Below are positions 1-64,000 of a stretch of DNA of 64,000 nucleotides, piece by piece. The notes below the pieces were generated by a model, which saw nothing but the letters and a program-made list of their open reading frames with translations, was not told the DNA's origin and ran no database searches. Every line of letters begins with the position of its first letter. Position 1 is the first letter of the stretch. The DNA comes from a virus: IMG/VR virus record IMGVR_UViG_3300029258_002338, positions 1-64,000 of that record; one strand, given 5' to 3'. A program made the translations under genes and the position numbers.

Positions 1-422
1 AAGCGGCCGTCCTCGGTCTCCGCGTAGTCGTAGGACTCCACGCTCACCTCGTCGTCCGCGGTGCCGAGCTTGCCATCCGGCCCGGCCTCCACGGTGGTTT
101 TCGTGGTGCCGATCTTGACCTGGACTTTCGGCGGGGCTTCGGGGGCGGAAGCCGCCACGGATGCACCCCCCGCCGAGGCTCCATCACCGACCTCAGCCGG
201 CCCCACTTCAACGAGGCTGACGGAGATCTGCCCTGCCAGAAAGGGCAGGTAGTCCAGGGGCGAGAGGACGATGCGCTTGCCGACCTTGACCCCGTCGCGG
301 GTCAGGGCCCACTTGCCCTTCCCGAGGGCCTTGTCGAGCTTGGCCTCGAGCTTCTTCCAGCGCCGGGGGCTCGTCCCGGCACGCCGTAGGGCCTGCATGA
401 GTGCGTTTCTTCCGCCGCCCAT
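1..422 (-). CDS. Virion-module protein, cut by window edge
   Basis: The gene starts with ATG at 422 and runs off the left edge, so only about 140 N-terminal residues are visible. The first 55 residues are basic and helical, then comes a hydrophobic stretch, an Ala/Gly/Ser-rich linker, and the motif PDGKLGTADDE, which resembles the DGxxGTxDDE calcium-binding type repeats of exported bacterial proteins. The start overlaps the stop of the upstream gene (ATGA), which implies translational coupling in the leftward module. I do not recognise the family; an extracellular or virion-surface role is an inference from the calcium-type motif and the neighbours. Confidence 0.7.
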   Translation of the reverse strand, partial: MGGGRNALMQALRRAGTSPRRWKKLEAKLDKALGKGKWALTRDGVKVGKRIVLSPLDYLPFLAGQISVSLVEVGPAEVGDGASAGGASVAASAPEAPPKVQVKIGTTKTTVEAGPDGKLGTADDEVSVESYDYAETEDGR

Positions 423-715
423 CAGAAACTCTCCTTGACCGGCTGGCGCGACATGACGTCGGTGTAGATCTCGCCCTGCCGCTCCCAGTAGGACTTCATG
501 AAGTTGGCGTTGTGGTCGCCCCGGGAGGCGAGGTAGCCGATCTCGTCCTCGGAGCCTCCCTCCGCGGCCATCTCGCGGGACTTGAGATCCTTGTAGAGGT
601 AGTACCCGCCGACGGCTCCTCCGACGGCTAGCACGAGGCCTCCGATGATGTAGGCGGCCTTGCTGCCGCCCGACTCCGCTTCGACTTGCTGTCCCAGCAT
701 GATGACCTTCCCCAT
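422..715 (-). CDS. Small single-pass membrane protein
   Basis: 97 residues with a GGGAGAGG ribosome binding site. A Gly/Ala/Val-rich membrane segment lies at about residues 20-42, followed by a charged, soluble C-terminal half. The N-terminus MGKVIMLG closely resembles the start of another protein of the same module (14346-14813, MAGKVIMLS), so the two may share a targeting or processing signal. It is the first gene after a 146-nt promoter region and is coupled to the next gene leftward. A virion membrane protein is likely from context; no family recognised. Confidence 0.7.
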   Translation of the reverse strand: MGKVIMLGQQVEAESGGSKAAYIIGGLVLAVGGAVGGYYLYKDLKSREMAAEGGSEDEIGYLASRGDHNANFMKSYWERQGEIYTDVMSRQPVKESF

Positions 716-773
716 CGTTGCCTCTCCCTGCCAGGCAGGTTTCCTTACCTACACCCCTCCCCTGGCGGCTTCC

Positions 774-802
774 AGGCTACCAGAAGAGGTGTCCTTCGTC
801 AA
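774..802 (-). promoter_or_regulatory. Sigma70-type promoter for the leftmost genes
   Basis: On the minus strand TTGACG (802-797) is followed after 17 nt by TAGCCT (779-774). It lies upstream of the gene starting at 715, in the only sizeable gap at this end of the module. Confidence 0.5.
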
Positions 803-803
803 T

Positions 804-827
804 AGACGATCGTCTTATAGATCGTCT
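804..827. promoter_or_regulatory. Palindrome AGACGATCGTCT plus half site; plus-strand terminator shape
   Basis: A perfect 12-bp palindrome (804-815) abuts the -35 box of the leftward promoter, and a second half site GATCGTCT lies at 820-827. Read on the plus strand the same bases form a stem AGACGAT/ATCGTCT followed by six T, the shape of an intrinsic terminator. It may be an operator, a terminator that blocks antisense transcripts, or both. Confidence 0.45.
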
Positions 828-860
828 TTTTTACTTCCTCCCCTTGCTCGGCGACGCCAT

Positions 861-1571
861 CTAGGCAATTCCCCACACCTCGCCCCACCGGAAGTGAGGC
901 GGAGGATCCCACGAGTGCAGCGGGTAGCTGCGCCCCTTGGGGTCGATGTCCGAGTGCCCTAGAACGTGGTTCCGATCCAGGGGGATGTTCAGCCGGCGGC
1001 TCAGGTCGCGCAGGAGCCGCTTGAGGTTCTCGTAGGTCGCCCTGGAGAACTCCTGCCCCTCGGGCACGGCGACCAGCTCGATGCCGATGCAGCGGTTGCC
1101 TCCGACGCCTCCGGGCAACAGGTCGCGGGGGTTGACCTTGCCCGGCCAGCGATTCGCCCACCACTCGTAGTCCCGCGGCGTCGCGCCGGAGGCGTAGTAG
1201 GAGAGCCGCTCCTGGCGGTGCTCCCCCAGGCCGGCGTGCCACGCCTTGTGCGTCTCGGGGGTCACCTGGTAGATGCCCGTCTCCCCGACGACGTAGTGGG
1301 GGGAGAAGTCGATGACGGAGCCGTAGATGTGGAGGGCCGCCACGTCGGGGTGGACTCCCCACTCGTCGGCTCGATCCAGCACCCCGCTCCCGGTGTGGTG
1401 CAGGATGATGCAGCGCGGCGTCTCGGGCATCCGGTCGAGCTTCCCCTCGGAGAACGACTTCCCCGGTGCCCACTTGGTCAAGCTGTTCCGTCCGCCACGC
1501 ATCTTCGGCGTCCACGCGAGCCAGGCCACGGCGGCAACACACGCCCCGCCGGCGATCCAGGCCCACTTCAT
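861..1571 (-). CDS. Membrane-anchored N-acetylmuramoyl-L-alanine amidase (Amidase_2)
   Basis: Predicted to hydrolyse the amide bond between N-acetylmuramic acid and L-alanine in peptidoglycan. The 236-residue protein begins with a membrane segment (residues 2-20), then an Amidase_2 domain with the zinc-ligand motif ILHHTG (about 56-61), AWHAG (110-114) and the C-terminal GHSDIDPKGRSYP, which holds the third zinc ligand and the usual acidic and basic active-site residues. The start at 1571 is chosen for its AGGAGG site; a longer frame has none. It overlaps no gene but abuts the next upstream one. Location in the structural module and a membrane anchor instead of a signal peptide fit a virion-bound entry lysin better than a free endolysin; that last step is inference. 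Confidence 0.88.
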   Translation of the reverse strand: MKWAWIAGGACVAAVAWLAWTPKMRGGRNSLTKWAPGKSFSEGKLDRMPETPRCIILHHTGSGVLDRADEWGVHPDVAALHIYGSVIDFSPHYVVGETGIYQVTPETHKAWHAGLGEHRQERLSYYASGATPRDYEWWANRWPGKVNPRDLLPGGVGGNRCIGIELVAVPEGQEFSRATYENLKRLLRDLSRRLNIPLDRNHVLGHSDIDPKGRSYPLHSWDPPPHFRWGEVWGIA

Positions 1572-1573
1572 CC

Positions 1574-1954
1574 CTACCTCCTGGGCCCCTGGAGGGTCGC
1601 CCAGAGCAAGAGCCCAGCCGCCCCCAAGGCGAGCCCGCCACCGATCCACAGCATCAACGACGAGGGCTCCCAGAGCCAGTAGTCGAAGAAGACCTCGTCC
1701 CCCGTGTCCCGCGTCAGGGTGATGAGGACCTTGCCCGATGCTGACGATGCCGCCGACAGCTCGTAGCCCTCGGACATCTTGGCCCGCAGCTCGTCGATCC
1801 AGGGCAGCACGTCGGTCTCGATCTCGACCGACTGCTCCGGGTTGACGAACACCATCTTGCCGTCGCGAAGCTCGTCGGCCAGCTCCACCGGGTAGAACGG
1901 ATCGGCCTGGGTCAACATCCCAGCCTTGTAGCCGTCGATCACCTTCCAGCCCAT
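1574..1954 (-). CDS. Structural-module protein with C-terminal membrane anchor
   Basis: 126 residues starting at 1954 behind GAGGAGG; a much longer open frame upstream in this phase is only a shadow of the 1939-2913 gene. The soluble N-terminal 95 residues are mixed alpha/beta and acidic; a clear membrane segment lies at about residues 98-119, ending in basic residues. Tail-anchored topology is repeated in several neighbours. Its start lies 16 nt inside the end of the upstream gene. No family recognised. Confidence 0.68.
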   Translation of the reverse strand: MGWKVIDGYKAGMLTQADPFYPVELADELRDGKMVFVNPEQSVEIETDVLPWIDELRAKMSEGYELSAASSASGKVLITLTRDTGDEVFFDYWLWEPSSLMLWIGGGLALGAAGLLLWATLQGPRR

Positions 1955-2913
1955 GCGTCCGCCTCCTCGGGCCGGAGGCCCGTGTAGATCCTGTATCCGA
2001 GGTAGGCCGCCGCCAGCGGCAGGCCCACGTACAGCACGCCCTTGATGGCGTAGTCCCCCCACTTGGTGAGCTTCGCGAAGAACTCGGCGAGGGTCTGCGC
2101 CGTCTCGGCCATGGTGGCCACGGCGTCCCCGATGGCGCCGGTCACGCCCTCGCCCGCCCGCGCCATGCGCTCGGTGAAGGTCCCCAGCTCGTTCTCGACG
2201 TCGGGCGCGCGCTTGGCCGTCACGGTGGAGGCCCAGGCCGCGTCGCCGATCTGGGCGATGCTGGCGGGCGCGTCGCCGGTCTTGACGACGCACGCGATCG
2301 TGCGCACGCCGACCTGGCGGAAGCCCGCGCCCCCGGGGTAGAGGCTGAACCCCGCCTTGGCGAGCCGGGACTCGAGCGTCTCTCGCGTGGGAGCGGAGCC
2401 CGAGAACCCGAGCAGCACGAGGTTCCACGAATCGGCGGGGAGGAACGTGCTGGGTGGCAGCCATATGGGCCTGGTGCGCGTGAACTCCTCGGCGTAGAGC
2501 CGATCCAGCTCGTCGCCCGAGTCCTCGCCGGCGACGGAGGCGGCTCCGCCCCACAGGACCATCGCCCGGCCTCCCGTCGAGGCCCAGGTGCCCATGCGCG
2601 AGACAGGCGCCACGGGCTTCATCCAGGCCTTCATGACGATGCACTTGCCCGAAGGCCTCGCCGCCTCCCAGTTGCAGTCGAAGGAGGTTCGGGGGATCGT
2701 GGTCGAGGAGGCCCACATGAGCACGCCGGCCTCGCGCAGGAGGGCCGCCACGGCGTCAGCCGCGGGGCGAGGCGGCAGGTGACCGACCAGGGCGAGCGGG
2801 AGCATCACGAAGGACTGCCGCCAGACGCCAGCCGGGGCGATCTCGTTCTCGGCGAGCACGCTCGCGCCGAGGTTCTCCTGCTCGAACTTCTCCCAGGAGA
2901 CGGGACGGGTCAT
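1939..2913 (-). CDS. Tail-anchored virion-module protein
   Basis: 324 residues. The first 210 residues are soluble and Trp/Pro-containing, followed by a helical region (about 225-285) and a membrane segment at about 288-308. Start ATG overlaps the stop of the SGNH hydrolase gene (ATGA). No enzyme motif is visible. With its neighbours it forms a run of five consecutive membrane-anchored proteins, consistent with components of a virion membrane or an injection device. No family recognised. Confidence 0.68.
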   Translation of the reverse strand: MTRPVSWEKFEQENLGASVLAENEIAPAGVWRQSFVMLPLALVGHLPPRPAADAVAALLREAGVLMWASSTTIPRTSFDCNWEAARPSGKCIVMKAWMKPVAPVSRMGTWASTGGRAMVLWGGAASVAGEDSGDELDRLYAEEFTRTRPIWLPPSTFLPADSWNLVLLGFSGSAPTRETLESRLAKAGFSLYPGGAGFRQVGVRTIACVVKTGDAPASIAQIGDAAWASTVTAKRAPDVENELGTFTERMARAGEGVTGAIGDAVATMAETAQTLAEFFAKLTKWGDYAIKGVLYVGLPLAAAYLGYRIYTGLRPEEADAWAGR

Positions 2914-3527
2914 GCGAAGGCCTTCCGGTGGATGAGGTAACCCAGCATCCGCTGGCCCTCGGAGTTCATGTGGAGGCCGTCACCGGAGTCGTACTCGGGG
3001 GCCAGGTCTCCGGCTCCCCCGAGCCAGGACGTGTCGGTGAAGCTGTCGACGGGGGCGTGGAAGGCGAGCCAGTCGTTGACCTCCTGGGTCTGCTGGTAGT
3101 AGTCCCTCCCGCGGACGTGTCGCCCCCAGGGCGTGAGCCCGACGCCGTGGACGCGGACCCCTCTGGCGCGAGCCTTCGTGAAGATCTCCTCCAGGTTGTC
3201 GGTGACGCGCTGGACCCCCCGCCCGCTGGCGAGGTCGTTGACGCCGGCGAGCACGACCAGATCGGTCGGCGCCCAGGCGAGCGCGTCGTCCAGGCGATCG
3301 GCGATGTATCCGCTCCCCTTGCCCTCGTAGCCGAAGCACCGGACCGTGCTCCCGACGGGGAGGAGGCGCTGAAGCTCGGCGCAGTAGCCGCCGTGAGCGG
3401 TCAGGCTGTCCCCCAGACAGGAGACCCGGCGGGGAGCCTGCACGCGAGCCCGCGAGGCCTTGATGGCCAGCAGGATCACGATCGCGGCGAGCGCCGTCCC
3501 GCCGAGGAACTTGAGGTTCACGTCCAC
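2910..3527 (-). CDS. Membrane-anchored SGNH/GDSL hydrolase
   Basis: 205 residues with an N-terminal membrane segment (about 6-24) and an SGNH hydrolase fold. Block I is CLGDSLTAHG with the nucleophile near Ser41; GVNDLASG matches the Gly-Asn blocks (Asn as the N of SGNH); DGLHMNSEG holds the C-terminal Asp-His pair. Such enzymes are esterases or lipases, and some deacetylate polysaccharide or peptidoglycan. In a phage structural module the target could be O-acetyl groups on cell wall or capsule, which would pair well with the amidase two genes away. Substrate is not visible from sequence. Confidence 0.85.
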   Translation of the reverse strand: MDVNLKFLGGTALAAIVILLAIKASRARVQAPRRVSCLGDSLTAHGGYCAELQRLLPVGSTVRCFGYEGKGSGYIADRLDDALAWAPTDLVVLAGVNDLASGRGVQRVTDNLEEIFTKARARGVRVHGVGLTPWGRHVRGRDYYQQTQEVNDWLAFHAPVDSFTDTSWLGGAGDLAPEYDSGDGLHMNSEGQRMLGYLIHRKAFA

Positions 3528-3530
3528 CGC

Positions 3531-3800
3531 TTACCTCACCCGAGGAAGCCTACAGAGCGGCCTCACATCCTCTGGACGCAGGACTACCCTGTTGCGGAAG
3601 TCACTGCCGCAATTGATCTCCAACTCAGGGCTCGACACCCACCGTGTCTTGGACTTGAGCATCTGCGCGTAAGTTTCGAGGGCCTCACGCAGACCACGAG
3701 AGGTGCATTTGAAGGACCGACTCGCGATCCTTCCATACCCCAGCTCGTTCACCGGGTACTTCGTAGCCAGTATATCTATACTGCATGATTTGTCGTCCAT
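3531..3800 (-). CDS. Hypothetical protein
   Basis: 89 residues, basic toward the C-terminus, with two cysteines in the second half and no membrane segment. It sits between the SGNH hydrolase gene (3-nt gap) and the next upstream gene (4-nt gap), so it is part of the same transcript. Base composition is lower in GC than its neighbours, which may mark recent acquisition or weak selection. No family recognised. Confidence 0.5.
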   Translation of the reverse strand: MDDKSCSIDILATKYPVNELGYGRIASRSFKCTSRGLREALETYAQMLKSKTRWVSSPELEINCGSDFRNRVVLRPEDVRPLCRLPRVR

Positions 3801-3804
3801 CGGC

Positions 3805-4179
3805 TTACCTCTGCCTCCAGCTTCCCGGCTCCGGCCAGGCGGTGCGCGGCCCCGAGGGTCCGACGCGGCGCGATCCGCGCTCGTCCTCGCCGCGTTCGAC
3901 GCCGGCCTGCTGGCGAGCGAGCCAGATCTCCTCGTCGGCGTCCAGGTAGAGTCGGTAGGTGTGCTTGAAGCGCCGCATCATGGCCGCGGTGCAGCCGCGC
4001 TCTTGCAGCTCCCGCATCGTCTCCTCGTTGCGGCGGAGAGCCATGCGAACCCTCTTCTGGCAGTACCGAGAGCAGTAGGGACCTCGGCGCATCGCGCGGA
4101 GGTCGTCGTCGAGCTGCCGGATCTCCTGATTCAGCGCCTTGTAGCACGACTTCTTGCTGCGTCCTTCGACTCGTGGCAT
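3805..4179 (-). CDS. Basic helical hypothetical protein
   Basis: 124 residues, very rich in Arg, Lys, Glu and predicted helical, with a YCSRYCQKR cysteine pair at about residues 36-40. The C-terminal 25 residues are low-complexity. A nucleic-acid-binding or scaffold role is possible but unproven. The start overlap with the neighbouring stop at 4179 supports the frame. Confidence 0.5.
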   Translation of the reverse strand: MPRVEGRSKKSCYKALNQEIRQLDDDLRAMRRGPYCSRYCQKRVRMALRRNEETMRELQERGCTAAMMRRFKHTYRLYLDADEEIWLARQQAGVERGEDERGSRRVGPSGPRTAWPEPGSWRQR

Positions 4180-4457
4180 CAGGCTCCTCCTCTACTCCTC
4201 AACCAGCTCCCGAACACGTAGCCCAGGAGTCCCACGCCGATGTCGGCAACGGCGTTCAGCTCACTCTCAGGGGCGCTGGTGCCGAAGACGCCGCGACGGA
4301 AGCGTTCGTCTTTGCCGTTCTCGATGACCTCGTACAGGACCGCTGCGACGCCGTAGATCCATGGGTTGAGCCCCACGGCCCCAGCCGCCACGCCAACCCC
4401 CGCGTGAATCATGGTCCACGGGAAGTCGAACGCCGCTTTGTCCACTTCGCCGATCAT
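4179..4457 (-). CDS. Small integral membrane protein (DUF2585/VanZ-like look)
   Basis: 92 residues with hydrophobic segments at about 16-32, 34-46 and 68-85. The segment YEVIENGKDERF followed by a small-residue membrane helix recalls the WE-x-x-EN pattern of DUF2585/VanZ-like membrane proteins; the match is by eye and partial. It could equally be a holin-like or virion membrane protein. ATGA overlap with the downstream gene. Confidence 0.55.
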   Translation of the reverse strand: MIGEVDKAAFDFPWTMIHAGVGVAAGAVGLNPWIYGVAAVLYEVIENGKDERFRRGVFGTSAPESELNAVADIGVGLLGYVFGSWLRSRGGA

Positions 4458-4464
4458 CTACTCC

Positions 4465-4917
4465 TCAAACCCCTCCGTCCTTGGGCTCGTCCTTCTTCTC
4501 TCCCTCGACCGCCTCGAGCTTCTTCTCGAGCCGCTCGAGCATCTTGGGCACCTCGGCGGTGGCCTCGAGCGTCGTCTCAGCCTTCTTCATCACCTCGGCC
4601 GCCTTCTCGGCGTCTCCGCCGGAGGTGATGTAGACCGCGCCGCCGAGCAGCAGCACGAGCAGCATCGGCCCGAACTGGAGGAACAGCTGCCACCTCTTGG
4701 ATCCGTTCGTCGGGGGCGGGGCGATGCTCCTGCCGTTCTTCTCGGCCGTCTTCTTCAAGACGTCCACGTCGGTCCGCAGCTCGCCGACCTTGTCGCCCAG
4801 CTTCTCGATCTTGTTCCCGTGATCCTCCTGGGTGTCGCGGATGGCGTCCACGCCGCCCTTGATCTCGCCCAGGGCGCGGTTCAGCTCGCTGATCACCTTG
4901 ACCGTCTCGTCGCTCAT
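4465..4917 (-). CDS. Coiled-coil single-pass membrane protein
   Basis: 150 residues: an N-terminal heptad-rich helix (about 5-60), a short Pro-rich linker, a Leu-rich membrane segment (about 77-96), then a second charged helix with repeated Leu-Glu-Lys. Such proteins often act as trimeric stalks or spanins; there is no lipobox, so a spanin is not supported. It directly follows the lectin-like spike candidate (ATGA overlap) and could anchor it. Confidence 0.65.
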   Translation of the reverse strand: MSDETVKVISELNRALGEIKGGVDAIRDTQEDHGNKIEKLGDKVGELRTDVDVLKKTAEKNGRSIAPPPTNGSKRWQLFLQFGPMLLVLLLGGAVYITSGGDAEKAAEVMKKAETTLEATAEVPKMLERLEKKLEAVEGEKKDEPKDGGV

Positions 4918-6215
4918 GGCGTCACCCTCTTCCAGCTGTCAGATGCGGTGAGGTCGCTGCGGACCAGACTGTTGTTCTCGGCCAGCTCCATGTAGGCCAC
5001 TGGCGCCTGCGTGTGAGTGTTGTCGAGCACGGTGCCCTGGGAGACGCCGTTCAAGAACACCTCCCAGTTGCCGGCCGCATCACGAGTCACGCGCCACTTG
5101 TGGTAGACGTTCGGGTTGGGGTTGTTGCCGTTCAAGATCACGGTGGGCGCTCCACCGACGGTCACCTGCAAGCCCCAATTGCCCACAGCGTCCTCCGCAA
5201 GGAGATAGTCGTTCTGGACCGGGAAGTTGAGGTCACTGAGGAAGTAGTGGGCGTTGCCGCCCGCCGCGCCGAAGTCGATGCGCCAGGTGAACTCCCACTC
5301 GCCGTAGGCGGCGGCGGTCAGATCCTCGGTCGTGATCGGGCCGTAGAGGAGCTGGAGTGGGACGGTGTCCTCGCTCCGGTACACCTTGACGATCTTCCCG
5401 TTGTAGTTGTCCTCTTCGATGGAGCAGCGCCCTTGCGCGATGTAGAACGGCACCATGACGCCGAACCCGAGCGCGGGGAAGATGCTGGGATCCTCGTTGA
5501 CCTGCCAGTCGAGGTGCGCTCCCCTGCCTGTGCAGATGCAGTACTGCTTCCTGGGCCACGTCGCCGCGCTGAGTGCGGCGTGGAGCTGCGCGACCTCGAC
5601 ATCAGGCAGCAGCTCGGACACCACCACCGCGGCCTTGAGCGGGTTCTGGCTCTGCCGGAAGCCGCCGTCCACGTTGCCGAAGACGAACGGGATCGGCGTG
5701 CCCGGGTTCAGGATGCCGGTGGGTGCCAACGCGCCCAGATTGATCCCGTCCTTGTAGATGGCGGTTGGGTTGTTGCTGTTGAACTTCGCGGCGATGCTCT
5801 TGCAGCCGCGGAAGTCGTTGGCGAGCGTGGCCGAGGCCAACCCGTTGAAGTAGATGCCGGTGTCGTTGACGCCCAGCTCGTAGCGCCGCTGGGCGCCGTT
5901 GGTGTACTTGGAGATCGCGGCGTCCGCGCTGGCGAAGGCGTCGGGGGTGCGCCCCCACCGCTTGAAGTCGCCGAGGGCCATCAACACGCCACCGTTGAGC
6001 CGCAACGACGCCTCGGCGTTGGGCTGGAGCTGGACGAAGGTGTTGGGGCGGAAGTCGAGGTAGTCCGTCCGCAGATCGTAGGGGAGCGATCCCCCGGGCT
6101 GCCCCGTCAAGCCGTTCTCGCTCCAGTCGTGCCATGATCCCGAGCGCGCATCCCACCAGAGCCGCAACGTTCCGCGGCGCATCAGCTCGAACAGGAAGTC
6201 GACGGGTCCGGCCAT
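4914..6215 (-). CDS. Lectin-like (concanavalin A-type) surface protein, receptor-binding candidate
   Basis: 433 residues, beta-rich. Two regions look like concanavalin A/LamG-type beta sandwiches: about 10-215 and about 240-433. The second holds the typical run of a strand, a turn, then YHKWRVTRDAAGNWEVFLNG near residue 370, a hallmark of laminin-G-like jelly rolls that cover a sugar or protein ligand. Length, Trp/Asn content and position next to a membrane-anchored coiled coil fit a host-recognition spike. The fold is inferred from patterns; the ligand is unknown. Confidence 0.68.
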   Translation of the reverse strand: MAGPVDFLFELMRRGTLRLWWDARSGSWHDWSENGLTGQPGGSLPYDLRTDYLDFRPNTFVQLQPNAEASLRLNGGVLMALGDFKRWGRTPDAFASADAAISKYTNGAQRRYELGVNDTGIYFNGLASATLANDFRGCKSIAAKFNSNNPTAIYKDGINLGALAPTGILNPGTPIPFVFGNVDGGFRQSQNPLKAAVVVSELLPDVEVAQLHAALSAATWPRKQYCICTGRGAHLDWQVNEDPSIFPALGFGVMVPFYIAQGRCSIEEDNYNGKIVKVYRSEDTVPLQLLYGPITTEDLTAAAYGEWEFTWRIDFGAAGGNAHYFLSDLNFPVQNDYLLAEDAVGNWGLQVTVGGAPTVILNGNNPNPNVYHKWRVTRDAAGNWEVFLNGVSQGTVLDNTHTQAPVAYMELAENNSLVRSDLTASDSWKRVTP

Positions 6216-6751
6216 TACGGAAGCACCTCGTACCAGGTCACCACGACGATGGGCGTCTGGGCGTCATCCGCGTCCAGGTTGGTGACGCGCAGGGCGTACC
6301 GCTCACTCGCGAAGAGGATCCACTCGGGGTACTGCTCCCCGGAGGCGCCAGTCGCGAGCACGAGCTTGCCCCCGGTGGCCGTCCGCGCGAGATCGATCTG
6401 GGTGCCAACTCCAGCGGGTACGCTCCCCACCAGCATCTGAGGTGCGAACTGTGAGTCGGCGCTCAGATCGACACGGCGCTGGCGGTTCTCTGGGGTGAGT
6501 TCTACAAGGCGCGGCGTGTCGTACCTCTCGAGCAGCTCGATCTGGAAGGCCAGCGGGCCGCTGACCTCGATCACGGTGTGGGCATCGACGAGGGCGTTGG
6601 TCAAATCGAGGGTGAAGTCTATGCTCCCACCCGCGGCGAGGTCGGGCTCCTCGAGCAGGTGCCAGACGATCCCCTCGTGGACCTGGAACCGTGAGGTCTC
6701 GGAGATGCTCGCCGCGCCTCCAGCCTTCGGGTCGATGTGGTTGAAGCTCAC
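6215..6751 (-). CDS. Beta-rich virion protein
   Basis: 178 residues, almost wholly alternating hydrophobic/polar strands, with a central pattern LAAGGSIDFTLDL that matches the P/A-x-G-x-hydrophobic strand start seen repeatedly in the larger jelly-roll candidates of this module (6761-13650). It is one base off the start of the spike gene. It could be a minor capsid, penton or cement protein. Confidence 0.6.
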   Translation of the reverse strand: MSFNHIDPKAGGAASISETSRFQVHEGIVWHLLEEPDLAAGGSIDFTLDLTNALVDAHTVIEVSGPLAFQIELLERYDTPRLVELTPENRQRRVDLSADSQFAPQMLVGSVPAGVGTQIDLARTATGGKLVLATGASGEQYPEWILFASERYALRVTNLDADDAQTPIVVVTWYEVLP

Positions 6752-6760
6752 GATGACCTC

Positions 6761-7939
6761 CTAGTACCAGCTCTTGCGGTTGATCCAGAGGTTGACGTTG
6801 TCGTTGCTACCCGACACCCGGTACGCCCGCAGCCGGAGCCAGCGGTTGCTCAGATGCTGGTCGAGGTAGAACATCTTGCTGAAGGCCCCCAGGACGTTGC
6901 TCAAGGGAGCCTGCCCGGAGGTGGCGAAGATCTCGGTGTTCACCGGGGTCCAGTCCGTGGCGGCCAGCGCCCCCGGCGTCACCGTCGGCACGTTGGTTGC
7001 GTAGATGTCCATGGCGATCAGGTCGGGCGTCTCCTCGCCCAGGTGCTCGACGATCACCTGCAAGGAGTGGCTCTCGAAGCCGAACAGGTCGATGTAGTTC
7101 ACGATGGTGCCAGGGGGCGCGGTGAGGGGAACCTCCGCGATCTCACCGATCACGTCCTGGTAGGTGTAGATCGGCGCGATCTCCTCGACGCGGAGGGCCT
7201 GGGCGACCCAGTTGAAACCGGCCAGCACCAGCTCGCCGAAGCGGTTGGTCGTCAGGCCGATCAGATCACCGTTGGCGTCCACTGGGGCGCGCTGGGAGTC
7301 CGTAGCGTAGGCGCCGACGAAGGCCGCCTCCCCGGGCACCGGGTCGTCCTCTGGGCCCGAGTAGGGCGGGTCCACGGGGAGGGGCAGCGGCGAGACGATG
7401 ATGACGTTGAGCGGGTCGGGGACCGCCCCTCCTCCACCACCGGCCGAGGCCGTGCCGACGACGAGCGTCGCGTCGTCCTTGCCGTAGCCCCAGACCTGAA
7501 GCCGCAGCCAGTCGACGTTGCCCACCTCGCTCTGGGAGGTGATCTGCCAGAACATCTTGGACGCCCCGCGGGTCTCGAAGACCCGGTGGGGAGCGTTTCC
7601 GGCTCCGGCGGCCTGGGGGTCGATGGCCACGTTGTAGACCGCGTCGGCGACCCAGCCGCCCGGCCCGAGGTTCGTCCCCGCACCCTCGCGCAGCGTCTTG
7701 TAGTAGCGCCAGGGCCGGACCTGCATCGTGGCCCCGCTGCCCACGGCGGTCGCTGGATCGGCGTAGAAGGCGGCGTGGACGCTGGCCCAGTCCTCGGTGT
7801 CGACGCCGACCTCTTCCTGGCTCGGGATCTTCTCGGACCCCGACAGCGTCTTCGCCTGGTTGGCCAGCTCGAAGTAGCGAGAGTCCGGGCCGATCTGCCC
7901 GTAGCCGTAGACGTTCTGGCGCGGAGGCTTGTTGGTCAT
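6761..7939 (-). CDS. Two-domain beta-sandwich virion protein
   Basis: 392 residues. An internal duplication is visible: ASKMFWQITSQSEVGNVDWL near residue 130 and FSKMFYLDQHLSNRWLRLRA near residue 360 align, each followed by a strand ending in V/N-L-W-I or equivalent. A Gly/Pro-rich linker (about 175-200) separates the two halves. This suggests a tandem beta-sandwich protein, for example a vertex, fibre-base or minor capsid protein. No exact family recognised. Confidence 0.62.
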   Translation of the reverse strand: MTNKPPRQNVYGYGQIGPDSRYFELANQAKTLSGSEKIPSQEEVGVDTEDWASVHAAFYADPATAVGSGATMQVRPWRYYKTLREGAGTNLGPGGWVADAVYNVAIDPQAAGAGNAPHRVFETRGASKMFWQITSQSEVGNVDWLRLQVWGYGKDDATLVVGTASAGGGGGAVPDPLNVIIVSPLPLPVDPPYSGPEDDPVPGEAAFVGAYATDSQRAPVDANGDLIGLTTNRFGELVLAGFNWVAQALRVEEIAPIYTYQDVIGEIAEVPLTAPPGTIVNYIDLFGFESHSLQVIVEHLGEETPDLIAMDIYATNVPTVTPGALAATDWTPVNTEIFATSGQAPLSNVLGAFSKMFYLDQHLSNRWLRLRAYRVSGSNDNVNLWINRKSWY

Positions 7940-7949
7940 CTCGTTCCTC

Positions 7950-8207
7950 TCACTCCTTGACGACCCGCGCGTCCGCGATGCGGATCTCGCGAGGCGGGTT
8001 CTGCTGCTGCTGACGGACCAAGCGCAAGATCCGAAGGTTGCGGCCGATCAGCTTCGCGGGGATGCCGCACGCCGGGCAGAGCGGGATCGTCCATCTGGCG
8101 AATCGGAGGTACAGCCGCACGTCCACGGCGGGCTCCCCGCAGACCTTGCAGGGAGGGTGGGCCGCGTAGGTCGCGTCGCCCTGCACCGCCGTGGCCGCGC
8201 TACTCAT
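7950..8207 (-). CDS. Zinc-ribbon protein
   Basis: 85 residues with two CxxC knuckles, CKVCGEP (about 20-26) and CPACGIP (about 44-50), a classic zinc ribbon, followed by a basic helical tail. Coupled to the gene upstream by ATGA at 8204. It is one of more than twenty small cysteine-knuckle proteins in this window. Function unknown. Confidence 0.65.
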   Translation of the reverse strand: MSSAATAVQGDATYAAHPPCKVCGEPAVDVRLYLRFARWTIPLCPACGIPAKLIGRNLRILRLVRQQQQNPPREIRIADARVVKE

Positions 8208-8665
8208 CGGCTTCGGCTCCAGTGAACGAGCGCCCCCACGGCGACCAGGGCCACGGCTCCACCGATGGCGATCTCGGTCCAGGGGATCTTCACCTCGGCC
8301 TCACCCTCGATCTTCACTGGGCCCGTCTCGTCCCCGGCCCCCTGAGCGAGCCACAGCGCGTCGAGGGCCTTGCTCTCCATGAAGCCCTCGGGCTCCTGCT
8401 CGACGGCGACCGAGAAGGCCCCGACGCCGTCACGCAGGTCGATCGGCGTCTTGCCGGGCATCTCGGCGTTCACGAAGGCCTTGTAGGCCGAGTAGCCCTC
8501 GAAGCCCGAGGGGGTCGAGGTGGGGCGGACCTTGACCATCCTGAAGCCGAAGCCCGAGGCCATGTCCGGCATGGCGTCGGGGTCCTGCGGCTGGGAGAAC
8601 AGCAGCACGGCCTCGTGCCACTCCTCCACCGGGATCGACGCCTTGGCGTTCATCCAGCCGCTCAC
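8204..8665 (-). CDS. Tail-anchored virion-module protein
   Basis: 153 residues: a soluble domain of about 125 residues with mixed alpha/beta pattern, then an Ala/Val/Gly membrane segment (about 130-148) ending in SRSR. The frame is supported by ATGA overlaps on both sides. No family recognised; membrane-associated virion component by context. Confidence 0.62.
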   Translation of the reverse strand: MSGWMNAKASIPVEEWHEAVLLFSQPQDPDAMPDMASGFGFRMVKVRPTSTPSGFEGYSAYKAFVNAEMPGKTPIDLRDGVGAFSVAVEQEPEGFMESKALDALWLAQGAGDETGPVKIEGEAEVKIPWTEIAIGGAVALVAVGALVHWSRSR

Positions 8666-9339
8666 TTCGCGTACCTCCAGATGGCGTAGCCCGCGGCGCC
8701 GATGCCGGCCAGCACGAGCAGCGCGACGAGGCCCTTGCCGCCGGGCATCCCGGCCTCCTCGATGGGCCGATGGGGCGTCGTGCGCCCACCGTTTCCGCCA
8801 TTGCCGCCATTCGCGTCCGGGATGCCTCCGCCGGCGTCGTCCGGGCCGAATCCGTCATCGGCCTGGCCTCCAGGTCTGCCCTCCTTGCCGGGGAACCCCC
8901 GAGACTCCTCTTGCTCCTCGGGGGTCAGGCCGGCTTGTCCTCCCGGCCCCTCGGCGTCCTCGGGCCTGATCCCGGTGGGGAGGTCGGGCATCGGCGTCAG
9001 AGCCTCGGTGGAGACCTCCCACGGCTCGTAAGCCGTCTCGTAGGGCGGGATCCACAAGGGCTTGTACGGCGGGCACAGGGCCGGCCAGCCCTTCGGCGGG
9101 GTGGTCTTGGCGCTCGTGCACTTGTCCGAGGCCTCGCGGTAGGTGTAGTGCTGCTGGTTCCACACCGAACGCTTGAGGGTACGGAAGTAGAAGAAGGTCC
9201 CGTTGCCGTAGGCCTTGTAGGCGATCCACGACAGGGTGTCGCCCCGCTTCGGGACGTAGAACGACCCCTCGCGCGGGTTCTCCCCGTTGCCGCCCTCGTA
9301 GACGGTCAGGTGCGAGTAGTCGGGATGCTTGTACGACAT
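8662..9339 (-). CDS. LysM-domain protein with C-terminal membrane anchor
   Basis: 225 residues. A LysM-like peptidoglycan-binding motif (RGDTLSWIAYKAYGNGTFF, about residues 31-49) is followed by a Cys-containing region, a long Gly/Pro/Glu linker with Gly-Gly-Asn repeats (about 120-195), and a membrane segment (about 203-221). LysM binds N-acetylglucosamine chains. A membrane-tethered LysM in a virion module suggests docking to the cell wall during entry, together with the amidase at 861. Confidence 0.75.
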   Translation of the reverse strand: MSYKHPDYSHLTVYEGGNGENPREGSFYVPKRGDTLSWIAYKAYGNGTFFYFRTLKRSVWNQQHYTYREASDKCTSAKTTPPKGWPALCPPYKPLWIPPYETAYEPWEVSTEALTPMPDLPTGIRPEDAEGPGGQAGLTPEEQEESRGFPGKEGRPGGQADDGFGPDDAGGGIPDANGGNGGNGGRTTPHRPIEEAGMPGGKGLVALLVLAGIGAAGYAIWRYAK

Positions 9340-9349
9340 CGTCTACCTC

Positions 9350-9505
9350 TCAATCACAGGAGCCGCAGCCCTTCTTGGCCTTCTGGGGTGCTGGCTTCCG
9401 GGCCTTCTTCGAGGACTCGCTCGAGGCCATGCCCTCGCCGATCCCCTCGGCGATCCGCGCGATGCCGCGCAGGATGCCGATCGTCTTTCTCTTCCTCTTC
9501 GCCAT
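9350..9505 (-). CDS. Small basic peptide with C-terminal CGSC
   Basis: 51 residues. ATG at 9505 has a GAGGA site inside the end of the upstream gene, and TGA is at 9350-9352, leaving 10 nt to the next gene. The protein is Lys/Arg-rich at the start, contains the helix GILRGIARIAEGIGEGMA, and ends KKGCGSCD. Basic amphipathic peptides of this size can be DNA-packing or membrane-active virion proteins; function is not shown. Confidence 0.5.
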   Translation of the reverse strand: MAKRKRKTIGILRGIARIAEGIGEGMASSESSKKARKPAPQKAKKGCGSCD

Positions 9506-9808
9506 CTACTTCCTCACCACGGTGAGCCCGATCTCGGCCTGGACGGCCGTCAGGGCCCACAGGACGTCCCCCGGGTCCATGTCCACCGGGTAGAGCGTCT
9601 CGTAGGGCACGGGCGTTCCGGTGGCCTCATGGCCCTTCCAGTCCTGGCCGGGCGACGCCAGGTTGCTGACCAGGACGGGGGTGTTCTCGGTCTCGCCGTC
9701 CCAGGCCAGGTGGCAGACCGTGACGTAGACGATGCACGGGTAGTCGGCCCGGTACACCGCCTGCGGCTCGGACCGCACGATGGCCCGCAGGGTCCTCTGG
9801 TCGCTCAC
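9506..9808 (-). CDS. Small beta-rich virion protein
   Basis: 100 residues, strand-rich, no membrane segment. It ends with DPGDVLWALTAVQAEIGLTV, which resembles the terminal strand pattern of the neighbouring larger structural proteins. ATGA overlap with 9805. Possibly a cement or fibre-socket protein; not recognised. Confidence 0.55.
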   Translation of the reverse strand: MSDQRTLRAIVRSEPQAVYRADYPCIVYVTVCHLAWDGETENTPVLVSNLASPGQDWKGHEATGTPVPYETLYPVDMDPGDVLWALTAVQAEIGLTVVRK

Positions 9809-10791
9809 TTGGCCCCTCCTTGCTGCACGCCCTGGACCGTGGTCACGACGTCCACGCTGTCTTGCGACCCGCGGTACCAGAGGTCGATGAAGAACGACTC
9901 GCCCGGCTCGAGGATGTAGGGCACCTTGGGCCGGTGGATCACGTAGGGGTTGACCGGGGGGTCACCACCCGTGGCGATCGAGAGCTGCTCGGAGATGCCG
10001 GTCATCATGATGAACTCGTTCTCGTGCCACGCCGGCCCCTCGGGGGGCAGGAAGCGTAGGATGTTGGCCTGGAGGACGTTGTCGGGGAGGTACGTGTTCA
10101 CCTGGTTGACGGTGAAGTGCGTGATGATGCAGTCCTCCATCGGCGCGTCGCGATCCTCGTCGAAGGCCACCGAGAAGTAGCCGACGAAGCCGGCAGGGGC
10201 TTGGAGCAGCTTCGCGAGCACGATCGGCTCCATGCTGTCGACCTTCCAGCCGTGCAGCTGGTTCGCCGCGACGACGCCGAACGGGAGCGCGACGGGGCTG
10301 GAGTACTCCACGGCGAAGGTGCCGCCGCGCTGGAGGAAGTAGGGCGCCGGGAAGCGGTAGGCGAGCACGTTGTTCTCGGCGTAGACGTAGCGGTCCTCCT
10401 CGGTGTTGAGGGCGTGGACCGGCATCCAGCGGTCGATGATGCCCAGCCGTCCGCCGATGGCCACCTTGACCATCAGGTCGCTGTAGAAGTCGATCGAGTC
10501 GTAGAACGTCGTGTTGAGGAACCGCAGCTCGTCGATCTGGAGCTGATGCGGCGTGTTGTTGAAGAACGTCTCGGCGAACTGCGGGCGCCGCACCGCGACC
10601 TGCTGGTTCTGCGCCACGGTGGTCGTGACCTGCCGGATCCACGGGAAGCGGTTGGCCACGTACTTGCCGGTCGGGATCTTGTCGAGGCCGAGACGAGCCG
10701 CGGCCCAGCGCGACGCCGAGAGGCCACCAGGGACGCCCGACGCGACGGGTCCGGGCTCCTGGCCGGGCAGGAAGATCATGTCGCCGGGCAT
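9805..10791 (-). CDS. Jelly-roll-type capsid candidate 1
   Basis: 328 residues, beta-rich. Two strand-start motifs of the form P-Y-x-L-x-x-G are visible: APYFLQRGGTFAVEYSSP (about 149-166) and VPYILEPGESFFIDLWY (about 291-307). The same motif pair occurs in the next two genes, so the three look like paralogues, each with two sandwich domains. Double-jelly-roll or paired single-jelly-roll capsid proteins of tailless phages have this size. Fold and role are inferences. Confidence 0.6.
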   Translation of the reverse strand: MPGDMIFLPGQEPGPVASGVPGGLSASRWAAARLGLDKIPTGKYVANRFPWIRQVTTTVAQNQQVAVRRPQFAETFFNNTPHQLQIDELRFLNTTFYDSIDFYSDLMVKVAIGGRLGIIDRWMPVHALNTEEDRYVYAENNVLAYRFPAPYFLQRGGTFAVEYSSPVALPFGVVAANQLHGWKVDSMEPIVLAKLLQAPAGFVGYFSVAFDEDRDAPMEDCIITHFTVNQVNTYLPDNVLQANILRFLPPEGPAWHENEFIMMTGISEQLSIATGGDPPVNPYVIHRPKVPYILEPGESFFIDLWYRGSQDSVDVVTTVQGVQQGGAK

Positions 10792-10794
10792 AGG

Positions 10795-11607
10795 CTACTC
10801 CTCCCTCCGCGGATCCTCGACTTCGAGGCAGCCCCGCAGGATGACGGTCATGGGCTTGTCGGTCTCCTCGAGGTTCTCGAACTCGAGGTTGAGGGTCTGG
10901 TCGGGCCGCAGCACCCACGAGGGCTGGAGCCGGCACGGAGCGACCGGGGGGTCGATGATGTTGGCCCAGTTCTCCCCCTGCCAGAAGGGGCGGTCCTGGG
11001 CGTCGATGATCTGGAGGATGCGCGAGCCGGTCTGCCGGTAGTCCCACTGGTGGGAGGCCACGCTGTAGAGGTCCACCGGGGAGTCGCCGGGGCAGACGAG
11101 CTGCCGGTCGTCCATCACGATGGGCGTGGCGGGAGCCGCGCCTTCCTCGAACTCCCGCACCGCGTAGAGCATGATCGGCTCGTCCTCGGAGATCTTGACC
11201 CCCGAGAAGACGGCCGAGTAGACGTCGCGGGCGCCCCTGACGGGAGGCCCCTGGTAGACCGTGATGCGCTCGCCGGGGTAGATGCGGTAGGGGCGCTTCC
11301 AGTACCAGACCGAGCAGAGCGGCACGACCCCGTCCTGGTAGCAGCGGTAGTCGTACAGGTCCTCGGTGAGGTACGGGCCGCCGAAGACGCCCATGCGGAA
11401 GCGGATCGTGCCGCCGTCGTCGGTGTACTGGCCGCCCTCTTCCTCGTCGGTGCCCTCGAAGATGATCACATCATCCAGGTGGGCTCGGATGCAACCAGCC
11501 GTGGAGAAGTCGGTGAGGCTCGTGGACGCGCGGTTGGTCAGCCCCGCGGCCGTGCCCGGCACCGTCAGCACCTCGCGGCGAGCGAATGGCAGGAAGTTGA
11601 CTCCCAT
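10795..11607 (-). CDS. Jelly-roll-type capsid candidate 2
   Basis: 270 residues; start at 11607 chosen because it lies 3 nt past the upstream stop, the longer frame being a shadow. The repeated strand motif appears as RPYRIYPGERITVYQGP (about 104-120) and SWVLRPDQTLNLEFENL (about 231-247). It aligns by pattern with the genes on both sides. An acidic loop with EEEGG lies near residue 55. Probable capsid or vertex protein. Confidence 0.6.
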   Translation of the reverse strand: MGVNFLPFARREVLTVPGTAAGLTNRASTSLTDFSTAGCIRAHLDDVIIFEGTDEEEGGQYTDDGGTIRFRMGVFGGPYLTEDLYDYRCYQDGVVPLCSVWYWKRPYRIYPGERITVYQGPPVRGARDVYSAVFSGVKISEDEPIMLYAVREFEEGAAPATPIVMDDRQLVCPGDSPVDLYSVASHQWDYRQTGSRILQIIDAQDRPFWQGENWANIIDPPVAPCRLQPSWVLRPDQTLNLEFENLEETDKPMTVILRGCLEVEDPRREE

Positions 11608-11609
11608 GA

Positions 11610-12503
11610 CTACTTGACCTCCAGCTCGCCGAAGAGGCAGAGGTGAACCGCCTGCCGCTGGCTGGTGATGTTCTGGAGCGTGAAGCCCATGCGCTGCCTC
11701 GGGTAGAGGTAGGTGTTGGCCGGGAAGACGCGCACGCGGGGCCCCTCGTCCTTGTCGTCGTACAGGCGCACCATCGGCGCCAGGCACCCCACCGGGATCG
11801 GCGTGGGGTTGGGCATCCACTGAGTCCCGAAGGTCGGGTTCACGCGGTAGCCGATGTGGACCATGCCGCGCCCGTAGGGGTCGTTGTCCTCGTCCCGCCA
11901 GTTGGGCGTCTTGAAGAGGAGGCGCGTGATCCAGATGGACTCGCGGCCCCGGTTGAACAGGTCCGCCGAGTCCATGTTGGCCTGCTGCTCGGGCTCGAGC
12001 CCCGATCCGATCCTCCCGGCCAGGATCGCGGGCTGGCCGTCGCGCTTGAAGCACTTGGCCAGGAACGTGATCTCGGGGAGGGTCGTCTCGTCTGGGGGCG
12101 CCAGCAGGTTGGCGACCGTGACGCGCAGGCCCTGGTCGCGAGGCAGCTCGTAGGGCACGGGGAACCGGATGTCGGTCGCCAGGTCGTTGGCGCCCAGGTG
12201 CTGCCGGGTGTGGAGCGTCGTAGAGCAGTAGCCGTTGAGGGCCGTCTGGACCAGGTTCTCATCCGAACAGCCGCTCTTGCCGACCTCGACGACGGTGCGC
12301 CGGCTGATGCCCCCGTCCACCGTGTTGAACGGAGGCTCGGCGACCACCACCTGCCCGGCGACGGCCAGCGAGACGAGCCGCCAGCGGTACATCGACGTGT
12401 TCGCGAAGGTCGATGGAGCGACCTTGACGGTCTCCCCCGCGGGGATGCCGATCTCCTCGTGTAGCCACCGCGGCGTCTCGTAGCCGCGTTCGATCTGAGC
12501 CAT
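11610..12503 (-). CDS. Jelly-roll-type capsid candidate 3
   Basis: 297 residues. Motif pair VPYELPRDQGLRVTVANL (about 116-133) and NTYLYPRQRMGFTLQNI (about 263-279), as in the two downstream genes. The C-terminus CLFGELEVK matches RGCLEVED of the 270-residue paralogue. Start has an AGGAGGCTGAAGG leader. It follows a strong GC hairpin downstream of the intron-split gene, which may set its dose relative to that gene. Confidence 0.62.
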   Translation of the reverse strand: MAQIERGYETPRWLHEEIGIPAGETVKVAPSTFANTSMYRWRLVSLAVAGQVVVAEPPFNTVDGGISRRTVVEVGKSGCSDENLVQTALNGYCSTTLHTRQHLGANDLATDIRFPVPYELPRDQGLRVTVANLLAPPDETTLPEITFLAKCFKRDGQPAILAGRIGSGLEPEQQANMDSADLFNRGRESIWITRLLFKTPNWRDEDNDPYGRGMVHIGYRVNPTFGTQWMPNPTPIPVGCLAPMVRLYDDKDEGPRVRVFPANTYLYPRQRMGFTLQNITSQRQAVHLCLFGELEVK

Positions 12504-12545
12504 CCTTCAGCCTCCTCGCTCGCGGGCCCTTCATGCGCTGAAGTG

Positions 12546-12575
12546 GGGGCGGGAAGGCTTGCACCCTCCCGCCCC
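12546..12575 (-). terminator. GC-rich intercistronic hairpin
   Basis: The arms GGGGCGGGA and TCCCGCCCC (9 bp) enclose a 12-nt loop with two further possible pairs, between the intron-split gene and the next capsid-type gene. There is no T-run on the minus strand, so it is more likely a partial terminator, RNA-stabilising or processing hairpin than a full stop. Confidence 0.45.
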
Positions 12576-12607
12576 GCGTTCAGAGCACGATGTGAGCCGT
12601 CACGCCT

Positions 12608-13650
12608 CTAGGCGGTCGGGCGCTGCCGCGGGCCGGTGAGGCGCACGGTCAGGCCGAAGCCGTCGAAGAAGGCGTAGTCGGCCTGGTCGTTGTCCAGGGC
12701 GCCGCGCGGCCACTTGAGGACGACGTAGAAGTTCTCCAGGGACCCCAGGTGGATCGGCATGGCCAGCCGGCGCGTCGCGTGCCAGCCCTTCATGCCGTTG
12801 TTCAGGGTGTAGACCTCGGCGCCGTCGGTGTAGTTGAAGCTGTCGAACAGCAGGCCACCGCCCTGCGGGAAGTGGTCGAGGCGACCCTCCACGAAGGACT
12901 TGGTCTGCTCGACGACCAGCTCCAGCCACGTCTGGTGCATGATCTTGCGCCACTTCCACACCGCCGAGGCCACGAAGGGCTCGGGGGTGATCTGGGTGCG
13001 GTTGTCGGCGTCGGCGAACTCGTCCGGGATCACCTGGAGCGAGTACACCAACATCTGGTGCCCCATGGGGAGCTGCCCCACGCCGGGCATATTGGTGTCG
13101 GCCACGGTCGCGGTCTGACCCACGGCCTGGCCGGGCACCTGCCCGCCGCGGCGGTACTGGAAGAGGTAGGTGTCCGCGATCTGACCGGCGGCGATCGTGG
13201 CGATCGGGAACACGGCGCGGCTGTGGAGGGGGTAGTCCTATCCCCTAATCAACCGCTATGTCTTCGCAGGGTCTCCACCTGCTGCTCGGATTTCTCCGAG
13301 GATCGGACTATATCTTCGGCTGCTCGGGCAGCCGCCGGGCGCTCATGGGGTCGGTTATCGCTCGCGTTGCTCACGACCCTAGTCTCTACACCTTCCGAGG
13401 TACCCTCATCGCTTCCCTCGGCTTGGCACGGGATTGCCACCAGCACGCCGTTGTCTGCGGCGCCTGCTGCGGTTTCCCCGTTAGCACACTCACTACTCGC
13501 TCTGTTACAGCAGTCGTGCACCCTGAGTCTCCTCAGTTCACCCGGTTTCTTACCCGTGGCTCACGCCGCGGGAGGGCAACTCCCTCTACCCCAGTCGGTG
13601 ATGCGGACCACCGACCCGTCGCCGAAGGCGATCTGTCGAATGACGGCCAT
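12608..13650 (-). CDS. Capsid-type beta-rich protein, split by a group I intron
   Basis: Exon 1 is 13650-13588 (21 codons, MAVIRQIAFGDGSVVRITDWG) behind an AGAAAGGAAAC site; exon 2 is 13237-12608 (209 codons, starting DYPLHSRAVFPIA). Splicing joins them in frame to give 230 residues. Without splicing exon 1 ends after 29 codons, and exon 2 has only a GTG at 13213. The protein is beta-rich and includes ENFYVVLKW and GFGLTVRLTG strands like other jelly-roll candidates nearby. Its position at the head of the capsid-like cluster and the presence of an intron, often found in highly conserved genes, make it a major capsid protein candidate; that is inference. Confidence 0.72.
13238..13587 (-). ncRNA. 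Group I self-splicing intron (td-like), no endonuclease
   Basis: 350 nt. P1 pairs exon end GGGGU with GCCCU, giving the U-G pair at the 5' splice site; P10 pairs 3' exon GACU with AGUU just before it; the intron ends in G. P4 pairs ACGGG (in AACGGGGAAACC) with CCCGT (in GGCAATCCCGTGCCAAGCC). P7 pairs GACTA with TAGTC in the canonical GAAGATATAGTCC. Two stem-loops close with GNRA loops: CTGAG-GAGA-CTCAG (P2 region) and CTCGGA-GAAA-TCCGAG (P9). The P and Q elements closely recall those I know from the T4 td intron (subgroup IA). No homing endonuclease is encoded. Confidence 0.9.
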
Positions 13651-13735
13651 TGTTGTTTCCTTTCTCTGTCACTTCGATCTCTCTTGAGGCCCGAGCTTCA
13701 CGGCCCAGTGCCTCGCCCTTGTTTCGGACGCCGCC

Positions 13736-14332
13736 CTAGTAGGACGGCCTGGCGCCGAACGCCGCGGTGTCGATCGCGGGGCGCAGCTGCGGAGCCACGG
13801 CCGCGGTCGGCATGACGCGAGCGCCGGAGCCGCTCGCCACCGCCTCGCCCATCCGGCGAGAGGCGGCCAGCAGACCCGTACCACCGTTGGCACCGGCGCC
13901 CAGGTACTTGCCGCTCGCCCACTCGTAGGCGAAGAGGCCGCCACCGACCATCAGCGAGAACGCGGCGCTCTGCGCCATGCTCCGGCTGCCGTCGGGGCCC
14001 CACCAGTACATCGGCACCGACAGCAGGAGGCCGCCGGCCGCGCCGATGAGGGGGGCGTACTTGGTCACCGTGGGGTTGCCGCTGAAGTAGCGGAGCGCCA
14101 GGGTGGTGCCGAAGGTCGCGGTGCTCCCGACGAGGGCGGGCACGATGTTCCGCGCGTCGAAGACGTCGGTGAGGCCCATGAGCGCCGACTCGACCTCCTG
14201 GATGTCGAAGTAGCCGGTGCGCTCCGAGGCGTCGTCCGTCTTGGCCAGGAGCACGTCGGCCGTGTCGTCGGCGTACTTGGCGCACCGACGCTTGCCGCTC
14301 GGTCCCGTCTGCCAATCCACGCACTGTCTCAT
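13736..14332 (-). CDS. Multi-pass membrane protein of the virion module
   Basis: 198 residues with three hydrophobic segments at about 62-82, 92-112 and 122-140, a soluble N-terminus with two Cys, and a low-complexity Ala/Gly C-terminus. It lies just upstream of the intron-split capsid-type gene. Candidate virion membrane protein. No family recognised. Confidence 0.62.
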   Translation of the reverse strand: MRQCVDWQTGPSGKRRCAKYADDTADVLLAKTDDASERTGYFDIQEVESALMGLTDVFDARNIVPALVGSTATFGTTLALRYFSGNPTVTKYAPLIGAAGGLLLSVPMYWWGPDGSRSMAQSAAFSLMVGGGLFAYEWASGKYLGAGANGGTGLLAASRRMGEAVASGSGARVMPTAAVAPQLRPAIDTAAFGARPSY

Positions 14333-14345
14333 CTTGCTTCTCCTC

Positions 14346-14813
14346 TCACGTTTTCCATTCGGGAAGATGTTCGCACATCCTGTTGGGTACGAACTGCTTG
14401 TTGCCCGGCGACGTGCACTTGCACCGCTTCTTCCCGTTGCGCATCCTCACCACCTTGACGGTGTCTCGGCTGCACGCCGGGATCTCGCGCCCGTGCCAGG
14501 TCGGCGCTTTGACGCGCTTCCCTGTTACCGGGGATATCGAACCAGGCTCCGTCCCTCTGGGGCGCCCCCTTCTCCGCTTTGGCGGAGCCGGAGGCAGCGC
14601 GGGATACGCGGCCTGTGTAAGATCGATCGTCTGTGCGCCAGGAGGCGCCTGAACGACTGATGTCATCGGGGTCTCACCCCCTTCGATCTGCTCGCGGCAG
14701 ATCACCACGTAGGCGGTCAGAGGCTCGCTCCACGCCTTGACCGGCGTGCACCTCGAGTGTTGCTTCGGCTTGTAAGCCGGGAGTCCACTGAGCATGATGA
14801 CCTTGCCTGCCAT
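14346..14813 (-). CDS. Hypothetical basic protein with shared GKVIML N-terminus
   Basis: 155 residues. The N-terminus MAGKVIMLSG matches MGKVIMLGQ of the small membrane protein at 422-715. The middle is Pro/Lys/Arg-rich (PPKRRRGRPRG, an AT-hook-like patch near residue 83), and the C-terminal 45 residues contain four Cys (ACSRD, RCKCTSPG, MCEH) that may bind zinc. A DNA-binding virion protein is possible. Confidence 0.55.
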   Translation of the reverse strand: MAGKVIMLSGLPAYKPKQHSRCTPVKAWSEPLTAYVVICREQIEGGETPMTSVVQAPPGAQTIDLTQAAYPALPPAPPKRRRGRPRGTEPGSISPVTGKRVKAPTWHGREIPACSRDTVKVVRMRNGKKRCKCTSPGNKQFVPNRMCEHLPEWKT

Positions 14814-14817
14814 GCCG

Positions 14818-15216
14818 TTAATCCGGGGTTACCATGGCCCACGAGATTCGGCCCGAGGGCCGAGGCTGCATCTGGAGCGCGCCTCGTGAGATCATGGAGT
14901 TGGTGTTGAAGGCCGAGAGGATCGATCGGTCCTCACCTCGAGCCCCGACGGTCATGATGGGCTCGCCCGGAGGAGAGCCGCGACGCCGAGCCGGCGCGGG
15001 GAGCTGGGGGGAGATGTAGTTGGGGGGCGGCTTGGCTTCTCCACCGGGAGGCGGGGGCGTCGGGTACTCGGGCTCCCAGCCGCCACCGGGGCCGTTGCCC
15101 CACCCAGGCTCGCCGTACTCGCGCTCGCCTTCACCCTCCTCTTCGGGCCAGAGCCGCCAGAGGAGGAAGACGGCGCCAGCCGTCGCTCCGATACCAATGA
15201 TCCACTTGAGCATCAC
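14818..15216 (-). CDS. N-terminally membrane-anchored Pro/Gly-rich protein
   Basis: 132 residues: membrane segment at about 3-21, an acidic stretch with EEEGEGERE, a long Pro/Gly linker (about 35-90), and a polar C-terminus. Starts inside the end of the upstream gene (ATGA-type overlap at 15213-15216). Virion membrane protein by context. Confidence 0.6.
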   Translation of the reverse strand: MMLKWIIGIGATAGAVFLLWRLWPEEEGEGEREYGEPGWGNGPGGGWEPEYPTPPPPGGEAKPPPNYISPQLPAPARRRGSPPGEPIMTVGARGEDRSILSAFNTNSMISRGALQMQPRPSGRISWAMVTPD

Positions 15217-16454
15217 GCGGCTCCCTTGTAGACGAGCATCCCGCCGGCCACGACGGCCGCGGTGACGCCGACGAAGCCGAAGATGTGGGCCCAGGGGGTG
15301 CCGCGGCCAGAGGCCTCTGCGGCGGCTTCCTGGGCTCCGCCGTACTCGGGGGCGCCGGAGGGGGCCGTCTCGGGGATGAAGCCGCCAGGCTTCTGGGCGG
15401 CGGCCTTCTCCATCATGTCGCGCGCCTTGGCGGCCCAGGGGCAGCCCATGTCGAGCGCGCTGTCGAGGACGCCCATCGCGGTCGCCTGGTCGCCGGACTT
15501 GTAGGCCTGCATGAAGGCCACGGCCTTCCTCTGGCAGGCGGTCATGCCCGGCGTCTTGCCCGAGGGAGAGTTGGCGGCGGGCTCGGCCCCAGACGGCGTG
15601 GCCGCCTGGACGTTGGACATCGCCTGGATGTTGGTCGAGAGCGGAGCCGCCTGCGTGCCGCCACCCCCGCCGTACTGCGAGGTGTAGGGCATCTCGCCGA
15701 TGGCCGGCGCGCCGTAGGTCTGGCAGACGAACCCGTCGTCCCCGCGGATGACGGTGCCCGGCTGCGCGCCGGCGATGCCGCCCTCACGGCCGCCACCCGG
15801 GGCGTCGTAGGGCCCGGTGCCCGGGGCGTACTTGTTGAAGACGACGCCGTTGCTGTCGACCATCTGCGGCACCACCGGCTTGCGGTTCAGCATATGCTGG
15901 ACCGGCTCGCGCAGGCCGGGGTGGAGCTGGCCGATGCCGGTCTCGGTGACGTAGGTCGCCCGAGCTGGCGCGGCCGGGATGGCGAGGCCGGCGAGGGTCT
16001 CGGGACGCTGGACGCTCAGGCCCTCGGCGAGCTGGTTCACGCCCGAGGGCGAGAGGCCAGCCTCGGCGAGCACGCCCCGCTGGATCGGGGTGCCGACCTG
16101 GAAGGGGACGAGTTCGGGCTCGCCGGTCCGGCGAATGAGGTCGTCCTCCTCGAAGGTCAGGTGCTCGGGAGCCATCGGGTCCATCTCGTGGCCCTCGTAG
16201 TAGTCCGAGGGGTTCGACGACACGGCGTTGTGGCCGCGGGGGTCGATGAGGGTCCCGGTCGGGTCGGCGACCTTGCCGTAGGTCCGCGCGACCTCCTTGA
16301 CGAACCGATTGAGGTCCCGCTGGGCCACCTCGACCGGCTGGCCGAAGCCGTAGTCGTTCCGGCCCACGCCGAAGTCCCACGGGGCCGAGGGAGCACCGGA
16401 GCTACCCAGCGCGTCAGCCTCACCACCCGGAGCGTACCAGAAGTCCTTGTTCAT
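15213..16454 (-). CDS. Large tail-anchored virion-module protein
   Basis: 413 residues: a soluble N-terminal 280 residues rich in Gly, Pro and Tyr, a linker, a region with paired Cys (about 307-342, CQRKAVAFMQAY and CPWAAKARDMMEKA, resembling a small helical repeat) and a membrane segment at about 388-408. Start behind GGAGAGGTAG. No family recognised; one of the largest anchored proteins in the module. Confidence 0.63.
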   Translation of the reverse strand: MNKDFWYAPGGEADALGSSGAPSAPWDFGVGRNDYGFGQPVEVAQRDLNRFVKEVARTYGKVADPTGTLIDPRGHNAVSSNPSDYYEGHEMDPMAPEHLTFEEDDLIRRTGEPELVPFQVGTPIQRGVLAEAGLSPSGVNQLAEGLSVQRPETLAGLAIPAAPARATYVTETGIGQLHPGLREPVQHMLNRKPVVPQMVDSNGVVFNKYAPGTGPYDAPGGGREGGIAGAQPGTVIRGDDGFVCQTYGAPAIGEMPYTSQYGGGGGTQAAPLSTNIQAMSNVQAATPSGAEPAANSPSGKTPGMTACQRKAVAFMQAYKSGDQATAMGVLDSALDMGCPWAAKARDMMEKAAAQKPGGFIPETAPSGAPEYGGAQEAAAEASGRGTPWAHIFGFVGVTAAVVAGGMLVYKGAA

Positions 16455-16489
16455 GATCGTCTACCTCTCCTATCCAGCTACCGCGTTGG

Positions 16490-16738
16490 TCATCTGGTTG
16501 CTCTCCCTTCGGCCTTGCCGAGCCTCGAAGCGGCTCGCGTCAGCCGATGTATCCCCATCCGGCAGGGCGCCTTGGTGCCGCCGGACACGTAGTGCTCGGC
16601 GTCCTTGAGATCCTGGTTGACGAAGCTCAGTATCCTACGACACTCGGCATCACAGTTGTCCCGCTTCCTCAACCGACGAGCACGTTCCCGAAAGAACCGG
16701 ACTCTCGTCTTGACCGCACGCTCGCAGGACTTCGCCAT
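16490..16738 (-). CDS. Small basic helical protein
   Basis: 82 residues, strongly basic (many Arg), three Cys, predicted all-helical. Resembles in composition the basic protein at 3805-4179. It may bind nucleic acid inside the virion; not recognised. Confidence 0.5.
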   Translation of the reverse strand: MAKSCERAVKTRVRFFRERARRLRKRDNCDAECRRILSFVNQDLKDAEHYVSGGTKAPCRMGIHRLTRAASRLGKAEGRATR

Positions 16739-16741
16739 CGT

Positions 16742-17041
16742 CTACCCTCTCTTCGCCTTCCAGGCTATCCGGCCATCGACGATTTGCCTACGATAATCGT
16801 CGAAGACGAGGTATCCACAACCTCTACCACCGCCGGCTCCTCCACGCATCTTGCCCGCCAACCGCCTCGCTTGGGTCAACGTCAACCCCGTCGTGGCGGC
16901 CTGATCCGATTCCTTGGTCGCTGAGAGCCTCCCCCGCCTGCCCATGTGGACGCAGACGAAGCGCACCGAGAAGTGCCGAGCAGGCTCCCTCGGTCCGGTG
17001 TCCATCAAGCGGAGCAGTTTTTCGAGGCCACCCTCAGCCAT
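16742..17041 (-). CDS. Hypothetical basic protein
   Basis: 99 residues, basic, with a Gly-rich patch near residue 70 and a strand-rich end (GYLVFDDYRRQIVDGRIAW). Four-base gaps on both sides place it in the same transcript as the transglutaminase-like gene. No recognised domain. Confidence 0.5.
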   Translation of the reverse strand: MAEGGLEKLLRLMDTGPREPARHFSVRFVCVHMGRRGRLSATKESDQAATTGLTLTQARRLAGKMRGGAGGGRGCGYLVFDDYRRQIVDGRIAWKAKRG

Positions 17042-17044
17042 CGT

Positions 17045-17599
17045 CTACCTCACCTTCCGCGTCTCCACCCGGCCTCCGTGGAAGACGGCGTGGATTTCGT
17101 GCTTTCGGAACTGTCCGGGAGGCTCCCAGCCAGGGATGGCCGGCGCTTGCGTGGGGTCGAGGGCCATGTAGGCACCGGGGTTAGCTCTCGAGTGGACGCC
17201 CACGGTGGTGTAGATGTGCCAGTTGCGGTTGTCCGCGCTGATGACCGTGGCGCCCACGCGGTAACCGAGGATCGCCAGGATCGAGCCGAGGAGGATGACC
17301 ATGTCGTCGCAGTCGCCGGCCCGGACCTGGAGGGTGCGCTTGGCGGTGGCGTAGAGGTCGTAGTCACGCGGGTCTTGGCGATAGGCGATGTTGTTCTTGA
17401 CCCACCAGAAGACGGTGGCGACCTCGGCGTCCTCGCAGGCCCACCCGGCGCACTGCTTGGGCAGGTGGGAGACCATCGAGAGCGCGACGGCGCGAGTCTC
17501 CGGGTCTCGTTGGGACGCGTCGATCTGCTGGGCGATGAGGTCGAGCCGGTCGTTGATGCCGTGGACGTCTCGGACCTGTGCCGTTCCGTAAAGGGCCAT
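17045..17599 (-). CDS. Transglutaminase-like cysteine peptidase fold protein
   Basis: 184 residues. The catalytic triad is visible: Cys97 in RAGDCDDM, His128 in NWHIYTTVG and Asp148 in ALDPT, in the order and spacing of the transglutaminase-like superfamily. Bacterial and phage members act as proteases, peptidoglycan amidases or cross-linkers. Start has GGGAG and its own promoter 45 nt upstream. In this module it could process or cross-link virion proteins; the activity is not determined by sequence. Confidence 0.8.
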   Translation of the reverse strand: MALYGTAQVRDVHGINDRLDLIAQQIDASQRDPETRAVALSMVSHLPKQCAGWACEDAEVATVFWWVKNNIAYRQDPRDYDLYATAKRTLQVRAGDCDDMVILLGSILAILGYRVGATVISADNRNWHIYTTVGVHSRANPGAYMALDPTQAPAIPGWEPPGQFRKHEIHAVFHGGRVETRKVR

Positions 17600-17643
17600 C
17601 CGAACTCCCGCGTGTCAGAAGGTACACCACCCTCTCGGGAGCC

Positions 17644-17672
17644 AGCTTACCGAGCTATCAGGGGCTTGTCAA
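17644..17672 (-). promoter_or_regulatory. Sigma70-type promoter for the transglutaminase-like gene and downstream virion genes
   Basis: TTGACA (17672-17667), 17-nt spacer, TAAGCT (17649-17644) on the minus strand. The -35 box overlaps the stop codon of the upstream 622-residue gene. Confidence 0.6.
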
Positions 17673-19537
17673 GCAGAAGTTACACTTTCGCCTTCACCTG
17701 CGGGCTGGGGCCCGGGCGTGACGGCGTGCTCTGGGGAAACATCTTGCACATCGGGGGGTTGGCTGTCAACCCCCTCGGGCTCGGTTTCCACCTCGATGAC
17801 GGGGGGCTCGGGCTCGGAGGCCGAGGGCTCGACGATCTCCACGGTCCCGATGGGGCCCGGGGATCCGGGCTCGCCGACCATCTCCCCCTGGGCCCGTCTC
17901 CAGGCCTTGGGGGGCTTCATGTCGATGTCGTAGTGCTGCCGGTACTGCTCGGCGGCGGCCCACTCGTCCTCGGACTCGGCGATGAACTGAGCCAGCTCGA
18001 CGATGGCGTCCCGCGCCGCGACGATGCGCTCGTCGCTGATGTCGATCTGCCCGGTCTGGCGGAGGTTGACCAGGATCCCCACCGTCCCGGCCTCGGCGTT
18101 CTCGAACCACTCCTCGGCGGCCTGGATGTTGGCCGTGGTGTGCTTCCAGAGCCGGTAGGCCGCCTCGTGGAGGTCGCCGTCTTCCTGGGCGATGGTCTTG
18201 ATGATCCGCTGCATCCCCGAGTCCAGCTTGTCCAGCCGAATCACGACCTGGGGCGGCGCGGCTGCCTGCTCGCCGTCCGGGTGCGGCATCGGAGGCTGCG
18301 GGAGCTGCTGCGGAGGCATCCCCTGGTGAGCGGCCTGCATCGCCGGGTGTGGCATCACCTGACCGGGCATCCCGGCGACCATCTCCTCCTCCATCTCCGC
18401 GCCGCTGTTGAAGGCGGCCTCGGCGACCTGGACGACCCCGCCCAGCACCTCGCGCCCCATCTTGAGCCACGCCGGCTCGTTGGGGCTCTCCTGTGGCATC
18501 AGGTTGTTGGCGACCACGCCCATCACCTGCACGAAGTTGCCCATGAAGTTGGTCATGGTCTCGGCCTGCTTGGCGAGGCGATCTTCGTCGGACGGCTTGG
18601 CGAGCTGCATCTGGAGCATCTTGTCGTAGACGTTGAACATCTCCTTGCGAGACTCGCTGTCGGTCTGCGACTTGGTCTGCATGAAGGCTCCGACGCCAGC
18701 CACGGCCGACCCGAGAGCCCCCACGACGGAGGGAGCGAGGGCCTTGATGGTCTCGGCCGTGTCGTTGCCCTTCTGGCCGTCCATCAACTTGGCGATCATC
18801 TCCTCGTGCCGGCGTTGGGCTTCGAGTGCCTGCTCGCGGAACTCCCGCTGCATATTCTGAAGCTCGGCCTGGCGCTTCTCCTCGCGACGCTCCTCGCGCT
18901 CCTTGTTGCGCTCCTCGCGCAGCCGGCGCACCTCCTCGCTCTCCGCGTCGCCCTTCTGGGGCAGCAGCGCGGCGAGCAGGGTGTTCGTCGACTGGTTCAT
19001 CATCATCATCATGTCCGAGGTGCTCATGCTCTGCCCTGACAGCCCCATGTACGAGCTGAAGGCCGGCCCGGCCATCCATCCGGGCTGGCCGCCGGGCATC
19101 GCCTGCATGGCCATCGGGTTGACGCCCAGTCCGGCCTGCTTGTCGCGCATCGGCTTAGGGTCGAGGGGCGGCCCGGCGATGTCGTAGAGCGCGGTCTTGT
19201 CGGGGAGGCCTGGCACCTTGAAGACCACCTCGTACATCCCACCCCCGGCGTACTCGTTCAGGAGCGGCTCGACGCCGCCCTGCTGGAGGGTCTGGGGGTT
19301 CATGTTGTGGATGATGTCGAGGTACTGCGGGCGCGACGTGACGCTGTCGCGCTTGCGGATCACGAGGCTGACCGTCTTGGCCGCGTTGGCGGCCTTGTCG
19401 ATCACGTCGTTGATCTCCCTCAGATCATCCGGCAACGCAGCGTCGGCCGGGTTGCCCACCGACTTGGCGACGGCCTTCCCGGCTTCCTTGATGACCTCAG
19501 CTCCGACCTGTGCGTGGACTTCTTTCTTCGCTGCCAT
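17669..19537 (-). CDS. Large coiled-coil virion-module protein
   Basis: 622 residues. N-terminal helix and a mixed region (1-150), a Met/Gln-rich segment (about 130-185), a strongly predicted coiled coil with Arg-Glu heptads (about 205-255), Ala/Gly-rich segments that could associate with membrane (about 268-285), then acidic Pro-rich C-terminus. No ATPase motif, so it is not a packaging motor. It may be an internal scaffold or a tape-like protein of a membrane virion, though the length is short for a tail tape measure. Start overlaps the upstream gene by 41 nt. Confidence 0.6.
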   Translation of the reverse strand: MAAKKEVHAQVGAEVIKEAGKAVAKSVGNPADAALPDDLREINDVIDKAANAAKTVSLVIRKRDSVTSRPQYLDIIHNMNPQTLQQGGVEPLLNEYAGGGMYEVVFKVPGLPDKTALYDIAGPPLDPKPMRDKQAGLGVNPMAMQAMPGGQPGWMAGPAFSSYMGLSGQSMSTSDMMMMMNQSTNTLLAALLPQKGDAESEEVRRLREERNKEREERREEKRQAELQNMQREFREQALEAQRRHEEMIAKLMDGQKGNDTAETIKALAPSVVGALGSAVAGVGAFMQTKSQTDSESRKEMFNVYDKMLQMQLAKPSDEDRLAKQAETMTNFMGNFVQVMGVVANNLMPQESPNEPAWLKMGREVLGGVVQVAEAAFNSGAEMEEEMVAGMPGQVMPHPAMQAAHQGMPPQQLPQPPMPHPDGEQAAAPPQVVIRLDKLDSGMQRIIKTIAQEDGDLHEAAYRLWKHTTANIQAAEEWFENAEAGTVGILVNLRQTGQIDISDERIVAARDAIVELAQFIAESEDEWAAAEQYRQHYDIDMKPPKAWRRAQGEMVGEPGSPGPIGTVEIVEPSASEPEPPVIEVETEPEGVDSQPPDVQDVSPEHAVTPGPQPAGEGESVTSA

Positions 19538-19886
19538 CCTTCGCTTCCTTTCTCTGGAGGACTCGGCTCCACGTCTCGTCGACCGTTGACTCGTCTTCGG
19601 CGGCCAGTCCCCACCGAGCCTGGGCTACCGCCGCGATGACCGAAGACGAAAATGCGAGTTGGATCACTTCGAGGGGGCCGAAGCCCCCAACGAGGCTGAT
19701 GACGGCGCCTCCCCACCAAGCGTTGCACGCCGGGCAGAAGGCGAGCGCGTCGAGACCACACCACCGCAGCAGCTTGCGCGCCGGCATCCTCACGAGGAAG
19801 CCGATCTTGCTCCCGGTGATGACGTAGGCCACCCCGAGGGCCACGATGCCGACGCTCAGGATGTCGAGGATGAAGACGATCTGCAT
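19497..19886 (-). CDS. Membrane protein with CPACNAWW motif (DUF1360-like)
   Basis: 129 residues. Hydrophobic segments at about 4-24 and 56-84 flank FCPACNAWWGG, a pattern like the Cys-Pro-x-Cys-x-x-x-W of DUF1360 membrane proteins. The C-terminal 25 residues overlap the next gene and look non-conserved. A spore/phage membrane role is unknown; weak ribosome binding site. Confidence 0.5.
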   Translation of the reverse strand: MQIVFILDILSVGIVALGVAYVITGSKIGFLVRMPARKLLRWCGLDALAFCPACNAWWGGAVISLVGGFGPLEVIQLAFSSSVIAAVAQARWGLAAEDESTVDETWSRVLQRKEAKDGSEERSPRTGRS

Positions 19887-19893
19887 GGACGTG

Positions 19894-20190
19894 CTACACG
19901 AGCGAACGAGCCCTCAAGACGTTCCGCAGTAACGCCACGAAGTCAGCCTTCTCGATGCGACCCTCCTCGAACATCTCGAGGATCTGCTCCTCGATCTTGT
20001 CGATCACTTCGGCGGCTTCGTCGACTCGCTCTTGCCTCATCGCCTCCACGACCTGCTCGGCGATGGCTTCGGCCGACGGGATGGTCGTGAAGGTGGTGGC
20101 CGGAAGAGGCCGCTGCGGACACGGATTCCAAGGCTGCTGGTCTCCGTCGGGGATCGGTGCCGCGTACATGAATGTCCCTTCCCAAGTCAT
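19894..20190 (-). CDS. Hypothetical acidic helical protein
   Basis: 98 residues behind a strong AGGAGGAAGAC site. N-terminal 30 residues are Pro-rich; the rest is acidic amphipathic helix (about 40-95), with coiled-coil-like Ile/Leu spacing. No recognised domain. Confidence 0.55.
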   Translation of the reverse strand: MTWEGTFMYAAPIPDGDQQPWNPCPQRPLPATTFTTIPSAEAIAEQVVEAMRQERVDEAAEVIDKIEEQILEMFEEGRIEKADFVALLRNVLRARSLV

Positions 20191-20199
20191 GTCTTCCTC

Positions 20200-20688
20200 C
20201 TAAAAATCCATCTGGCGCTTGCCCGAACGAGAGATCGAGAAGGCCTGCCCGCCGTTGGTGCGGGGCTTGAAGGCGGGGCACGGGATCCGCTCCATGCCTC
20301 CCTCTTGGATGTAGCCCTGGGGGCCGACGTAGCTCGAGTCGGTCACCCAGCGCGAGATGCGCGCGTCCATGTCGCGGAAGACGAGGGTGCCGTCCCAGGC
20401 GTCGCAGAGGCCGTAGGTGGAGGGGTCGCTGTACCACTCCTGCTTGTGGCCTTCTTCCTGTACGGCCTGCCAGATGTTCTCGTCCCGCGCGGCCTCCTGG
20501 CCGGCGCGGTAGTTGAAGTTCTTGCACTCCCCGCAGGTGTGACGGACCTGCCGGATCGCTTCGACCTCGGCGTCACTTGGGGCGATGATGGGGGACTTCG
20601 ACTGGTCCGCCAGCCGGCGGCGCTCCTCCTCCGTCATCTTCTCGAGCTTCTCCTTCGGAACGACCTCGCCGTACTCCCTCTTCGTCAT
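20200..20688 (-). CDS. Cysteine-knuckle protein, copy B
   Basis: 162 residues with CGECKNFNYR (about 53-62), GLCDAWDG and a final CPAF. The spacing of CxxC, a downstream G-x-C-x-x-W and a last Cys is shared with the preceding gene product, so the two look like tandem paralogues binding one metal each. Start has AAGGAAGCGAG and lies inside the end of the upstream frame. Function unknown. Confidence 0.62.
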   Translation of the reverse strand: MTKREYGEVVPKEKLEKMTEEERRRLADQSKSPIIAPSDAEVEAIRQVRHTCGECKNFNYRAGQEAARDENIWQAVQEEGHKQEWYSDPSTYGLCDAWDGTLVFRDMDARISRWVTDSSYVGPQGYIQEGGMERIPCPAFKPRTNGGQAFSISRSGKRQMDF

Positions 20689-21256
20689 CTCGCTTCCTTT
20701 CTACGTAGAGCCCACACCCGAGGGTGGAGTCGTCCACCAGCGCGCGATGCTTGGTGCACAAGCCGACGCGATCCGGGTCGGGAGACGGCAAGCCGCGAGC
20801 GTCGGCCTCCAGCTCGCCCACGTCCTTCCACATCTGGCAGACGCCATTCTCGAAGACGTGGGTCTGCTTCAGGTACTCCTCGCGGCCCCGCCGCTTGTCG
20901 TTGTAGAAGCAGTCCGCACACGAGACGTCGTGGACGGGTTCCCAGGGGAGGGGAGCGGCGCCCACGACGGGCCGGATGGCCATCAGCCACCCGCCACCCA
21001 CGTCGGTCCAAGCGTTCGGCTCCTCCAGGTAGCTGCCTCCGTGCAGCAAGTGGCCGTTGGCGTAGACGTCATGGACGACGCCTCGGATGCCCCCTTGGTC
21101 CTCGAAGGTCTCGTGCTTCACCTCGACGGTGATGCCCAAGTCGCTGAAATCGGGGGGGTTCTGCTCAGTGCCTTCACGCTCGACGGGCTCGTCGGAGAAG
21201 TCCTTCTTGGCCAACAGGGCATAAGTGTAGCGTGGCGCGTTGACTTTGGTGGACAA
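20573..21256 (-). CDS. Cysteine-knuckle protein, copy A
   Basis: 227 residues if it starts at TTG 21256, 5 nt after GGAGG and downstream of the 21361 promoter; an upstream start at 21361 would sit inside the -35 box. It contains CADCFYND, GVCQMWKDVG and CTKHRAL...CGLYVERK, the same knuckle pattern as copy B. The last 39 codons overlap copy B in another frame and look like shadow sequence, so the ancestral end may have been near CGLYVERK. First gene of the late operon. Confidence 0.58.
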   Translation of the reverse strand: MSTKVNAPRYTYALLAKKDFSDEPVEREGTEQNPPDFSDLGITVEVKHETFEDQGGIRGVVHDVYANGHLLHGGSYLEEPNAWTDVGGGWLMAIRPVVGAAPLPWEPVHDVSCADCFYNDKRRGREEYLKQTHVFENGVCQMWKDVGELEADARGLPSPDPDRVGLCTKHRALVDDSTLGCGLYVERKRDDEEGVRRGRSEGEAREDDGGGAPPAGGPVEVPHHRPK

Positions 21257-21277
21257 AACCCCTCCTTCGCGATTTTT

Positions 21278-21296
21278 CCGCTTTTCTGAAAAGCGG
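21278..21296 (-). promoter_or_regulatory. Leader hairpin of the late operon
   Basis: A perfect stem of 8 bp, CCGCTTTT/AAAAGCGG with loop CAG, lies in the 5' leader between the promoter at 21361 and the TTG start. It could be an operator or an RNA-stability hairpin. Confidence 0.45.
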
Positions 21297-21332
21297 ATGG
21301 CCCGGTTTTTGCACTCCAGGCCGAGTGTGGGT

Positions 21333-21361
21333 ATTGTAGTTACACCCCCTCTATCTGTCAA
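21333..21361 (-). promoter_or_regulatory. Strong sigma70-type promoter for the leftward virion operon
   Basis: TTGACA (21361-21356), 17 nt, TACAAT (21338-21333): a near-consensus promoter pointing into the structural module. Expected start of transcription near 21326, leaving a 70-nt leader with a hairpin before the TTG start. Confidence 0.75.
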
Positions 21362-22039
21362 CCCCTAAGTGAAGATCAAGGTCACTTTCCTCCATAGGGG
21401 CTCTCCAGCGAGGTGGGAGAGGGCGGCCCTCGAGGGCTCCCTCGAAGGCTCCCTGGGAGGAGGGAAGAGGCCCTCGGGAAGGCTCCCTCTCCCTCCCTCC
21501 AAATTCTGCTCCTACTGTCAGGAGGTTTTGGATCCATAACCCCCCTCGAGGGAGCCCTAGAAGGGCCATAACTACACGTCAGGAATTGTAGGCAACCGGC
21601 TACTGCTACATCCACGATGGTTTCGTTATGCGTGAGGCCTCTCAAAAAAGTGCTCAAAAGACCGAAACTATGACCAAAACCTCGAGTTGCCACGTATTAC
21701 GACACACCCATAAAAACAAGAAGGATTACCAAGGCTTACACGAACTACATCGCCTTCCCTCTTATAAGTTTTTATTATATATTTTATTATTATTATCTAT
21801 ATATAAGAGAGAGCAGGGCAGCGAGATGACACAGCTTTTCGGAGAGAGGAGGAGGTTTAGGAGTTTTGGTCACGACAACAGATCTTGTCTTGCAGGTAGT
21901 GTCTAGGTGGAGTCTGTAGGTCAGCTTTAGAGAGAGAAGGGGGGGTTTGGGAAAAAACTCCCTAAACCCCAAAACTGGATCTAAGCAAGTAGGATCGTTG
22001 AAGAAATAGTTTTTCCCACCCCTGTTCGTAACCTTGGGG
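21362..22039. other. 678-bp non-coding AT-rich control region, origin candidate
   Basis: No credible gene. The left part (21420-21560) is GC-rich with GGCTCCCT repeated at 21435, 21447 and 21481 and inverted at 21549. The right part (21640-22020) is far richer in A+T than the genome, with an almost pure A/T run at 21768-21808. A 10-bp stem (21942-21951 with 21960-21970) encloses an A-rich loop. Repeats beside an easily melted tract are the usual build of a replication origin, but this is an inference; it also separates two leftward transcripts. Confidence 0.45.
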
Positions 22040-23281
22040 TCACTCCCCCCAGAAGTACAGCAATGGCGGACGCCCACCTTTGGAGCTAGAGGGCCCGGGA
22101 CGCTGCACGACCTCCCCCACTTTCATCAGGGTGTCGAGGGTGGCTCGGGCCTTCCGCTTCGAGAGGTTGGTGTTCTTGGCGATCTCGGGGCAGCTGGCGC
22201 CAGGGTGGCCTCGGAGGTAGGCCTCGATCGTGCTCTCCTCCTGGCGGTCCTCGCTACCCACCACGATGCCGAACAGCTCGAGGAGGGATCGCTTCAACAA
22301 CCCACCGATCTGGAGGGCCCCCTCGACGTCTGACGCGTCGATGTGGACTACCTCTTCTATGGGATGGCGTTGGCGGGCGAGAGCGAGAGCGGCGGCGATC
22401 CTCGAGATCTTGTCTTGGAGCCGCCCCAAGCAGCTGAAGATCTCATTGGGGTACTCCCGCCGGCGAGCCTCCACTTCTGCCTCCACCCAATCCGCGATGT
22501 ACGCCGTCAGGGTGTGTGGGAGGTAGACGAGCCCTCGATCGGATTCGTTGAGTGTTTGGAGCCAGTGGCTCAACATGGTCTCGACGTCGGGGTTGGAGGA
22601 TCGGTATCGGCGGTAGGTGGCACGGTCGGAGGCCCAGATGGTCATCCGCGGCATGAAGCCCGACCGCCAGTCGCTCGTCGTCGTCTTCTTGAGGAGGGTG
22701 TCGGGAGGGATGCCGCCGAGGATCGAGACGCGGACGCGAGCGATCGTGATGCGCCCGCCGGCCATCGTCTTCCGATCCAGCGGGCCGCCATCGTAGGTCG
22801 AGAGCAGCCACGAGCCCAACCCGGTCAGGTAGCTCTTGCGGGCCGAGTCGAGCAGGAAGGCCATCTCGTCGTGGTAGAAGATGCCGATGCCCGCGGTGTC
22901 GGGCTCGGCCAGGTAGGTGTGCCACGCTTCTTGCGTCCCGTCCACGGGCATGACGTGTTGGGGCGCGGCTCGGGCCAAGAGGCTTCGACACAGCTTCATG
23001 GCCTGGGTCTTACGGCTGCCCGAGTCACCAACGATCATCGACCACAGCTGGAGGTTCTCCCGGTAGGACCCCTGGTCCGTACCGATCTGGAGTTCCCACT
23101 TGCCCGCCGCGGCGAGGAGGGTGGTCAAGACGGAGCCGAGCTGGAACCACAAGGGAGCGTCCGTGCATCCCTGCACGTAGTCCATGTAGTCAGCTACGAA
23201 CCCCTCGGGGGGTATCAGGGGGAGTACTTCGTCATTGTAGACTGCCCAGGGCTCACGGTACGTCCCCACATCCTGCGGCAT
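22040..23281 (-). CDS. DUF3987-like ATPase/helicase-type protein
   Basis: 413 residues from ATG 23281 behind AAAGGGA. Walker A is GDSGSRKT (about residue 77), the Walker B-like segment is GIFYHDEMAFLL, followed by an arginine-rich region and a C-terminal winged-helix-like stretch (about 345-400, SCPEIAKNTNLSKRKARATL). This is the arrangement of DUF3987 proteins, found beside phage and plasmid primases and helicases. It sits alone on the minus strand, divergent from the SNF2 helicase, so it may act at initiation of replication. It lacks FtsK/HerA motifs, so it is not taken as a packaging ATPase. Confidence 0.75.
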   Translation of the reverse strand: MPQDVGTYREPWAVYNDEVLPLIPPEGFVADYMDYVQGCTDAPLWFQLGSVLTTLLAAAGKWELQIGTDQGSYRENLQLWSMIVGDSGSRKTQAMKLCRSLLARAAPQHVMPVDGTQEAWHTYLAEPDTAGIGIFYHDEMAFLLDSARKSYLTGLGSWLLSTYDGGPLDRKTMAGGRITIARVRVSILGGIPPDTLLKKTTTSDWRSGFMPRMTIWASDRATYRRYRSSNPDVETMLSHWLQTLNESDRGLVYLPHTLTAYIADWVEAEVEARRREYPNEIFSCLGRLQDKISRIAAALALARQRHPIEEVVHIDASDVEGALQIGGLLKRSLLELFGIVVGSEDRQEESTIEAYLRGHPGASCPEIAKNTNLSKRKARATLDTLMKVGEVVQRPGPSSSKGGRPPLLYFWGE

Positions 23282-23316
23282 GGGCCATCCCTTTCTCAAC
23301 TTGTAGCACGAGAGGG

Positions 23317-23346
23317 ACCATAGCAGGGCGCCCCCACCGCCGTCAA
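23317..23346 (-). promoter_or_regulatory. Promoter for the DUF3987 gene
   Basis: TTGACG (23346-23341), 18 nt, TATGGT (23322-23317) on the minus strand, about 36 nt upstream of the start codon. Confidence 0.45.
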
Positions 23347-23389
23347 GGCACATTTGCGAAAAAATCGGCACGAACCCCCAATTTTCCGC

Positions 23390-23418
23390 TTGACAGCCCG
23401 CTTTAAGCCCTTTAATCT
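23390..23418 (+). promoter_or_regulatory. Rightward promoter P1 of the replication operon
   Basis: TTGACA (23390-23395), 17 nt, TAATCT (23413-23418). Expected start of transcription falls at about 23424-23426, right at the ATG at 23427, so the mRNA would be leaderless. Confidence 0.5.
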
Positions 23419-23426
23419 GGCTGACC

Positions 23427-25091
23427 ATGAGCGTGGCCTGGGGAATCAAGGGCGTTTTGCCCGTCAATCGAGGGTGGTTTTCTGTTGACAAGGCTTCCAT
23501 CCCCGAGTACTATCCGATACTGGCGGGGGAGTGCGGCCTACGCACGACCTTCAAGCGAGGTCACGAAGACGAACTTCCCCATCGACTGTTGGTACACCTC
23601 ACACACCTGCCCCTCTTGCCCGGCTGGGCTCCAGGCAGCGGTCCCGTCCTTGGCTCACAAACCGCCCCCGCAACCTTGGAGCCCGCCGGGCCTCTTTCCA
23701 CGCCCGCCTGGTGGGAGGAGTTGAAAGACGAGCAGCGCGAAGACGCCCTGTGGACCCGCGAGCGGCCGGGCGTCCTCATCGCCAACGGGCTCGGGAGCGG
23801 GAAGACGCGGACGGCCTTGGCCGGGTGCCGGCCGCCTGCCCTCATCATCTGCAAGAAGTCTGCGGTGCGGCGCGTGTGGGCCGACGAGCTGGACTACCTC
23901 GGCTGGAGCTACACGATCCTCGAAGGGCGCAACGTCAGCCTCGAGGCCATGGAGGAGCCCGTTCACGCCTGGATCCTCAACTACCACGTCGCGCCGGCGT
24001 GGCTCCCCTACTTCGGCGTGGCCGGCATGGGCCCGAACCCCACGACCCTGATCGTGGACGAGGCCCATATGCTCCAGAAGCGGCAGCTGTCGTGGTCTCA
24101 GGCTCTCCGAAGCCTCAACCCCCAGCTCACCATCGCCCTGACGGCCACGCCCATCAGAAACCGGCTCAGGAGCTTCTACGGCGTGCTGGACGCCATCGCC
24201 CCGCGGGCCTTTGGTCACATCTTCGAGTTCCGGGTCCAGTACTGCGGAGCCGTGATGGGCGAGTACGGCCTGGTGGACGGGGAGCCTTCCGAGACCGCCC
24301 TCTGGCGCCTGCGGCAGAGGATCCGCCCCATCTTGCAGAAGCGGGACCGTGACCTCGCGATCCCGATCCACAGGGAGATCTCTCAGATCTACGTCGACCG
24401 AGACGACCTGGCCCGTCTGCAATCCGCAGCGGCTCAAGACGCCATCGCCAACGTGGGCAAGGGGCCGGGCATCCACCTCAGTTGGGGCAACAGGGAGCGT
24501 CAGCTCGCGGGCCAGCTCAAGGTGCCGTCGGCGACCCAGTTCCTCGCGCGCAGAGCCGGGACCGACCGGGTGGTGGGGTGGTTCTGGCACAAGGACGTGC
24601 TCAAGGCCACCAAGGAGAAGCTGAAGGAGCTGCTCCCTTCGAATGTCAAGATCGACGTCCTCACCGGAGAGATCACTCAGTCTCGCCGGGACAAGATCAT
24701 CACCGAATGGCGTGACGGGGACCCTCACGAGCCTCGCGTGCTCCTCGCTACGATCGGGGCCGCGAGTGACTCGATCGCCCTCACCACGGCAGCTCACGCC
24801 TTGTTCGTCGAGAACGATTGGGCCCCACTCCAGCTCCAACAGGCCGAGACGAGGACCCATCGTTACGGACAGAAGCACCCGGCGTGTCACGTCACCTACA
24901 TGACGATCCCTCGCACGAAAGACGACGAGATCGCCCAGGCGTTGCTCGAGAAGGCCAAGGAGGCCGAGCAGGTCCTGGGAGAAGACGGCCAGCTGGCCCA
25001 GATGCAAGCCCTCGCCGGTGTCGACGAGGAACAGGGAGAGGCTTCCTTCATGGAGGACCTCGCGAACCAGATCATCGGAGGAATCAGATGA
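23427..25091 (+). CDS. SNF2-type superfamily 2 helicase/ATPase
   Basis: 554 residues. Walker A ANGLGSGKT (119-127), DEAH box at 211-214, TATP motif (about 238-245), then a RecA-like second lobe ending QAETRTHRYGQK, the motif VI of SNF2 ATPases. Known relatives in phages translocate along DNA in replication or recombination. The first 90 residues are not part of the helicase core and have no ribosome binding site before ATG; a second reading frame over 23485-23724 encodes a CxxCP-containing peptide, so the true N-terminus is unsettled. Confidence 0.85.
   Translation: MSVAWGIKGVLPVNRGWFSVDKASIPEYYPILAGECGLRTTFKRGHEDELPHRLLVHLTHLPLLPGWAPGSGPVLGSQTAPATLEPAGPLSTPAWWEELKDEQREDALWTRERPGVLIANGLGSGKTRTALAGCRPPALIICKKSAVRRVWADELDYLGWSYTILEGRNVSLEAMEEPVHAWILNYHVAPAWLPYFGVAGMGPNPTTLIVDEAHMLQKRQLSWSQALRSLNPQLTIALTATPIRNRLRSFYGVLDAIAPRAFGHIFEFRVQYCGAVMGEYGLVDGEPSETALWRLRQRIRPILQKRDRDLAIPIHREISQIYVDRDDLARLQSAAAQDAIANVGKGPGIHLSWGNRERQLAGQLKVPSATQFLARRAGTDRVVGWFWHKDVLKATKEKLKELLPSNVKIDVLTGEITQSRRDKIITEWRDGDPHEPRVLLATIGAASDSIALTTAAHALFVENDWAPLQLQQAETRTHRYGQKHPACHVTYMTIPRTKDDEIAQALLEKAKEAEQVLGEDGQLAQMQALAGVDEEQGEASFMEDLANQIIGGIR
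23485..23513 (+). promoter_or_regulatory. Rightward promoter P2 inside the annotated helicase N-terminus
   Basis: TTGACA (23485-23490), 17 nt, TACTAT (23508-23513). It is at least as good as P1. If used, its transcript would begin near 23520 and could not make the full 554-residue form. Confidence 0.45.
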
Positions 25092-25318
25092 ATCAGCAAG
25101 TCCACGACGAGAACATCAACATCCGCCGGGTAGGCGACCTCGAGGTCTGCGCGCAGTGCGGCAACCCCATCGTCAGCAAGCAGCACCACGCCTACCAGGG
25201 GCCGGACAACCAGTGGTGGGCTCGCCTCGAGTGCACGCACTGCAACTGCGTGCTGCACATCCGCGGGCCCTTCAAGGACATCTCCCAGACGGGTTGCGGC
25301 CTCCCCGGGGTGCGTTAG
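25088..25318 (+). CDS. Zinc-ribbon protein
   Basis: 76 residues with CAQCGNP (about 22-28) and CTHCNC (about 50-55), a four-Cys zinc ribbon, coupled to the helicase by ATGA. May be a helicase or nuclease accessory factor; function unknown. Confidence 0.65.
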   Translation: MNQQVHDENINIRRVGDLEVCAQCGNPIVSKQHHAYQGPDNQWWARLECTHCNCVLHIRGPFKDISQTGCGLPGVR

Positions 25319-25819
25319 ATGGGGCAGCAGCGTAACATCACGGTGCTCGACAACGACCGCGGCGACCGACTCGTCGCCGAGCACCTGAAGCAAGCCATCA
25401 CGGCCATCACGGCGACCGGGCACACCGAGGAGTCGGCGCGCCAGATCATCGACATGATGGCCGTGGAGACCCACAAGATGGCCTTCGCGATGCTGCCATC
25501 GGCCACCGTGCACCAGCTCGCCGCGATCTGGGGCGCCGGCACGGCACTCGGCGTGGCCGAGCTGCTGATCGACGGGCACATCTCCGAGGGACAGGTGAGC
25601 GAGGTCGCAGAGATCTTCTGGTCCTCGTTCCGGCAGCGGATGCCCGAGGCCAAGCAGCGGATCGCGGCCTTCAAGGCCGAGTTCGAGAAGCAGCGCAAGG
25701 CCGCAGAGGACGCGCGAGCCCGAGCCGAGGCGGCGCAGGGCAAGCGGCCCGAGAGGTCGGACGGCCTCAAGCAAACCCGGTCGGGGCTCTACGTGCCGAA
25801 GTCGATGCTCAAGGAGTAG
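25319..25819 (+). CDS. Helical hypothetical protein
   Basis: 166 residues, all-helical by pattern, with a charged C-terminal coiled-coil (about 108-145, Lys/Glu/Ala) and a polar tail. It starts one base after the preceding stop and is followed by the nuclease gene. No family recognised. Confidence 0.6.
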   Translation: MGQQRNITVLDNDRGDRLVAEHLKQAITAITATGHTEESARQIIDMMAVETHKMAFAMLPSATVHQLAAIWGAGTALGVAELLIDGHISEGQVSEVAEIFWSSFRQRMPEAKQRIAAFKAEFEKQRKAAEDARARAEAAQGKRPERSDGLKQTRSGLYVPKSMLKE

Positions 25820-25824
25820 GGGAG

Positions 25825-26760
25825 ATGGACACCTGGGGAGACGTTTGGGCGACGAAGGCCGTCACGCCATCTTGGCAGGACGTCCTGAGCCCCGAGGAAC
25901 GGCAGGGGGGAGGCACCCCGTGGGGCAGCTCGCGGTGGGCCGTGTTCGAGCGGTGCGAGTACCTCTACTGGCTCAAGTACGTCAAGCGGATGAAGCTGGC
26001 CGAGCCCAGCCACCCGCTCGAGATCGGCGGCCTCGTCCACGAGTGCCTGGCGGCCTACTTCCAGACCTTCCTCGACTGGGCAGACGACGAGTCGAGCAAG
26101 GCCTGCGACCAGGCGTGTCTGGAGTCCATGTTCCGGCTGGTCGACCTCAACACCAAGCCGATCCCCCACATCGCCAACGAGGCGCGCCGGCTGCTCCAGG
26201 GGTGGCTGGTCATCAACGGACCCGGCACCTCGCACGACGAGCGGGCTCGGACCCTCGCGGTGGAGGCCTTCGCCGAGGTGAACCGAGACGGCTTCCCGTA
26301 CTCGACCCGCTTCGACCGTCTCCTGTGGGACCCCGAACTCGACGGCGTGGTCATCGAGGAGACCAAGACCGCCTCGCGCTACAGCGAGAGCTTGCTGCTC
26401 GGCTACCGCATGGACCCGCAGTTCCTCGGCCAGCAGTACGTCTACCGCCGCGGACGCCTCGACCGGAAGTACGGCCCGCTGCGCGGCTACCGGGTCAACC
26501 TGATCGTGAAGACCAAGGGCCCGGACGTCTACCAGGAGACCGTCCCGATCCTCGTGCCCCAGATCCGGGACTGGATGCAGGACAAGAAGCGGATGTGGTC
26601 CCGGCTCGTGCTCTGCGAGGCCGAGGGCCGGTGGCCCAAGCGGCGGGCCAACTGCGTGATGTACGGCCGGCGGTGCGAGGCGCACGACCACTGCGCTTGC
26701 CTCGGCAAGGGCGCGGGGGCCTATCGCGGGTGGGTCAAGAAGGAAGACTGGGAGGTCTGA
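25825..26760 (+). CDS. Cas4/RecB-like PD-(D/E)XK nuclease with Fe-S type cysteines
   Basis: 311 residues. FERCEYLYWLKYV (about 38-50) and GGLVHECLAAYF match the N-terminal motifs; the active site is FDRLLWDPELDGVVIEETKT with the D...ExK arrangement (about 156-175). One N-terminal Cys plus three C-terminal Cys (NCVMYGRRCEAHDHCAC) are placed as in Cas4/AddB-type iron-sulfur nucleases. Likely exonuclease for recombination-dependent replication, with the SNF2 helicase and Sak4-like ATPase in the same operon. Confidence 0.85.
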   Translation: MDTWGDVWATKAVTPSWQDVLSPEERQGGGTPWGSSRWAVFERCEYLYWLKYVKRMKLAEPSHPLEIGGLVHECLAAYFQTFLDWADDESSKACDQACLESMFRLVDLNTKPIPHIANEARRLLQGWLVINGPGTSHDERARTLAVEAFAEVNRDGFPYSTRFDRLLWDPELDGVVIEETKTASRYSESLLLGYRMDPQFLGQQYVYRRGRLDRKYGPLRGYRVNLIVKTKGPDVYQETVPILVPQIRDWMQDKKRMWSRLVLCEAEGRWPKRRANCVMYGRRCEAHDHCACLGKGAGAYRGWVKKEDWEV

Positions 26761-27158
26761 TGGGTTACTTGCAGTTCAAGATGCGCTTGGTTCGGAAGGA
26801 CGATGGTCTCCAGGTTCACAACGAGCTGGAGGGCAGCGACTTCGAGGCCTCGGTCTCGGAGATCTGCCTCACCTTCGCCAGCTACCTGGCTCAGATCCTC
26901 AAGGACCAGGCCATCAACAAGCTGGAGGAGCCCGACCCCACTCGGCCTCCAGACGTGCGCCAGGGGCACTTGCTGGGCTCCTACTTGCTTCAATCCATCG
27001 AGGCGACCCTCGACGCCTTCGCGGACGCCACCGACGACGACTCCCAGATCCTCGAGGACATGACCTTCGTGATGCAGCACACCTGGGAGAAGCAGCTGGC
27101 CAACAAGCTGGCCGAGATGGCGATGCGCCAGGGCGCCTCCTCCGACGAGGTCAACTGA
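26760..27158 (+). CDS. Acidic hypothetical protein
   Basis: 132 residues beginning at the TGATG junction with the nuclease gene. Helical, acidic in the second half, no Cys. It may be a partner of the nuclease; no family recognised. Confidence 0.6.
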   Translation: MGYLQFKMRLVRKDDGLQVHNELEGSDFEASVSEICLTFASYLAQILKDQAINKLEEPDPTRPPDVRQGHLLGSYLLQSIEATLDAFADATDDDSQILEDMTFVMQHTWEKQLANKLAEMAMRQGASSDEVN

Positions 27159-27460
27159 TGCGCCACTGGGAGTACAGGGTCCTGACGGACGCGGACGAGA
27201 GCTACTTCTGCGAGGAGTGCCAGATGGAGCACCGCGTACCCCTCGAAGACACCCTGAACCACGAGCACAACTTCGGCTGGGAGCCCGTGAGCGTGGGCAT
27301 GGGCGGCGTGAGCGACGACGGGAATCCGAACTACCTGGTGATCCTGCGGCGGCCCATCCGGCCTCCGCATCTCTGCAAACACCGAGACGACGAGACGACG
27401 CGAGAGTCAACGACCAAGAAAGGATGTGAAGATGGCCCTCAACGTGAAACGGACGAGTGA
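27158..27460 (+). CDS. Small protein with cysteine knuckle
   Basis: 100 residues, strand-rich first 70 residues with FCEECQMEH (about 17-25) and a conserved-looking NYLVILRRP; the last 25 residues are polar and overlap the next start by 29 nt. The pattern W-E-Y-R-V at the start recalls DUF4177-like small proteins, but this is a weak match. Function unknown. Confidence 0.55.
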   Translation: MRHWEYRVLTDADESYFCEECQMEHRVPLEDTLNHEHNFGWEPVSVGMGGVSDDGNPNYLVILRRPIRPPHLCKHRDDETTRESTTKKGCEDGPQRETDE

Positions 27461-28214
27461 GATCGCCGGGCCCGGAGCCCGCGCGACCGTGCTCTGCTAC
27501 GGGAGGAACGGCAGCGGCAAGACCCGCTTCGCCGCGACCTTCCCCCACCCCTACTTCCTCGTGCCACAGAGCGCGGCCAACGAGATGAAGACGGTCGCAG
27601 CCTACGACCTGCCCGTCATCACCTTCGGCTCCGTGCAGGAGCTGGGCTCGCAGGCCAAGGAGCTGGTCACGATGGTCCAGTCCGGCAAGGTGACCGACTG
27701 CAAGACGATCGTGGTCGACAACCTCACCGCGATCCAGCAAGACGCCGAGCAGGAGTTGAAGCAGCGCCTCGGTCGGCGCCAGCTCCGCATCCAGGACTGG
27801 GGCGAGTTCGGCGACTTCTTCGTCGGCTTGCTCCACGCCCTGCACCAGAGCCCGACCCACGTCGTCTGGATCACGCACAGCGAGGTCACGACCATCACGA
27901 GCGAGAGCCAGCCCGACACCGTGGTGCACGGCTACACCCTGATCGGCAACCGCTCCAAGCGCCTGTTCCCCAACCGCGCGGACTTCATCCTCTACCACGA
28001 GGCCGTCGATCGCGGCGTGCACTACGCCAAGACCCACGACGGGCAGCAGACCGAGTACCTCGTGAACCTGAAGCCCAAGGGTCCGTGGGACGCCCGCATC
28101 CGCGTCGAGGCCAACCGGAACCGCGACATCCCGCAGACCATCCCCAACCACTACGACGAGCTGGCCACCATTGTGGGCTGGCCGTCCCAGCAAGAGGCCG
28201 AGGAGGCCGCGTAG
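27432..28214 (+). CDS. Sak4-like/AAA_24 RecA-family ATPase
   Basis: 260 residues from ATG 27432 (AGGA seven bases upstream; a GTG two codons earlier is less well placed). Walker A GRNGSGKT (about 25-32), Walker B KTIVVDNLT (about 91-99), and a later HVVWITHSEV strand. This is the AAA_24 phage ATPase group, whose Sak4 members promote single-strand annealing and work with a single-strand binding protein, which is the next gene. Confidence 0.85.
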   Translation: MALNVKRTSEIAGPGARATVLCYGRNGSGKTRFAATFPHPYFLVPQSAANEMKTVAAYDLPVITFGSVQELGSQAKELVTMVQSGKVTDCKTIVVDNLTAIQQDAEQELKQRLGRRQLRIQDWGEFGDFFVGLLHALHQSPTHVVWITHSEVTTITSESQPDTVVHGYTLIGNRSKRLFPNRADFILYHEAVDRGVHYAKTHDGQQTEYLVNLKPKGPWDARIRVEANRNRDIPQTIPNHYDELATIVGWPSQQEAEEAA

Positions 28215-28300
28215 GAGGTGACCCACACGAAAGACGCTGAGTAACCGGTGCTGCAAGCGACAACGTGAAAGACGAAGACGACAACAAAGGAGAAAAAAAG

Positions 28301-28795
28301 ATGAGCGTTTTCGGATTCGAGTGGGATGGCCACGAGGCCGTCGGGACCGGGTTCCCGGAGCTGCCCCCCGGGCAGTACGTGTTCGAGATCAAGGACGCCT
28401 CTCCGGGCGTCGAGACCGACACGTCGGGCAAGCCCTACTTCCAGCTCCAGCTCGAGGTGATGGAGGACATCACCCACAACGGCAAGCACGTCGGGATGCG
28501 CCGCGGCGAGTACTGCTCGCTGGACTCCGAGCGCGGCCCCAGCGGCTTCGCCCGCATCCAGTTCACCAAGGGCTTGCTCGAGGACATGGGCCGCGAGGAC
28601 GTGCTGCGCCCCGACAAGGGGCCGCAGGACCTGATCGGGCACGTCTTCAAGGCCGCCATCCGCAAGAAGGGCGACTACCTCAACCTCGTGGGCGCCGAGC
28701 CGTTCGACGGCCCGGTCGAGGCCACGCGCGAAGACCCGGCCCCGGCGCCCCAGGCGGCGCAGCCGGCCCCGCGGCGCACGGGCGCCCGGCGGTAG
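28301..28795 (+). CDS. DUF669-like single-stranded DNA binding protein
   Basis: 164 residues after AAAGGAG. The pattern GFPELPPGQYVFEIKD near the start, then FQLQLEVME and GRIQF-like strands, fits DUF669 phage proteins, which have an OB-type fold and sit next to Sak4-like ATPases. The Pro/Ala-rich C-terminus (about 135-164) lacks the acidic tip of bacterial SSB. Prediction rests on pattern plus context. Confidence 0.7.
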   Translation: MSVFGFEWDGHEAVGTGFPELPPGQYVFEIKDASPGVETDTSGKPYFQLQLEVMEDITHNGKHVGMRRGEYCSLDSERGPSGFARIQFTKGLLEDMGREDVLRPDKGPQDLIGHVFKAAIRKKGDYLNLVGAEPFDGPVEATREDPAPAPQAAQPAPRRTGARR

Positions 28796-28802
28796 TCGCG
28801 AG

Positions 28803-29090
28803 ATGACCGGACGGGGATCGGGGATTCCGGTGATTCCGCTCGAACGGGAGTTCCCGGGACTGCGGGTGAGGCTGCTGGCTGATCGTCAGGAAGGCGTCGT
28901 CCTCTGGGACGTGTGGACGCTGGACGACGACGGAGAGGTGATCCGCCACGAGTCTCGTCGACTCGAGCCACAGGAGCTGCACTACATGGGCGACATGGTG
29001 TCGCTCTTGAAGGAGGCCCTCAAAGCCTTGACTCCACGGCGTCGGGTTGACCACTGGAAGCTCCGATCCCCCGACGGGGTGACATCATGA
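28803..29090 (+). CDS. Hypothetical protein
   Basis: 95 residues, alpha/beta, starting seven bases after the single-strand binding protein gene and coupled to the next gene by ATGA. No recognised domain. Confidence 0.58.
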   Translation: MTGRGSGIPVIPLEREFPGLRVRLLADRQEGVVLWDVWTLDDDGEVIRHESRRLEPQELHYMGDMVSLLKEALKALTPRRRVDHWKLRSPDGVTS

Positions 29091-29323
29091 AATCAACCAA
29101 GACCTTCAACTACTCCCGAGGGTTCCAAGACGCCCTCGACGAAATAGCTCGCGTCCGCGCCGCCCTGCTGCAAGCCGAGCCCCCCGAGATGGAGAACCCT
29201 CTCGGCTTGGCCTACACCGCGAGAGTGCTCGAGCAGGTCCACTCCCACTTGCAGCTCTACGTCACGGGCACCGATCCCAAGCTGGCCCGGCTGCTGCTCC
29301 GGCCTTCGGAAGGAGAAGCCTGA
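29087..29323 (+). CDS. Small helical protein
   Basis: 78 residues, helical, overlapping both neighbours by a few bases (ATGA, TGATG). No recognised domain. Confidence 0.55.
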   Translation: MKSTKTFNYSRGFQDALDEIARVRAALLQAEPPEMENPLGLAYTARVLEQVHSHLQLYVTGTDPKLARLLLRPSEGEA

Positions 29324-29562
29324 TGCCCCACTTCAAGATCCCCGGGTACGTGAAGCTCGAGAAGTTCGTCTCCGAGGAGGCGCTCGACTCCCTCTACCGC
29401 GTGTGCTGGATGGCGCTGGACGACGCCTCGCCCGTCCGCCTCCAGATCCAGGGGCGGCTACCCGACGAGGAGCTGGGCGAGCGCAACCGCCGCGTGATGG
29501 CCGTCAAGGAGTTCGCGGCGTTGGTCTGGGAGGCCTTGCAGCGCAAGCGCGGCGAGGGATAG
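29323..29562 (+). CDS. Small helical protein
   Basis: 79 residues with two predicted helices and a basic C-terminus; overlaps the preceding stop. No recognised domain. Confidence 0.55.
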   Translation: MPHFKIPGYVKLEKFVSEEALDSLYRVCWMALDDASPVRLQIQGRLPDEELGERNRRVMAVKEFAALVWEALQRKRGEG

Positions 29563-29579
29563 CGAGAGGAGATATCGAG

Positions 29580-31034
29580 ATGCCTATCGACAAGAGTCAA
29601 TCCGCCGCGGGGATGCTGTGGCGGTCTTCGACCTGCGTCCAAAGTGAAACGTTGCCTCGCAGCGTCGCAGGGGTGGAGCGCCACGCCGTTTTCGAGGGGT
29701 GGGTACAACCCGGCAAGCTGCCCGACGGCGTCCGGTTGTCCATGGGGGCCGCGGCTCGCCTCGATGACGACAACGTCCGCCAAGACTACGAAGTGGACGG
29801 TGAGGGCCACCTCGTCCGGCTGGGCAACCAGATCGACGAGGAGCTGTACCCTGCATATGGGCTGAAGTACATCGACAACGCCGGGGAGCGCTGCACCAAC
29901 TATGGGATGGCAGAATTCACGGCAGACACATTCGGCACCGTCGCAAAGGTGGAGCGTTGGGGCGGCTTCGGCTCCTGGGCCGACACCCCCCGCAACCGCG
30001 AGCTGGGGCTCTTCAAGGGCGAGGAGCCCGAGAAGCAGTGCATGGTCTGCAACGGCGCGGTGGACCCCAACGACAACCACCAGACCTGCAACCCGATGTT
30101 CACAGGCAACCTGTGCGCCCAGTGTGACGGGACATGGGCTGCCTCCCATGGGGGCAACACTGATGGCATCTTCGGCGAGATGCAGGCGTTCCTCGAGCGT
30201 CACGGGTTCGGCCCCGACAAGCCGCCCAAGCAGGCCGACCTCGTCGCTGCCTACCGGGGCACCATGGATCCCTACTGGTGGCAGCACAAGATGTGCTCCC
30301 CGAAGAAGGGTTGGCGCGACACCGAAGCACTCGACGAGCCCGAGAAGCCCAAGGGGCCAGATGGGGCTGTCTTCAAACGCACCTGCGACTACTGCTTTGG
30401 TACCGGCGACGTGGACGAATCGGGTCTGTGCGAGGACTGCCGGCAGTACATAGCGGACCACAAACCTCACACCGAGCACACCGCCTGGATCAAGGCCAAG
30501 CTCGCAGACGGCCGCGTCGTCGAGTCGCCGATGCCCTCGCCCAAGGACGGCTGGGTCGAGACGTGGTCGGAGCGGTGGCAGGAGGGTGAGTGCGCGACGT
30601 TGGCGGGTTCTGCGGCCAACACGGTGCATTGCCAGGACGTGTGGCACCCTACAGGAACCACCACTGATCTGCAATTCTTCGAAGGTAGCCCAGAGGCCTT
30701 GTGGGTGAGGGACATGCGAGGTCCCCTCGTCAAGCGCCGCTCCGTTGGCGCGACGACAATCCAGCCCTCTATCCTCGAAGCCAAACGCTTCGAGCGCAAG
30801 GTCGAGCCCGAGGAGCTGCCGGGGTACGCGACGGCGCAGTCTGTGGAGGACCGGACAGTTGCGGAGCTGAAGTCGATGCAGGCCCACTACGGCTACGGCG
30901 ACGGCGGCTGGGGCCAGCCCAAGCAGGAGCCCTCCAAGTACCAGCAGAAGCTCCAAGAGGAGACCGCCGAGGATGGCCAGCGCCAAGACGCCAAGGCGCT
31001 GAAGGCCTACCCTCCGGGGAGTTGGGAGGAGTAG
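29580..31034 (+). CDS. Large hypothetical protein with two zinc-knuckle clusters
   Basis: 484 residues from ATG 29580 behind GAGGAG; a longer open frame upstream is a shadow. Two Cys clusters: CMVCNGA...CNPMF...CAQCDG (about 155-182) and CDYCFGTGDVDESGLCEDC (about 269-287), each able to hold a zinc. The C-terminus is charged and Gln-rich. Base usage is slightly less GC-rich than its neighbours. It lies between replication genes and a string of small genes; function unknown. Confidence 0.62.
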   Translation: MPIDKSQSAAGMLWRSSTCVQSETLPRSVAGVERHAVFEGWVQPGKLPDGVRLSMGAAARLDDDNVRQDYEVDGEGHLVRLGNQIDEELYPAYGLKYIDNAGERCTNYGMAEFTADTFGTVAKVERWGGFGSWADTPRNRELGLFKGEEPEKQCMVCNGAVDPNDNHQTCNPMFTGNLCAQCDGTWAASHGGNTDGIFGEMQAFLERHGFGPDKPPKQADLVAAYRGTMDPYWWQHKMCSPKKGWRDTEALDEPEKPKGPDGAVFKRTCDYCFGTGDVDESGLCEDCRQYIADHKPHTEHTAWIKAKLADGRVVESPMPSPKDGWVETWSERWQEGECATLAGSAANTVHCQDVWHPTGTTTDLQFFEGSPEALWVRDMRGPLVKRRSVGATTIQPSILEAKRFERKVEPEELPGYATAQSVEDRTVAELKSMQAHYGYGDGGWGQPKQEPSKYQQKLQEETAEDGQRQDAKALKAYPPGSWEE

Positions 31035-31036
31035 CC

Positions 31037-31315
31037 GTGGGCAGGAACAGCTACTGGTGCAAACTCACCGGCTCCGCGTGTATGTTGGAGGTCGAGTACA
31101 CCTGCGCCTGCGCGGGGGTACCAGACGCCGACGGGGACGACAGGTGCCACTACTACGAGCCCGGTGACCGGCGGATGTGGCCCGAGTCGCTGGACGGTGA
31201 GCGCCCGACCATGCTCTGCAAGCACTACCGGGAGGGCGATCTGTGCCGGTGCCCCACGGCGGTGAAGAAGTGGGCCGAGAGCACCATCGAGGACCTCTGG
31301 GCCGTGGGGGAGTAG
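31037..31315 (+). CDS. Small Cys-rich protein, GTG start
   Basis: 92 residues starting at GTG 31037 behind GGGAGGAG, which is itself made by the last codons of the preceding gene. Eight Cys (CKLTGSAC, CACAG, CHYY, CKHY, CRC) are spaced as in a metal-binding module. Function unknown. Confidence 0.6.
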   Translation: MGRNSYWCKLTGSACMLEVEYTCACAGVPDADGDDRCHYYEPGDRRMWPESLDGERPTMLCKHYREGDLCRCPTAVKKWAESTIEDLWAVGE

Positions 31316-31546
31316 GTGGCTGACACTGGGACAATCACCATCACCTTCGAGGAGGGCGAAGACGGTGAGCAGACCGTGAGGACTTGGGTGAAGGGGTCTA
31401 TCGATTTGGATCGTCTGGTGGAGGGGTTCATGTGGAGTCTGACCTCGATCCTGCGGAACAACGGGGTGGACGACACCGAGATCCCCGACCACGTCCGCGA
31501 GCATCTGCGTGACGCGATGCTCGGCGAGTCTTCCAAGAAGGAGTAG
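31316..31546 (+). CDS. Small acidic protein, GTG start
   Basis: 76 residues from GTG 31316, directly after the preceding TAG; GGGGGAG just before serves as ribosome binding site. Acidic strand-rich N-terminus, helical C-terminus. Not recognised. Confidence 0.55.
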   Translation: MADTGTITITFEEGEDGEQTVRTWVKGSIDLDRLVEGFMWSLTSILRNNGVDDTEIPDHVREHLRDAMLGESSKKE

Positions 31547-31548
31547 CC

Positions 31549-31800
31549 ATGCCAACGAAGACCCTGCCCTACGACGCCAAGGAGAAGATCGTCAGCAACG
31601 TCCACTTCGTCCGCGCAGCCTTCGAGAGGATGGTGCAAGAGGGCATCGTGGACTTCGCCTTCGACCCGAGGTCGGATTACCACTACGACTTCATCGAGCA
31701 CACCGTCACCTTCCACGTCACCTTCCGCACGGAGTACTCATCCGAGGAGGCCCGCCAGAAGATGATAGAGGTGCTGGGGCTGGAGCCGGAGGAGGGGTAG
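31549..31800 (+). CDS. Hypothetical protein
   Basis: 83 residues, alpha/beta, two bases after the preceding stop; ribosome binding site AAGGAG is encoded in the tail of that gene. No recognised domain. Confidence 0.55.
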   Translation: MPTKTLPYDAKEKIVSNVHFVRAAFERMVQEGIVDFAFDPRSDYHYDFIEHTVTFHVTFRTEYSSEEARQKMIEVLGLEPEEG

Positions 31801-32139
31801 ATGGATCCGCGACAGGTAGTGTACACCAGCGCGCAGGTCATGGCGCAGGCGGCCGAGAAGCTCGTTGACGAGATCGGCGCGGTGGCCTATGCGCAGTTGG
31901 TACTCAAGGCCCTCGGAGTTCCCCCCCACAAGATTTCAGATGATCCGCAGACGCTCAGCACCCAGATGGCCCAGGCCCTCCAAGTGCTGATGCTGTCAGA
32001 GACGAGCGACGACCAGTTCTACAACCTAATCGGTGAGGTCGCGAAGGCCGGGGGGACTGAGGTCAAGCAGTGCATCGCCGCCGAGCTGTTGCTGATCCAG
32101 CAACTGGGATTGAAGTTCGAGGAGGAGGAGGAGGAGTGA
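31801..32139 (+). CDS. Hypothetical helical protein with poly-Glu tail
   Basis: 112 residues, helical, ending in six Glu whose codons (GAGGAGGAG) are also the ribosome binding site of the next gene. No recognised domain. Confidence 0.55.
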   Translation: MDPRQVVYTSAQVMAQAAEKLVDEIGAVAYAQLVLKALGVPPHKISDDPQTLSTQMAQALQVLMLSETSDDQFYNLIGEVAKAGGTEVKQCIAAELLLIQQLGLKFEEEEEE

Positions 32140-32141
32140 GG

Positions 32142-32849
32142 ATGACACTTTGGCAACGTTTTAAGTTGTGGTTCAAGCCGCGGCGCGAACGGGAGCTATT
32201 CCTCGCCATGGGTGGGGGCCGTAACGTGTACCGTAGTTTGCGCGTCGAGCCTGGATCGATGTCCATGGAGGTAGGCACCACGGTGGCGGGCGCAACGGAT
32301 CAAGACCTGCGTGAAGAGGTGGAGCCAGTAGAGGTTCTGCGCCTACTCGAAGAACCCGTGAAGTTCAGCATCGAGGCCCTCGACGAGAAGATTACCAAGC
32401 TCGAAGATCATGCGTTGCTGGCGGCCGAGGCCAACGATTCGGTGCCTGGCGATGTCTACCACGCCATCCAGGTACTCAAGGCACGCCGCCGCTACAACGA
32501 TGTAGCCCACGAGATCTGCTGGCCGACCACGACGCAACAACGCATCGACGAGCTGTGCACAAAATACAAGCTGCGTCACGGTTCAGCTGTAATGTTCCTT
32601 CCTGGCCTCCCCGCCCAGGCCCTACGCGAGATGTCGAAGTATCGTAGGGCCGTCTACGACAAGGTGGTAAAGAAGGGCGAATCTCTAGACCCACGGCCAG
32701 ACTACTCGCTCATCGCCAAGCCCCAGCACTTCCGTACTGAGCGAAAGGGAGATCCTATCCTGTTGGCGAAATCTCCGTTCGGGGAGTTCTTCTACGTCCT
32801 CTGTGCCTGGGATGAGGAGGTCAACATTGTCGAGGAGTTGCTGGCATGA
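32142..32849 (+). CDS. Hypothetical protein
   Basis: 235 residues, basic N-terminus (QRFKLWFKPRRERE), then alpha/beta. Codon use is visibly less GC-rich than the replication genes. Short gap to the next gene. No recognised domain. Confidence 0.58.
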   Translation: MTLWQRFKLWFKPRRERELFLAMGGGRNVYRSLRVEPGSMSMEVGTTVAGATDQDLREEVEPVEVLRLLEEPVKFSIEALDEKITKLEDHALLAAEANDSVPGDVYHAIQVLKARRRYNDVAHEICWPTTTQQRIDELCTKYKLRHGSAVMFLPGLPAQALREMSKYRRAVYDKVVKKGESLDPRPDYSLIAKPQHFRTERKGDPILLAKSPFGEFFYVLCAWDEEVNIVEELLA

Positions 32850-32871
32850 AACAGCTCTACGAGTACCTAGG

Positions 32872-33108
32872 ATGAAGTTTGAACCCCACCACTGCGGATT
32901 TTGCCTCCACTCGTCTCCGTCGCCCAAGTATGGGCGTGGGTTCCAGGTGTGCATGATCCACCCCGACGACTCCGAGGACGGCTACGAGCTGTGTGGGTGG
33001 GTGAGGCAGCGCAGCAACATCATCCCACTGGGTGGCGAGCGTGGGGACTTCTGCCCCGATCACACCCCCATCGCGACGGCCCAGTGGGCCGATACAGGAG
33101 AACGATAA
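32872..33108 (+). CDS. Small zinc-knuckle protein
   Basis: 78 residues with CGFCLHS (about 8-14), VCMIHP, LCGWV and FCPDH; a likely four-Cys/His metal site. The ribosome binding site is weak. Function unknown. Confidence 0.55.
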   Translation: MKFEPHHCGFCLHSSPSPKYGRGFQVCMIHPDDSEDGYELCGWVRQRSNIIPLGGERGDFCPDHTPIATAQWADTGER

Positions 33109-33109
33109 A

Positions 33110-33346
33110 ATGACCGCCATCACCCACTACTGCCCCAGCTGCGACACCCCGCTCGAGGTTCGTGAGTACGGACCCGAGGAGGATTGTGGCCTCGGCGAGC
33201 CCGGCCACGATGCCTACCTCGAATGCCCGCGCTGCAACTGGGAAGCCAGCGCCATCGAGCAGGACTCGTTCTGCGCGGCCTGGGCGCACGTCACCGGGTG
33301 CCACAGTCGCGGCATCACCCTGATCAACGAGCCCAGGGAGAAATAA
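33110..33346 (+). CDS. Zinc-ribbon protein
   Basis: 78 residues with CPSCDTP (about 8-14) and CPRCNWE (about 39-45) after an AGGAGAACG site. Typical restriction-alleviation/zinc-ribbon look (Lar-like small phage proteins), though I cannot confirm the family. Confidence 0.62.
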   Translation: MTAITHYCPSCDTPLEVREYGPEEDCGLGEPGHDAYLECPRCNWEASAIEQDSFCAAWAHVTGCHSRGITLINEPREK

Positions 33347-33347
33347 C

Positions 33348-33974
33348 ATGACCAAGAACATCATCAGATCCATAACCGTCTGGGACGAGTACGCTGGTGG
33401 CGAGCGCCGTCCGCACCTCATCGAGGCCAAGGATCTCGCCGACGCGCGGGATCAGGTCTGCAAGCTCATCCGCAAGGTGGGCTGCCAGCGGCAGCTCCCT
33501 CTGACCCACCAGGCGATCATCCACCGCGGCTGGCCCCCGAAGCCCGGCGACTACGTCATCCACGTCGGGGCGCTGGAGAGCATCGAAGACGTGTTCCTGG
33601 GCAAAGCCGCGTCGGTGGCCGTTGGCGCGCACGACCGGATAACTCGCGACTGCACGCCACACAACCCGACGTACACGTTGGAGTCGGGCACGATGGTGCA
33701 CCTCACCAACGAGGGGCGGCTGTTCGACGAGAAGAACCCCGCCAGGGTCTGCCACTTCTGCGGGCACGCCTTCTTCAGCGAGACGCTGATCCAGATCGAC
33801 GGGGCGGACGAGGACGGGCTGAACGAGTGGGCGTGCTCGACGTGTTACGGCGAGCTGGTCCCCCGCGCCAACGCCCTCCTCTGGCGCGTCCGCAAGATCC
33901 TCGAAAGCGACATGGCTCACACCGACCCAGTGGCCCTGGTGGCGAAGCTGCAGAAGCTCGTGGCGCAGAAGTAG
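33348..33974 (+). CDS. Hypothetical protein with zinc knuckles, 3' end altered by an insertion
   Basis: 208 residues. An N-terminal alpha/beta part, then CHFCGHA (about 132-138) and CSTCYGE (about 161-167), and a C-terminal helix ending LVAKLQKLVAQK. The last codons are repeated downstream at 34734-34753, after an HNH endonuclease gene, followed there by EDAK and a stop. This suggests the original protein ended KLVAQKEDAK and was clipped by insertion. Confidence 0.62.
   Translation: MTKNIIRSITVWDEYAGGERRPHLIEAKDLADARDQVCKLIRKVGCQRQLPLTHQAIIHRGWPPKPGDYVIHVGALESIEDVFLGKAASVAVGAHDRITRDCTPHNPTYTLESGTMVHLTNEGRLFDEKNPARVCHFCGHAFFSETLIQIDGADEDGLNEWACSTCYGELVPRANALLWRVRKILESDMAHTDPVALVAKLQKLVAQK
33952..33971 (+). 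repeat. Left copy of 20-bp direct repeat around the HNH insertion
   Basis: AGAAGCTCGTGGCGCAGAAG, identical to 34734-34753. It encodes the end of the 33348-33974 gene. Confidence 0.85.
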
Positions 33975-33979
33975 GGCCG

Positions 33980-34159
33980 ATGCCCGTCGTCCACAAGCTC
34001 GAGAAGGGGCCCATGCCGACGCGCACGATGTGCGGCTTGGTGCCTTGGTATATGCACCCAACCTGGGACTGGCCCAAGGACAACCGCTTCGCTCGCACGG
34101 TGCACCAGAGCTGGCGCGGCGTGACCTGCAAGCGCTGCTTGCGCACCAAGCCTCGATGA
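33980..34159 (+). CDS. Small Trp/Cys protein of the HNH insert
   Basis: 59 residues with three Cys (RTMCGL, CKRC) and several Trp; ATGA overlap with the HNH gene start. Both lie between the two copies of the 20-bp repeat. It may be an accessory of the endonuclease or a passenger; not recognised. Confidence 0.5.
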   Translation: MPVVHKLEKGPMPTRTMCGLVPWYMHPTWDWPKDNRFARTVHQSWRGVTCKRCLRTKPR

Positions 34160-34650
34160 CCGACCTCCACGCTCTCATGCTCCGGCTGTTCAAACGCATC
34201 GCCGTCGCAGGCCCCGCGAAGTGCTGGGAGTGGCAGGGCTACCGGCAACCCTCGGGCCATGGCCACGTCAAGGTCGGCGGCCGGGCGCTGAAGAGCCACC
34301 GCGTGGTCTACGAGCTGTTCCACGGTCCACTGGAGCGCGACGAGGTGGTCCGCCACCTGTGTGGCAACGCCGCCTGCTGCAACCCCAGCCACCTCGCCGT
34401 GGGGACGCGCCAGGAGAACGCCTGGGACTCGCAGAGGCACCGCACGTTCCCCCAGAACGGCGCCCGCCTCGACGCTGACACCGTCATCGAGCTGCGGGAG
34501 AGGTACGCCCTGGGCTTCCGCGGCTTCAAGGCTCTGGGGAGTCTGTACGGGGTCAGCGAGGCCACCGCCTCCGACATCGTCCACCGTCGCACCTGGCGCG
34601 ACGTGGAGTACCGCGACTGCTACGACCCGGAGGCACCGGTTCCCTTCTGA
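34156..34650 (+). CDS. HNH homing endonuclease (HNH_3 type)
   Basis: 164 residues. CWEWQGYRQPSGHGHVKVGG begins the domain, SHRVVYELFHGPL holds the first catalytic His, and HLCGNAACCNPSHLAVGT gives the H-x-C-x-N-x-x-C-x-N-P-x-H core. The C-terminal 50 residues (about 110-160) look like a NUMOD-type helix-turn-helix for target recognition (GSLYGVSEATASDIV). Such enzymes cut DNA lacking the insert and spread by repair. Flanking 20-bp repeats mark its insertion. Confidence 0.85.
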   Translation: MTDLHALMLRLFKRIAVAGPAKCWEWQGYRQPSGHGHVKVGGRALKSHRVVYELFHGPLERDEVVRHLCGNAACCNPSHLAVGTRQENAWDSQRHRTFPQNGARLDADTVIELRERYALGFRGFKALGSLYGVSEATASDIVHRRTWRDVEYRDCYDPEAPVPF

Positions 34651-34733
34651 TTATTTTATTACACTCCACTGGAGCGTCGGGTAGAACTTTTGACTCACAA
34701 GGGGAGGCTCAAACATGGCAAAATTGAAGGTGT

Positions 34734-34768
34734 AGAAGCTCGTGGCGCAGAAGGAAGACGCCAAGTAA
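34734..34768 (+). pseudogene. Displaced C-terminal remnant with right copy of the 20-bp repeat
   Basis: The frame reads KLVAQKEDAK then TAA at 34766-34768; its first 20 nt (34734-34753) equal 33952-33971. It appears to be the old 3' end of the 33348 gene, separated from it by the HNH insert. Confidence 0.6.
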
Positions 34769-34775
34769 AAAGTGC

Positions 34776-34805
34776 TTGACACCTCGATCCTCCCCATGAT
34801 AGCAA
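34776..34805 (+). promoter_or_regulatory. Putative promoter before DNA polymerase
   Basis: TTGACA (34776-34781), 18 nt, TAGCAA (34800-34805) preceded by TGA (extended -10 shape). It is in the only gap (183 nt) of this part of the operon. Confidence 0.4.
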
Positions 34806-34833
34806 GTAAACTAGGCCGGGAGTGTACCCTAAA

Positions 34834-37359
34834 ATGATACCTTGCAAAGAAGGCGCATCGTGCCCCAGCTGTCCGCTCTACGAGGTGGGCATCCCGGTGG
34901 CTGACCGTCCCGCAGCCTCGGGCGTGAAGCTGGCCCTGGTGGGCGAGATGCCCGGCAAGGACGAGGTCGTCGAGAGCCTGTGCTTCGTCGGCCAAACCGG
35001 CCAGATGGTCGAGGCCGCCATCCGCCAGCTCGGGTCCCCGCAGCCCTACATGACCAACGCGGTGCGCTGCGGGCTCCCCCGCGGAGCCAAGCCCTCTCCG
35101 TCTCAGATGCAGGCCGCCGCGGACATCTGCGTGGGCGACGTGGTCGCCAACCTGCGCGAGGGAGGCTTCTCGGTCGTCATGGCCCTGGGCGGCTTCCCCT
35201 GGGAGCAGCTCTCGGGCTTCAAGGGCATCGAGAAGTACCGTGGCTGCGTGATGGACGACCCGCTGGGCGAGCCCTGGAAGCTGACGTGCAGCATCCACCC
35301 CGCGGCGATCCTGCGCCAGGAGATGTACTACCCCTGGGTCGAGCTGCTCGTCGCCGACCTCGGCAAGGCCTTCAAGCTGGCGTCCGGCGAGCTGGACGTC
35401 TGGAAGCCCACGGTGCTCGACGGGTGCGACTACGACGCCGTCCAACGCTTCCTGCGGGCCCTCCGGGGGCCGGTCGCCTGCGACGTGGAGACGGACGGCC
35501 TGGACGCCCTCTCGTGCAACCTCAAGACCGTCGGCCTCGCGAACCAGGGCGTCGCGGTCTCGATCCCGGTCGGCACCTACTACGACGACCTGTGGAAGAC
35601 CGGGGAGTGGAACCGCGTCGCCGCCTTGCTCCGCCAGATGTGCGACGACCCCAACATCCCGATGGTCTTCCACAACAAGGTCTACGACGTGCCGGTCATG
35701 GAGCGGTACTTCGGCCCGATCCGCGGAGAGCGCCACGACACCCTGCTCGAGCACCACGCCTGCTTCCCCAAGCTCCCCCACACCCTCCAGCAGGTCACCA
35801 CGCAGTTCCTGGCGGCCGAGCCCTGGAAGGTCCTCTTCGACGAGTCGATGGGCAAGAAGAAGTGGACCGAGAAGGAGACCGGCGACGAGCTGGCCCAGCT
35901 GCTCTGGTACAACGCCTCGGACACCGGGGCCACCGAGTACCTCCACCACCGTCTGAAGCCCGAGATCGCCTCCCACGGCGTGCGAGAGGTCGTGGACGGC
36001 GACCGCAAGCTCGTCGACATCGCCATCGACTGGCACCAGGTCGGCATCGCCGTCGACCGCGAGCGGGCCGCCCAGCTGGAGGAAGAGTACCGCTTGCAGA
36101 TCGACGAGATGTGGGACGCCCTCCAGTCCACGGTCGCCGAGGAGACCAAGGACCCGGATCGCCTGGGTCTCAAGGGCTTCATGGAGACCGACCACAAGCG
36201 GCTCCTCAAGGGCCACGGCTTCAACCCCCGCAGCCCGGACCAGCTCGCCAACTTCCTGTTCACGATCCTCGGGCTGCGCCCGCGCAAGCTCACCGCCACG
36301 GGCAAGCGGTCCACCGCCAAGGACGCCCTCTTCGAGCTGCGCGACGAGCACCCCTTCATCCGCGACCTGCTCGAGTATCGGGAGATCGCCAAGCTCTGGT
36401 CCACCTACCTCAAGAACCTCGAGTCTCAGCTCGGCGAGGACGGACGCCTCCACGCGGTCTACAAGCTGGCCGCCACGCCCTCGGGCCGGTTCGGGACCTC
36501 TCCGAACGTCCAGAACTGGCCCTACTCGATGCGCGAGATGCTGGTGGCTCCTCCCGGGCGCAAGCTCATCGGGGCCGACTACGCGGCGCTGGAGCTGCGC
36601 CTCTCGGCCCTGCTCGCCGGCCAGGAGGACCTCATCGAGGCCTTCAACGCCGACGTCGACATCCACGCTCGCCACGCGGGGTGGTTCTTCGGCGAGACCT
36701 GGCAGAAGCTCGAGGACGAGCTGGCGCGCACCGACCTGACCGACGAGGAGCGCAAGCGCCTGCTCGCCGCCCGCAAGGCGCTGCGTGGCCGCGGCAAGAA
36801 CGTCACCTTCGGCAAGATCTACCGGGCCGGAGCCAAGACCCTCTTCGAGCAGATCCGCGAGAAGCTGCCCGGGGAGGACCAGGACCGGCTGATGCGCGAG
36901 GTGACGTTCATGTCGGCCACCCTGGACGCCAAGTATCCGCAGATCGTGGCCGCGGCGGATCACTACTGGGAGAGCGCCTGCCGCGACTTCTGCCTGCGGA
37001 CCTTCCTGTCCGGCCGGCTCCGCAAGTACCCGATGGCCAAGCGGTTCCCTCCGCCCCCGACCGAGACGGCCAACCACCCGATCCAGGGAGGCGCGGCGGA
37101 CATCATCAACATGGCCACGCTCCGGTGGGTCTGGGAGCTGGAGGACGAGGGCCTCTACCACGACGGCGTCTGGCCCATCCTCCAGATCCACGACGCGCTC
37201 TACGCCGAGGTGGACGAGGACATCGCGCAGCAGGAGGCCGAGCGGCTCGAGCGGTGTATGTTCACCGAGCTGGAGCACGTCTCCCCGATCACGGGCCGCA
37301 CCAACCGCCTGCGTTTCCCCGCGGAAGCCTCCGTGGGCGACCGGATCAGCGAGGTGTGA
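34834..37359 (+). CDS. DNA polymerase I (family A) with N-terminal uracil-DNA glycosylase-like domain
   Basis: 841 residues. N-terminal part (about 1-190) has CPSCPLY, LVGEMPGKDEVVESLCFVGQ, TNAVRCGLP and SIHPAAIL, the motifs of family 4/5 uracil-DNA glycosylases. The 3'-5' exonuclease follows (ACDVETDGLD, VFHNKVYDVPVM, YNASDTGATEYL). Polymerase motifs: GRFGTSPNVQNWP, motif A GADYAALELRLSALLAG, motif B KNVTFGKIYRAGA, motif C LQIHDALYAEV. Motif C has HDA where most family A enzymes have HDE. A UDG-like plus polymerase fusion is known in phage SPO1. It is the main replicative polymerase candidate. ATG 34834 is preferred over GTG 34822 for spacing from GGGAG. Confidence 0.92.
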   Translation: MIPCKEGASCPSCPLYEVGIPVADRPAASGVKLALVGEMPGKDEVVESLCFVGQTGQMVEAAIRQLGSPQPYMTNAVRCGLPRGAKPSPSQMQAAADICVGDVVANLREGGFSVVMALGGFPWEQLSGFKGIEKYRGCVMDDPLGEPWKLTCSIHPAAILRQEMYYPWVELLVADLGKAFKLASGELDVWKPTVLDGCDYDAVQRFLRALRGPVACDVETDGLDALSCNLKTVGLANQGVAVSIPVGTYYDDLWKTGEWNRVAALLRQMCDDPNIPMVFHNKVYDVPVMERYFGPIRGERHDTLLEHHACFPKLPHTLQQVTTQFLAAEPWKVLFDESMGKKKWTEKETGDELAQLLWYNASDTGATEYLHHRLKPEIASHGVREVVDGDRKLVDIAIDWHQVGIAVDRERAAQLEEEYRLQIDEMWDALQSTVAEETKDPDRLGLKGFMETDHKRLLKGHGFNPRSPDQLANFLFTILGLRPRKLTATGKRSTAKDALFELRDEHPFIRDLLEYREIAKLWSTYLKNLESQLGEDGRLHAVYKLAATPSGRFGTSPNVQNWPYSMREMLVAPPGRKLIGADYAALELRLSALLAGQEDLIEAFNADVDIHARHAGWFFGETWQKLEDELARTDLTDEERKRLLAARKALRGRGKNVTFGKIYRAGAKTLFEQIREKLPGEDQDRLMREVTFMSATLDAKYPQIVAAADHYWESACRDFCLRTFLSGRLRKYPMAKRFPPPPTETANHPIQGGAADIINMATLRWVWELEDEGLYHDGVWPILQIHDALYAEVDEDIAQQEAERLERCMFTELEHVSPITGRTNRLRFPAEASVGDRISEV

Positions 37360-37392
37360 TCGTGACGACTGACGAGATCGACGATCTGTGAT

Positions 37393-37428
37393 ATGGAGGA
37401 GGGGGCGACCTCTACAAGGGAGGACTAG
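37393..37428 (+). other. 11-codon mini ORF ending GAG GAC TAG
   Basis: MEEGATSTRED then TAG, directly before ATG 37429. Its last codons form the GGGAGGAC ribosome binding site of the next gene, the same junction found at 37780, 38017 and 38374. It may be a shrunken gene kept for its translation signal. Confidence 0.3.
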
Positions 37429-37641
37429 ATGGCGAGGACGTACCGTCGTCGGCCGAAACCTGAGTGCGAAGGACGAGTCCTAAAGTACGGCCGCAAGTGG
37501 GAGTGTTCGATCCGCCACGAGGGCTCGAAGCTCTGGGCCGATTGCCCAAGCAACTACGGCACCCGCAAGCAGGCAGAGTCGGCACTCAAACGCAAGGCTC
37601 GGGGCCTGTGCACTCTACAGCGCTGGTCGGTGCGGAGCTAG
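37429..37641 (+). CDS. Small basic protein
   Basis: 70 residues, many Arg/Lys, four Cys. The middle (KWECSIRHEGSKLWADCPSNYGTRKQAESALKRKA is the core region, residues 23-57 in outline) looks like a small three-strand plus helix fold, as in AP2-type or arm-type DNA-binding domains. DNA binding is inferred only from charge and pattern. Confidence 0.55.
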   Translation: MARTYRRRPKPECEGRVLKYGRKWECSIRHEGSKLWADCPSNYGTRKQAESALKRKARGLCTLQRWSVRS

Positions 37642-37643
37642 TG

Positions 37644-37790
37644 ATGGATGAGCCCCGCTGCGCCGCCTGCGGCCTCACCCGCGACGAGCACATCGCTCGC
37701 ATCTGGTGCCCCGACGCGCTCCACGGGGAGGCCCTGTTCCAGCCCGCTGACGACCCGGCGCTGCTGATCAACGTGTTGTGGGAGGACTAG
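37644..37790 (+). CDS. Small cysteine-knuckle protein
   Basis: 48 residues with CAACGLTRDEHI at the start and a later Cys, resembling the first half of a zinc knuckle. Its end codons (GAG GAC TAG) supply a ribosome-binding sequence. Function unknown. Confidence 0.5.
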   Translation: MDEPRCAACGLTRDEHIARIWCPDALHGEALFQPADDPALLINVLWED

Positions 37791-37798
37791 ACGAGGGA

Positions 37799-38026
37799 AT
37801 GAAACCGAAGAGCACCAGTCAGTCGCTGCGAGGCAAGATACTCAAAGAGAGCAGCAAGGCCGAGTTCCTAGTTCTAGCTCACATGATGGCTGAAGCGTTG
37901 TGGGAGGACATAGAGCAGCGGGATCAACCATCGTACGGTAGGACACACTACCCAGGGAGTGTGGTTGATGGGGAGATCGAGTTCACCTTGACGGTGGGCT
38001 TGGCTGATGATTGTGGGGAGGACTAG
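37799..38026 (+). CDS. Small hypothetical protein
   Basis: 75 residues, helical first half, acidic end (DDCGED). GAGGGA precedes the ATG. No recognised domain; composition is less GC-rich than flanking genes. Confidence 0.5.
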   Translation: MKPKSTSQSLRGKILKESSKAEFLVLAHMMAEALWEDIEQRDQPSYGRTHYPGSVVDGEIEFTLTVGLADDCGED

Positions 38027-38356
38027 ATGGCGATCAGGTTCCGCAGGCGAGGAGGTGCTGGGGTCCCATCTGGTGAAGAGGAAGGTCGCCGACCCGCTTG
38101 CTTTATGATCTACGCCGGGAAGGGCGACTTGAGAGCGGCCCGCGGCGTCGTGTCTCGCGCCATTCGCAAGGCGTTGACCAAGGCAGAGCTGGAGCGGGCA
38201 ACCCTCGTTTACTACCCAGCACGGAGCGCCCACGGCAGCCCCAGATACTGCTACAACGTGACCGACGAAGAGAACAAGCGCATCTCGGCTGAGATCCGTA
38301 GGGAGGCCGAGAAGGCTGGGTTCAACCGCCCACCGGGCGAAGGGTATCACGATTGA
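38027..38356 (+). CDS. Basic hypothetical protein
   Basis: 109 residues, Arg-rich start, alpha/beta middle, one base after the preceding stop with a GGGGAGGAC site. No recognised domain. Confidence 0.5.
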   Translation: MAIRFRRRGGAGVPSGEEEGRRPACFMIYAGKGDLRAARGVVSRAIRKALTKAELERATLVYYPARSAHGSPRYCYNVTDEENKRISAEIRREAEKAGFNRPPGEGYHD

Positions 38357-38382
38357 TGGGCAACGTGTTGAGGGAGGACTAG

Positions 38383-39093
38383 ATGCCAATCGCGGGATAC
38401 AGACCGAAGCGGAAGAAGCGGGTCTTCAAGGAGTATTATACACTCCCTAAGAGGCCGAAGCTCGCCGACGTAATCCGCAGGTGGTGCCGCCGCAAGGAAG
38501 CAGGCGAAGACCACTACTACCGCATGGTCCCCGTCAAAGACCTCTGGCGCTACCGCGAGTACACATGGTCTCGTGGGGCTGCTCGCCGCAACCGAGAAGA
38601 GTGGGACGAGCTGAAGCAGAGCATGGCCGAGGAGGGGTGGAACACTGACAACCCTCTCCTCTTCACCATCGGGCAAAAGAGCTGCGTGTCTTTCGTCGGA
38701 GAGGGCAATCACCGACTAGCTATCGCCCGCGACCTGGGCATCACGCACGCCCCCGTGCGCTTCATCTTTTCGGAGGAGGGTTCCTCTCCTTGGACCGTCC
38801 AGGAAGACCTTCACGACTACAGGAGATGGCGTCGACAGGAGGGGATGGAGCGGGTGAACTACGCCTTTGATCGGAGGAATGCGATCCGGCTCGAGAAGGG
38901 TTCGCGGGTCATGGAGAGGCGCCTCCCCGCCGAACACGTCAAGGTGTGCTCCTGGGACAAACCTCGTACTTCTCCCTCCAAGCTGCCCAGAAGGCTGCCA
39001 AAAGACTCTGGAGACCAGATAGAGGCTCAGGTCACGGCGCGGAGGGCGGTAGACAAGTGGGAGAAGTACATAGAGTGCTTGAAGGAGCAGTAA
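38383..39093 (+). CDS. ParB/sulfiredoxin-like domain protein
   Basis: 236 residues. VPVKDLWRYREYTW, then WDELKQSMAEEGW, NPLLFTIG and VGEGNHRLAIARDLGITHAPVRFI (about 49-127) match the ParB-like nuclease fold: the first helix-strand, the GxGxHR-type loop and the following helix. Stand-alone ParB-like proteins in phages can be nucleases, NTP-binding switches or modification enzymes. The C-terminal third is basic. Nothing here indicates a partition system, as no ParA is seen. Confidence 0.7.
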   Translation: MPIAGYRPKRKKRVFKEYYTLPKRPKLADVIRRWCRRKEAGEDHYYRMVPVKDLWRYREYTWSRGAARRNREEWDELKQSMAEEGWNTDNPLLFTIGQKSCVSFVGEGNHRLAIARDLGITHAPVRFIFSEEGSSPWTVQEDLHDYRRWRRQEGMERVNYAFDRRNAIRLEKGSRVMERRLPAEHVKVCSWDKPRTSPSKLPRRLPKDSGDQIEAQVTARRAVDKWEKYIECLKEQ

Positions 39094-39323
39094 TGGCGTG
39101 TCACTACCGCATTGACGACTCGAAGGGCCGCACCGGCGACGACTACTACGGCGGCAAGACCAAGAAGGCCGCCCAGCGCCGCAAGAAGGCGCTCAAGGTC
39201 ACCGGGCGCATCTACCGTCACTGCGCTCGCAAGGGTGCCAAGGCGCCGCGGACCATGCCCCCTGCTCTACAGTGGGCCTACATCGGCATCTTCGGCGCCG
39301 GGATCTGGCTGGCGCTGCGATGA
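39093..39323 (+). CDS. Small basic protein with C-terminal membrane segment
   Basis: 76 residues: basic, Gly/Lys-rich N-terminus and a hydrophobic tail (about 58-75). TAATG overlap with the ParB-like gene and ATGA with the next. Could be membrane-active; not recognised. Confidence 0.55.
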   Translation: MACHYRIDDSKGRTGDDYYGGKTKKAAQRRKKALKVTGRIYRHCARKGAKAPRTMPPALQWAYIGIFGAGIWLALR

Positions 39324-39577
39324 CCCGTCGCATCAACGAGACCGTGGCCGTCAAGGTCACGCCAGAGTTCAAGGAGGCGCTCGAAGCCTGGGGCTACGAG
39401 CACGGCCTCACAGCGGGCCAGTCGCTCCGCGCGCTGGCCCAACTCGCCCTGGAGCAACGCCTCGGCGGGCAACCCTTCCGTGCGGCCCTGGAGTCCGCGC
39501 GGGCCAACCTCGTGCAGGCGATCTCGGAGCGGTCCAAGGCCGCCTTCGAGTCAGTCCTGCGCGACCTGGAGATCTGA
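39320..39577 (+). CDS. Ribbon-helix-helix-like regulator
   Basis: 85 residues starting MTRRINETVAVKVTPEFKEALE, a strand followed by a helix as in MetJ/Arc/CopG repressors, then a second helix (QSLRALAQLALEQRLG). Likely a dimeric DNA-binding regulator of this operon; target unknown. Confidence 0.6.
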   Translation: MTRRINETVAVKVTPEFKEALEAWGYEHGLTAGQSLRALAQLALEQRLGGQPFRAALESARANLVQAISERSKAAFESVLRDLEI

Positions 39578-39593
39578 GAGGAGATGTGGGGAG

Positions 39594-39986
39594 ATGTCAG
39601 GATTCAAAGAGCAGATCATACAGTGGACGGAGACCGCGGCCGACGTGTCGGAGAAGTGCTCCACCATCGTCGCCCGTAGCGGCGCCAGCGTCATCAACAC
39701 GCTGTCCCCGCTGATGGTCCAGTGGGAGCGGTCCAAGCTCCGCCGCGAGGACGTCTTCCGGGACGGCATCGCCGAGTGGATCACCAAGCTCCAGGAGGCC
39801 GGCCTGGGCGCCCCCGAGGCCAAGCACCTGGCCTCGCTCGAGATCCAGCACCGCCACCGGGCGCGCGACCAGGAGGGGACCATCGAGAGGTTGGTGGCCG
39901 ACCTGCTCACGCAGATCATCGGCATCGGGCTGGCGAGCCTGCCGGCCAACCTGCCGGGGATCGGCGGGGAAGGGGAAGACCAATGA
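39594..39986 (+). CDS. Helical hypothetical protein
   Basis: 130 residues, amphipathic helices and an apolar C-terminal stretch (IIGIGLASLPANLPGI, about 107-122) that could touch membrane. Strong GGGGAG site; ATGA overlap with the next gene. Not recognised. Confidence 0.55.
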   Translation: MSGFKEQIIQWTETAADVSEKCSTIVARSGASVINTLSPLMVQWERSKLRREDVFRDGIAEWITKLQEAGLGAPEAKHLASLEIQHRHRARDQEGTIERLVADLLTQIIGIGLASLPANLPGIGGEGEDQ

Positions 39987-40645
39987 AGCGCGGGAGGTTC
40001 GTGAGGGAGCACGACGGCACCGAGTACGTGCCGAGCAACGAGGACGTCGAGTGGCTCGCCAAGTCTCTCTGGGGTGAGGGCGGCAGCGACATCACGCGCA
40101 CCGAGGCCGCGGCCGTCGCCTGGACCATGATGCGCCGCTTCTTGCTCTGGCCCGGCGACCGCTGGGACTCCTTCACGCAGCTCGTCCGCAGCTTCTCCCA
40201 GCCGGTCAACCCGGCCTGGCTCGATCCCTCCGGCCCGAAGTGCCGGAAGCACCCCGACTACTGCCAGGACTCCCACATCCGCCGGCGCCGCAAGATCCAG
40301 GGCGCCTCGTGGGGGGACGTCCCCGAGAAGGCGCGGCTCCACGCCGTCTCCTTCCTCGCCGGCGTGCTGCCCGACCAGCTGGGCGCCGAGTACGTCGACT
40401 TCGCCTCCACGCCGCGAGCCCGCCGCATCGGGCGCGACGTGGGCGGCAACTTCTTCCTCACCAAGTCCCAGACCGACATGGGCTGGCTGCCGGGCGGCGT
40501 GCGCGTCGATCCCCAGTACGCTGGTCCCGAACTCCCCGACGTGGGGTGGGAGCCTTCCACTCCGGGAACGCTCCCGACCACCCTCGCCATCCTGGCGTGG
40601 GCTGGTCTGACGGCGTGGGCCGTCAAGAAAGTCTTCTTCGAATAA
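39983..40645 (+). CDS. Putative SleB-like cell-wall hydrolase with membrane anchor
   Basis: 220 residues. WLAKSLWGEGG...TEAAAVAWTMMRR...FSQPVNPAWL (about 24-79) recalls the LA-x-x-x-x-x-E...AVA-x-V-x-x-NR pattern of SleB-type hydrolases, including a conserved Glu. A membrane segment lies at about 197-214. The next gene is a secreted lytic transglycosylase, so a muralytic or lysis role fits the context. The match is by pattern and moderate. Confidence 0.5.
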   Translation: MKRGRFVREHDGTEYVPSNEDVEWLAKSLWGEGGSDITRTEAAAVAWTMMRRFLLWPGDRWDSFTQLVRSFSQPVNPAWLDPSGPKCRKHPDYCQDSHIRRRRKIQGASWGDVPEKARLHAVSFLAGVLPDQLGAEYVDFASTPRARRIGRDVGGNFFLTKSQTDMGWLPGGVRVDPQYAGPELPDVGWEPSTPGTLPTTLAILAWAGLTAWAVKKVFFE

Positions 40646-40656
40646 GGAGGTTAGTC

Positions 40657-41250
40657 ATGCGTTGGATCACCAGCCCTTCACGGGTTGGCGAGTGGGCGTA
40701 CCTGTGTTTGCTCGCCTTCGTCAGTCAGAGCGTCCTGGTGGCGGCCGAGCCCGCCGAGCCCGTCTCGATCGGGGAGCCCCGCGAAGGGGTCTCCGAGGTG
40801 GCCGAGGTCGAGACCTACATCAAGACCTTCGTCGCCAACGGTCGCAAGGAGCAACGAGCGGCCCGAGACCGCCGCTGGAAGGCCATCCCCGAGCTGGCGG
40901 CCCTCATCGTCGAGGTGGCCCGAGAGTGGAGCCTAGACCCCCTCCTGGTGGCCGTGGTCGTCAAGTACGAGTCGAGCTTCTACCAGGCCAGCGTGGGGGC
41001 CGTGGGCGAGCTGGGCCTGATGCAGGTCTGGGGCAAGGCCGCCCGCGACGACGACGGCAAGCCCTACGACCTGGACACCTCGCGCGGGCAGCTCATGGCC
41101 GGCTGTCACCACTTCGTGCGCTGCCTCGAGCAGTGCGGCGGCGACGTCCTCTCTGCTCTGAAGGCGTACCAGTCCGGCCAGTGCGGCGCCTCTCGCACTG
41201 GGGCGGGGCTACGGTACAGGGAATATCTAGCAGTCCGAAGCAAACGGTAG
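40657..41250 (+). CDS. Secreted SLT-type lytic transglycosylase
   Basis: 197 residues after AAGGAGG. Signal peptide: hydrophobic core at about 14-30 ending VAAEPAEP. The SLT domain shows VVKYESSF with the catalytic Glu, VGELGLMQVWG, then LMAGCHHFVRCL and ALKAYQSG. It cleaves the MurNAc-GlcNAc bond without water. Export by Sec would place it in the periplasm for lysis or local wall opening. Last gene before the AT-rich gap at 41.3 kb. Confidence 0.88.
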   Translation: MRWITSPSRVGEWAYLCLLAFVSQSVLVAAEPAEPVSIGEPREGVSEVAEVETYIKTFVANGRKEQRAARDRRWKAIPELAALIVEVAREWSLDPLLVAVVVKYESSFYQASVGAVGELGLMQVWGKAARDDDGKPYDLDTSRGQLMAGCHHFVRCLEQCGGDVLSALKAYQSGQCGASRTGAGLRYREYLAVRSKR

Positions 41251-41640
41251 GGTATTAGCTTACCTGTCAGGAATTATCCCACATATTTACCATGTGCCGC
41301 TATGGCAACCTAGCAAATACCATGCCACATATCCATAGGATACCCCTATAGTATAAGGTATATATAGCAATAAGTATGCCAAGTCTATATGGGTATACTA
41401 TGCAAAAAGTATATAGATTCCCTATGGATTCGGACGGAAATGTCGTGGTTTTTCCTATCCTGTCGGGTATCCATAAACCTACGATTTCCCAATTCCCCAG
41501 TGATTTCAATAGGTTATAGCATATAGGGAATCTTGGCCTATTCCCTGCATATTCCCTATATGTTCGCGGTTCTTTCACAATCGATTCCCTGTGCCAGCTG
41601 GCGATTCCTAGCGTATCCCTGGCTATGAGCACGCACTGCG
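41251..41640. other. AT-rich non-coding region with ATTCCCT repeats
   Basis: No credible gene. A+T content is much higher than in flanking genes. ATTCCCT or close variants occur near 41417, 41539, 41551 and 41582, with an inverted copy at 41523-41531; TATAG/CTATA steps are frequent. A boxA-like GGTTCTTTCACAA lies at 41568-41580. It could be a second origin, an iteron array, or a promoter region for the rightward block. Confidence 0.4.
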
Positions 41641-41656
41641 TTCTTTGACTGCGAAA

Positions 41657-41774
41657 ACCGCTTGTAGGTTTGCCGACGAAATCCGACAGGGTTTGCGGGT
41701 TTATGCGCTTGTTTCGTTTCCTTTCTCAGCGCGGGTTGCTCGCACGTCGCCCGGTTCGATTCCGGGAAGCGGTG
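41657..41774 (+). ncRNA. tRNA-like element (acceptor stem and T arm only)
   Basis: A T arm CCCGG-TTCGATT-CCGGG (41750-41766) is followed by AAGCGGT (41767-41773), which pairs perfectly with ACCGCTT at 41657-41663, giving a 7-bp acceptor stem. A 5-bp stem GCGCT/AGCGC encloses an 18-nt loop in the middle. No standard D arm or anticodon loop is found and the length (118 nt) is too great. It may be a tRNA relic, tRNA mimic or attachment-site remnant. It lies between two boxA-like motifs. Confidence 0.35.
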
Positions 41775-41778
41775 TCGT

Positions 41779-41790
41779 GTTCTTTGAAAC
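41779..41790 (+). promoter_or_regulatory. boxA-like motif in leader of 41808 gene
   Basis: GTTCTTTGAAAC resembles rrn boxA (core CTTTgAAA/CTTTaACA) and lies 18 nt before the start codon, so it is in the mRNA. Confidence 0.45.
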
Positions 41791-41807
41791 CCGAAAGGAG
41801 AAAAGGA

Positions 41808-42179
41808 ATGGAACAGCAGATCTTCTCGAATGACTTCTTCCTGCCGGAGATGCCCGGAATCGACGGCGACCGATTCGAGTTGTGTCCGTGTACAATGGTC
41901 CACGGTCACCTCTTGGACGTCGAGGCCGGAGTCGAGTTTCTGGTCTTCCGGTCGGGAACCGTCGAGGGGAAGCACGCCGCTTTGGTGCTGGCGCTTCCCT
42001 TGGCCGAGGGGCTTTCCTTGCCGGATCCCAAGCTGATGATCATCGATCTCGACATCGCCCGCGACAAGGGATCCGTATTTCAGGATCTCACCTTCACTTC
42101 GCAGTCGTTGGCTGACTGGGCCAGCGAGAACGACGAGTGGGATTTCGTCGCTCCCTGCGACTGCGCCGACTGCCTCTAG
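41808..42179 (+). CDS. Hypothetical acidic protein ahead of the Ubl operon
   Basis: 123 residues behind AAAGGAGAAAAGG. Alpha/beta with two Cys clusters, LCPC (about 25-28) and PCDCADCL at the C-terminus. It has its own hairpin/boxA leader like the other genes of this block. It may be a substrate or partner of the conjugation system by position only. Confidence 0.55.
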   Translation: MEQQIFSNDFFLPEMPGIDGDRFELCPCTMVHGHLLDVEAGVEFLVFRSGTVEGKHAALVLALPLAEGLSLPDPKLMIIDLDIARDKGSVFQDLTFTSQSLADWASENDEWDFVAPCDCADCL

Positions 42180-42354
42180 CCTACCTTTCTTGATTCCCCG
42201 ATGCGAGGCGGCGAGTCCTGCTCGCCGTCTCGGATCTCGGAACCAAACTCCGAGAGTTTCTCCGGGTCTTTGACAATCTGGATTCGGATGCACTTGCAAC
42301 GCGCGCGGCGCGTTGTCGCGCGCATTCAAAACCCGAAAGGGAAGGGAGTCCAAA
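42180..42354 (+). promoter_or_regulatory. Structured leader of the Ubl operon with boxA-like motif
   Basis: Hairpin 1: CGAGGCGGCGAG/CTCGCCGTCTCG, 12 bp (42204-42232). Hairpin 2: CTCGGA/TCCGAG (42236-42254). Then GGGTCTTTGACAATCTG (42264-42280), which resembles rrn boxA. Hairpin 3: CAACGCGC-GCG-GCGCGTTG (42297-42315). GGGAAGGGAG precedes the ATG. A boxA followed by a hairpin recalls phage nut sites. Confidence 0.5.
42276..42291 (+). repeat. Left arm of 16-bp inverted repeat around the Ubl operon
   Basis: ATCTGGATTCGGATGC; its exact reverse complement is at 45177-45192, four bases past the E1 stop codon. Confidence 0.8.
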
Positions 42355-42585
42355 ATGATCAAGGTCACTTTCATCAACAACATGGGCGGTGGTTACGGCA
42401 TGACGAAGGACGTGCCGGACGGCACCACGATCGACAGCTTCCTGCGCGAGACCCTCGGCGAGGGTTTCGATCCGCACAGCTACAAGATCTCGGTGAACAG
42501 GAGTCCGGTCGCCGCCAGCTACACGCTGGTCGACGGCGACCGGATCTCCGCCACCCCGACCAAGATCGAGGGGGCCGGCCGCTAG
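42355..42585 (+). CDS. Ubiquitin-like beta-grasp modifier (Ubl)
   Basis: 76 residues, the size of ubiquitin. Pattern of a beta-grasp fold: strand IKVTFINN, turn, strand MTKDVPDG, helix TIDSFLRETLG, strand YKISVNRSPV, then YTLVDGDRISATPT, as in ThiS/MoaD/Ubl families where LxxGDxIxxxP is typical. It ends KIEGAGR. Ubls need a C-terminal glycine for activation, so removal of the final Arg (leaving -GAG) or another cut by the JAB protease encoded two genes on would be expected. It is the first gene of the operon and probably the conjugated modifier. Confidence 0.82.
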   Translation: MIKVTFINNMGGGYGMTKDVPDGTTIDSFLRETLGEGFDPHSYKISVNRSPVAASYTLVDGDRISATPTKIEGAGR

Positions 42586-42597
42586 GCTGGAACCCTC

Positions 42598-43725
42598 ATG
42601 ACCGATCCCGAACTCAATCGGGAAGCTCTGCGGCTGGCCGTGCGGTTCCTTCGGGAGCCGCCGGCCCGGCCCCGGGCTTCTCAGCTCCAACTTGCAAGCT
42701 GCATCCGTGACGCGGTCTCGCGACTCGAGACTGCGTACAAGCACATTCGTCGGCACTCACGGGTCTCGGACCCGTACAAGCAGGACCGCTACAGACGGTC
42801 CATCCAGAGGATCGTCTGCTCGAACGCCCACTGCTTTCGGCAGTGGGATGACGAGCAGACCATCGAGGACGAGCTTCGTCAGCTCCACCCGCTCCAGCCG
42901 AATCTCCGGGACGTCTACGATGACATCCTGGCGATTCAGGACGAGTGGGGGGCAGCTCTGGATCTGAGGCAGAAGACGATCGTGGTCGTGACCGACCCGA
43001 TCGTCCTAGAAGGGATCAACCTGGGTCGGATGAGCATCAAGCTCTACATCCGCCCCGGAGATCTCAGCTTTCGGATCCATCCCTTGGAGCCCAACTACGG
43101 GCGCAACGACTATTTCCACCCGCACGTCAGTGCGGGAGGGGATATGTGCGAGGGAGACGCTGAGACCAAGATCAACAACGCCATCATCAACGGTTCGATC
43201 TACGACGTCGTTCAGATCCTGATGTCCACGCTCACCACCTACAATTCGTCTTCGCCATACCTGGCGCTGGAAGACTGGGATGGTCACTCGGAGACTTGCC
43301 CCAACTGTGGGGATGAGATCTCCGAGGACGACGCCTACAGCTGTGATAGCTGCACTGAGACCCACTGTGGGATCTGCGTGCACTACTGCGAGGAGTGCGG
43401 AGGGTACTATTGCGAGGGATGCAGAACCGTCTACTCGTGTGAGCAGTGCCATTCGTCCATCTGTTCCCGCTGTTCCTACACCTGTTCCGTCTGTGGCGAG
43501 CAGTTCTGCGACGTGTGCCTCAATTCCTGCGAGGATTGCGGTTCGCTCTTCTGCGAGGAGTGCAACCGCGATCCCGATGGGCGCTGCTGCCCGGAGTGCT
43601 ACGAGCGCGAGGAGGAAGAAGATGACGAAGAAGAAGAAGAAGCCGAAGTCGGGGACAAAGTCAAAGTCGGAGACAACGACTACGACGGCGACCACGATCA
43701 CACCGGCTACGCCCGAGCCGTCTAA
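42598..43725 (+). CDS. E2-like ubiquitin-conjugating enzyme fused to a RING-like Cys-rich domain
   Basis: 375 residues. Helical region (1-120), then a UBC-like core: LGRMSIKLYIRPG strands and YFHPHVSAGGDMCEGD (172-186) where HPHV and Cys184 match the catalytic pocket of prokaryotic E2 proteins. Residues 234-334 hold 25 Cys in CxxC pairs, consistent with RING/treble-clef zinc modules of E3 type. The C-terminus (337-375) is an acidic tail overlapping the next gene. An E2-RING fusion would combine transfer and target choice in one chain. Start ATG 42598 has a weak ribosome binding site and is probably coupled to the Ubl gene. Confidence 0.85.
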   Translation: MTDPELNREALRLAVRFLREPPARPRASQLQLASCIRDAVSRLETAYKHIRRHSRVSDPYKQDRYRRSIQRIVCSNAHCFRQWDDEQTIEDELRQLHPLQPNLRDVYDDILAIQDEWGAALDLRQKTIVVVTDPIVLEGINLGRMSIKLYIRPGDLSFRIHPLEPNYGRNDYFHPHVSAGGDMCEGDAETKINNAIINGSIYDVVQILMSTLTTYNSSSPYLALEDWDGHSETCPNCGDEISEDDAYSCDSCTETHCGICVHYCEECGGYYCEGCRTVYSCEQCHSSICSRCSYTCSVCGEQFCDVCLNSCEDCGSLFCEECNRDPDGRCCPECYEREEEEDDEEEEEAEVGDKVKVGDNDYDGDHDHTGYARAV

Positions 43726-44545
43726 GGCGGCTCTCACACCGATTCCGAAACCGCCTCGCGCAACCCTCTGTCTCACGCAGGAGGCGGCGGCCAAGGCTGC
43801 TTTCCTCCGGGACAACTACCAGCACGAAATCGGCGCCTTCGGCGTCGCGCTCAACGCCGACGATCCGCTGCTGATCCACGACTTCGTAGTGGTGAAGCAG
43901 GAAGTCAGCTGTGCATCGGTGGAGTTCGACGATCAAGCAGTGAGCGACCTTTTCAACGACTGCTTCGACGAGGGGATCCATCCGTACCAGTGCGGACGGG
44001 TCTGGATGCACACGCATCCGTCCGGGGTGACGTCTCCGTCCGGGACCGACGAGCAGACCTTCGAGAAGGTCTTCGGTTCCTGCGACTGGGCCGTCATGTT
44101 GATCTTCCCCAAGGGGGCGGCCAAGCCCTACTGCTGTCTCCAGTTCAACGGCGTCGTCTCCCACCGGGTCGAAATCCCGGTGGAGATTCTGCCCTACGAG
44201 GCAGACACCGCCGAGTGGGAAGCCGAGGTGGCGGCCAACGTCACCGAGGAAGTCTTCATCTACAGCGGCACGGCCAAGGCGGCATCCGACGCCGGAGTGC
44301 GGGATTCCGATCTCGCAATCTACGATCTGTTCGAGCCCTACGACTCCGAGCCTCGCGAGTCCGACCCGTTCTATTTCGACGCGCAAGGGCGCCGGGTCTG
44401 GTGTGGTGGAAACGAGGACGAACTCACCGAGTTCGCCCACGACGAAGGCTACATCATCCACGAGCACGCCGACGGGACCCAGGAGCTTCTCGACGAGGAT
44501 GAGATCTGCTGGTACCCCGACGACGAGGGGACGGGCTATGCATAG
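43622..44545 (+). CDS. JAB/JAMM metalloprotease (Ubl-processing or deconjugating)
   Basis: 307 residues from ATG 43622 behind GAGGAGGAAG; the frame extends far upstream only as a shadow of the E2 gene. Lys-rich and Thr-rich N-terminus (1-45), then JAMM motif: Glu69 in EIGAFGVAL, His130-x-His132 in MHTHPSGVTSPSGTD, Ser140 and Asp143, the exact HxHx7Sx2D zinc signature. The C-terminal 130 residues are acidic and of unknown fold. It likely trims the Ubl C-terminus and/or removes it from targets. Overlaps E2 by 104 nt and E1 by 8 nt. Confidence 0.9.
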   Translation: MTKKKKKPKSGTKSKSETTTTTATTITPATPEPSKAALTPIPKPPRATLCLTQEAAAKAAFLRDNYQHEIGAFGVALNADDPLLIHDFVVVKQEVSCASVEFDDQAVSDLFNDCFDEGIHPYQCGRVWMHTHPSGVTSPSGTDEQTFEKVFGSCDWAVMLIFPKGAAKPYCCLQFNGVVSHRVEIPVEILPYEADTAEWEAEVAANVTEEVFIYSGTAKAASDAGVRDSDLAIYDLFEPYDSEPRESDPFYFDAQGRRVWCGGNEDELTEFAHDEGYIIHEHADGTQELLDEDEICWYPDDEGTGYA

Positions 44546-45173
44546 ACGCGACGCCGACATCATCAATCAGGATCGTCTCTCGCAGCTCGACTTCATGGTA
44601 GTCGGTGTCGGAGCGGTAGGCCGGAACGTCGCTCTGATGCTGGCCTACATCGGCGCCGCCAGGATCACTCTCGTGGACTTCGACACCGTCGAGCCCGAGA
44701 ACCTGGCGACTCAAGGGTTCGTCCCGGCACAGCTGGGCGAGCCCAAGGTCAACGCCGTCTGCGAGGACATCAAGCGGATCGATCCCGAGATCGACGTCAC
44801 GGTTCATTTCTCACGCTGGAAGCGCAGCATGGCCGCCGAGGTGGTCTTCTGCTGCGTGGACTGCATCAAGGCCAGGAAGTTCATCTTCAACGCGGTGAAA
44901 AACGACTGCCGTCTGTTCCTGGACGGCCGCATGACCGCTGAGACCTTCCAGGCCCACGCCGTCTACGACGACGACACCACCGTCGACTATCGTGAGACCT
45001 TCTTCGCCCCGGGCGAGGCGCAGGGAGAAGCCTGCACCGCGAAGGCCACGATATACAACTCCAACATCGCCGCCGGCTTCCTCACGGCGGCCTTCACCAA
45101 GTGGCTTCGGGGCATCGACCCGGAGCCGTGCGTCAACGTCAACGTGCTCACCGCCGAGGTGGTGGTGGGCTGA
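44538..45173 (+). CDS. ThiF/E1-like Ubl-activating enzyme
   Basis: 211 residues. Rossmann nucleotide site VVGVGAVGRN (21-30), then ITLVDFDTVEPENLATQG (43-60) with the acidic residue and Asn typical of ThiF/MoeB/E1, and EACTAKATIYNSNIAAG (165-180), where Cys166 is the candidate catalytic cysteine. It would adenylate the Ubl C-terminus and pass it to the E2. No zinc-binding Cys pairs of MoeB type. Last gene of the operon; a terminator follows. Confidence 0.9.
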   Translation: MHRRDADIINQDRLSQLDFMVVGVGAVGRNVALMLAYIGAARITLVDFDTVEPENLATQGFVPAQLGEPKVNAVCEDIKRIDPEIDVTVHFSRWKRSMAAEVVFCCVDCIKARKFIFNAVKNDCRLFLDGRMTAETFQAHAVYDDDTTVDYRETFFAPGEAQGEACTAKATIYNSNIAAGFLTAAFTKWLRGIDPEPCVNVNVLTAEVVVG

Positions 45174-45176
45174 TCC

Positions 45177-45192
45177 GCATCCGAATCCAGAT
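45177..45192 (+). repeat. Right arm of 16-bp inverted repeat around the Ubl operon
   Basis: GCATCCGAATCCAGAT, exact reverse complement of 42276-42291. Confidence 0.8.
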
Positions 45193-45228
45193 CTGAACGA
45201 GCCCCGGCGATTCGAGACCGGAAAGAGG

Positions 45229-45262
45229 CGGGGGAGTGCAACCGCTCCCCCGTCCATTTCTG
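45229..45262 (+). terminator. Intrinsic terminator after the E1 gene
   Basis: CGGGGGAG (45229-45236), loop TGCAACCG, CTCCCCCG (45245-45252), then the T-rich TCCATTTCTG. Confidence 0.65.
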
Positions 45263-45411
45263 CTCTCGAACCTAGCTCTCTGAAAAAGGATGATCGAGAA
45301 TTGGATGGTGTATGGTGTATGGTAGGTGGTTTCTCCGTCCTTTTTCGGGGCTCTCCAGGAAGCGCAGGATCGCGTGTGCGCGCGATTGCGCGGCCAATCT
45401 CCCTTCCGGTC

Positions 45412-45541
45412 TCAAAGAGGATTCGCAAGCGTTCTTGCGCTTCCTCGAGATCCCTGATCTCGATTTGTCCACTTGCGCCCTTGGCCTATAGACACTACAT
45501 TGGGGTAGTGCAGTTGGCCTGGGGATGCGAATCCTCTTTGA
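45412..45541 (+). ncRNA. Candidate multi-stem structured RNA in the DUF932 leader
   Basis: A perfect 15-bp closing stem (TCAAAGAGGATTCGC 45412-45426 with GCGAATCCTCTTTGA 45527-45541) encloses three hairpins: GCAAG/CTTGC, TCGAGAT/ATCTCGA, and a long arm CCCTTGGCC/GGCCTGGGG capped by CACTAC/GTAGTG. The 3' strand of the closing stem contains a boxA-like CTCTTTGA that would be hidden when the stem forms. The region 45174-45568 has no gene. Riboswitch-like leader or processed RNA; family not recognised. Confidence 0.5.
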
Positions 45542-45552
45542 AAACGAGTTGC
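45531..45552 (+). promoter_or_regulatory. boxA-like motif in DUF932 leader
   Basis: ATCCTCTTTGAAAACGAG lies 17-35 nt upstream of the start codon at 45569, with AGAAGGGAG in between. Confidence 0.45.
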
Positions 45553-45568
45553 AAGAAGGGAGAAACCA

Positions 45569-46759
45569 ATGCAGATCTACAAGGCTTTCGATCAGTGGTG
45601 CAAGCGCCCGATCGACGAGCGTTTCTGGACGCTCGACGAGATGGTGCGCGCGACTCACTCCTGCTACGTCAACGCGGCCCAGGGCCAGGCGAGCTACGGC
45701 GATCTCTCCGTCATGGCCGAGGGGGACTCGATGTTCCTCGCGGGCAAGTCGGGCGTCAAGGCTCGCCTCTCGAACTGGGCGTTCGGCCAGCTCTGCTCGC
45801 GGGCCGGCGCGCCGGCGTCGTACCTCCGTCAGCTCCCGGCCCCGATGGCCCAGGACTGCCTGAACCACGGGCTCCGGGAGCAGGTGGAAGACGGCAACGC
45901 GCGGATCCTGTTCCACGGATCCCAGCCGTCTTCGACCGCTGCGGATCTGGCTCGCGATCCCAACCTGCTCGCCCGAGCTTTCACGTCCATGACCTACAAG
46001 CGGGTCTGGAACTGGGAGATCGGCAAGCGCCTGATCCAGCTCCGCGACGACGGGGGCTGGGTCACCCCTCCGGCCCGTCCCGCCCACCCCAACGACCCCC
46101 GGACCCGGAAGGCCACCGAGGCCGACTGTGGTCCGCACACGCTCGTCCAGCCCGGCGATCTGATCGCGCCGTCCGGCATCTACGCCAGCGACCACGATAC
46201 GTTCGTTTTCATGGTCAACCCGGAGCGGACGGTCAGCGACGGCAAGAACGAGCTGTCCCGCGGCTTCTTCTGCTGGAACTCCGAGGTCGGCGCTGCCAGC
46301 TTCGGGGTCATGGCGTTCCTCTACAACCACACCTGCTCGAACCACATCGTGTGGGGAGCGCAGGGGGTCCACGAGATCCGCGTCCGCCACGTCGGCAACG
46401 CGGACGAGCGGGCCTTCAACGAGCTGTCCGTCGAGCTGCGCAAGTACGCCGACGAGTCCACTTCGGACATGGACGCCAAGATCGCCAGCGCGAAGAAGTA
46501 CGTCATCCCCGGCAACGACAAGTCGTCCGTCGTGGACGCGATCTTCGGGATCGCGCGCCAGAAGCGCGTGCAGATCCCGCAGAAGGCGTTCCGGGCGGCC
46601 TACGACATCGCCGACCAGCGGGAGGACGACTACGGTCACCCCAACACGCTCTGGGCCCTGACCCAGGGTCTCACCCAGCTCTCCCAGCAGTCCGAGTTCG
46701 CCGACAAGCGGGTCGACCTCGACCGGCAGGCGGGCAAGCTGCTGGAGATCGCGTTCTAG
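45569..46759 (+). CDS. DUF932 family protein
   Basis: 396 residues. WNWEIGKRLIQLRDDGGW, IYASDHDTFVFMVNPERTV, LSRGFFCWNSEVG, YNHTCSNHIVWG and LWALTQGLTQLSQ are hallmark stretches of the DUF932 phage/plasmid-like proteins (TIGR03299-type). Biochemical role is unknown; members occur on plasmids and phages, often near replication or PRTRC-like genes. It follows the Ubl operon but has its own structured leader, so it is separately controlled. Confidence 0.88.
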   Translation: MQIYKAFDQWCKRPIDERFWTLDEMVRATHSCYVNAAQGQASYGDLSVMAEGDSMFLAGKSGVKARLSNWAFGQLCSRAGAPASYLRQLPAPMAQDCLNHGLREQVEDGNARILFHGSQPSSTAADLARDPNLLARAFTSMTYKRVWNWEIGKRLIQLRDDGGWVTPPARPAHPNDPRTRKATEADCGPHTLVQPGDLIAPSGIYASDHDTFVFMVNPERTVSDGKNELSRGFFCWNSEVGAASFGVMAFLYNHTCSNHIVWGAQGVHEIRVRHVGNADERAFNELSVELRKYADESTSDMDAKIASAKKYVIPGNDKSSVVDAIFGIARQKRVQIPQKAFRAAYDIADQREDDYGHPNTLWALTQGLTQLSQQSEFADKRVDLDRQAGKLLEIAF

Positions 46760-46784
46760 GGATCTGACAGATCGGAGGGGTGAG

Positions 46785-47042
46785 ATGACCGAGATCAAGC
46801 GGAACGACGAAGGCATCCCCGTCTGCCCCGACTGCGGGGCGGCGTGGTGGGGGGAACACTACAGGGCGGAGGTCCACCACAACATCGACATCAGGCGCTC
46901 CTGCGACAAGGTGACGCTGGAGTGGGGGCTCTACGAGGCTCGCCTGGACGGCAGCGAGGTGGGTCAAACAATCTACTGTCGCGGGTGCGGCGAGGACGCG
47001 CCGGAGGAGGTGGCGGAGGCCGTCTACGCCATGATCGACTGA
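46785..47042 (+). CDS. Zinc-ribbon protein
   Basis: 85 residues with CPDCGAA (about 14-20), a lone Cys at about 40 and CRGCGED (about 65-71). Typical zinc ribbon. GGAGGGGTGAG ribosome binding site. Function unknown. Confidence 0.62.
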   Translation: MTEIKRNDEGIPVCPDCGAAWWGEHYRAEVHHNIDIRRSCDKVTLEWGLYEARLDGSEVGQTIYCRGCGEDAPEEVAEAVYAMID

Positions 47043-47174
47043 AGGCCGAGAGGCCTCGGCTCCTGGGGAGATCACGCTCAAACCAGGGGCCCCGCAGGGC
47101 AATCGCGCCCTGCCGATTGCGAAGGGAGGTTTCGAGATGCAACTCTTTGACAACCGAGGAGAGGAGGAGAGATC
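47043..47174 (+). promoter_or_regulatory. Structured leader with boxA-like motif
   Basis: Two hairpins, GCCGAG-AGGC-CTCGGC near 47046-47061 and GCAATCG/CGATTGC near 47099-47120, then ACTCTTTGACAACCGAGG (47142-47159) just before the GGAGAGGAGGAG site. The motif is too close to the start codon to be a -35 box, which supports an RNA role. Confidence 0.5.
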
Positions 47175-48014
47175 ATGAGCGTGGTGGTAGGCCTGTTCGA
47201 CTACGAGCGGGACGGGAAGGTGCTGCTGAAGATGGTCGAGGCCGAGCTGGGAGAAGACGGCAAGCGGATTTCCTGGCGGAAGTTGCAGCCCAAGTTCAAC
47301 AAGGCGTTCGGTCTCGACCTGACGCGGGGCCAGTGGTCTCGCGTCGTGCACCAGTGTCGCGTCGATCACGGTGTTCCGCTACGCGAGTCGGGCTACGGGT
47401 TCATCGCGACGCGAGGCCGGGAGCTGTACGAGCTGACCAAGGACGTCGAGGACCTCGCCGTCACCCTCCGCGGAGGGTTGGCCGAGGAGCTGGACGAGTT
47501 CTTCGAGGCTCCGCGGTCCTGGGCCTCGTGGAGGACGATGATCATCCGCTGCCGTCAACGGTACGGGAACGGATCCGACGCAGCTCCGCCGGAGCCCGAG
47601 CCCCCGCCCGCCAGGCCCAAGAAGCCCGAGAAGTCCAAGGGCAAGCCCAAGGGCAAGCGGTTCCACCTGAAGCGCAGCCCGGAGCGCGTGGCGCGCGGCA
47701 TGGCCGCCAGCGTCGATGCGACGAGCGAGGCGATCGAGAACGCCAAGGCGTCGCTGCCCAAGGGGGACGAGGGCGTGCCCGGCTACGCCGGCCTGTCTCC
47801 AGCCCCCGCCCCAGCCCCCACTCCCGCTCCGCCCCGGCGCCTGGCCAAGAACTGCTTCGAGGTCACCTTGGAGCAAGAGGACGTGGATCGTCTGCACGCC
47901 TTCATGAAGGGCGTGCGGCGCAACCTGGAGCGCCTCGGTCTCGAGGCGGACTTCACCAGCGAGAAGGCCCTGCGCGTGCTCGTCAAGCGTGGGCTGGACG
48001 AGGAGGAGCAGTGA
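47175..48014 (+). CDS. Hypothetical three-part protein
   Basis: 279 residues: N-terminal globular domain (1-125), a Pro/Lys-rich linker with PKKPEKSKGKPKGKR (about 145-165) and another Pro/Ala linker (about 210-225), then a C-terminal helix-rich domain (about 230-275) that resembles a ribbon-helix-helix end. Nucleic acid binding is likely from charge. TGATG overlap with the next gene. Confidence 0.55.
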   Translation: MSVVVGLFDYERDGKVLLKMVEAELGEDGKRISWRKLQPKFNKAFGLDLTRGQWSRVVHQCRVDHGVPLRESGYGFIATRGRELYELTKDVEDLAVTLRGGLAEELDEFFEAPRSWASWRTMIIRCRQRYGNGSDAAPPEPEPPPARPKKPEKSKGKPKGKRFHLKRSPERVARGMAASVDATSEAIENAKASLPKGDEGVPGYAGLSPAPAPAPTPAPPRRLAKNCFEVTLEQEDVDRLHAFMKGVRRNLERLGLEADFTSEKALRVLVKRGLDEEEQ

Positions 48015-48481
48015 TGATGTCCAACGGTATGCCGACCATGAAGGAACTCTTCGACGGGATCGTCATCGACCCCGAGGAGATCGCCAACCGGCACCTGCGC
48101 TACGCCCCCGAGCTGAAGGGTCACGTCCTGCACGTCCAGGCCCTGGAGTCGGTCCAGCCGATCGCGGACATGGGCGACGAGGACGAGGACGACGACCTGC
48201 CCGACGTGGACTGGGAGGCCATGTTCTCGGAGGAAGACGGCTGGGAGCCGGCCGAGAAGCCCGAGCCCTGCGACGAGGTGTGCTCTCAGTGCGAACGCTA
48301 CGAGTGCACCGGGCAGCAGGAGCCCGAGCCCACCGAGGGGATCGACATCCGCGTGGTGGTCAAGGTCGCCCCCAAGGGGCAGCGAGCCTCGCGGAGCGCG
48401 CCCGTCTGGAAGACGATCACGTTCCGATCTCCCCCTCTCGCTCGGTACATCAACGACGTCTGCGACTTCCACGATATGTGA
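48014..48481 (+). CDS. Acidic hypothetical protein with Cys cluster
   Basis: 155 residues. Very acidic middle (GDEDEDDDLPD, about 55-65), then CDEVCSQCERYEC (about 91-103). Last plus-strand gene; its stop is 1 nt from the stop of the opposing recombinase gene, so the two transcripts converge without a visible terminator. Not recognised. Confidence 0.58.
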   Translation: MMSNGMPTMKELFDGIVIDPEEIANRHLRYAPELKGHVLHVQALESVQPIADMGDEDEDDDLPDVDWEAMFSEEDGWEPAEKPEPCDEVCSQCERYECTGQQEPEPTEGIDIRVVVKVAPKGQRASRSAPVWKTITFRSPPLARYINDVCDFHDM

Positions 48482-48482
48482 T

Positions 48483-49493
48483 TCAACCGGGACCTCCCCT
48501 CCAGGGCTCGTCCTCGGAGGGGAGCTTCTCCCGGATCCCCACCACGTCGCGCACCCGCACGAACGACCTGTAGCCAGCCACCTGGGCCGCCCCCACGAGG
48601 TTCCCGGTGTGATCGTAGTACCGCTGGGCGATCGTCATCCGCAGCCGCGAGACGCGGCTTCTGGGGTCCACCCCGGCGCGATCCCACAGCACCCCCACCA
48701 TCTTGAGGACCCGGGCTCCGGCCGTGTCCGGGCGGTTGTCGGGAGCCGCCAGCGGCGAGATCAGGTCGGCCAGGATGCCCCAGCGGGAGGGCATCCGGCG
48801 CAGCACGTCCAGCTCCTCGGGGGCCACGTCCTTGGGGATCTCCCGCACCTTGCCCGTGGCGGCCACCTTGAGCGTGCCCTTCTTGCGGCGCAGCTGCTTG
48901 CGCTCCAGGTACACCAGCTCCGACTTGACCCGCATCGAGCAGCGGACCACCAGGCGCAGGCAGGGCCAGGCCCACGGCACGCGCGGGTCGCCCTTCCAGT
49001 GGTCGCAGGCGTCGAGCAGGGCCTGGTACTCCTCGTCGGAGTAGGGGGTTAGGGGCTCCCTCGCCGGCTTCCCTCCTCCCCGACCCTGGCGCGGGCGCAC
49101 GAGCTTGCTCCACAGCAGGGAGTCACCCTTGTAGGCCGCCCAGTGCTTGAGCGCGTTGCGGAAGTGGTCGAGCCGCCCTTGGGAGTAGCCGCGGTGCAGC
49201 AGGATCTCGGCCGGGTCGTCGTTGGTCAGGCAGCGGACGTTCCAGACGAGCCCCACGATCCGCTTGGCCGCGGATCGGTTGAAGCCCTCGCTCTGGATCA
49301 GCCAGTCGAGGAAGTCGGCCATCACCTCGCGCCCGGCCTGGGCGTGCTTCTGCGCCGCCTCGCGCAGCAGGGAGTTGTCCACCCGGCCGAACTCCACGAT
49401 CTCGCCCCCCAGGAACATCCGGCCACGGCTGATGAGCTTCCCCTCCTCGATCAGGGAGTCCTCGAGTAGGTCCTGCACCTTCTTGTCAGTCAT
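48483..49493 (-). CDS. Catalytically degenerate tyrosine recombinase
   Basis: 336 residues from ATG 49493 (GAAGGTGG six bases upstream). C-terminal domain aligns with the intact integrase at 56195: WPCLRLVVRCSMRV against WPCLRLMTQLGLRA, LADLISP against VADLISP, and SRLRMTIAQRYYDHTGN against HRFRHTMARRLYDAEGD. The first Arg is kept, but the H-x-x-R-H block reads S-x-x-R-M, the GH motif reads GY and the nucleophile Tyr position is not Tyr. It should bind DNA but not cleave it; it may be an accessory or control factor for the active integrase. Confidence 0.72.
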   Translation of the reverse strand: MTDKKVQDLLEDSLIEEGKLISRGRMFLGGEIVEFGRVDNSLLREAAQKHAQAGREVMADFLDWLIQSEGFNRSAAKRIVGLVWNVRCLTNDDPAEILLHRGYSQGRLDHFRNALKHWAAYKGDSLLWSKLVRPRQGRGGGKPAREPLTPYSDEEYQALLDACDHWKGDPRVPWAWPCLRLVVRCSMRVKSELVYLERKQLRRKKGTLKVAATGKVREIPKDVAPEELDVLRRMPSRWGILADLISPLAAPDNRPDTAGARVLKMVGVLWDRAGVDPRSRVSRLRMTIAQRYYDHTGNLVGAAQVAGYRSFVRVRDVVGIREKLPSEDEPWRGGPG

Positions 49494-50487
49494 CGGCATC
49501 CACCTTCAGGGCCATCGCCCGACAGACCGGGCAGATTCCATAGTATCCGGGTTCGTCCGGGACGTGGCGGGGGGACTCGATGCTCCACGTCGCCTGCGCC
49601 GGGCACGAGCAGCGCCAGGCCAGCACCACGTCGAAGTTCTTGAGCGTCGTCAGGTCCCCGCCGGCCACCAGCCGCGCCAGCGCGTCTCGCCCCCGCTCTC
49701 CGGGCCGCAGGTCGAGCACCAGGGAGATCACGGCCTCGCGCTCGGCCACCAGCCGGAGCGCCACGGAGACGCGCGACAGGCGGCTCCAGATGGCCGTCAG
49801 CGCCTCGGGGCGCCTGATGCCCCTCTCGTCCTCGCGGATCTCGTAGCCGGGCTCCACGGAGCCGCTGGAGGCCGTCGTGGCGACGTGGGCCTCTGGGTCG
49901 ATCTCCCCCGCGGGATCGATCCACCAGCCGCGGCGCCTCGTCCAGTTCAACGCCGAGGGGTAGCTCTTCCCGCTCCGATATACCACCTTCCGGTCGTAGT
50001 GCCGGCGCTCGACGGCTCCGTCGGGCAGCGAGGCCTTGATGGTGCGGCAGTCGTCGCTGCAACAGTTGATGTACTTGGCCCGCGCTCGCCGGCGCTCCCT
50101 GGGGTTGGCGACCAGCCGTGGGGGCAGCGTGATCGGGCCGCCGCAGACCACGCAGTAGACCTTCAGCGGGGGCAGCTTCAACCACTTCCGCTCGACCCCG
50201 TGCCGGTCCAGGATCTCGTAGAGCTTCTGCCGCCCCACCCCGTAGCGGTCGCACAGCTCGCTCCAGGTCTTCCACCCCCTGTACTCCTCGCAGATCTCCC
50301 GCTCCACCTCGGGGCTCACGGGCTTGTGGGGGGCCCGAGCCGGGCCCAACCGAGCCCGCCGCACCGTCTTCACCGCCTCGTAGCTGATGCCCATGTCGCG
50401 GGCGATGGCCTTCATCGCCTCCCCATCCTGCACCCGCCGCACGATCTCGTCCCTCTGGGCATCGGTGAGGTAGGGCCGCTTGCTCAC
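49486..50487 (-). CDS. Double helix-turn-helix protein with zinc cluster
   Basis: 333 residues from GTG 50487 behind AGGAGC. HTH 1: LTDAQRDEIVRRVQDGEAMKAIARDMGISYEAVKTVRRA region (8-45); HTH 2 about 52-90 (CDRYGVGRQKLYEIL). Then CVVCGGPITLPP...NCCSDDCR (about 108-143), a four-Cys zinc site like those of recombinase/HNH-type zinc domains, and a C-terminal CSCP...CPVC pair. Likely a sequence-specific DNA-binding protein, perhaps a regulator of excision. Overlaps the dead recombinase gene by 8 nt. Confidence 0.6.
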   Translation of the reverse strand: MSKRPYLTDAQRDEIVRRVQDGEAMKAIARDMGISYEAVKTVRRARLGPARAPHKPVSPEVEREICEEYRGWKTWSELCDRYGVGRQKLYEILDRHGVERKWLKLPPLKVYCVVCGGPITLPPRLVANPRERRRARAKYINCCSDDCRTIKASLPDGAVERRHYDRKVVYRSGKSYPSALNWTRRRGWWIDPAGEIDPEAHVATTASSGSVEPGYEIREDERGIRRPEALTAIWSRLSRVSVALRLVAEREAVISLVLDLRPGERGRDALARLVAGGDLTTLKNFDVVLAWRCSCPAQATWSIESPRHVPDEPGYYGICPVCRAMALKVDADD

Positions 50488-50624
50488 TCGCCAGGCTCCT
50501 CGACGGGCTCGGCCGGCTCGGCGTACTCTCGCCACTCGGGGCGCAGGGCGTCGTCGAGCACTAGCTCGGGCGCGACGTCCTCGTACCCCTCCGGGCGGGT
50601 GATGCGGACGAGGACGTCACTCAC
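50484..50624 (-). CDS. Small acidic protein, GTG start
   Basis: 46 residues, MSDVLVRITRPEGYE at the start and an acidic Pro-rich end (EPAEPVEEPGE). GTG at 50624 overlaps the upstream stop (GTGA) with GAGGAGGAC just before it; its own stop overlaps the next GTG start. Not recognised. Confidence 0.5.
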   Translation of the reverse strand: MSDVLVRITRPEGYEDVAPELVLDDALRPEWREYAEPAEPVEEPGE

Positions 50625-50877
50625 CGTCGTCCTCCTCGGGCGCGGGGGTGGGGATGGTAGTCTCCGGTAGGACCAACGCCCTGAGCCGCTCTACAAGGCT
50701 CGGGGTGCCCTCACCAAAGTACGCCATCTCGCTTGCGATATCCCTCACCTCCTTCAAGGTGCGCTCCAGCTTGACGATACGGGCTGACATCTTCTCACGC
50801 TGGGCCAGCACAGATCTGCGCTTACGCTTCTCGCGCATCATGTCCTCTTCTGTGTAGATGATCCAATCTCTACCCAT
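50617..50877 (-). CDS. Small coiled-coil protein
   Basis: 86 residues; basic helix with heptads (about 10-60), acidic end EEDDGE that also encodes the ribosome binding site of the next gene. Not recognised. Confidence 0.52.
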   Translation of the reverse strand: MGRDWIIYTEEDMMREKRKRRSVLAQREKMSARIVKLERTLKEVRDIASEMAYFGEGTPSLVERLRALVLPETTIPTPAPEEDDGE

Positions 50878-50878
50878 C

Positions 50879-51904
50879 TCAGTCCTCCTCGTCGGCGGGT
50901 TGCGCGGGGGTGGGGATCTCCGGGGGAAACTCTATCTGCATATCGTCTTCGGCCAACAGTCGTGCCGCTGCTTGCACCTCTTTGTCGGTCCACTCGGGCG
51001 CGGGGGTGGGGGTGGTGTCGAGCAACTTGACTGCCTCTGCCGCGCGCTCAAGGATCCAGGCACCAAGGGGCTTGCCTGATTCGTGCCAGCCGACCGCCTC
51101 CGTCAATTTCTCCCTCACCGTCTCCAAGGTGCGCTCGGCTTGCATAGCGCGATCTATCCAATAGGTGTCACTGGCAAGCCTGTCACACTCGGCAACCGCA
51201 TGGTCCCGCTCGGCCTCCAGCTCGGCGACGCGGGCGCGCAACGCCGACTCGGTCTCCTCCCGAACTCGCTCCCACATTCCCTCGCCGAACTCGGCGATGA
51301 CCCAGTCCCTGACGGATTGTCGAGCCACTGGTACCCCACCCGCCGAGCACGATTCACCCTTATCGGGCTCGGGGGTGGATAGGCCGACAACGCCAGCGCC
51401 AACGGTCAATGGCTCTATCCCTTCGCCGACGGTCAGACCAACGACGCTAGCACCGACCGTGCATCCCGCCGGCTCTGTCGACGGTTGGTCGGTCCACTCG
51501 GGGGTGGGGTTCCGTAGCCGCCCCACCTCGGCCCGCGCCTCGGCGAGGTCGTGTTCCAGCTTCTCGGTGCGGGTTCGGAGTGCAGCGTGATCCGCGCACT
51601 CCGTATATTCCTTGTCTCCAGTCCACCCGCAGCCGCACCGTTTACTCAGCTCTCGCTCCAACTCGGCGACGCGGGCCTCGGCCTCATTGCGCTCGTCTCT
51701 CATCCTGATCGCCAACTCATCCAGGCTATCGCAGTCACCCAAGATGGACACCAACACAGCGCGTTCCTGGTCGTGCGCTAAACACTCGGCCTCCAGCTCG
51801 GCGACCCGGCGCTCGGCCTTCTCGGCGCGGTCGCGCTGCCGCAAGCACTCCTCGATGACCTCGTCCTTCGGAGACTCCTTGAGGCTCGTGTAGTAGGCGC
51901 TCAT
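50879..51904 (-). CDS. Long coiled-coil protein with Val/Gly repeat segment
   Basis: 341 residues from ATG 51904 behind GGAGG. Two coiled coils (about 15-130 and 215-275) flank a segment with the imperfect repeats GASVVGLTVGEGIEPLTVGAG and GVVGLS. CGCGW and C near residue 95 may bind metal. A structural or multimerising role is likely; not recognised. Confidence 0.55.
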   Translation of the reverse strand: MSAYYTSLKESPKDEVIEECLRQRDRAEKAERRVAELEAECLAHDQERAVLVSILGDCDSLDELAIRMRDERNEAEARVAELERELSKRCGCGWTGDKEYTECADHAALRTRTEKLEHDLAEARAEVGRLRNPTPEWTDQPSTEPAGCTVGASVVGLTVGEGIEPLTVGAGVVGLSTPEPDKGESCSAGGVPVARQSVRDWVIAEFGEGMWERVREETESALRARVAELEAERDHAVAECDRLASDTYWIDRAMQAERTLETVREKLTEAVGWHESGKPLGAWILERAAEAVKLLDTTPTPAPEWTDKEVQAAARLLAEDDMQIEFPPEIPTPAQPADEED

Positions 51905-52389
51905 CTGGCCCTCCTCAGCAGGTTGAATATTGACCGCGGGATAGATACCCACCGCTTAGTGTTCAGGACTGACTCCCGCGCGCTCTCCATCACAGCGTCG
52001 CACGCCTCGCGCAGCGCCTCCAACGTCGCCTGTGCCTCGTCGCGCTCGTACTCGGCCACTTCAATATCGTGCCGATAGGCCACTACATCTGCTTGGTGTT
52101 CGATGGCTTGGGCTTGAAATGCCTCAACCTTCTTCACCTCGGCCCGCGCTTTGTCGCACTCAGAGAGGGCTTGCTCGGCACGGTTAAACGCGGCCTGTTT
52201 TTTGGCACTTTCGCGGCGCAGCTGCCCCTCTAACAACTTGATCTTGTGTCTCCACCTAGCGTCACGCTCCGTCTGCTCCCTACGCAGTTCCTTGACCTCC
52301 CGCGCCAGCCGCGCCGTCACGCCGTCCGGGCGGTAGCGTAGGACGTGCCTCACGAACTCGGTGTCGAGCGGGTCGTTGTTGGTGCTCAT
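51901..52389 (-). CDS. Coiled-coil protein
   Basis: 162 residues, long heptad-bearing helices (about 30-135) rich in Ala, Arg, Glu; basic C-terminus. ATGA overlap with 51904. Not recognised; base composition less GC-rich than the integrase genes. Confidence 0.52.
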   Translation of the reverse strand: MSTNNDPLDTEFVRHVLRYRPDGVTARLAREVKELRREQTERDARWRHKIKLLEGQLRRESAKKQAAFNRAEQALSECDKARAEVKKVEAFQAQAIEHQADVVAYRHDIEVAEYERDEAQATLEALREACDAVMESARESVLNTKRWVSIPRSIFNLLRRAR

Positions 52390-52390
52390 C

Positions 52391-52573
52391 TCACTCTCCG
52401 TGGTTCAGCGAGTCACTGTCCAACGACAGCCTCGTCCGCTCGTTACCGTCGACCCACCAGAGCTGCACCTCGACGCGAGTGTGCGCGCCCCAGGTGTCGT
52501 AGTCGGTGTCCGTCTCAACCTCGACGCGGAGGTGCCTCTGGAGCAACTGTTTGATCTCTTCTTTCATACTCAC
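52391..52573 (-). CDS. Small hypothetical protein
   Basis: 60 residues if GTG 52573 is used (GGAGG eight bases upstream, GTGA overlap with the upstream stop); 58 from the internal ATG. Mostly strands with Trp-Trp; not recognised. Confidence 0.45.
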   Translation of the reverse strand: MSMKEEIKQLLQRHLRVEVETDTDYDTWGAHTRVEVQLWWVDGNERTRLSLDSDSLNHGE

Positions 52574-52788
52574 TGACGCTTCCTCCTCCTCCACAGCGGT
52601 CTCCTGGGAGTCGGCGTTGGAGGGAACCCGCGCCGCTCCAGCTCGTTGAGCAGCTCGTCCCACGCCTCGGCCATCCGCTCCTGGTCCCTCGGTAGGGGGT
52701 ACTCAGACAAAAACTCGTTGTTGTGGTCGTTGTTCAGTAGATGATAGGCATACTGCACGGCGTGCCGCTTGGCCTCGCGCTTGTTCAT
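52570..52788 (-). CDS. Small hypothetical protein
   Basis: 72 residues: acidic helical core, basic Pro/Arg-rich end (PTPTPRRPLWRRRKR). Not recognised. Confidence 0.45.
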   Translation of the reverse strand: MNKREAKRHAVQYAYHLLNNDHNNEFLSEYPLPRDQERMAEAWDELLNELERRGFPPTPTPRRPLWRRRKRQ

Positions 52789-52792
52789 GCTC

Positions 52793-53116
52793 TCACTCCT
52801 CCCATCTCAGCATCTGCCGGGTCAGCTCCACGCGCCCCGTGAGCGAGAGGTCATAGCCGCAGATCTCGCAGCGTGGCCCCACTGAGTCCTTGGAGCACGT
52901 CCCGTAGTCGAAGGTGACTCCACCGAGGCGCTGATGCTTGAGCTGCGGGAAGGTGAGCACGAGGCACGGGGTCTTCTCCGTGGGGCCGCTGCACTCGCGG
53001 GCTGCGATCAAGTCACGCTCCGCTTGCGTCCGCTGTAGCTCCAGGCCCAGGAAGATGATGCCCCCGACCGCGATCACCAGCGTCACGGCGACTCCGACGG
53101 TGTTGAATTTCATCAT
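52793..53116 (-). CDS. Membrane-anchored or secreted Cys protein
   Basis: 107 residues: hydrophobic segment at about 8-26, then five Cys (EC, PC, TC, RCEICG). May be exported and disulfide bonded or metal binding. Not recognised. Confidence 0.5.
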   Translation of the reverse strand: MMKFNTVGVAVTLVIAVGGIIFLGLELQRTQAERDLIAARECSGPTEKTPCLVLTFPQLKHQRLGGVTFDYGTCSKDSVGPRCEICGYDLSLTGRVELTRQMLRWEE

Positions 53117-53427
53117 CAGAGACCCCTCCGCCGCCTCTGTTCACCGATTTCTCGCGCGAGATCTCGGACTTTCTCCGCAGCGATATTACGGTAGGCGGTG
53201 TAGACGGCGCCCTCCCAGGAGGCCAAACCGTCTCGCTTGATTATCTGCTCGATGTGCGGGATATTCTTGCGGCAGATCTTGGTAATCGCCTTCACGTCTT
53301 CTTCTATGTGGACGCTCACAATCTCGCGCAAGAACTTGCCCACCGTTGTTTGATTTTCGTCCATCAGCTCACCTCCTTGGGGGCGTCTGGGGTCACTCGG
53401 CGCGACGCGGCGTGCCTTGGGCTTCAT
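53116..53427 (-). CDS. Small helical protein, two possible starts
   Basis: 103 residues from ATG 53427 (ATGA overlap with the upstream gene, GGAG nearby) or 82 from ATG 53364, which has a stronger AAGGAGGTGAGCTG site. The 82-residue core is helical and charged with one Cys. Not recognised. Confidence 0.5.
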   Translation of the reverse strand: MKPKARRVAPSDPRRPQGGELMDENQTTVGKFLREIVSVHIEEDVKAITKICRKNIPHIEQIIKRDGLASWEGAVYTAYRNIAAEKVRDLAREIGEQRRRRGL

Positions 53428-53720
53428 CCTTCACTCCTCTCCTGGGTGGCCCGCCGCAGGCGGTAGACCCACGTCCCGTGCGGCTTGCCGTTCTGGCGCC
53501 TCCGCACGAGGGGGCCGCCGTCTCGGGAGAGCCGCTCGATCAGCGGGACGTAGGACCCCCACCCCATGAAGGCGTCGGGGTAGCGCGGCTGGAAGTAGTT
53601 GCGGAAGAACCCGGCGTGCGTGAACTCGACCCCCGGGGGCACCTCGGCCAGCGTGTCGAGGATCATGTGCCACACCTCGTCAGCCGGCAGGCGGTTGATC
53701 GTACCTTGTGGCCCTCTCAT
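53424..53720 (-). CDS. Small winged-helix-like protein
   Basis: 98 residues. ADEVWHMILDTLAEVPPGVEF, a helix, then GGPLVRRRQNGKPHGTWVYRL resembles a winged-helix hairpin. A DNA-binding role is plausible. Not recognised as a family. Confidence 0.5.
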   Translation of the reverse strand: MRGPQGTINRLPADEVWHMILDTLAEVPPGVEFTHAGFFRNYFQPRYPDAFMGWGSYVPLIERLSRDGGPLVRRRQNGKPHGTWVYRLRRATQERSEG

Positions 53721-53721
53721 C

Positions 53722-53964
53722 TCACCGCTTCCTCTCTCCCTGGTACGGTGCCGTCTCGACGCAGATCCTCAAGGGCTCGTGAGCAGGCCCGTACAGGTAG
53801 CCTGGGGGAAGCTCCACGTCGAAGACCTCGCAGTACCACCGCTTCGCCCCATCGCGGCGCGCTTCGTCGGTCTTCCGCAGCTGCGGGCAACCCGTACAGT
53901 GATCGTGGTTCGGTATCTCGAAGTCGTAGTCGATCCCATCGACCTTCGCCTTGAATCGTCTCAT
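53722..53964 (-). CDS. Small Cys protein
   Basis: 80 residues from ATG 53964 behind AGGAGGGGG. HCTGCPQLRK (about 21-30), YCEVF and ICVE give a four-Cys set, similar to the knuckle proteins at 20.2-21.3 kb. Not recognised. Confidence 0.52.
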   Translation of the reverse strand: MRRFKAKVDGIDYDFEIPNHDHCTGCPQLRKTDEARRDGAKRWYCEVFDVELPPGYLYGPAHEPLRICVETAPYQGERKR

Positions 53965-53989
53965 CAGTTTTCCCCCTCCTTCTCCACGG

Positions 53990-54217
53990 TCAGCCTGGCG
54001 TGCTCCCACGCTTGGCCGCCTCTGGTGTGTTGTTGGGATCGCTGTAGGCGCAGTCAGCGCACCACGTAGCCCGCTTGGCCCCAGTGAATCCGCGCCCGCA
54101 TTTGAGGCATCTACAGAGGTAGCCGCCAGGTGCCCAGCCTTTTCGCTGCGGGCGCTCGTCTCCTGGATCGTTCATCGCCTGTTGGACGGTCAGCGCTGTT
54201 TCCTTTTTTCCCATCAT
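53990..54217 (-). CDS. Small zinc-finger protein
   Basis: 75 residues. CRCLKCGRGF (about 46-55) and WCADCAYS (about 63-70) form a four-Cys site. Start overlaps the upstream stop (TGATG type). Not recognised. Confidence 0.5.
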   Translation of the reverse strand: MMGKKETALTVQQAMNDPGDERPQRKGWAPGGYLCRCLKCGRGFTGAKRATWCADCAYSDPNNTPEAAKRGSTPG

Positions 54218-54705
54218 CGGTCGTCCTCTTTCTTCCGCCGCGCATCCCACGTCTCCTGGTAGGGGTGCTGCAACTCGAACTCCCCGGGGCCGAGGATGCG
54301 GCGATCCCGCGGAGACAAGACCCCGTACTCAGGAATTCGGCCGTCCTCCGCGTTGATCGGGTGCTCGCCAATGCTGCGGAACCAGTCGAGCGCGAGATCG
54401 AAGCAGTCCACCTTCTCAGTCGAGAAGAAGATGCGGCCAACGATCTGCGTCTCGTCGGCCGGGAACTTCTCGTAGCCCCAGCCAGGGCACGGGACGAAGT
54501 AGCGGTCGCCCATCCCCCTGATCTTGGACTCCAGCCGCTCCCTCTGCTTCTCGGGGTCCAAGGGGCGTGGGCCGATCCAGCGGCGCGTCACCTTGTGCGT
54601 GACGATGCGACCCTCGCAGAGCACGGCGATGGCTTCGGCGTAGTGCTCGTGCTCGGGCAGCTGCTCCGTGGTGAAGGGACCCTCGAAGTGCCTGTTGTCG
54701 GTCAT
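54214..54705 (-). CDS. Hypothetical protein
   Basis: 163 residues, alpha/beta, with RRWIGPRPLDPEKQRERLES and CPGWGYEKFPA stretches; no recognised motif. Starts about 45 nt after the next upstream stop. Confidence 0.52.
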   Translation of the reverse strand: MTDNRHFEGPFTTEQLPEHEHYAEAIAVLCEGRIVTHKVTRRWIGPRPLDPEKQRERLESKIRGMGDRYFVPCPGWGYEKFPADETQIVGRIFFSTEKVDCFDLALDWFRSIGEHPINAEDGRIPEYGVLSPRDRRILGPGEFELQHPYQETWDARRKKEDDR

Positions 54706-54750
54706 CGGTCGTCCTCCCCTTTCTCCGCCCTCAGTGGGCGTTGATAACCT

Positions 54751-54957
54751 TCACTTATCAAGGGCCTCCTCCTCCTCCGAGGTCCACAGCTCCTTGATGA
54801 CGCGGCGGATGGACGCGAACCGGGCGCCCACCAGCACCTCGAAGGTCTCGAGATCGTGGTAGCGGATCTTCCTGGTCGCCAGCTCGAGGATCTTCTCCAG
54901 CGCCTTCTCGCGCCGGTTGACCAGACGCTCGAGCCTCTTGCAGGTCTCACACTCCAT
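54751..54957 (-). CDS. Small helical protein with CxxC
   Basis: 68 residues from ATG 54957 (GGAGGG site); starts MECETCKRLERL, then a helical body and an acidic end. TGATG overlap with the frame upstream. Not recognised. Confidence 0.48.
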   Translation of the reverse strand: MECETCKRLERLVNRREKALEKILELATRKIRYHDLETFEVLVGARFASIRRVIKELWTSEEEEALDK

Positions 54958-55094
54958 CACTTCCCTCCGTGGAGCCAGACGTTGCCGTAGCCGGGGAGGA
55001 TGACGGTGCCGTGGCGGCTCATCTCCTCGGCGATGCCCTCCTACTGAGCTTGACGACGTTCGGTGAAGATGTAGGCTACAGTGAAGCGTTTCAT
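54957..55094 (-). pseudogene. Small ORF interrupted by an in-frame TAG
   Basis: From ATG 55094 the frame reads 17 residues (MKRFTVAYIFTERRQAQ), then TAG at 55043-55041, then 27 more residues in the same frame (EGIAEEMSRHGTVILPGYGN...) to TGA. GGAGGG after the TAG is the only other start signal. Either a nonsense-mutated small gene, two tiny genes, or a recoded amber codon. Confidence 0.4.
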
Positions 55095-55630
55095 CGTTCC
55101 TCCAAGATGTTGCACATGGTCTTGCTGTAGGTGTGCGGGAGGCACACCAGGAGGCTGCGCCACCCCGCGTTCCAGGCGCGGTACAGGCGCCGGTATCTGC
55201 GGTGCGATTCCGCGTCGATGTCGCAGAGCCGACGGACCGTGCCGTAGCCCTGTCCCATGAGGCGAGCCACCTCCAGGTCGATCATCCGCGCGGTCTCGTA
55301 GTCGTGGCGGGCGTCCCACCAGCGCGCCGTGAGCCGCCGCGTGGCGCCGTCGATAGAGGCGACGAGTAGCTTGGCGTCCTCGATCTCCTGGAGCCGCGCG
55401 CACGCGTCCCAGACAATCAGCTCTACCTCGGCGAATGATCGTAGAGCCTGCACCGCCAGCGCGCGCACCTCGGCGTCGAACGCCTCGAGATCTTCGATGG
55501 GATCGATCACTTGTCGTTCTCCTCCGCTGCTCATCTGTCGCTCTCCTTCCGCGGCACGAAGATCAGTCTCCTGCGGCGTGACCCAGTCCATGTCCGAGCT
55601 GCTCGTCATCACCTCGACGTTCTGGTTCAT
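55091..55630 (-). CDS. Hypothetical helical protein
   Basis: 179 residues from ATG 55630 (ATGA overlap). Acidic first third, then basic helical region with AVQALRSFAEVELIVWDA and ESHRRYRRLYRAWNAGW, which has the look of sigma-like or terminase-small-like helices but no clear HTH match. Not recognised. Confidence 0.5.
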   Translation of the reverse strand: MNQNVEVMTSSSDMDWVTPQETDLRAAEGERQMSSGGERQVIDPIEDLEAFDAEVRALAVQALRSFAEVELIVWDACARLQEIEDAKLLVASIDGATRRLTARWWDARHDYETARMIDLEVARLMGQGYGTVRRLCDIDAESHRRYRRLYRAWNAGWRSLLVCLPHTYSKTMCNILEER

Positions 55631-55968
55631 CCGTTCCCGTCCTCGTCGTCGTAGGGGTTGTCGGGCACGTCCTCGCGGATCGCCTCGCGCTCGAGCTTGT
55701 TGACCTCGCGGATCAGCTCGTCGCGCGCCTCCTTCAGCGCCACGTTCTCCTCTTCGAGGTCGCGCTTCTCGAGCGTGAGGGCGTCGATCTTCTGGTTGAG
55801 GGTCGTGATCGCCCTCAAGCCCTCCTCGCGGTGCTTGATGGCCTCGCGCAGCTCGCGCTGCAACGCGGCGACCTCTCCCTGAAGCTGGTGGATCCGCTGG
55901 TCGCGCGCCACGTCCATCGCCTTGCCCGCCAGGCCACCCAAGAATCCCATCCATCCCGCTCCGCTCAT
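55627..55968 (-). CDS. Coiled-coil protein
   Basis: 113 residues from ATG 55968. Gly-rich apolar start (MSGAGWMGFLGGLAGKAM), then a long heptad coiled coil (about 25-95) and acidic tail. Possibly membrane-associating. Not recognised. Confidence 0.53.
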   Translation of the reverse strand: MSGAGWMGFLGGLAGKAMDVARDQRIHQLQGEVAALQRELREAIKHREEGLRAITTLNQKIDALTLEKRDLEEENVALKEARDELIREVNKLEREAIREDVPDNPYDDEDGNG

Positions 55969-56198
55969 CCGTTCCTCCCGGCCTTCTCGGCCTCGCGGCA
56001 CCCCTCGCACCGCTGGTAGTGGTACCCCTCCCGTCGCATGATGAGGCCGAGCCGCGAGTCGTAGCTCCGACACCACATCATGAGGGGGTCGCCCGTCTTG
56101 ACGTACCGCTGGGGGCAGTCGAGCCCGCACCGCGTCTCCCCCTCGACCCAGACCTGGCAGTCGAACCCGACCCGGTCCTTGAGGATCATCTTCTTCAT
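55965..56198 (-). CDS. Small Cys protein
   Basis: 77 residues; start at 56198 or at ATG 56189, which is better spaced from GGAGGA. Cys pattern C-x(9)-CGLDC-PQ...WC...RCEGC, again a likely zinc site. Directly downstream of the integrase. Not recognised. Confidence 0.5.
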   Translation of the reverse strand: MKKMILKDRVGFDCQVWVEGETRCGLDCPQRYVKTGDPLMMWCRSYDSRLGLIMRREGYHYQRCEGCREAEKAGRNG

Positions 56199-57073
56199 TC
56201 CTCCCGCTCCTTCTTCAACCGGCGTAGGGCGTCGCCCACGCGTCGGGTGCGGCTGCCCCGGAGGTACCGCTCGGTGGTGGCCACGCTGGAGTGGCCGAGG
56301 AAGTCCTTGACGTCGAGGATGTCGCCCTCGGCGTCGTAGAGGCGGCGGGCCATCGTGTGGCGGAAGCGGTGGGTCCAGACCTCGTCCGCGTCCAGCCCGG
56401 CCTCGTCGGCCACCCGCTTGACCCAGCGCCTCACCTGCTCGTAGGCCGCCGCGGCACGTCGCGCCTTGGCCGACCGGGGGGAGATCAGGTCCGCCACCTC
56501 GTCCCAGTCCCCCAGCTCCAGCAAGGCCGCCAGCTCCTCGTCCACGATGCCCTCGACGGCCAGGTCGCGCTCCCGGTCCCGCTTGGTCCAGATGCGCAGC
56601 ACGCCGGTCTCCTGCGCCTCCTCGACGGCCTCGCGCTGGACGTGGGCCAGGTCGGCCCCGGCGCGCAGCCCGAGCTGGGTCATCAGCCGCAGGCAGGGCC
56701 AGAGCCAGACCGGCTCCTCGTCCCGGTAGGCGTCGAGCGCCTCGTCGAAGGCCTCGGCTTGCTCCTCGGTCAGCGGCGTGACGATCTTGCTGCGCAGGCT
56801 GCCCTTGCCCCCGCGCATCATCTTCACCGCGGCCCGGGAGGAGAGCGCCTCCTCCAGCGTCCCGTCGTCTCGCCAGCGGGCCCAGCGCAGCAGGGCGGCC
56901 CGGTAGAGCCGCTTGGTCGCCGGGCGGATCTTGCGGCGAGCCAGCACCCGCCAGGGCTCCTCCTCGTCGTACTCCAACGCGGCCTTGACCGCGTTGAAGT
57001 AGTTCTGCACGGAGCGGGGCTCGAGCCCCTCCACCTCCAGGTACGCCCGGAAGGCCTCCAGGGTGTCGCTCAT
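56195..57073 (-). CDS. int: Tyrosine integrase/recombinase
   Basis: 292 residues from ATG 57073 (ATGA overlap with upstream gene). N-terminal SAM-like core-binding domain (about 1-110), catalytic domain with the first Arg in TQLGLRAGADL, THRFRHTMARRL (H-x-x-R-H), FLGHSS and the nucleophile Tyr in ATTERYLRG. All catalytic residues are present. It would integrate and excise the phage at a host site, or resolve plasmid dimers. Its dead paralogue is at 48483. Confidence 0.92.
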   Translation of the reverse strand: MSDTLEAFRAYLEVEGLEPRSVQNYFNAVKAALEYDEEEPWRVLARRKIRPATKRLYRAALLRWARWRDDGTLEEALSSRAAVKMMRGGKGSLRSKIVTPLTEEQAEAFDEALDAYRDEEPVWLWPCLRLMTQLGLRAGADLAHVQREAVEEAQETGVLRIWTKRDRERDLAVEGIVDEELAALLELGDWDEVADLISPRSAKARRAAAAYEQVRRWVKRVADEAGLDADEVWTHRFRHTMARRLYDAEGDILDVKDFLGHSSVATTERYLRGSRTRRVGDALRRLKKEREE

Positions 57074-57291
57074 TCCGGCCACCACCCGCAGTGCTCGGCG
57101 AGCAGCTCGTTGAGCCTGAACACCTTGCCCGCCGTCCATCCGATGCCGTAGCCGTCGCGGTCCACGAACCCACGGGCGCGGATCATCGCGCTGACTTCAC
57201 CCACGCGGAAGGCGGTGTCGGCGATCTCGGCGTAGGGCTCGGGGAGCACCGTCTTCAGCAAACCCATCTCTCCCTTGGGGTCCTGTCCCAT
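57070..57291 (-). CDS. Small hypothetical protein
   Basis: 73 residues from ATG 57291 behind GGAGGTAGCGTG. Pattern AEIADTAFRVGEVSAMIRARGF...GWTAGKVFRLNELL suggests a small HTH or excisionase-like fold next to the integrase; that reading is by position and size, not by a clear motif. Confidence 0.5.
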   Translation of the reverse strand: MGQDPKGEMGLLKTVLPEPYAEIADTAFRVGEVSAMIRARGFVDRDGYGIGWTAGKVFRLNELLAEHCGWWPE

Positions 57292-57830
57292 CACGCTACC
57301 TCCTCGTCGCCCTCCACCATCGCTAACATGAGCGCCTCCCCCAGCAGCACCGGGTGGTAGTCCCACACGTCAACGCCGACGTTGACGACGTTGCGCTGCT
57401 TCTTGAACAGCCTATGTATGTGGCCGCAGAAGACGGGGGATCGAGGCCCCCACACGGTCGCGACCGCAGGATCGTGGACCAGCAGTAGTGAGCACGGTGC
57501 CGGAGTTTGTCGGTACAACACGAAGGACGTGTGCACCGACTGGAAGCCGAGTTCGACGAGCCGCAACGGCCGGATGCGGTCGTGGTTGCCAAGGATCAGG
57601 ATCTTGGTGCCGTGCAGCTTGCGGAGGATCCGCTCCACGTAGTCGGAGCGTTGAGGGCCGACCATCGTGAAGTCGCCCAAGAAGTAGGTGGTGTCCTCGG
57701 CGGACACGCGCTCGTTGAAGTTGCGGATCAGCGCCTTGTCCATCTCCGCGGCGTTCTTGAACGGACGCTGAGTGTACTTGATGATGTTCTCGTGGCCGAA
57801 GTGCTGATCGGCCGTGACCCAGACAGTCAT
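57291..57830 (-). CDS. Calcineurin-like metallophosphoesterase
   Basis: 179 residues from ATG 57830 behind GAGGAGGTAG. Motifs: TADQHFGHEN (D-x-H), FLGDF (GD), LGNHDR (GNHD) and CGHIHR (GH-x-H), the two-metal phosphoesterase set. Phage members act on nucleotides, phosphoproteins or RNA ends. Its substrate is not visible here. The start region repeats the GAGGAGGTAGCGTGATG of the next gene. Confidence 0.88.
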   Translation of the reverse strand: MTVWVTADQHFGHENIIKYTQRPFKNAAEMDKALIRNFNERVSAEDTTYFLGDFTMVGPQRSDYVERILRKLHGTKILILGNHDRIRPLRLVELGFQSVHTSFVLYRQTPAPCSLLLVHDPAVATVWGPRSPVFCGHIHRLFKKQRNVVNVGVDVWDYHPVLLGEALMLAMVEGDEEVA

Positions 57831-57842
57831 CACGCTACCTCC

Positions 57843-58118
57843 TCATTCCGGCGCCCCCATCCGGGCTGTGGCATCCTTCACGCAATCGCGGTAGACCTCC
57901 AGCGCCGTCTCCGGGTTCTTCCCCGTCCAGTCCTGGGCCCCCCCGTGGAAGGGCTCGAAGACCATCTCCCAGCACGCCTCCTCGATTGCGGCGGGGGCGG
58001 GGGCAAGACCCATGAGGTAGTCCGCCAGTCCGAGCCCTGCCAATATCAGAGCGAAGAAGAGGCCGACCCCTACCATCATCAACATCCCATCCAGTCCACT
58101 CCTCGCCTTGCCGTTCAC
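57843..58118 (-). CDS. Small single-pass membrane protein
   Basis: 91 residues from GTG 58118 (GGAGG site; GTGA overlap). Membrane segment at about 14-36, then a soluble domain with three Cys and WTGKNPETALEVYRDC. Not recognised. Confidence 0.53.
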   Translation of the reverse strand: MNGKARSGLDGMLMMVGVGLFFALILAGLGLADYLMGLAPAPAAIEEACWEMVFEPFHGGAQDWTGKNPETALEVYRDCVKDATARMGAPE

Positions 58119-58330
58119 GATACCTCCTCGCCGGCCAGGAACCTGGCCACCCTCTCGAAGTCGGCCAGGACGCCGACCAGCTCGCCGTTCAGGAACGCCT
58201 CGTAGTGCTCCAGGTCTCGGCGCCAGACGGCCAGCCGCTCCCCCACGTCCCGCTCCGGGGGCTTGAGGTAGAGCGGCCGGTAGGACGCGCCCTGGCTGTG
58301 CCACTCGCGCAGGATCGTCAGGTCAGTCAT
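58115..58330 (-). CDS. Small hypothetical protein
   Basis: 71 residues, helical, no Cys; GGAGGTAG site. Not recognised. Confidence 0.5.
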   Translation of the reverse strand: MTDLTILREWHSQGASYRPLYLKPPERDVGERLAVWRRDLEHYEAFLNGELVGVLADFERVARFLAGEEVS

Positions 58331-58723
58331 CTACCTCCCCATCCTCTCGGGGTTCTCGACCCAGCGCAGATCGGAGATGGCCTTCGCAGCCTCTTTGAGC
58401 ACCACCCCATACAAGGCGGCCAAACACTCCACGCAGACGGGCCGGTGTTTGTGGGAGGAGTACCAGTCCACCTTGATGGGCACGAGGGAGGTCTCCACGC
58501 GATCTGCCCCACAGCACCAACAGATTCGAGAGGGTTCGGGGAGGGGCCGCGGAATGGCGGCCTGTATCGCCCGGAGGCTCACCACCATCGCCTTCTGAGG
58601 GGGGATGGGGGCCTCTGCTAGGTGCCTCAGAAACTCCTCCAACGAGGCGACGTCCTGCTTCAGGGCCAACTCGTACCACTCCTCAGCGTGTAGGTCCGCC
58701 CAATCCTGTTTCTCGAGCTTCAT
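58331..58723 (-). CDS. Zinc-knuckle protein, first gene of the leftward operon
   Basis: 130 residues: helical N-terminus (1-65), then CWCCGAD (about 69-75) and CVECLAALYG (about 97-106), a zinc knuckle pair. It heads the long leftward operon from the 58.8 kb promoter, so it could be a regulator. Not recognised. Confidence 0.58.
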   Translation of the reverse strand: MKLEKQDWADLHAEEWYELALKQDVASLEEFLRHLAEAPIPPQKAMVVSLRAIQAAIPRPLPEPSRICWCCGADRVETSLVPIKVDWYSSHKHRPVCVECLAALYGVVLKEAAKAISDLRWVENPERMGR

Positions 58724-58746
58724 GGCTCATTCCTCCTTCGCGAAAC

Positions 58747-58762
58747 GGCGCGTGATCGCGCC
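58747..58762. promoter_or_regulatory. Inverted repeat in the leader of the leftward operon
   Basis: GGCGCG-TGAT-CGCGCC, 6-bp arms, about 22-37 nt downstream of the -10 box and 24 nt before the start codon. Possible operator or leader hairpin. Confidence 0.45.
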
Positions 58763-58783
58763 GATCTCCAGGCCAACGCCCAC

Positions 58784-58812
58784 AATATAGGACAAATAGG
58801 ATGCTTTGTCAA
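58784..58812 (-). promoter_or_regulatory. Strong sigma70-type leftward promoter
   Basis: TTGACA (58812-58807), 17 nt, TATATT (58789-58784) on the minus strand. It serves the integrase operon (58723 leftward). Confidence 0.72.
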
Positions 58813-58830
58813 CCGCCTGTTCAGAGGCTA

Positions 58831-58846
58831 GTTTACCATGGTAAAC
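58831..58846. promoter_or_regulatory. Perfect 16-bp palindromic operator
   Basis: GTTTACCATGGTAAAC lies 18 bp upstream of the leftward -35 box, between two divergent promoters. A typical dimeric repressor or activator site. The region 58724-59085 has no gene. Confidence 0.6.
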
Positions 58847-59031
58847 CAAGCCCTTGCCTCAGAAACAGGCCACATTTGCGGGCCAGGAAGCTGGACAAAA
58901 TCGACGTGAACGACTACCTTTATAAGCGGCCAGGCCCCCAGCCCCCCACATCCCCTTCGTGCACTCCAGGCCAACGACTGCACGTCGGAACCGGGGGTCC
59001 TGGCCTTCTTTCTCTCTCCCCCACTAACACC

Positions 59032-59060
59032 TTGACAACATCTGCAAGCGTGGCTAGACT
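59032..59060 (+). promoter_or_regulatory. Rightward sigma70-type promoter
   Basis: TTGACA (59032-59037), 17 nt, TAGACT (59055-59060), then GGAGGTGAAGCC and ATG at 59086. Confidence 0.68.
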
Positions 59061-59085
59061 CCCCCGTAGGCCTGGAGGTGAAGCC

Positions 59086-59529
59086 ATGAGAGACGTATCC
59101 GAAGAGTGGGTCCCGTTGATCCACGTCGTAAAGAAAGACCGCGTCGAAGAGGAGCTGTCCTTGGCGCAGGGAGCCCCCGAGTCCGTGCAGGACGCCTTGG
59201 CCCTCGCTTTGTCCGCCGCCAAGTGGATGGAGGCAGCCGTCCAGATGAAGCGGTCGGGGCGCCTAAGGGACAGCATCCCACTCGGCTACATGGCCAACTG
59301 TGGGGCTTGCCGTCGGTGGCACTTCGTGTCTCAGACATCGGAGGGATGTGGGATCTGCCCCCTGCGGGAAGGCCAGCCCGAAATCTACTGCTTGCGCGTC
59401 GGGGGTCCCAGTGGAGGGCTAATAGGCTGGCGCAACCGCGAGGGCATCATCAAGATCTTCAACCACATCATGGCCTGCTACGCGAAGGCCTACGCAGCGG
59501 TGCCGCCGGAGTACCGCGGGGAGGAGTGA
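59086..59529 (+). CDS. Cys-knuckle protein, first gene of the rightward operon
   Basis: 147 residues. Helical N-terminus, then CGACRRW (about 72-78), GCGICPL and YCLRV: a four-to-five Cys zinc site with the same style as the proteins at 20-21 kb. Promoter and strong GGAGG directly upstream. It faces the integrase operon across the operator, so it is a candidate regulator. Confidence 0.6.
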   Translation: MRDVSEEWVPLIHVVKKDRVEEELSLAQGAPESVQDALALALSAAKWMEAAVQMKRSGRLRDSIPLGYMANCGACRRWHFVSQTSEGCGICPLREGQPEIYCLRVGGPSGGLIGWRNREGIIKIFNHIMACYAKAYAAVPPEYRGEE

Positions 59530-59534
59530 GATCG

Positions 59535-60056
59535 GTGAAAATCAAGAGTGCGAAGCACGGAGACGGCGAGGCCCCGGACGGGTTCGAGCCGCTCCCGGAC
59601 GAGGTCGTCCAGACCGAGCGAGGACGCGTCGAGGCGCTGGTGAAGCAGGTGGTGGCCTGGACGATGCGGGACCGCCTGGAGGTCGCTCAGGAGCTGCTGA
59701 GGGGCGATCCTGCGGCCGTCGAGGACGGGCCCGCCAACAACGTCGTCGAGAACCACGTCTCCCAGCTGGCCCGGCGGCTGTTCCAGAAGTGGTCCGAGGA
59801 GGAGTCCCTCGACGGGGTCGAGCTGTGGGAGGGCCACTGCGTGACCGACACCCACGGGTGGTTCCAGATCCGCGGTGACGCCGAGCGGCTGGAGGACGCG
59901 ACCTACTGGTTCATCGTCGATCCGGGGAGCCGCGGCGTCTACGCCATGCGCCCCGGAGACGGCGGCGAGCCCACCGTGATGTCCGACATCCTGGTCATCT
60001 CGCCGGACTCACCGCTCAAGCAGGCCTACCTGGGCCGGAGAGTGAGGAGGGTCTGA
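59535..60056 (+). CDS. Hypothetical protein, GTG start
   Basis: 173 residues from GTG 59535 behind GAGGAG. Acidic, alpha/beta, no Cys cluster; TGATG overlap with the next gene. Not recognised. Confidence 0.57.
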   Translation: MKIKSAKHGDGEAPDGFEPLPDEVVQTERGRVEALVKQVVAWTMRDRLEVAQELLRGDPAAVEDGPANNVVENHVSQLARRLFQKWSEEESLDGVELWEGHCVTDTHGWFQIRGDAERLEDATYWFIVDPGSRGVYAMRPGDGGEPTVMSDILVISPDSPLKQAYLGRRVRRV

Positions 60057-60316
60057 TGCCCCGAGAAGCCGTCCTGACCGAGTCCCTGTCGTTCCAGTCG
60101 AGCAGGGAGTTCAAGAACCTGCTGCAAGAGACCGCGCAGACCCACGGGCTCACCATGAGCGACGTGGTCCGCAGGTCCGTCGAGGCCTTCGCCGAGGGAG
60201 GGGGCCTCAAGGCCCTGAAGGCCAAGGGCAAGCGGATCGTCATCTCGGCCAACTCCGACCCCGAGGACCTGGAGGCCGCCGCCAACATCCTGCGGATGAT
60301 GCGGGGGGAGGAGTGA
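60056..60316 (+). CDS. Ribbon-helix-helix-like regulator
   Basis: 86 residues. LTESLSFQSSREFKNLLQETA (strand then helix) and TMSDVVRRSVEAFAE (second helix) match the MetJ/Arc/CopG layout. Likely a dimeric repressor; the palindrome at 58831 is a candidate site. Confidence 0.6.
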   Translation: MPREAVLTESLSFQSSREFKNLLQETAQTHGLTMSDVVRRSVEAFAEGGGLKALKAKGKRIVISANSDPEDLEAAANILRMMRGEE

Positions 60317-60317
60317 G

Positions 60318-60611
60318 GTGGGAGACCTGAACGAGTTCTGCAAGCTCTGCGGGGAGAGGGCGACCGCGTCGCTGTCGAAGAACAGCGGGGCGAGCCTGGG
60401 GACGCTGGAGCACCGGGAGATCGAGGTGCAGGCCGAGGACGGGTCGCTGGTGCGGGTGGGGTGGAACGCCCACGCCTTCCTGATGGCCAGCTCGCCGTAC
60501 CGTGAGATCCCGATCTGCCGGGCCTGCATGGACTCCCTGATGAGCGGGGCTCACCCGACCCAGGTCGCCAACAACTCCTCGTTCCCACCCCACGCCGTCC
60601 GCCGGCGCTAA
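60318..60611 (+). CDS. Zinc-ribbon protein, GTG start
   Basis: 97 residues with CKLCGER (about 8-14) and CRACMDS (about 73-79). The stop is one base before the stop of the opposing glycosyltransferase gene. Not recognised. Confidence 0.58.
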   Translation: MGDLNEFCKLCGERATASLSKNSGASLGTLEHREIEVQAEDGSLVRVGWNAHAFLMASSPYREIPICRACMDSLMSGAHPTQVANNSSFPPHAVRRR

Positions 60612-60612
60612 C

Positions 60613-61365
60613 CTACCCCTCCAGCCCGAGCCGCTCGCGCAGCTTCGCCAGGTGGCCCCAGGTCTCCTCCCACTCGTCGCGGTGGATCCCGTAGGGCGGC
60701 TCCTCCAGGGGCGGCAGCTCCTCGGCCTCGAGGGCGATGTCGTTCTCGAACTTCGAGGTGCGGTGCCAGGTGTTGGCGGAGTGAATGAGGATGATGCCGG
60801 GCACCTCCCACTTGAACCACCGCATCACCTCGGCCTCCTCGAGGCTGCGAGAGAGCGGCATCACCCACTCCGAGTCCTCCCCGATCAGCTTGTTGGGGAA
60901 GCGGAAGGCCTGGGCCGTGTCCTTGTGGAAGGCGCAGAAGGGGATGTGCGGGTAGGTCATCGAGTCCCGCGCCCGGAACCACAGCATCTCGTCGAGGATC
61001 AGCCGGTGGTTGACGCAGAGCATGGCCATCCGGTGCCCGCTCTCGATCGCCTCGCCGAGCAGCTCGTGGTGCCGCGGGTGGTGCCAGTCGTCGTCGTCGT
61101 GCCACAGCAGGACGTCGTGCTCGATCGCCTCCAGGCCCACCTGGCGAGAGCGCCCGACCAGGGCCGAGGGCTCGAGCCGGATGAACTCCAGGTCGGACAC
61201 GCCGGTCTCCCGGCGCACGTCGTCCGGCCTGACGGCCCGACCCGCTTCCGACGAGTCCACGACGATCAGCTGGTCCGTGGGCCGGGTCTGCTTGCGCAGG
61301 TTCCAGGCCCACCACTCGAGCCACTCCGGCCGGTTCTTGGTGACGACGATCGTGGAGAGTTTCAC
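60613..61365 (-). CDS. Family 2-type (GT-A) glycosyltransferase
   Basis: 250 residues. STIVVTKNRPEWLEWW start and LIVVDSS strand, then LLWHDDDDWHHPRHHELL with the metal-binding DxD set (about 89-92). GEDSEWVMPLSR fits the acidic catalytic loop. It would transfer a sugar from a nucleotide-sugar to glycan or protein. First of four consecutive glycan genes, coupled by ATGA to the next. Confidence 0.85.
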   Translation of the reverse strand: MKLSTIVVTKNRPEWLEWWAWNLRKQTRPTDQLIVVDSSEAGRAVRPDDVRRETGVSDLEFIRLEPSALVGRSRQVGLEAIEHDVLLWHDDDDWHHPRHHELLGEAIESGHRMAMLCVNHRLILDEMLWFRARDSMTYPHIPFCAFHKDTAQAFRFPNKLIGEDSEWVMPLSRSLEEAEVMRWFKWEVPGIILIHSANTWHRTSKFENDIALEAEELPPLEEPPYGIHRDEWEETWGHLAKLRERLGLEG

Positions 61366-62132
61366 AGCTCACCTCCTCCGAGGAAGGGACACGCGCGCAG
61401 CAGGGGCATTACGTTGCGGGAGACGTCGTGGGGCTTGCACATCGCCGCGAGCTGGCGAGCCGGCAGCTGATCCACTTCGCGCAGGTCGACCGGGTCCGGG
61501 GGGAACCGCATCCCGAGACCCTGGTAGTAGTCGTGGAACTTGAAGCCTCGTCCGAGCACCCGGCCGCTGAACTCGACCCACAGGGACGGGATGCCGTAGG
61601 AGTCAGCCGCGATCAGGCCGTGCAGCGCCGACGAGGCGATGGCCTTGCAGCGCAAGACGTCCGCGATGACCTGAGAGGGCGGCGACGTGACGTCGATGAA
61701 GCAGACGTCGGCCGGCAGGTGCCGCAAGGCCGGGTGGTCGTGGTCCACGTAGTGCGGGATGATGCCCAGGGAGTACTGGTCGGTGCGCTCCCCACCGTAG
61801 GCCAGAGGGAGCAGGATCGCCGGGTCGCCGTAGACGGCCGGGCACTCGACGCCCTGGTCCTGGAGCCACTTGCGTGAGAGCGGGCCGCGGACCGCGTGGA
61901 CCTTCTTTGGCTTGCAGATGAGCTTCAGGTGCGGCCCGATCACGCCCGAGCCCCAGACCTCCATCGGACCACAGGGGTGGTCGAGGATCGAGCCGCTGAC
62001 CAAGTAGCCCGGGGGGTTGATCGTGATGCGCGTGGGGCGGCCCGACAGCTTGCTGACCAGCCGCGCGTTGATCGCGTCCCCGAAGTTCGGGTCCTGGTGA
62101 TAGTAGAAGATCGGGATCGCTTCTCGCTTCAT
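61362..62132 (-). CDS. Polysaccharide pyruvyl transferase-like protein
   Basis: 256 residues from ATG 62132 (ATGA overlap). FYYHQDPNFGDAINARLVSK, GSGVIGP, VRGPLSRKWL, YGDPAILLP, GIIPHYVDHDHP and SSALHGLIAADSYGIPS follow the order of the PS_pyruv_trans family. These enzymes add ketal-linked pyruvate to sugars from phosphoenolpyruvate. It would give acidic sugars on a surface polymer. Confidence 0.86.
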   Translation of the reverse strand: MKREAIPIFYYHQDPNFGDAINARLVSKLSGRPTRITINPPGYLVSGSILDHPCGPMEVWGSGVIGPHLKLICKPKKVHAVRGPLSRKWLQDQGVECPAVYGDPAILLPLAYGGERTDQYSLGIIPHYVDHDHPALRHLPADVCFIDVTSPPSQVIADVLRCKAIASSALHGLIAADSYGIPSLWVEFSGRVLGRGFKFHDYYQGLGMRFPPDPVDLREVDQLPARQLAAMCKPHDVSRNVMPLLRACPFLGGGEL

Positions 62133-63043
62133 AGGAGCCCCTGGATGCGCAAGATGACGTGGTGGGTCAGCGTGGCCCGCGCGAGGCGGTAGGCCTCGTC
62201 CGTCAGCCCGAACCGATACCGCCGGGCCGCGGCGATGATGCCGTCGTACTCCTCCTGGCTCATGGTCAACAGGCGCTCGCGGAGCTGCCTCGTGTGGAAC
62301 CACTTGGTCTTGGGGTTGAAGTACGGCGAGAGGTCCACGTAGGCCTCGGCGGGCACCAGCTCGCTCACGGTGGGTGAGCCCAGGTAGAGAGCCACCCGGT
62401 CGGTCAGGAAGGCGTCGTGTAGCTTCTCGCTGACGTAGTTGGGGCAGCGGCAGTTCTCGAGCGCGAAGACGAAGGCCGCGTTGCACTCGGCGATCTCGGC
62501 CCACTTCCTCTGGCGCCACGCGCCGTCAGGCTCGCCGGTCTTGGTGTCCACGTCCCAGCCGGACCCCCGCACCACCATGCTGGGGTAGTCTTCGAGGAAC
62601 CGCTCGACGATTCCGGCCCGCGGCCCGTAGAGGTTGACGCACCCCGGGTAGTCGGGCATCTGCTCGAACCCGTACCGACTCCCCGCGTAGTAGATCGTGC
62701 GGTCACCCAGGGCCGTCGTGGATCGCACCACGGACTCCGCCCACCGGGAATGGTAGGGGAAGACCATCGGGTTCGACGTGTTGGAGAAATCTCCCAGCAC
62801 CCACGGCCTGCGCATGAAGCCGTAGAAGCTATGAAAGCCCCCGTGGTCCCCGTAGAGCTTGATCCGGTGCGGCGCTAGCGGCGGCTCGTTCATGACGATG
62901 ATCGAGCGGTTCGGGGGCGTGGGGTGGCGATAGGTGCTGAAGTAGACCCAGAAGTCAGCCTCCTCCGGGTCGTCGGTCACCCGGAACTGCCGATCCATGA
63001 GGGCCGGGTCCAAGCTCGAGAACTCATCGACGAAGACCCTCAC
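62129..63043 (-). CDS. GT10-like (fucosyltransferase-type) glycosyltransferase
   Basis: 304 residues from GTG 63043 (GTGA overlap). C-terminal half has FVFALENCRCPNYVSEKLHDAFLTDRVALYLGSPTV, split here only for description: the FxxENxxxxxYVxEKxxxA core of GT10 alpha-1,3-fucosyltransferases at about 207-230. Arg and Gly-rich N-terminal Rossmann part precedes. The donor sugar cannot be read from sequence. Confidence 0.78.
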   Translation of the reverse strand: MRVFVDEFSSLDPALMDRQFRVTDDPEEADFWVYFSTYRHPTPPNRSIIVMNEPPLAPHRIKLYGDHGGFHSFYGFMRRPWVLGDFSNTSNPMVFPYHSRWAESVVRSTTALGDRTIYYAGSRYGFEQMPDYPGCVNLYGPRAGIVERFLEDYPSMVVRGSGWDVDTKTGEPDGAWRQRKWAEIAECNAAFVFALENCRCPNYVSEKLHDAFLTDRVALYLGSPTVSELVPAEAYVDLSPYFNPKTKWFHTRQLRERLLTMSQEEYDGIIAAARRYRFGLTDEAYRLARATLTHHVILRIQGLL

Positions 63044-63696
63044 TTCGGATCCTCGTAGCCGTAGGCCTTGGCCACGGCGGCGTAGGGCGCCCACAGGCGC
63101 TTCCAGTGCTCCTCCGGTACTTCTTCCCGCCACGCACCGGCGCGCCCCTTGCGGAAGAACCTGGGCGTCTCCGCGTGGAAGTCCGAGAAGGGCGGCAGGG
63201 GCTCGCTGGTCAACACCGGGGGCTCGTGCCGCAGGATCCGGCCTAGAGCGGCGCGGAGGGTCTCGACGCCGTCCTTCAGGAGGTCCTCGTACCGCACGAA
63301 GTCGGAGATGTGGCCGCCCCAGTCCTCGAGCCACTTGACGTACCACCCCACCCACTTGTCACGCCTCCAGACGCACTCCAGGGCCTCCTCGAAGGGGCCT
63401 GGGTCTCCCTCGTAGACCTGGGCGTAGTGAGCCCGAGAGACGAGCGTGTCGAGGGGGTGGCGGACGACCACGAGAGCCGGGTTGTGGCTGACGTGGCGCC
63501 GCTCGTGGGTCTTGTAGGCCCACAGCCGGCTCTCGGGGGCGTCTCGGTTCAGCTTGCTGGCCAGGGGGCCCTTCAACGGGCTCGAGGCGCGGTAGGGCGA
63601 CACCGTCGAGATGCCGAAGTGGTGCTCCAGCAAGAGCCGGGTGAAGGTGTTGCCGGTACGCGGGTAGGACGCGAGGAAAAAGTTGTGGTGCTTCAC
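63040..63696 (-). CDS. Sulfotransferase
   Basis: 218 residues from GTG 63696 behind GGAGG; a longer frame lacks one. SYPRTGNTF (about 9-17) is the 5'-phosphosulfate loop and VVRHPLDTLVSRAHYA (about 77-92) the 3'-phosphate motif of PAPS-dependent sulfotransferases. It would add sulfate to a glycan or small molecule. Fourth glycan-cluster gene. Confidence 0.85.
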   Translation of the reverse strand: MKHHNFFLASYPRTGNTFTRLLLEHHFGISTVSPYRASSPLKGPLASKLNRDAPESRLWAYKTHERRHVSHNPALVVVRHPLDTLVSRAHYAQVYEGDPGPFEEALECVWRRDKWVGWYVKWLEDWGGHISDFVRYEDLLKDGVETLRAALGRILRHEPPVLTSEPLPPFSDFHAETPRFFRKGRAGAWREEVPEEHWKRLWAPYAAVAKAYGYEDPK

Positions 63697-63717
63697 GGGG
63701 AACCTCCAGGCTCTACC

Positions 63718-63747
63718 AAGGTAGCCATCCGCGGCCCACCATGTCAA
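63718..63747 (-). promoter_or_regulatory. Promoter for the glycan cluster
   Basis: TTGACA (63747-63742), 18 nt, TACCTT (63723-63718) on the minus strand, about 22 nt before the GTG start at 63696. Confidence 0.5.
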
Positions 63748-63801
63748 GGGGAGACGCCTCCCCGAGAGGGGAGGACGCCTGTGCTTACAGTCGAGAAGGG
63801 A

Positions 63802-63840
63802 GATACCGAGAAACCCGACAGGGCTTGCCGGGAAGGTATC
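63802..63840. terminator. Inverted repeat downstream of the thioredoxin-like gene
   Basis: GATACC/GGTATC outer arms and CCCG/CGGG inner arms form a two-part stem in the gap between the two minus-strand genes. No T-run follows, so it is a weak terminator candidate. Confidence 0.35.
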
Positions 63841-63858
63841 AGATTCGGGGTCGGACGG

Positions 63859-64000
63859 TCAAGCCTTTTTGGGGGGAGGCTGCACGGCTTCAGCGTAGTC
63901 GTGAGCCTCGGATCCCCCCTCGATGCGCTTCACCGCCCGGCCGTTCTTGAACACGATCGCGGTCGGCAAAGCCTCCACCTTGTGCTTGCTGGACAGGGCC
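63859..64000 (-). CDS. Thioredoxin-like protein, 5' part outside the window
   Basis: 47 C-terminal residues are visible: KVEALPTAIVFKNGRAVKRI is the cis-Pro loop and last strands of the thioredoxin fold, then a helix and a Pro/Lys tail. The CxxC active site would lie outside the window, so redox function cannot be checked. TGA at 63861-63859. Confidence 0.75.
   Translation of the reverse strand, partial: ALSSKHKVEALPTAIVFKNGRAVKRIEGGSEAHDYAEAVQPPPKKA

Follow-up and report, generated by a model that had tools for sequence, protein, structure and literature searches.

The window examined here, the whole stretch of 64,000 nucleotides that was analysed, corresponds to bases 1-64000 of the IMG/VR virus record IMGVR_UViG_3300029258_002338, which has a total length of 70,174 bp. 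The first and last 144 bases of the 70,174-bp record are identical, forming a direct terminal repeat, and the record is therefore probably a complete phage genome. Positions 42355-45173 hold four intact plus-strand genes in the order Ubl (ubiquitin-like modifier), E2, JAMM protease and E1; the last three overlap, the JAMM gene sharing 104 nt with the E2 gene and the E1 gene sharing 8 nt with the JAMM gene. An earlier note on this DNA had described a complete phage-borne cassette of overlapping or adjacent genes for these four components, a description that is upheld by the four intact reading frames and by the recurrence of their order elsewhere. The features of the region are as follows.

42355..42585, + strand: Ubl, 76 aa, single-domain beta-grasp (open reading frame, AlphaFold2 model, Foldseek and, for the family, Pfam ThiS)
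42562..42573, + strand: Lys-Ile-Glu-Gly, residues 70-73, predicted mature C-terminus of the Ubl (conservation; cleavage predicted)
42598..43725, + strand: E2-like enzyme with Cys-ladder tail, 375 aa (47-sequence alignment, model, fold matches)
42895..43242, + strand: UBC-like catalytic domain, approximately residues 100-215, with HPHV and catalytic Cys184 (DSSP of the model; Foldseek)
43297..43599, + strand: Cys ladder, residues 234-334, 12 CxxC, predicted to bind zinc (Cys spacing; conserved Cys)
43622..44545, + strand: JAMM/JAB metalloprotease, 307 aa, with E69, H130, H132, S140 and D143 (motif; Prok-JAB)
44538..45173, + strand: E1-like adenylating enzyme, 211 aa, with GVGAVG and catalytic-type Cys166 in C-T-A-K-A-T (ThiF; invariant columns)
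45227..45254, + strand: terminator-like hairpin 3' of the E1 gene (12-pair stem with a weak T tract, recognised by consensus alone)
45569..46759, + strand: DUF932 protein, the next gene downstream of the E1 gene (Pfam DUF932, 1.2e-7)

The phage also encodes a DNA polymerase, a primase/helicase, an exonuclease, a Sak4-like protein and a lytic transglycosylase, and the cassette shares a same-strand block with the exonuclease, Sak4-like and DNA polymerase genes. No terminase or capsid genes were identified with PHROGs, and a 622-aa protein of the window matched 0 of 392 planctomycete genomes, a result that is uninformative on the host. The phage contains one weak integrase match. The cassette had been credited with its own leader and terminator: the leader is not confirmed, a search having found no sigma-70-like promoter, and at the place of a terminator lies the terminator-like hairpin listed above, such hairpins being only mildly enriched in the region (8 found versus 3.5 expected). 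The DUF932 protein was considered as a cassette partner and rejected, since no such gene was found with the cassette at any other locus.

The modifier and its three enzymes

The profile searches that the earlier note had proposed as a check gave an uneven result. As a single sequence the E1 is significant (Pfam ThiF, E=1.2e-25, over the cut-off), the JAMM protein matches Prok-JAB weakly (2.6e-4, under the Pfam curated cut-off), and searches of Pfam, NCBIfam, PHROGs and PADLOC give nothing significant for the Ubl or the E2. Because these matches are clear for the E1, weak for the JAMM and absent for the other two, the case for the cassette rests on its relatives. The catalytic motifs previously read in the enzymes are nevertheless all in place: HPHV...C184 followed by 25 further Cys in the E2, the exact HxHx7Sx2D (H130-T-H132-x7-S140-x2-D143) in the JAMM, and GVGAVG with Cys166 in the E1.

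The 76-residue beta-grasp assignment of the Ubl is borne out by an AlphaFold2 model (pLDDT 85.6; strands at residues 2-8, 14-20, 43-47 and 63-68, helix at 26-34), for which the best Foldseek match among solved structures is Caldiarchaeum ubiquitin (TM 0.70, E=1e-4). At the family level, 24 of 31 members match Pfam ThiS (best 1.1e-4), and MoaD is matched as well. Gly13 and Gly73 are the two invariant residues in the 31-sequence alignment and the Ala after Gly73 is nearly invariant, so that model, fold match and Gly73 together describe a ubiquitin-like beta-grasp protein with a C-terminal Gly. In all 66 of 66 Ubls the pattern x-[E/D/A]-G is followed by a variable tail; Lys nearly always precedes it, and the residue after the Gly is Ala in 61 of the 66. 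One viral relative (L088) encodes a tandem of two Ubls with KVEGA at the end of each, and another (L087) carries an 80-residue extension beyond KIEG. Given the invariant Gly with its variable tail, the tandem and the extension, processing after the Gly is the economical reading, and Ala-Gly-Arg would be the propeptide of the window Ubl. The predicted terminus ends in a single Gly rather than Gly-Gly, which counts against conjugation.

For the E2, an alignment of 47 sequences shows H174, P175 and C184 to be invariant, and the AlphaFold2 model built from it (pLDDT 84.5) has, by DSSP, a helix at residues 103-117, strands within 120-162 and helices at 188-197 and 201-213. The best Foldseek matches of this domain, which comes nearest to RAD6-type E2s, are mainly E2s (UBE2A/RAD6, UBE2H, UBE2W), with probabilities of 0.97-0.99, a TM by target of ~0.5 and a best E of only ~0.02. 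The tail follows the formula CxxC-x11-[CxxC-x4-CxxC-x3]n, with a period of 15 residues and Cys as every ligand, and many of these Cys are invariant or nearly so in the same alignment. Its length varies: 10 CxxC are present in 44 of 53 bacterial copies and 4-19 in viral copies, compared with 12 in the window. The tail had been described as a RING-type region, a claim that is not supported in that form: a RING E3 has a C3HC4 or C4HC3 cross-brace with one His, the relatives do not keep the C3HC4 His (a permissive pattern fits 21 of 75), and an all-Cys ladder of variable length rules out a canonical RING. Among solved structures the tail comes closest to C4C4-RING, FYVE, B-box and TRAF fingers, all at marginal E values; the all-Cys (C4C4) RING of TFIIH p44 is one of these, as a marginal profile match. 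Since all-Cys RINGs of this kind exist, an E3-like role of the tail, acting in the same chain as the E2, is plausible.

The JAMM carries the E...HxHx7SxxD pattern, which is complete in 72 of 82 relatives, and its closest solved relative by sequence is the Caldiarchaeum Rpn11-like protein 6fjv (E=0.037). The E1 has the GxGxxG motif, Arg, Asp/Lys nucleotide site and catalytic-type Cys of the E1/ThiF superfamily; the invariant columns are R4, G23, G25, G28, D47, D49, K70 and C166, and relatives in the PDB are MccB, MoeB, UBA5, UBA1 and BubCD.

Relatives in Planctomycetota and in other phages

Relatives of the window type were found by alignment-based scans with the E1, single-protein queries being insufficient: the E2, E1 and JAMM proteins as single queries revealed no close relatives in viral contigs, tblastn of the E2 and JAMM against phage records gave 0 matches, and a plasmid search gave nothing beyond two weak E1 matches. 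The scans placed window-type E1s in 12 further viral contigs (L005, L006, L085-L094) and 104 bacterial loci. Of these bacterial loci 80 were fetched, 76 being labelled Planctomycetota and the other four MAGs; isolates with the cassette include Rhodopirellula maiorica SM1, R. solitaria CA85 and Neorhodopirellula pilleata Pla100. The order Ubl-E2-JAMM-E1 is present in 11 of 13 viral loci (the window and 10 other contigs) and in all 53 of 53 bacterial loci in which the four genes were found, and all four genes are present in 46 of the 48 bacterial loci with >3.5 kb of upstream sequence. Motifs are likewise kept in all three enzymes (HPHV...C in the E2, H[TS]HP...PSxxD in the JAMM, C[TS]x[KR]xT in the E1). 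As the order recurs across viral and bacterial loci, a chance assembly of the cassette is excluded.

The bacterial copies are sporadic, with 9 full-length copies in 294 sampled planctomycete genomes and six copies in one genome, and recombinases or integrases often lie nearby. These copies on mobile elements of Planctomycetota had been overlooked by the earlier note. One bacterial cassette (L184) sits beside genes read, by eye rather than by HMM, as type I restriction. Upstream of planctomycete copies are genes for an AAA ATPase, a TOPRIM-like protein (by eye), a DUF1257-like protein and a 320-aa protein. All four partners are absent from the window phage, and the four-gene unit therefore appears to be the minimal shared system. 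The E1 tree has the viral sequences at its base as a paraphyletic set and the bacterial ones nested inside it, requiring 3 changes of virus label versus 20.3 when labels are shuffled; support is moderate overall, with several weak forks and long branches.

At an E threshold of 1e-3, the E1 also matches 75 records from phages, among them crAss-like and Flavobacterium phages, in which the three genes ahead of the E1 encode a Ubl-like protein, an H-S-H-[VL]...C protein and a JAMM. Within the crAss/Bacteroidota-type viral loci, the JAMM pattern with an E2-like reading frame ahead of it is present in 77 of 84 and a Ubl-like candidate in 76, a count that is an upper bound because candidates were picked by position and some are visibly other genes (e.g. 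primase). Comparison of window-type and crAss-type profiles speaks for homology, with P=2e-7 for the JAMM, 7e-4 for the E2 and 2.4e-3 for the Ubl, against 0.2-0.6 for mismatched pairs; HPHV...C pairs with HSHV...C in the E2 and the terminal Gly motifs pair in the Ubl. By profile alone the homology of E2 and Ubl between the two types is marginal and leans on synteny. The crAss-like and Flavobacterium cassettes share the gene order of the window, with an HSHV...C E2, and differ from it in an E2 lacking the Cys ladder, a Ubl with K-x-K-S-G followed by a long extension, and a longer JAMM. In phiCrAss001 the genes are gp79 (Ubl), gp78 (E2), gp77 (annotated metalloprotease) and gp76 (annotated ThiF), located between primase and uracil-DNA glycosylase inside the replication block, the position that the cassette also takes in crAss-like phages at large. 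Existing annotations of these phage genes read hypothetical, metalloprotease or ThiF. In the parts searched, ThiF, metalloprotease and ubiquitin are absent from the original phiCrAss001 paper, from two Crassvirales overviews and from an isolate paper of 2023. The phage location emphasized by the earlier note is thus correct for this virus record but not exceptional, given the 10 other viral contigs and the 77 of 84 crAss/Bacteroidota-type loci.

Comparison with known conjugation systems

BilA, the modifier of Bil systems, is a two-domain, ISG15-like protein. Bil comprises four genes, encoding a Ubl (BilA), an E2 (BilB), a JAMM (BilC) and an E1 (BilD) (PMC11354881). The window holds the same Ubl-E2-JAMM-E1 set, and as judged from sequence it agrees with Bil in gene composition and gene order; its single-domain, 76-aa Ubl, its E2-ladder fusion and its phage location set it apart, and none of the four proteins matches a Bil-named model. 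The ubiquitin operon of Caldiarchaeum subterraneum has the nearest Ubl fold, the nearest JAMM by sequence and a RING-type component, and its pro-ubiquitin is cut by its Rpn11/JAMM (PMC5654768), as is predicted here. The RING there is a separate small protein and the Ubl ends in Gly-Gly, whereas in the window the E2 carries a Cys ladder and the Ubl has one Gly. Burroughs, Iyer and Aravind reportedly described in 2011 bacterial operons that join RING-type fingers with E1, E2, JAB and Ubl, an arrangement that resembles the window in placing such fingers alongside these components.

Operon type 6d of Iyer 2006 likewise brings Ubl, JAB, E1 and E2 genes together (PMC1779556). In its E2 the His is missing upstream and one is present downstream instead, in contrast to the HPHV ahead of the Cys in the window. 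We take type 6d to be PRTRC, to which the cassette does not belong: the E1 scores 35.1 bits against PRTRC_ThiF, for which the cut-off is 144.75, and the other three proteins have no PRTRC match. In CBASS, Cap2 is an E2-E1 fusion that occurs with a CD-NTase. The window, with E1 and E2 as separate genes, falls outside the Cap2/Cap3 type; PADLOC E1-E2 models match the E1 part only, and the Cap3 model gives 14.7 bits against a cut-off of 200. A search of open-access papers yielded no earlier account of the cassette, whether from phages or from planctomycetes.

A possible role during phage replication

Taken together, the sequences suggest that these four genes probably form a phage operon for ubiquitin-like conjugation that is self-contained and reversible. 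The sequences show the set of genes, its order and recurrence, the motifs and the predicted folds; from these we infer that the ladder binds zinc, that the Ubl is processed and conjugated, and when, on what and to what benefit this happens. JAMM processing of the Ubl after Gly73, between KIEG and AGR, is the likely first step; Gly73 would next be adenylated by the E1 and form a thioester on Cys166, from which the Ubl would be handed on to the E2 at Cys184. Substrate binding and/or an E3-like action may then fall to the Cys-ladder tail carried on the E2 polypeptide as the Ubl passes to amines on its targets, and the JAMM would also remove the Ubl from them. The cassette most likely acts while the phage replicates within its host cell, and the likeliest use is to alter proteins of the host or of the phage to the phage's own advantage, in the service of takeover, counter-defence or control of replication. 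A role inside the infected cell is favoured over virion decoration because the cassette adjoins replication genes in both phage types. This position is suggestive, and of timing only; on a benefit specific to the replication phase, taken by itself, our judgment is evenly balanced.

The main rival is superinfection exclusion, in which the Ubl would be placed on virion proteins of incoming rival phages, much as Bil tags phage structural proteins. The correspondence of the four components to BilABCD (PMC11354881), the sporadic and sometimes multicopy bacterial distribution, the frequent recombinases and the restriction-like neighbours of one copy are all consistent with this. However, the crAss-like cassette is embedded among replication genes, unlike typical accessory defence cargo, and the AAA, TOPRIM-like and 320-aa proteins that accompany many bacterial copies are missing from the window phage; we regard exclusion as a serious but rather unlikely explanation. 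It is improbable that the cassette is neutral or selfish cargo, captured horizontally from a bacterial mobile element: its relatives do sit in planctomycete elements with recombinases, but the E1 tree, with its moderate support, has the viral copies basal, and with E1 identity down at 35-48% no catalytic residue has been lost, so that the cassette appears to be under selection. Sequence does not by itself prove conjugation rather than sulfur transfer, yet a sulfur-carrier or cofactor/peptide-modifying pathway of the ThiS/MoaD-ThiF-JAB type, to which the ThiS and MoaD matches of the Ubl family and the ThiF, MoeB and MccB matches of the E1 would point, is very improbable given an E2 of its own that is invariant in its His-Pro and Cys, top fold matches to protein-conjugating Ubls and E2s, and recurrent neighbours among which no sulfur or cofactor genes were identified.

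If conjugation during infection is the function of the cassette, a broader proposal can be made, which we advance tentatively and with more doubt than confidence: Ubl conjugation would be a core and probably ancient function of Crassvirales, Flavobacterium and window-related phages, tagging proteins during DNA replication, with the planctomycete versions captured from phages and the ladder E2 working as a one-chain E2/E3. Given the recurrence of the four-gene set in many phages, machinery familiar mainly from eukaryotes and from the defences of bacteria appears to be a recurrent tool of phages. Bacterial Ubl conjugation is known chiefly as anti-phage defence; if several phage lineages hold the full cycle within the replication block, phages use such tagging themselves. 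The signal for processing, the fusion of the E2 to its tail and the basal viral E1s bear on the origin of such systems. Lineages with the cassette include abundant gut phages, and the gut phage phiCrAss001 and the Flavobacterium phages are in culture.

Phage copies of the cassette

The Ubl-E2-JAMM-E1 cassette, which encodes a ubiquitin-like modifier (Ubl), an E2, a JAMM metalloprotease and an E1, lies unrecognised within the replication block of Crassvirales and other Bacteroidota phages (L185, L002-L004, L007-L084), several of which are cultured. The phiCrAss001 copy (L185) is as follows:

L185 2932-7342: cassette gp79-gp76 (gp79, Ubl; gp78, E2; gp77, JAMM; gp76, E1)

In the window's copy and many other phage copies (L005, L006, L085, L087, L090, L092), the predicted zinc-binding tail fused to the E2 domain carries ladders of 12-19 CxxC motifs, versus 10 in bacterial tails, and from these sequences it looks as if the repeat had undergone expansion in phages. 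One viral contig (L088, 2417-3082) encodes a tandem Ubl precursor comprising two Ubls, each ending in ISVTPLKVEGA, an arrangement that we liken to polyubiquitin.

Planctomycete loci with a longer operon

In L181, L182, L184 and about a dozen other planctomycete loci, the cassette is preceded by a longer operon encoding lipoprotein-like, DUF1257-like and TOPRIM-like proteins, an AAA ATPase, and proteins of 320 and 85 aa. Recombinases lie close to these operons, and one sampled planctomycete genome (G242) holds six cassette copies. The same element genes (DUF1257, TOPRIM, AAA and a serine recombinase) surround the cassette of viral contig L086, which is probably a bacterial mobile element that was called viral. 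Downstream of the cassette in Rhodopirellula solitaria (L184, 14369-19889) lie genes whose products resemble, by eye, an OLD-type ATPase, a metalloprotease of small size and a subunit of a type I restriction system; this region is possibly a defence island.

Other genes in the window

A DUF932 gene (window 45569-46759) adjoins the cassette on its downstream side, and among the loci examined it occurs in the window phage only. Further along this phage sequence, the products of a run of minus-strand genes (60613-63747) look by eye like a family-2 glycosyltransferase and like relatives of polysaccharide pyruvyl transferase, fucosyltransferase and sulfotransferase.
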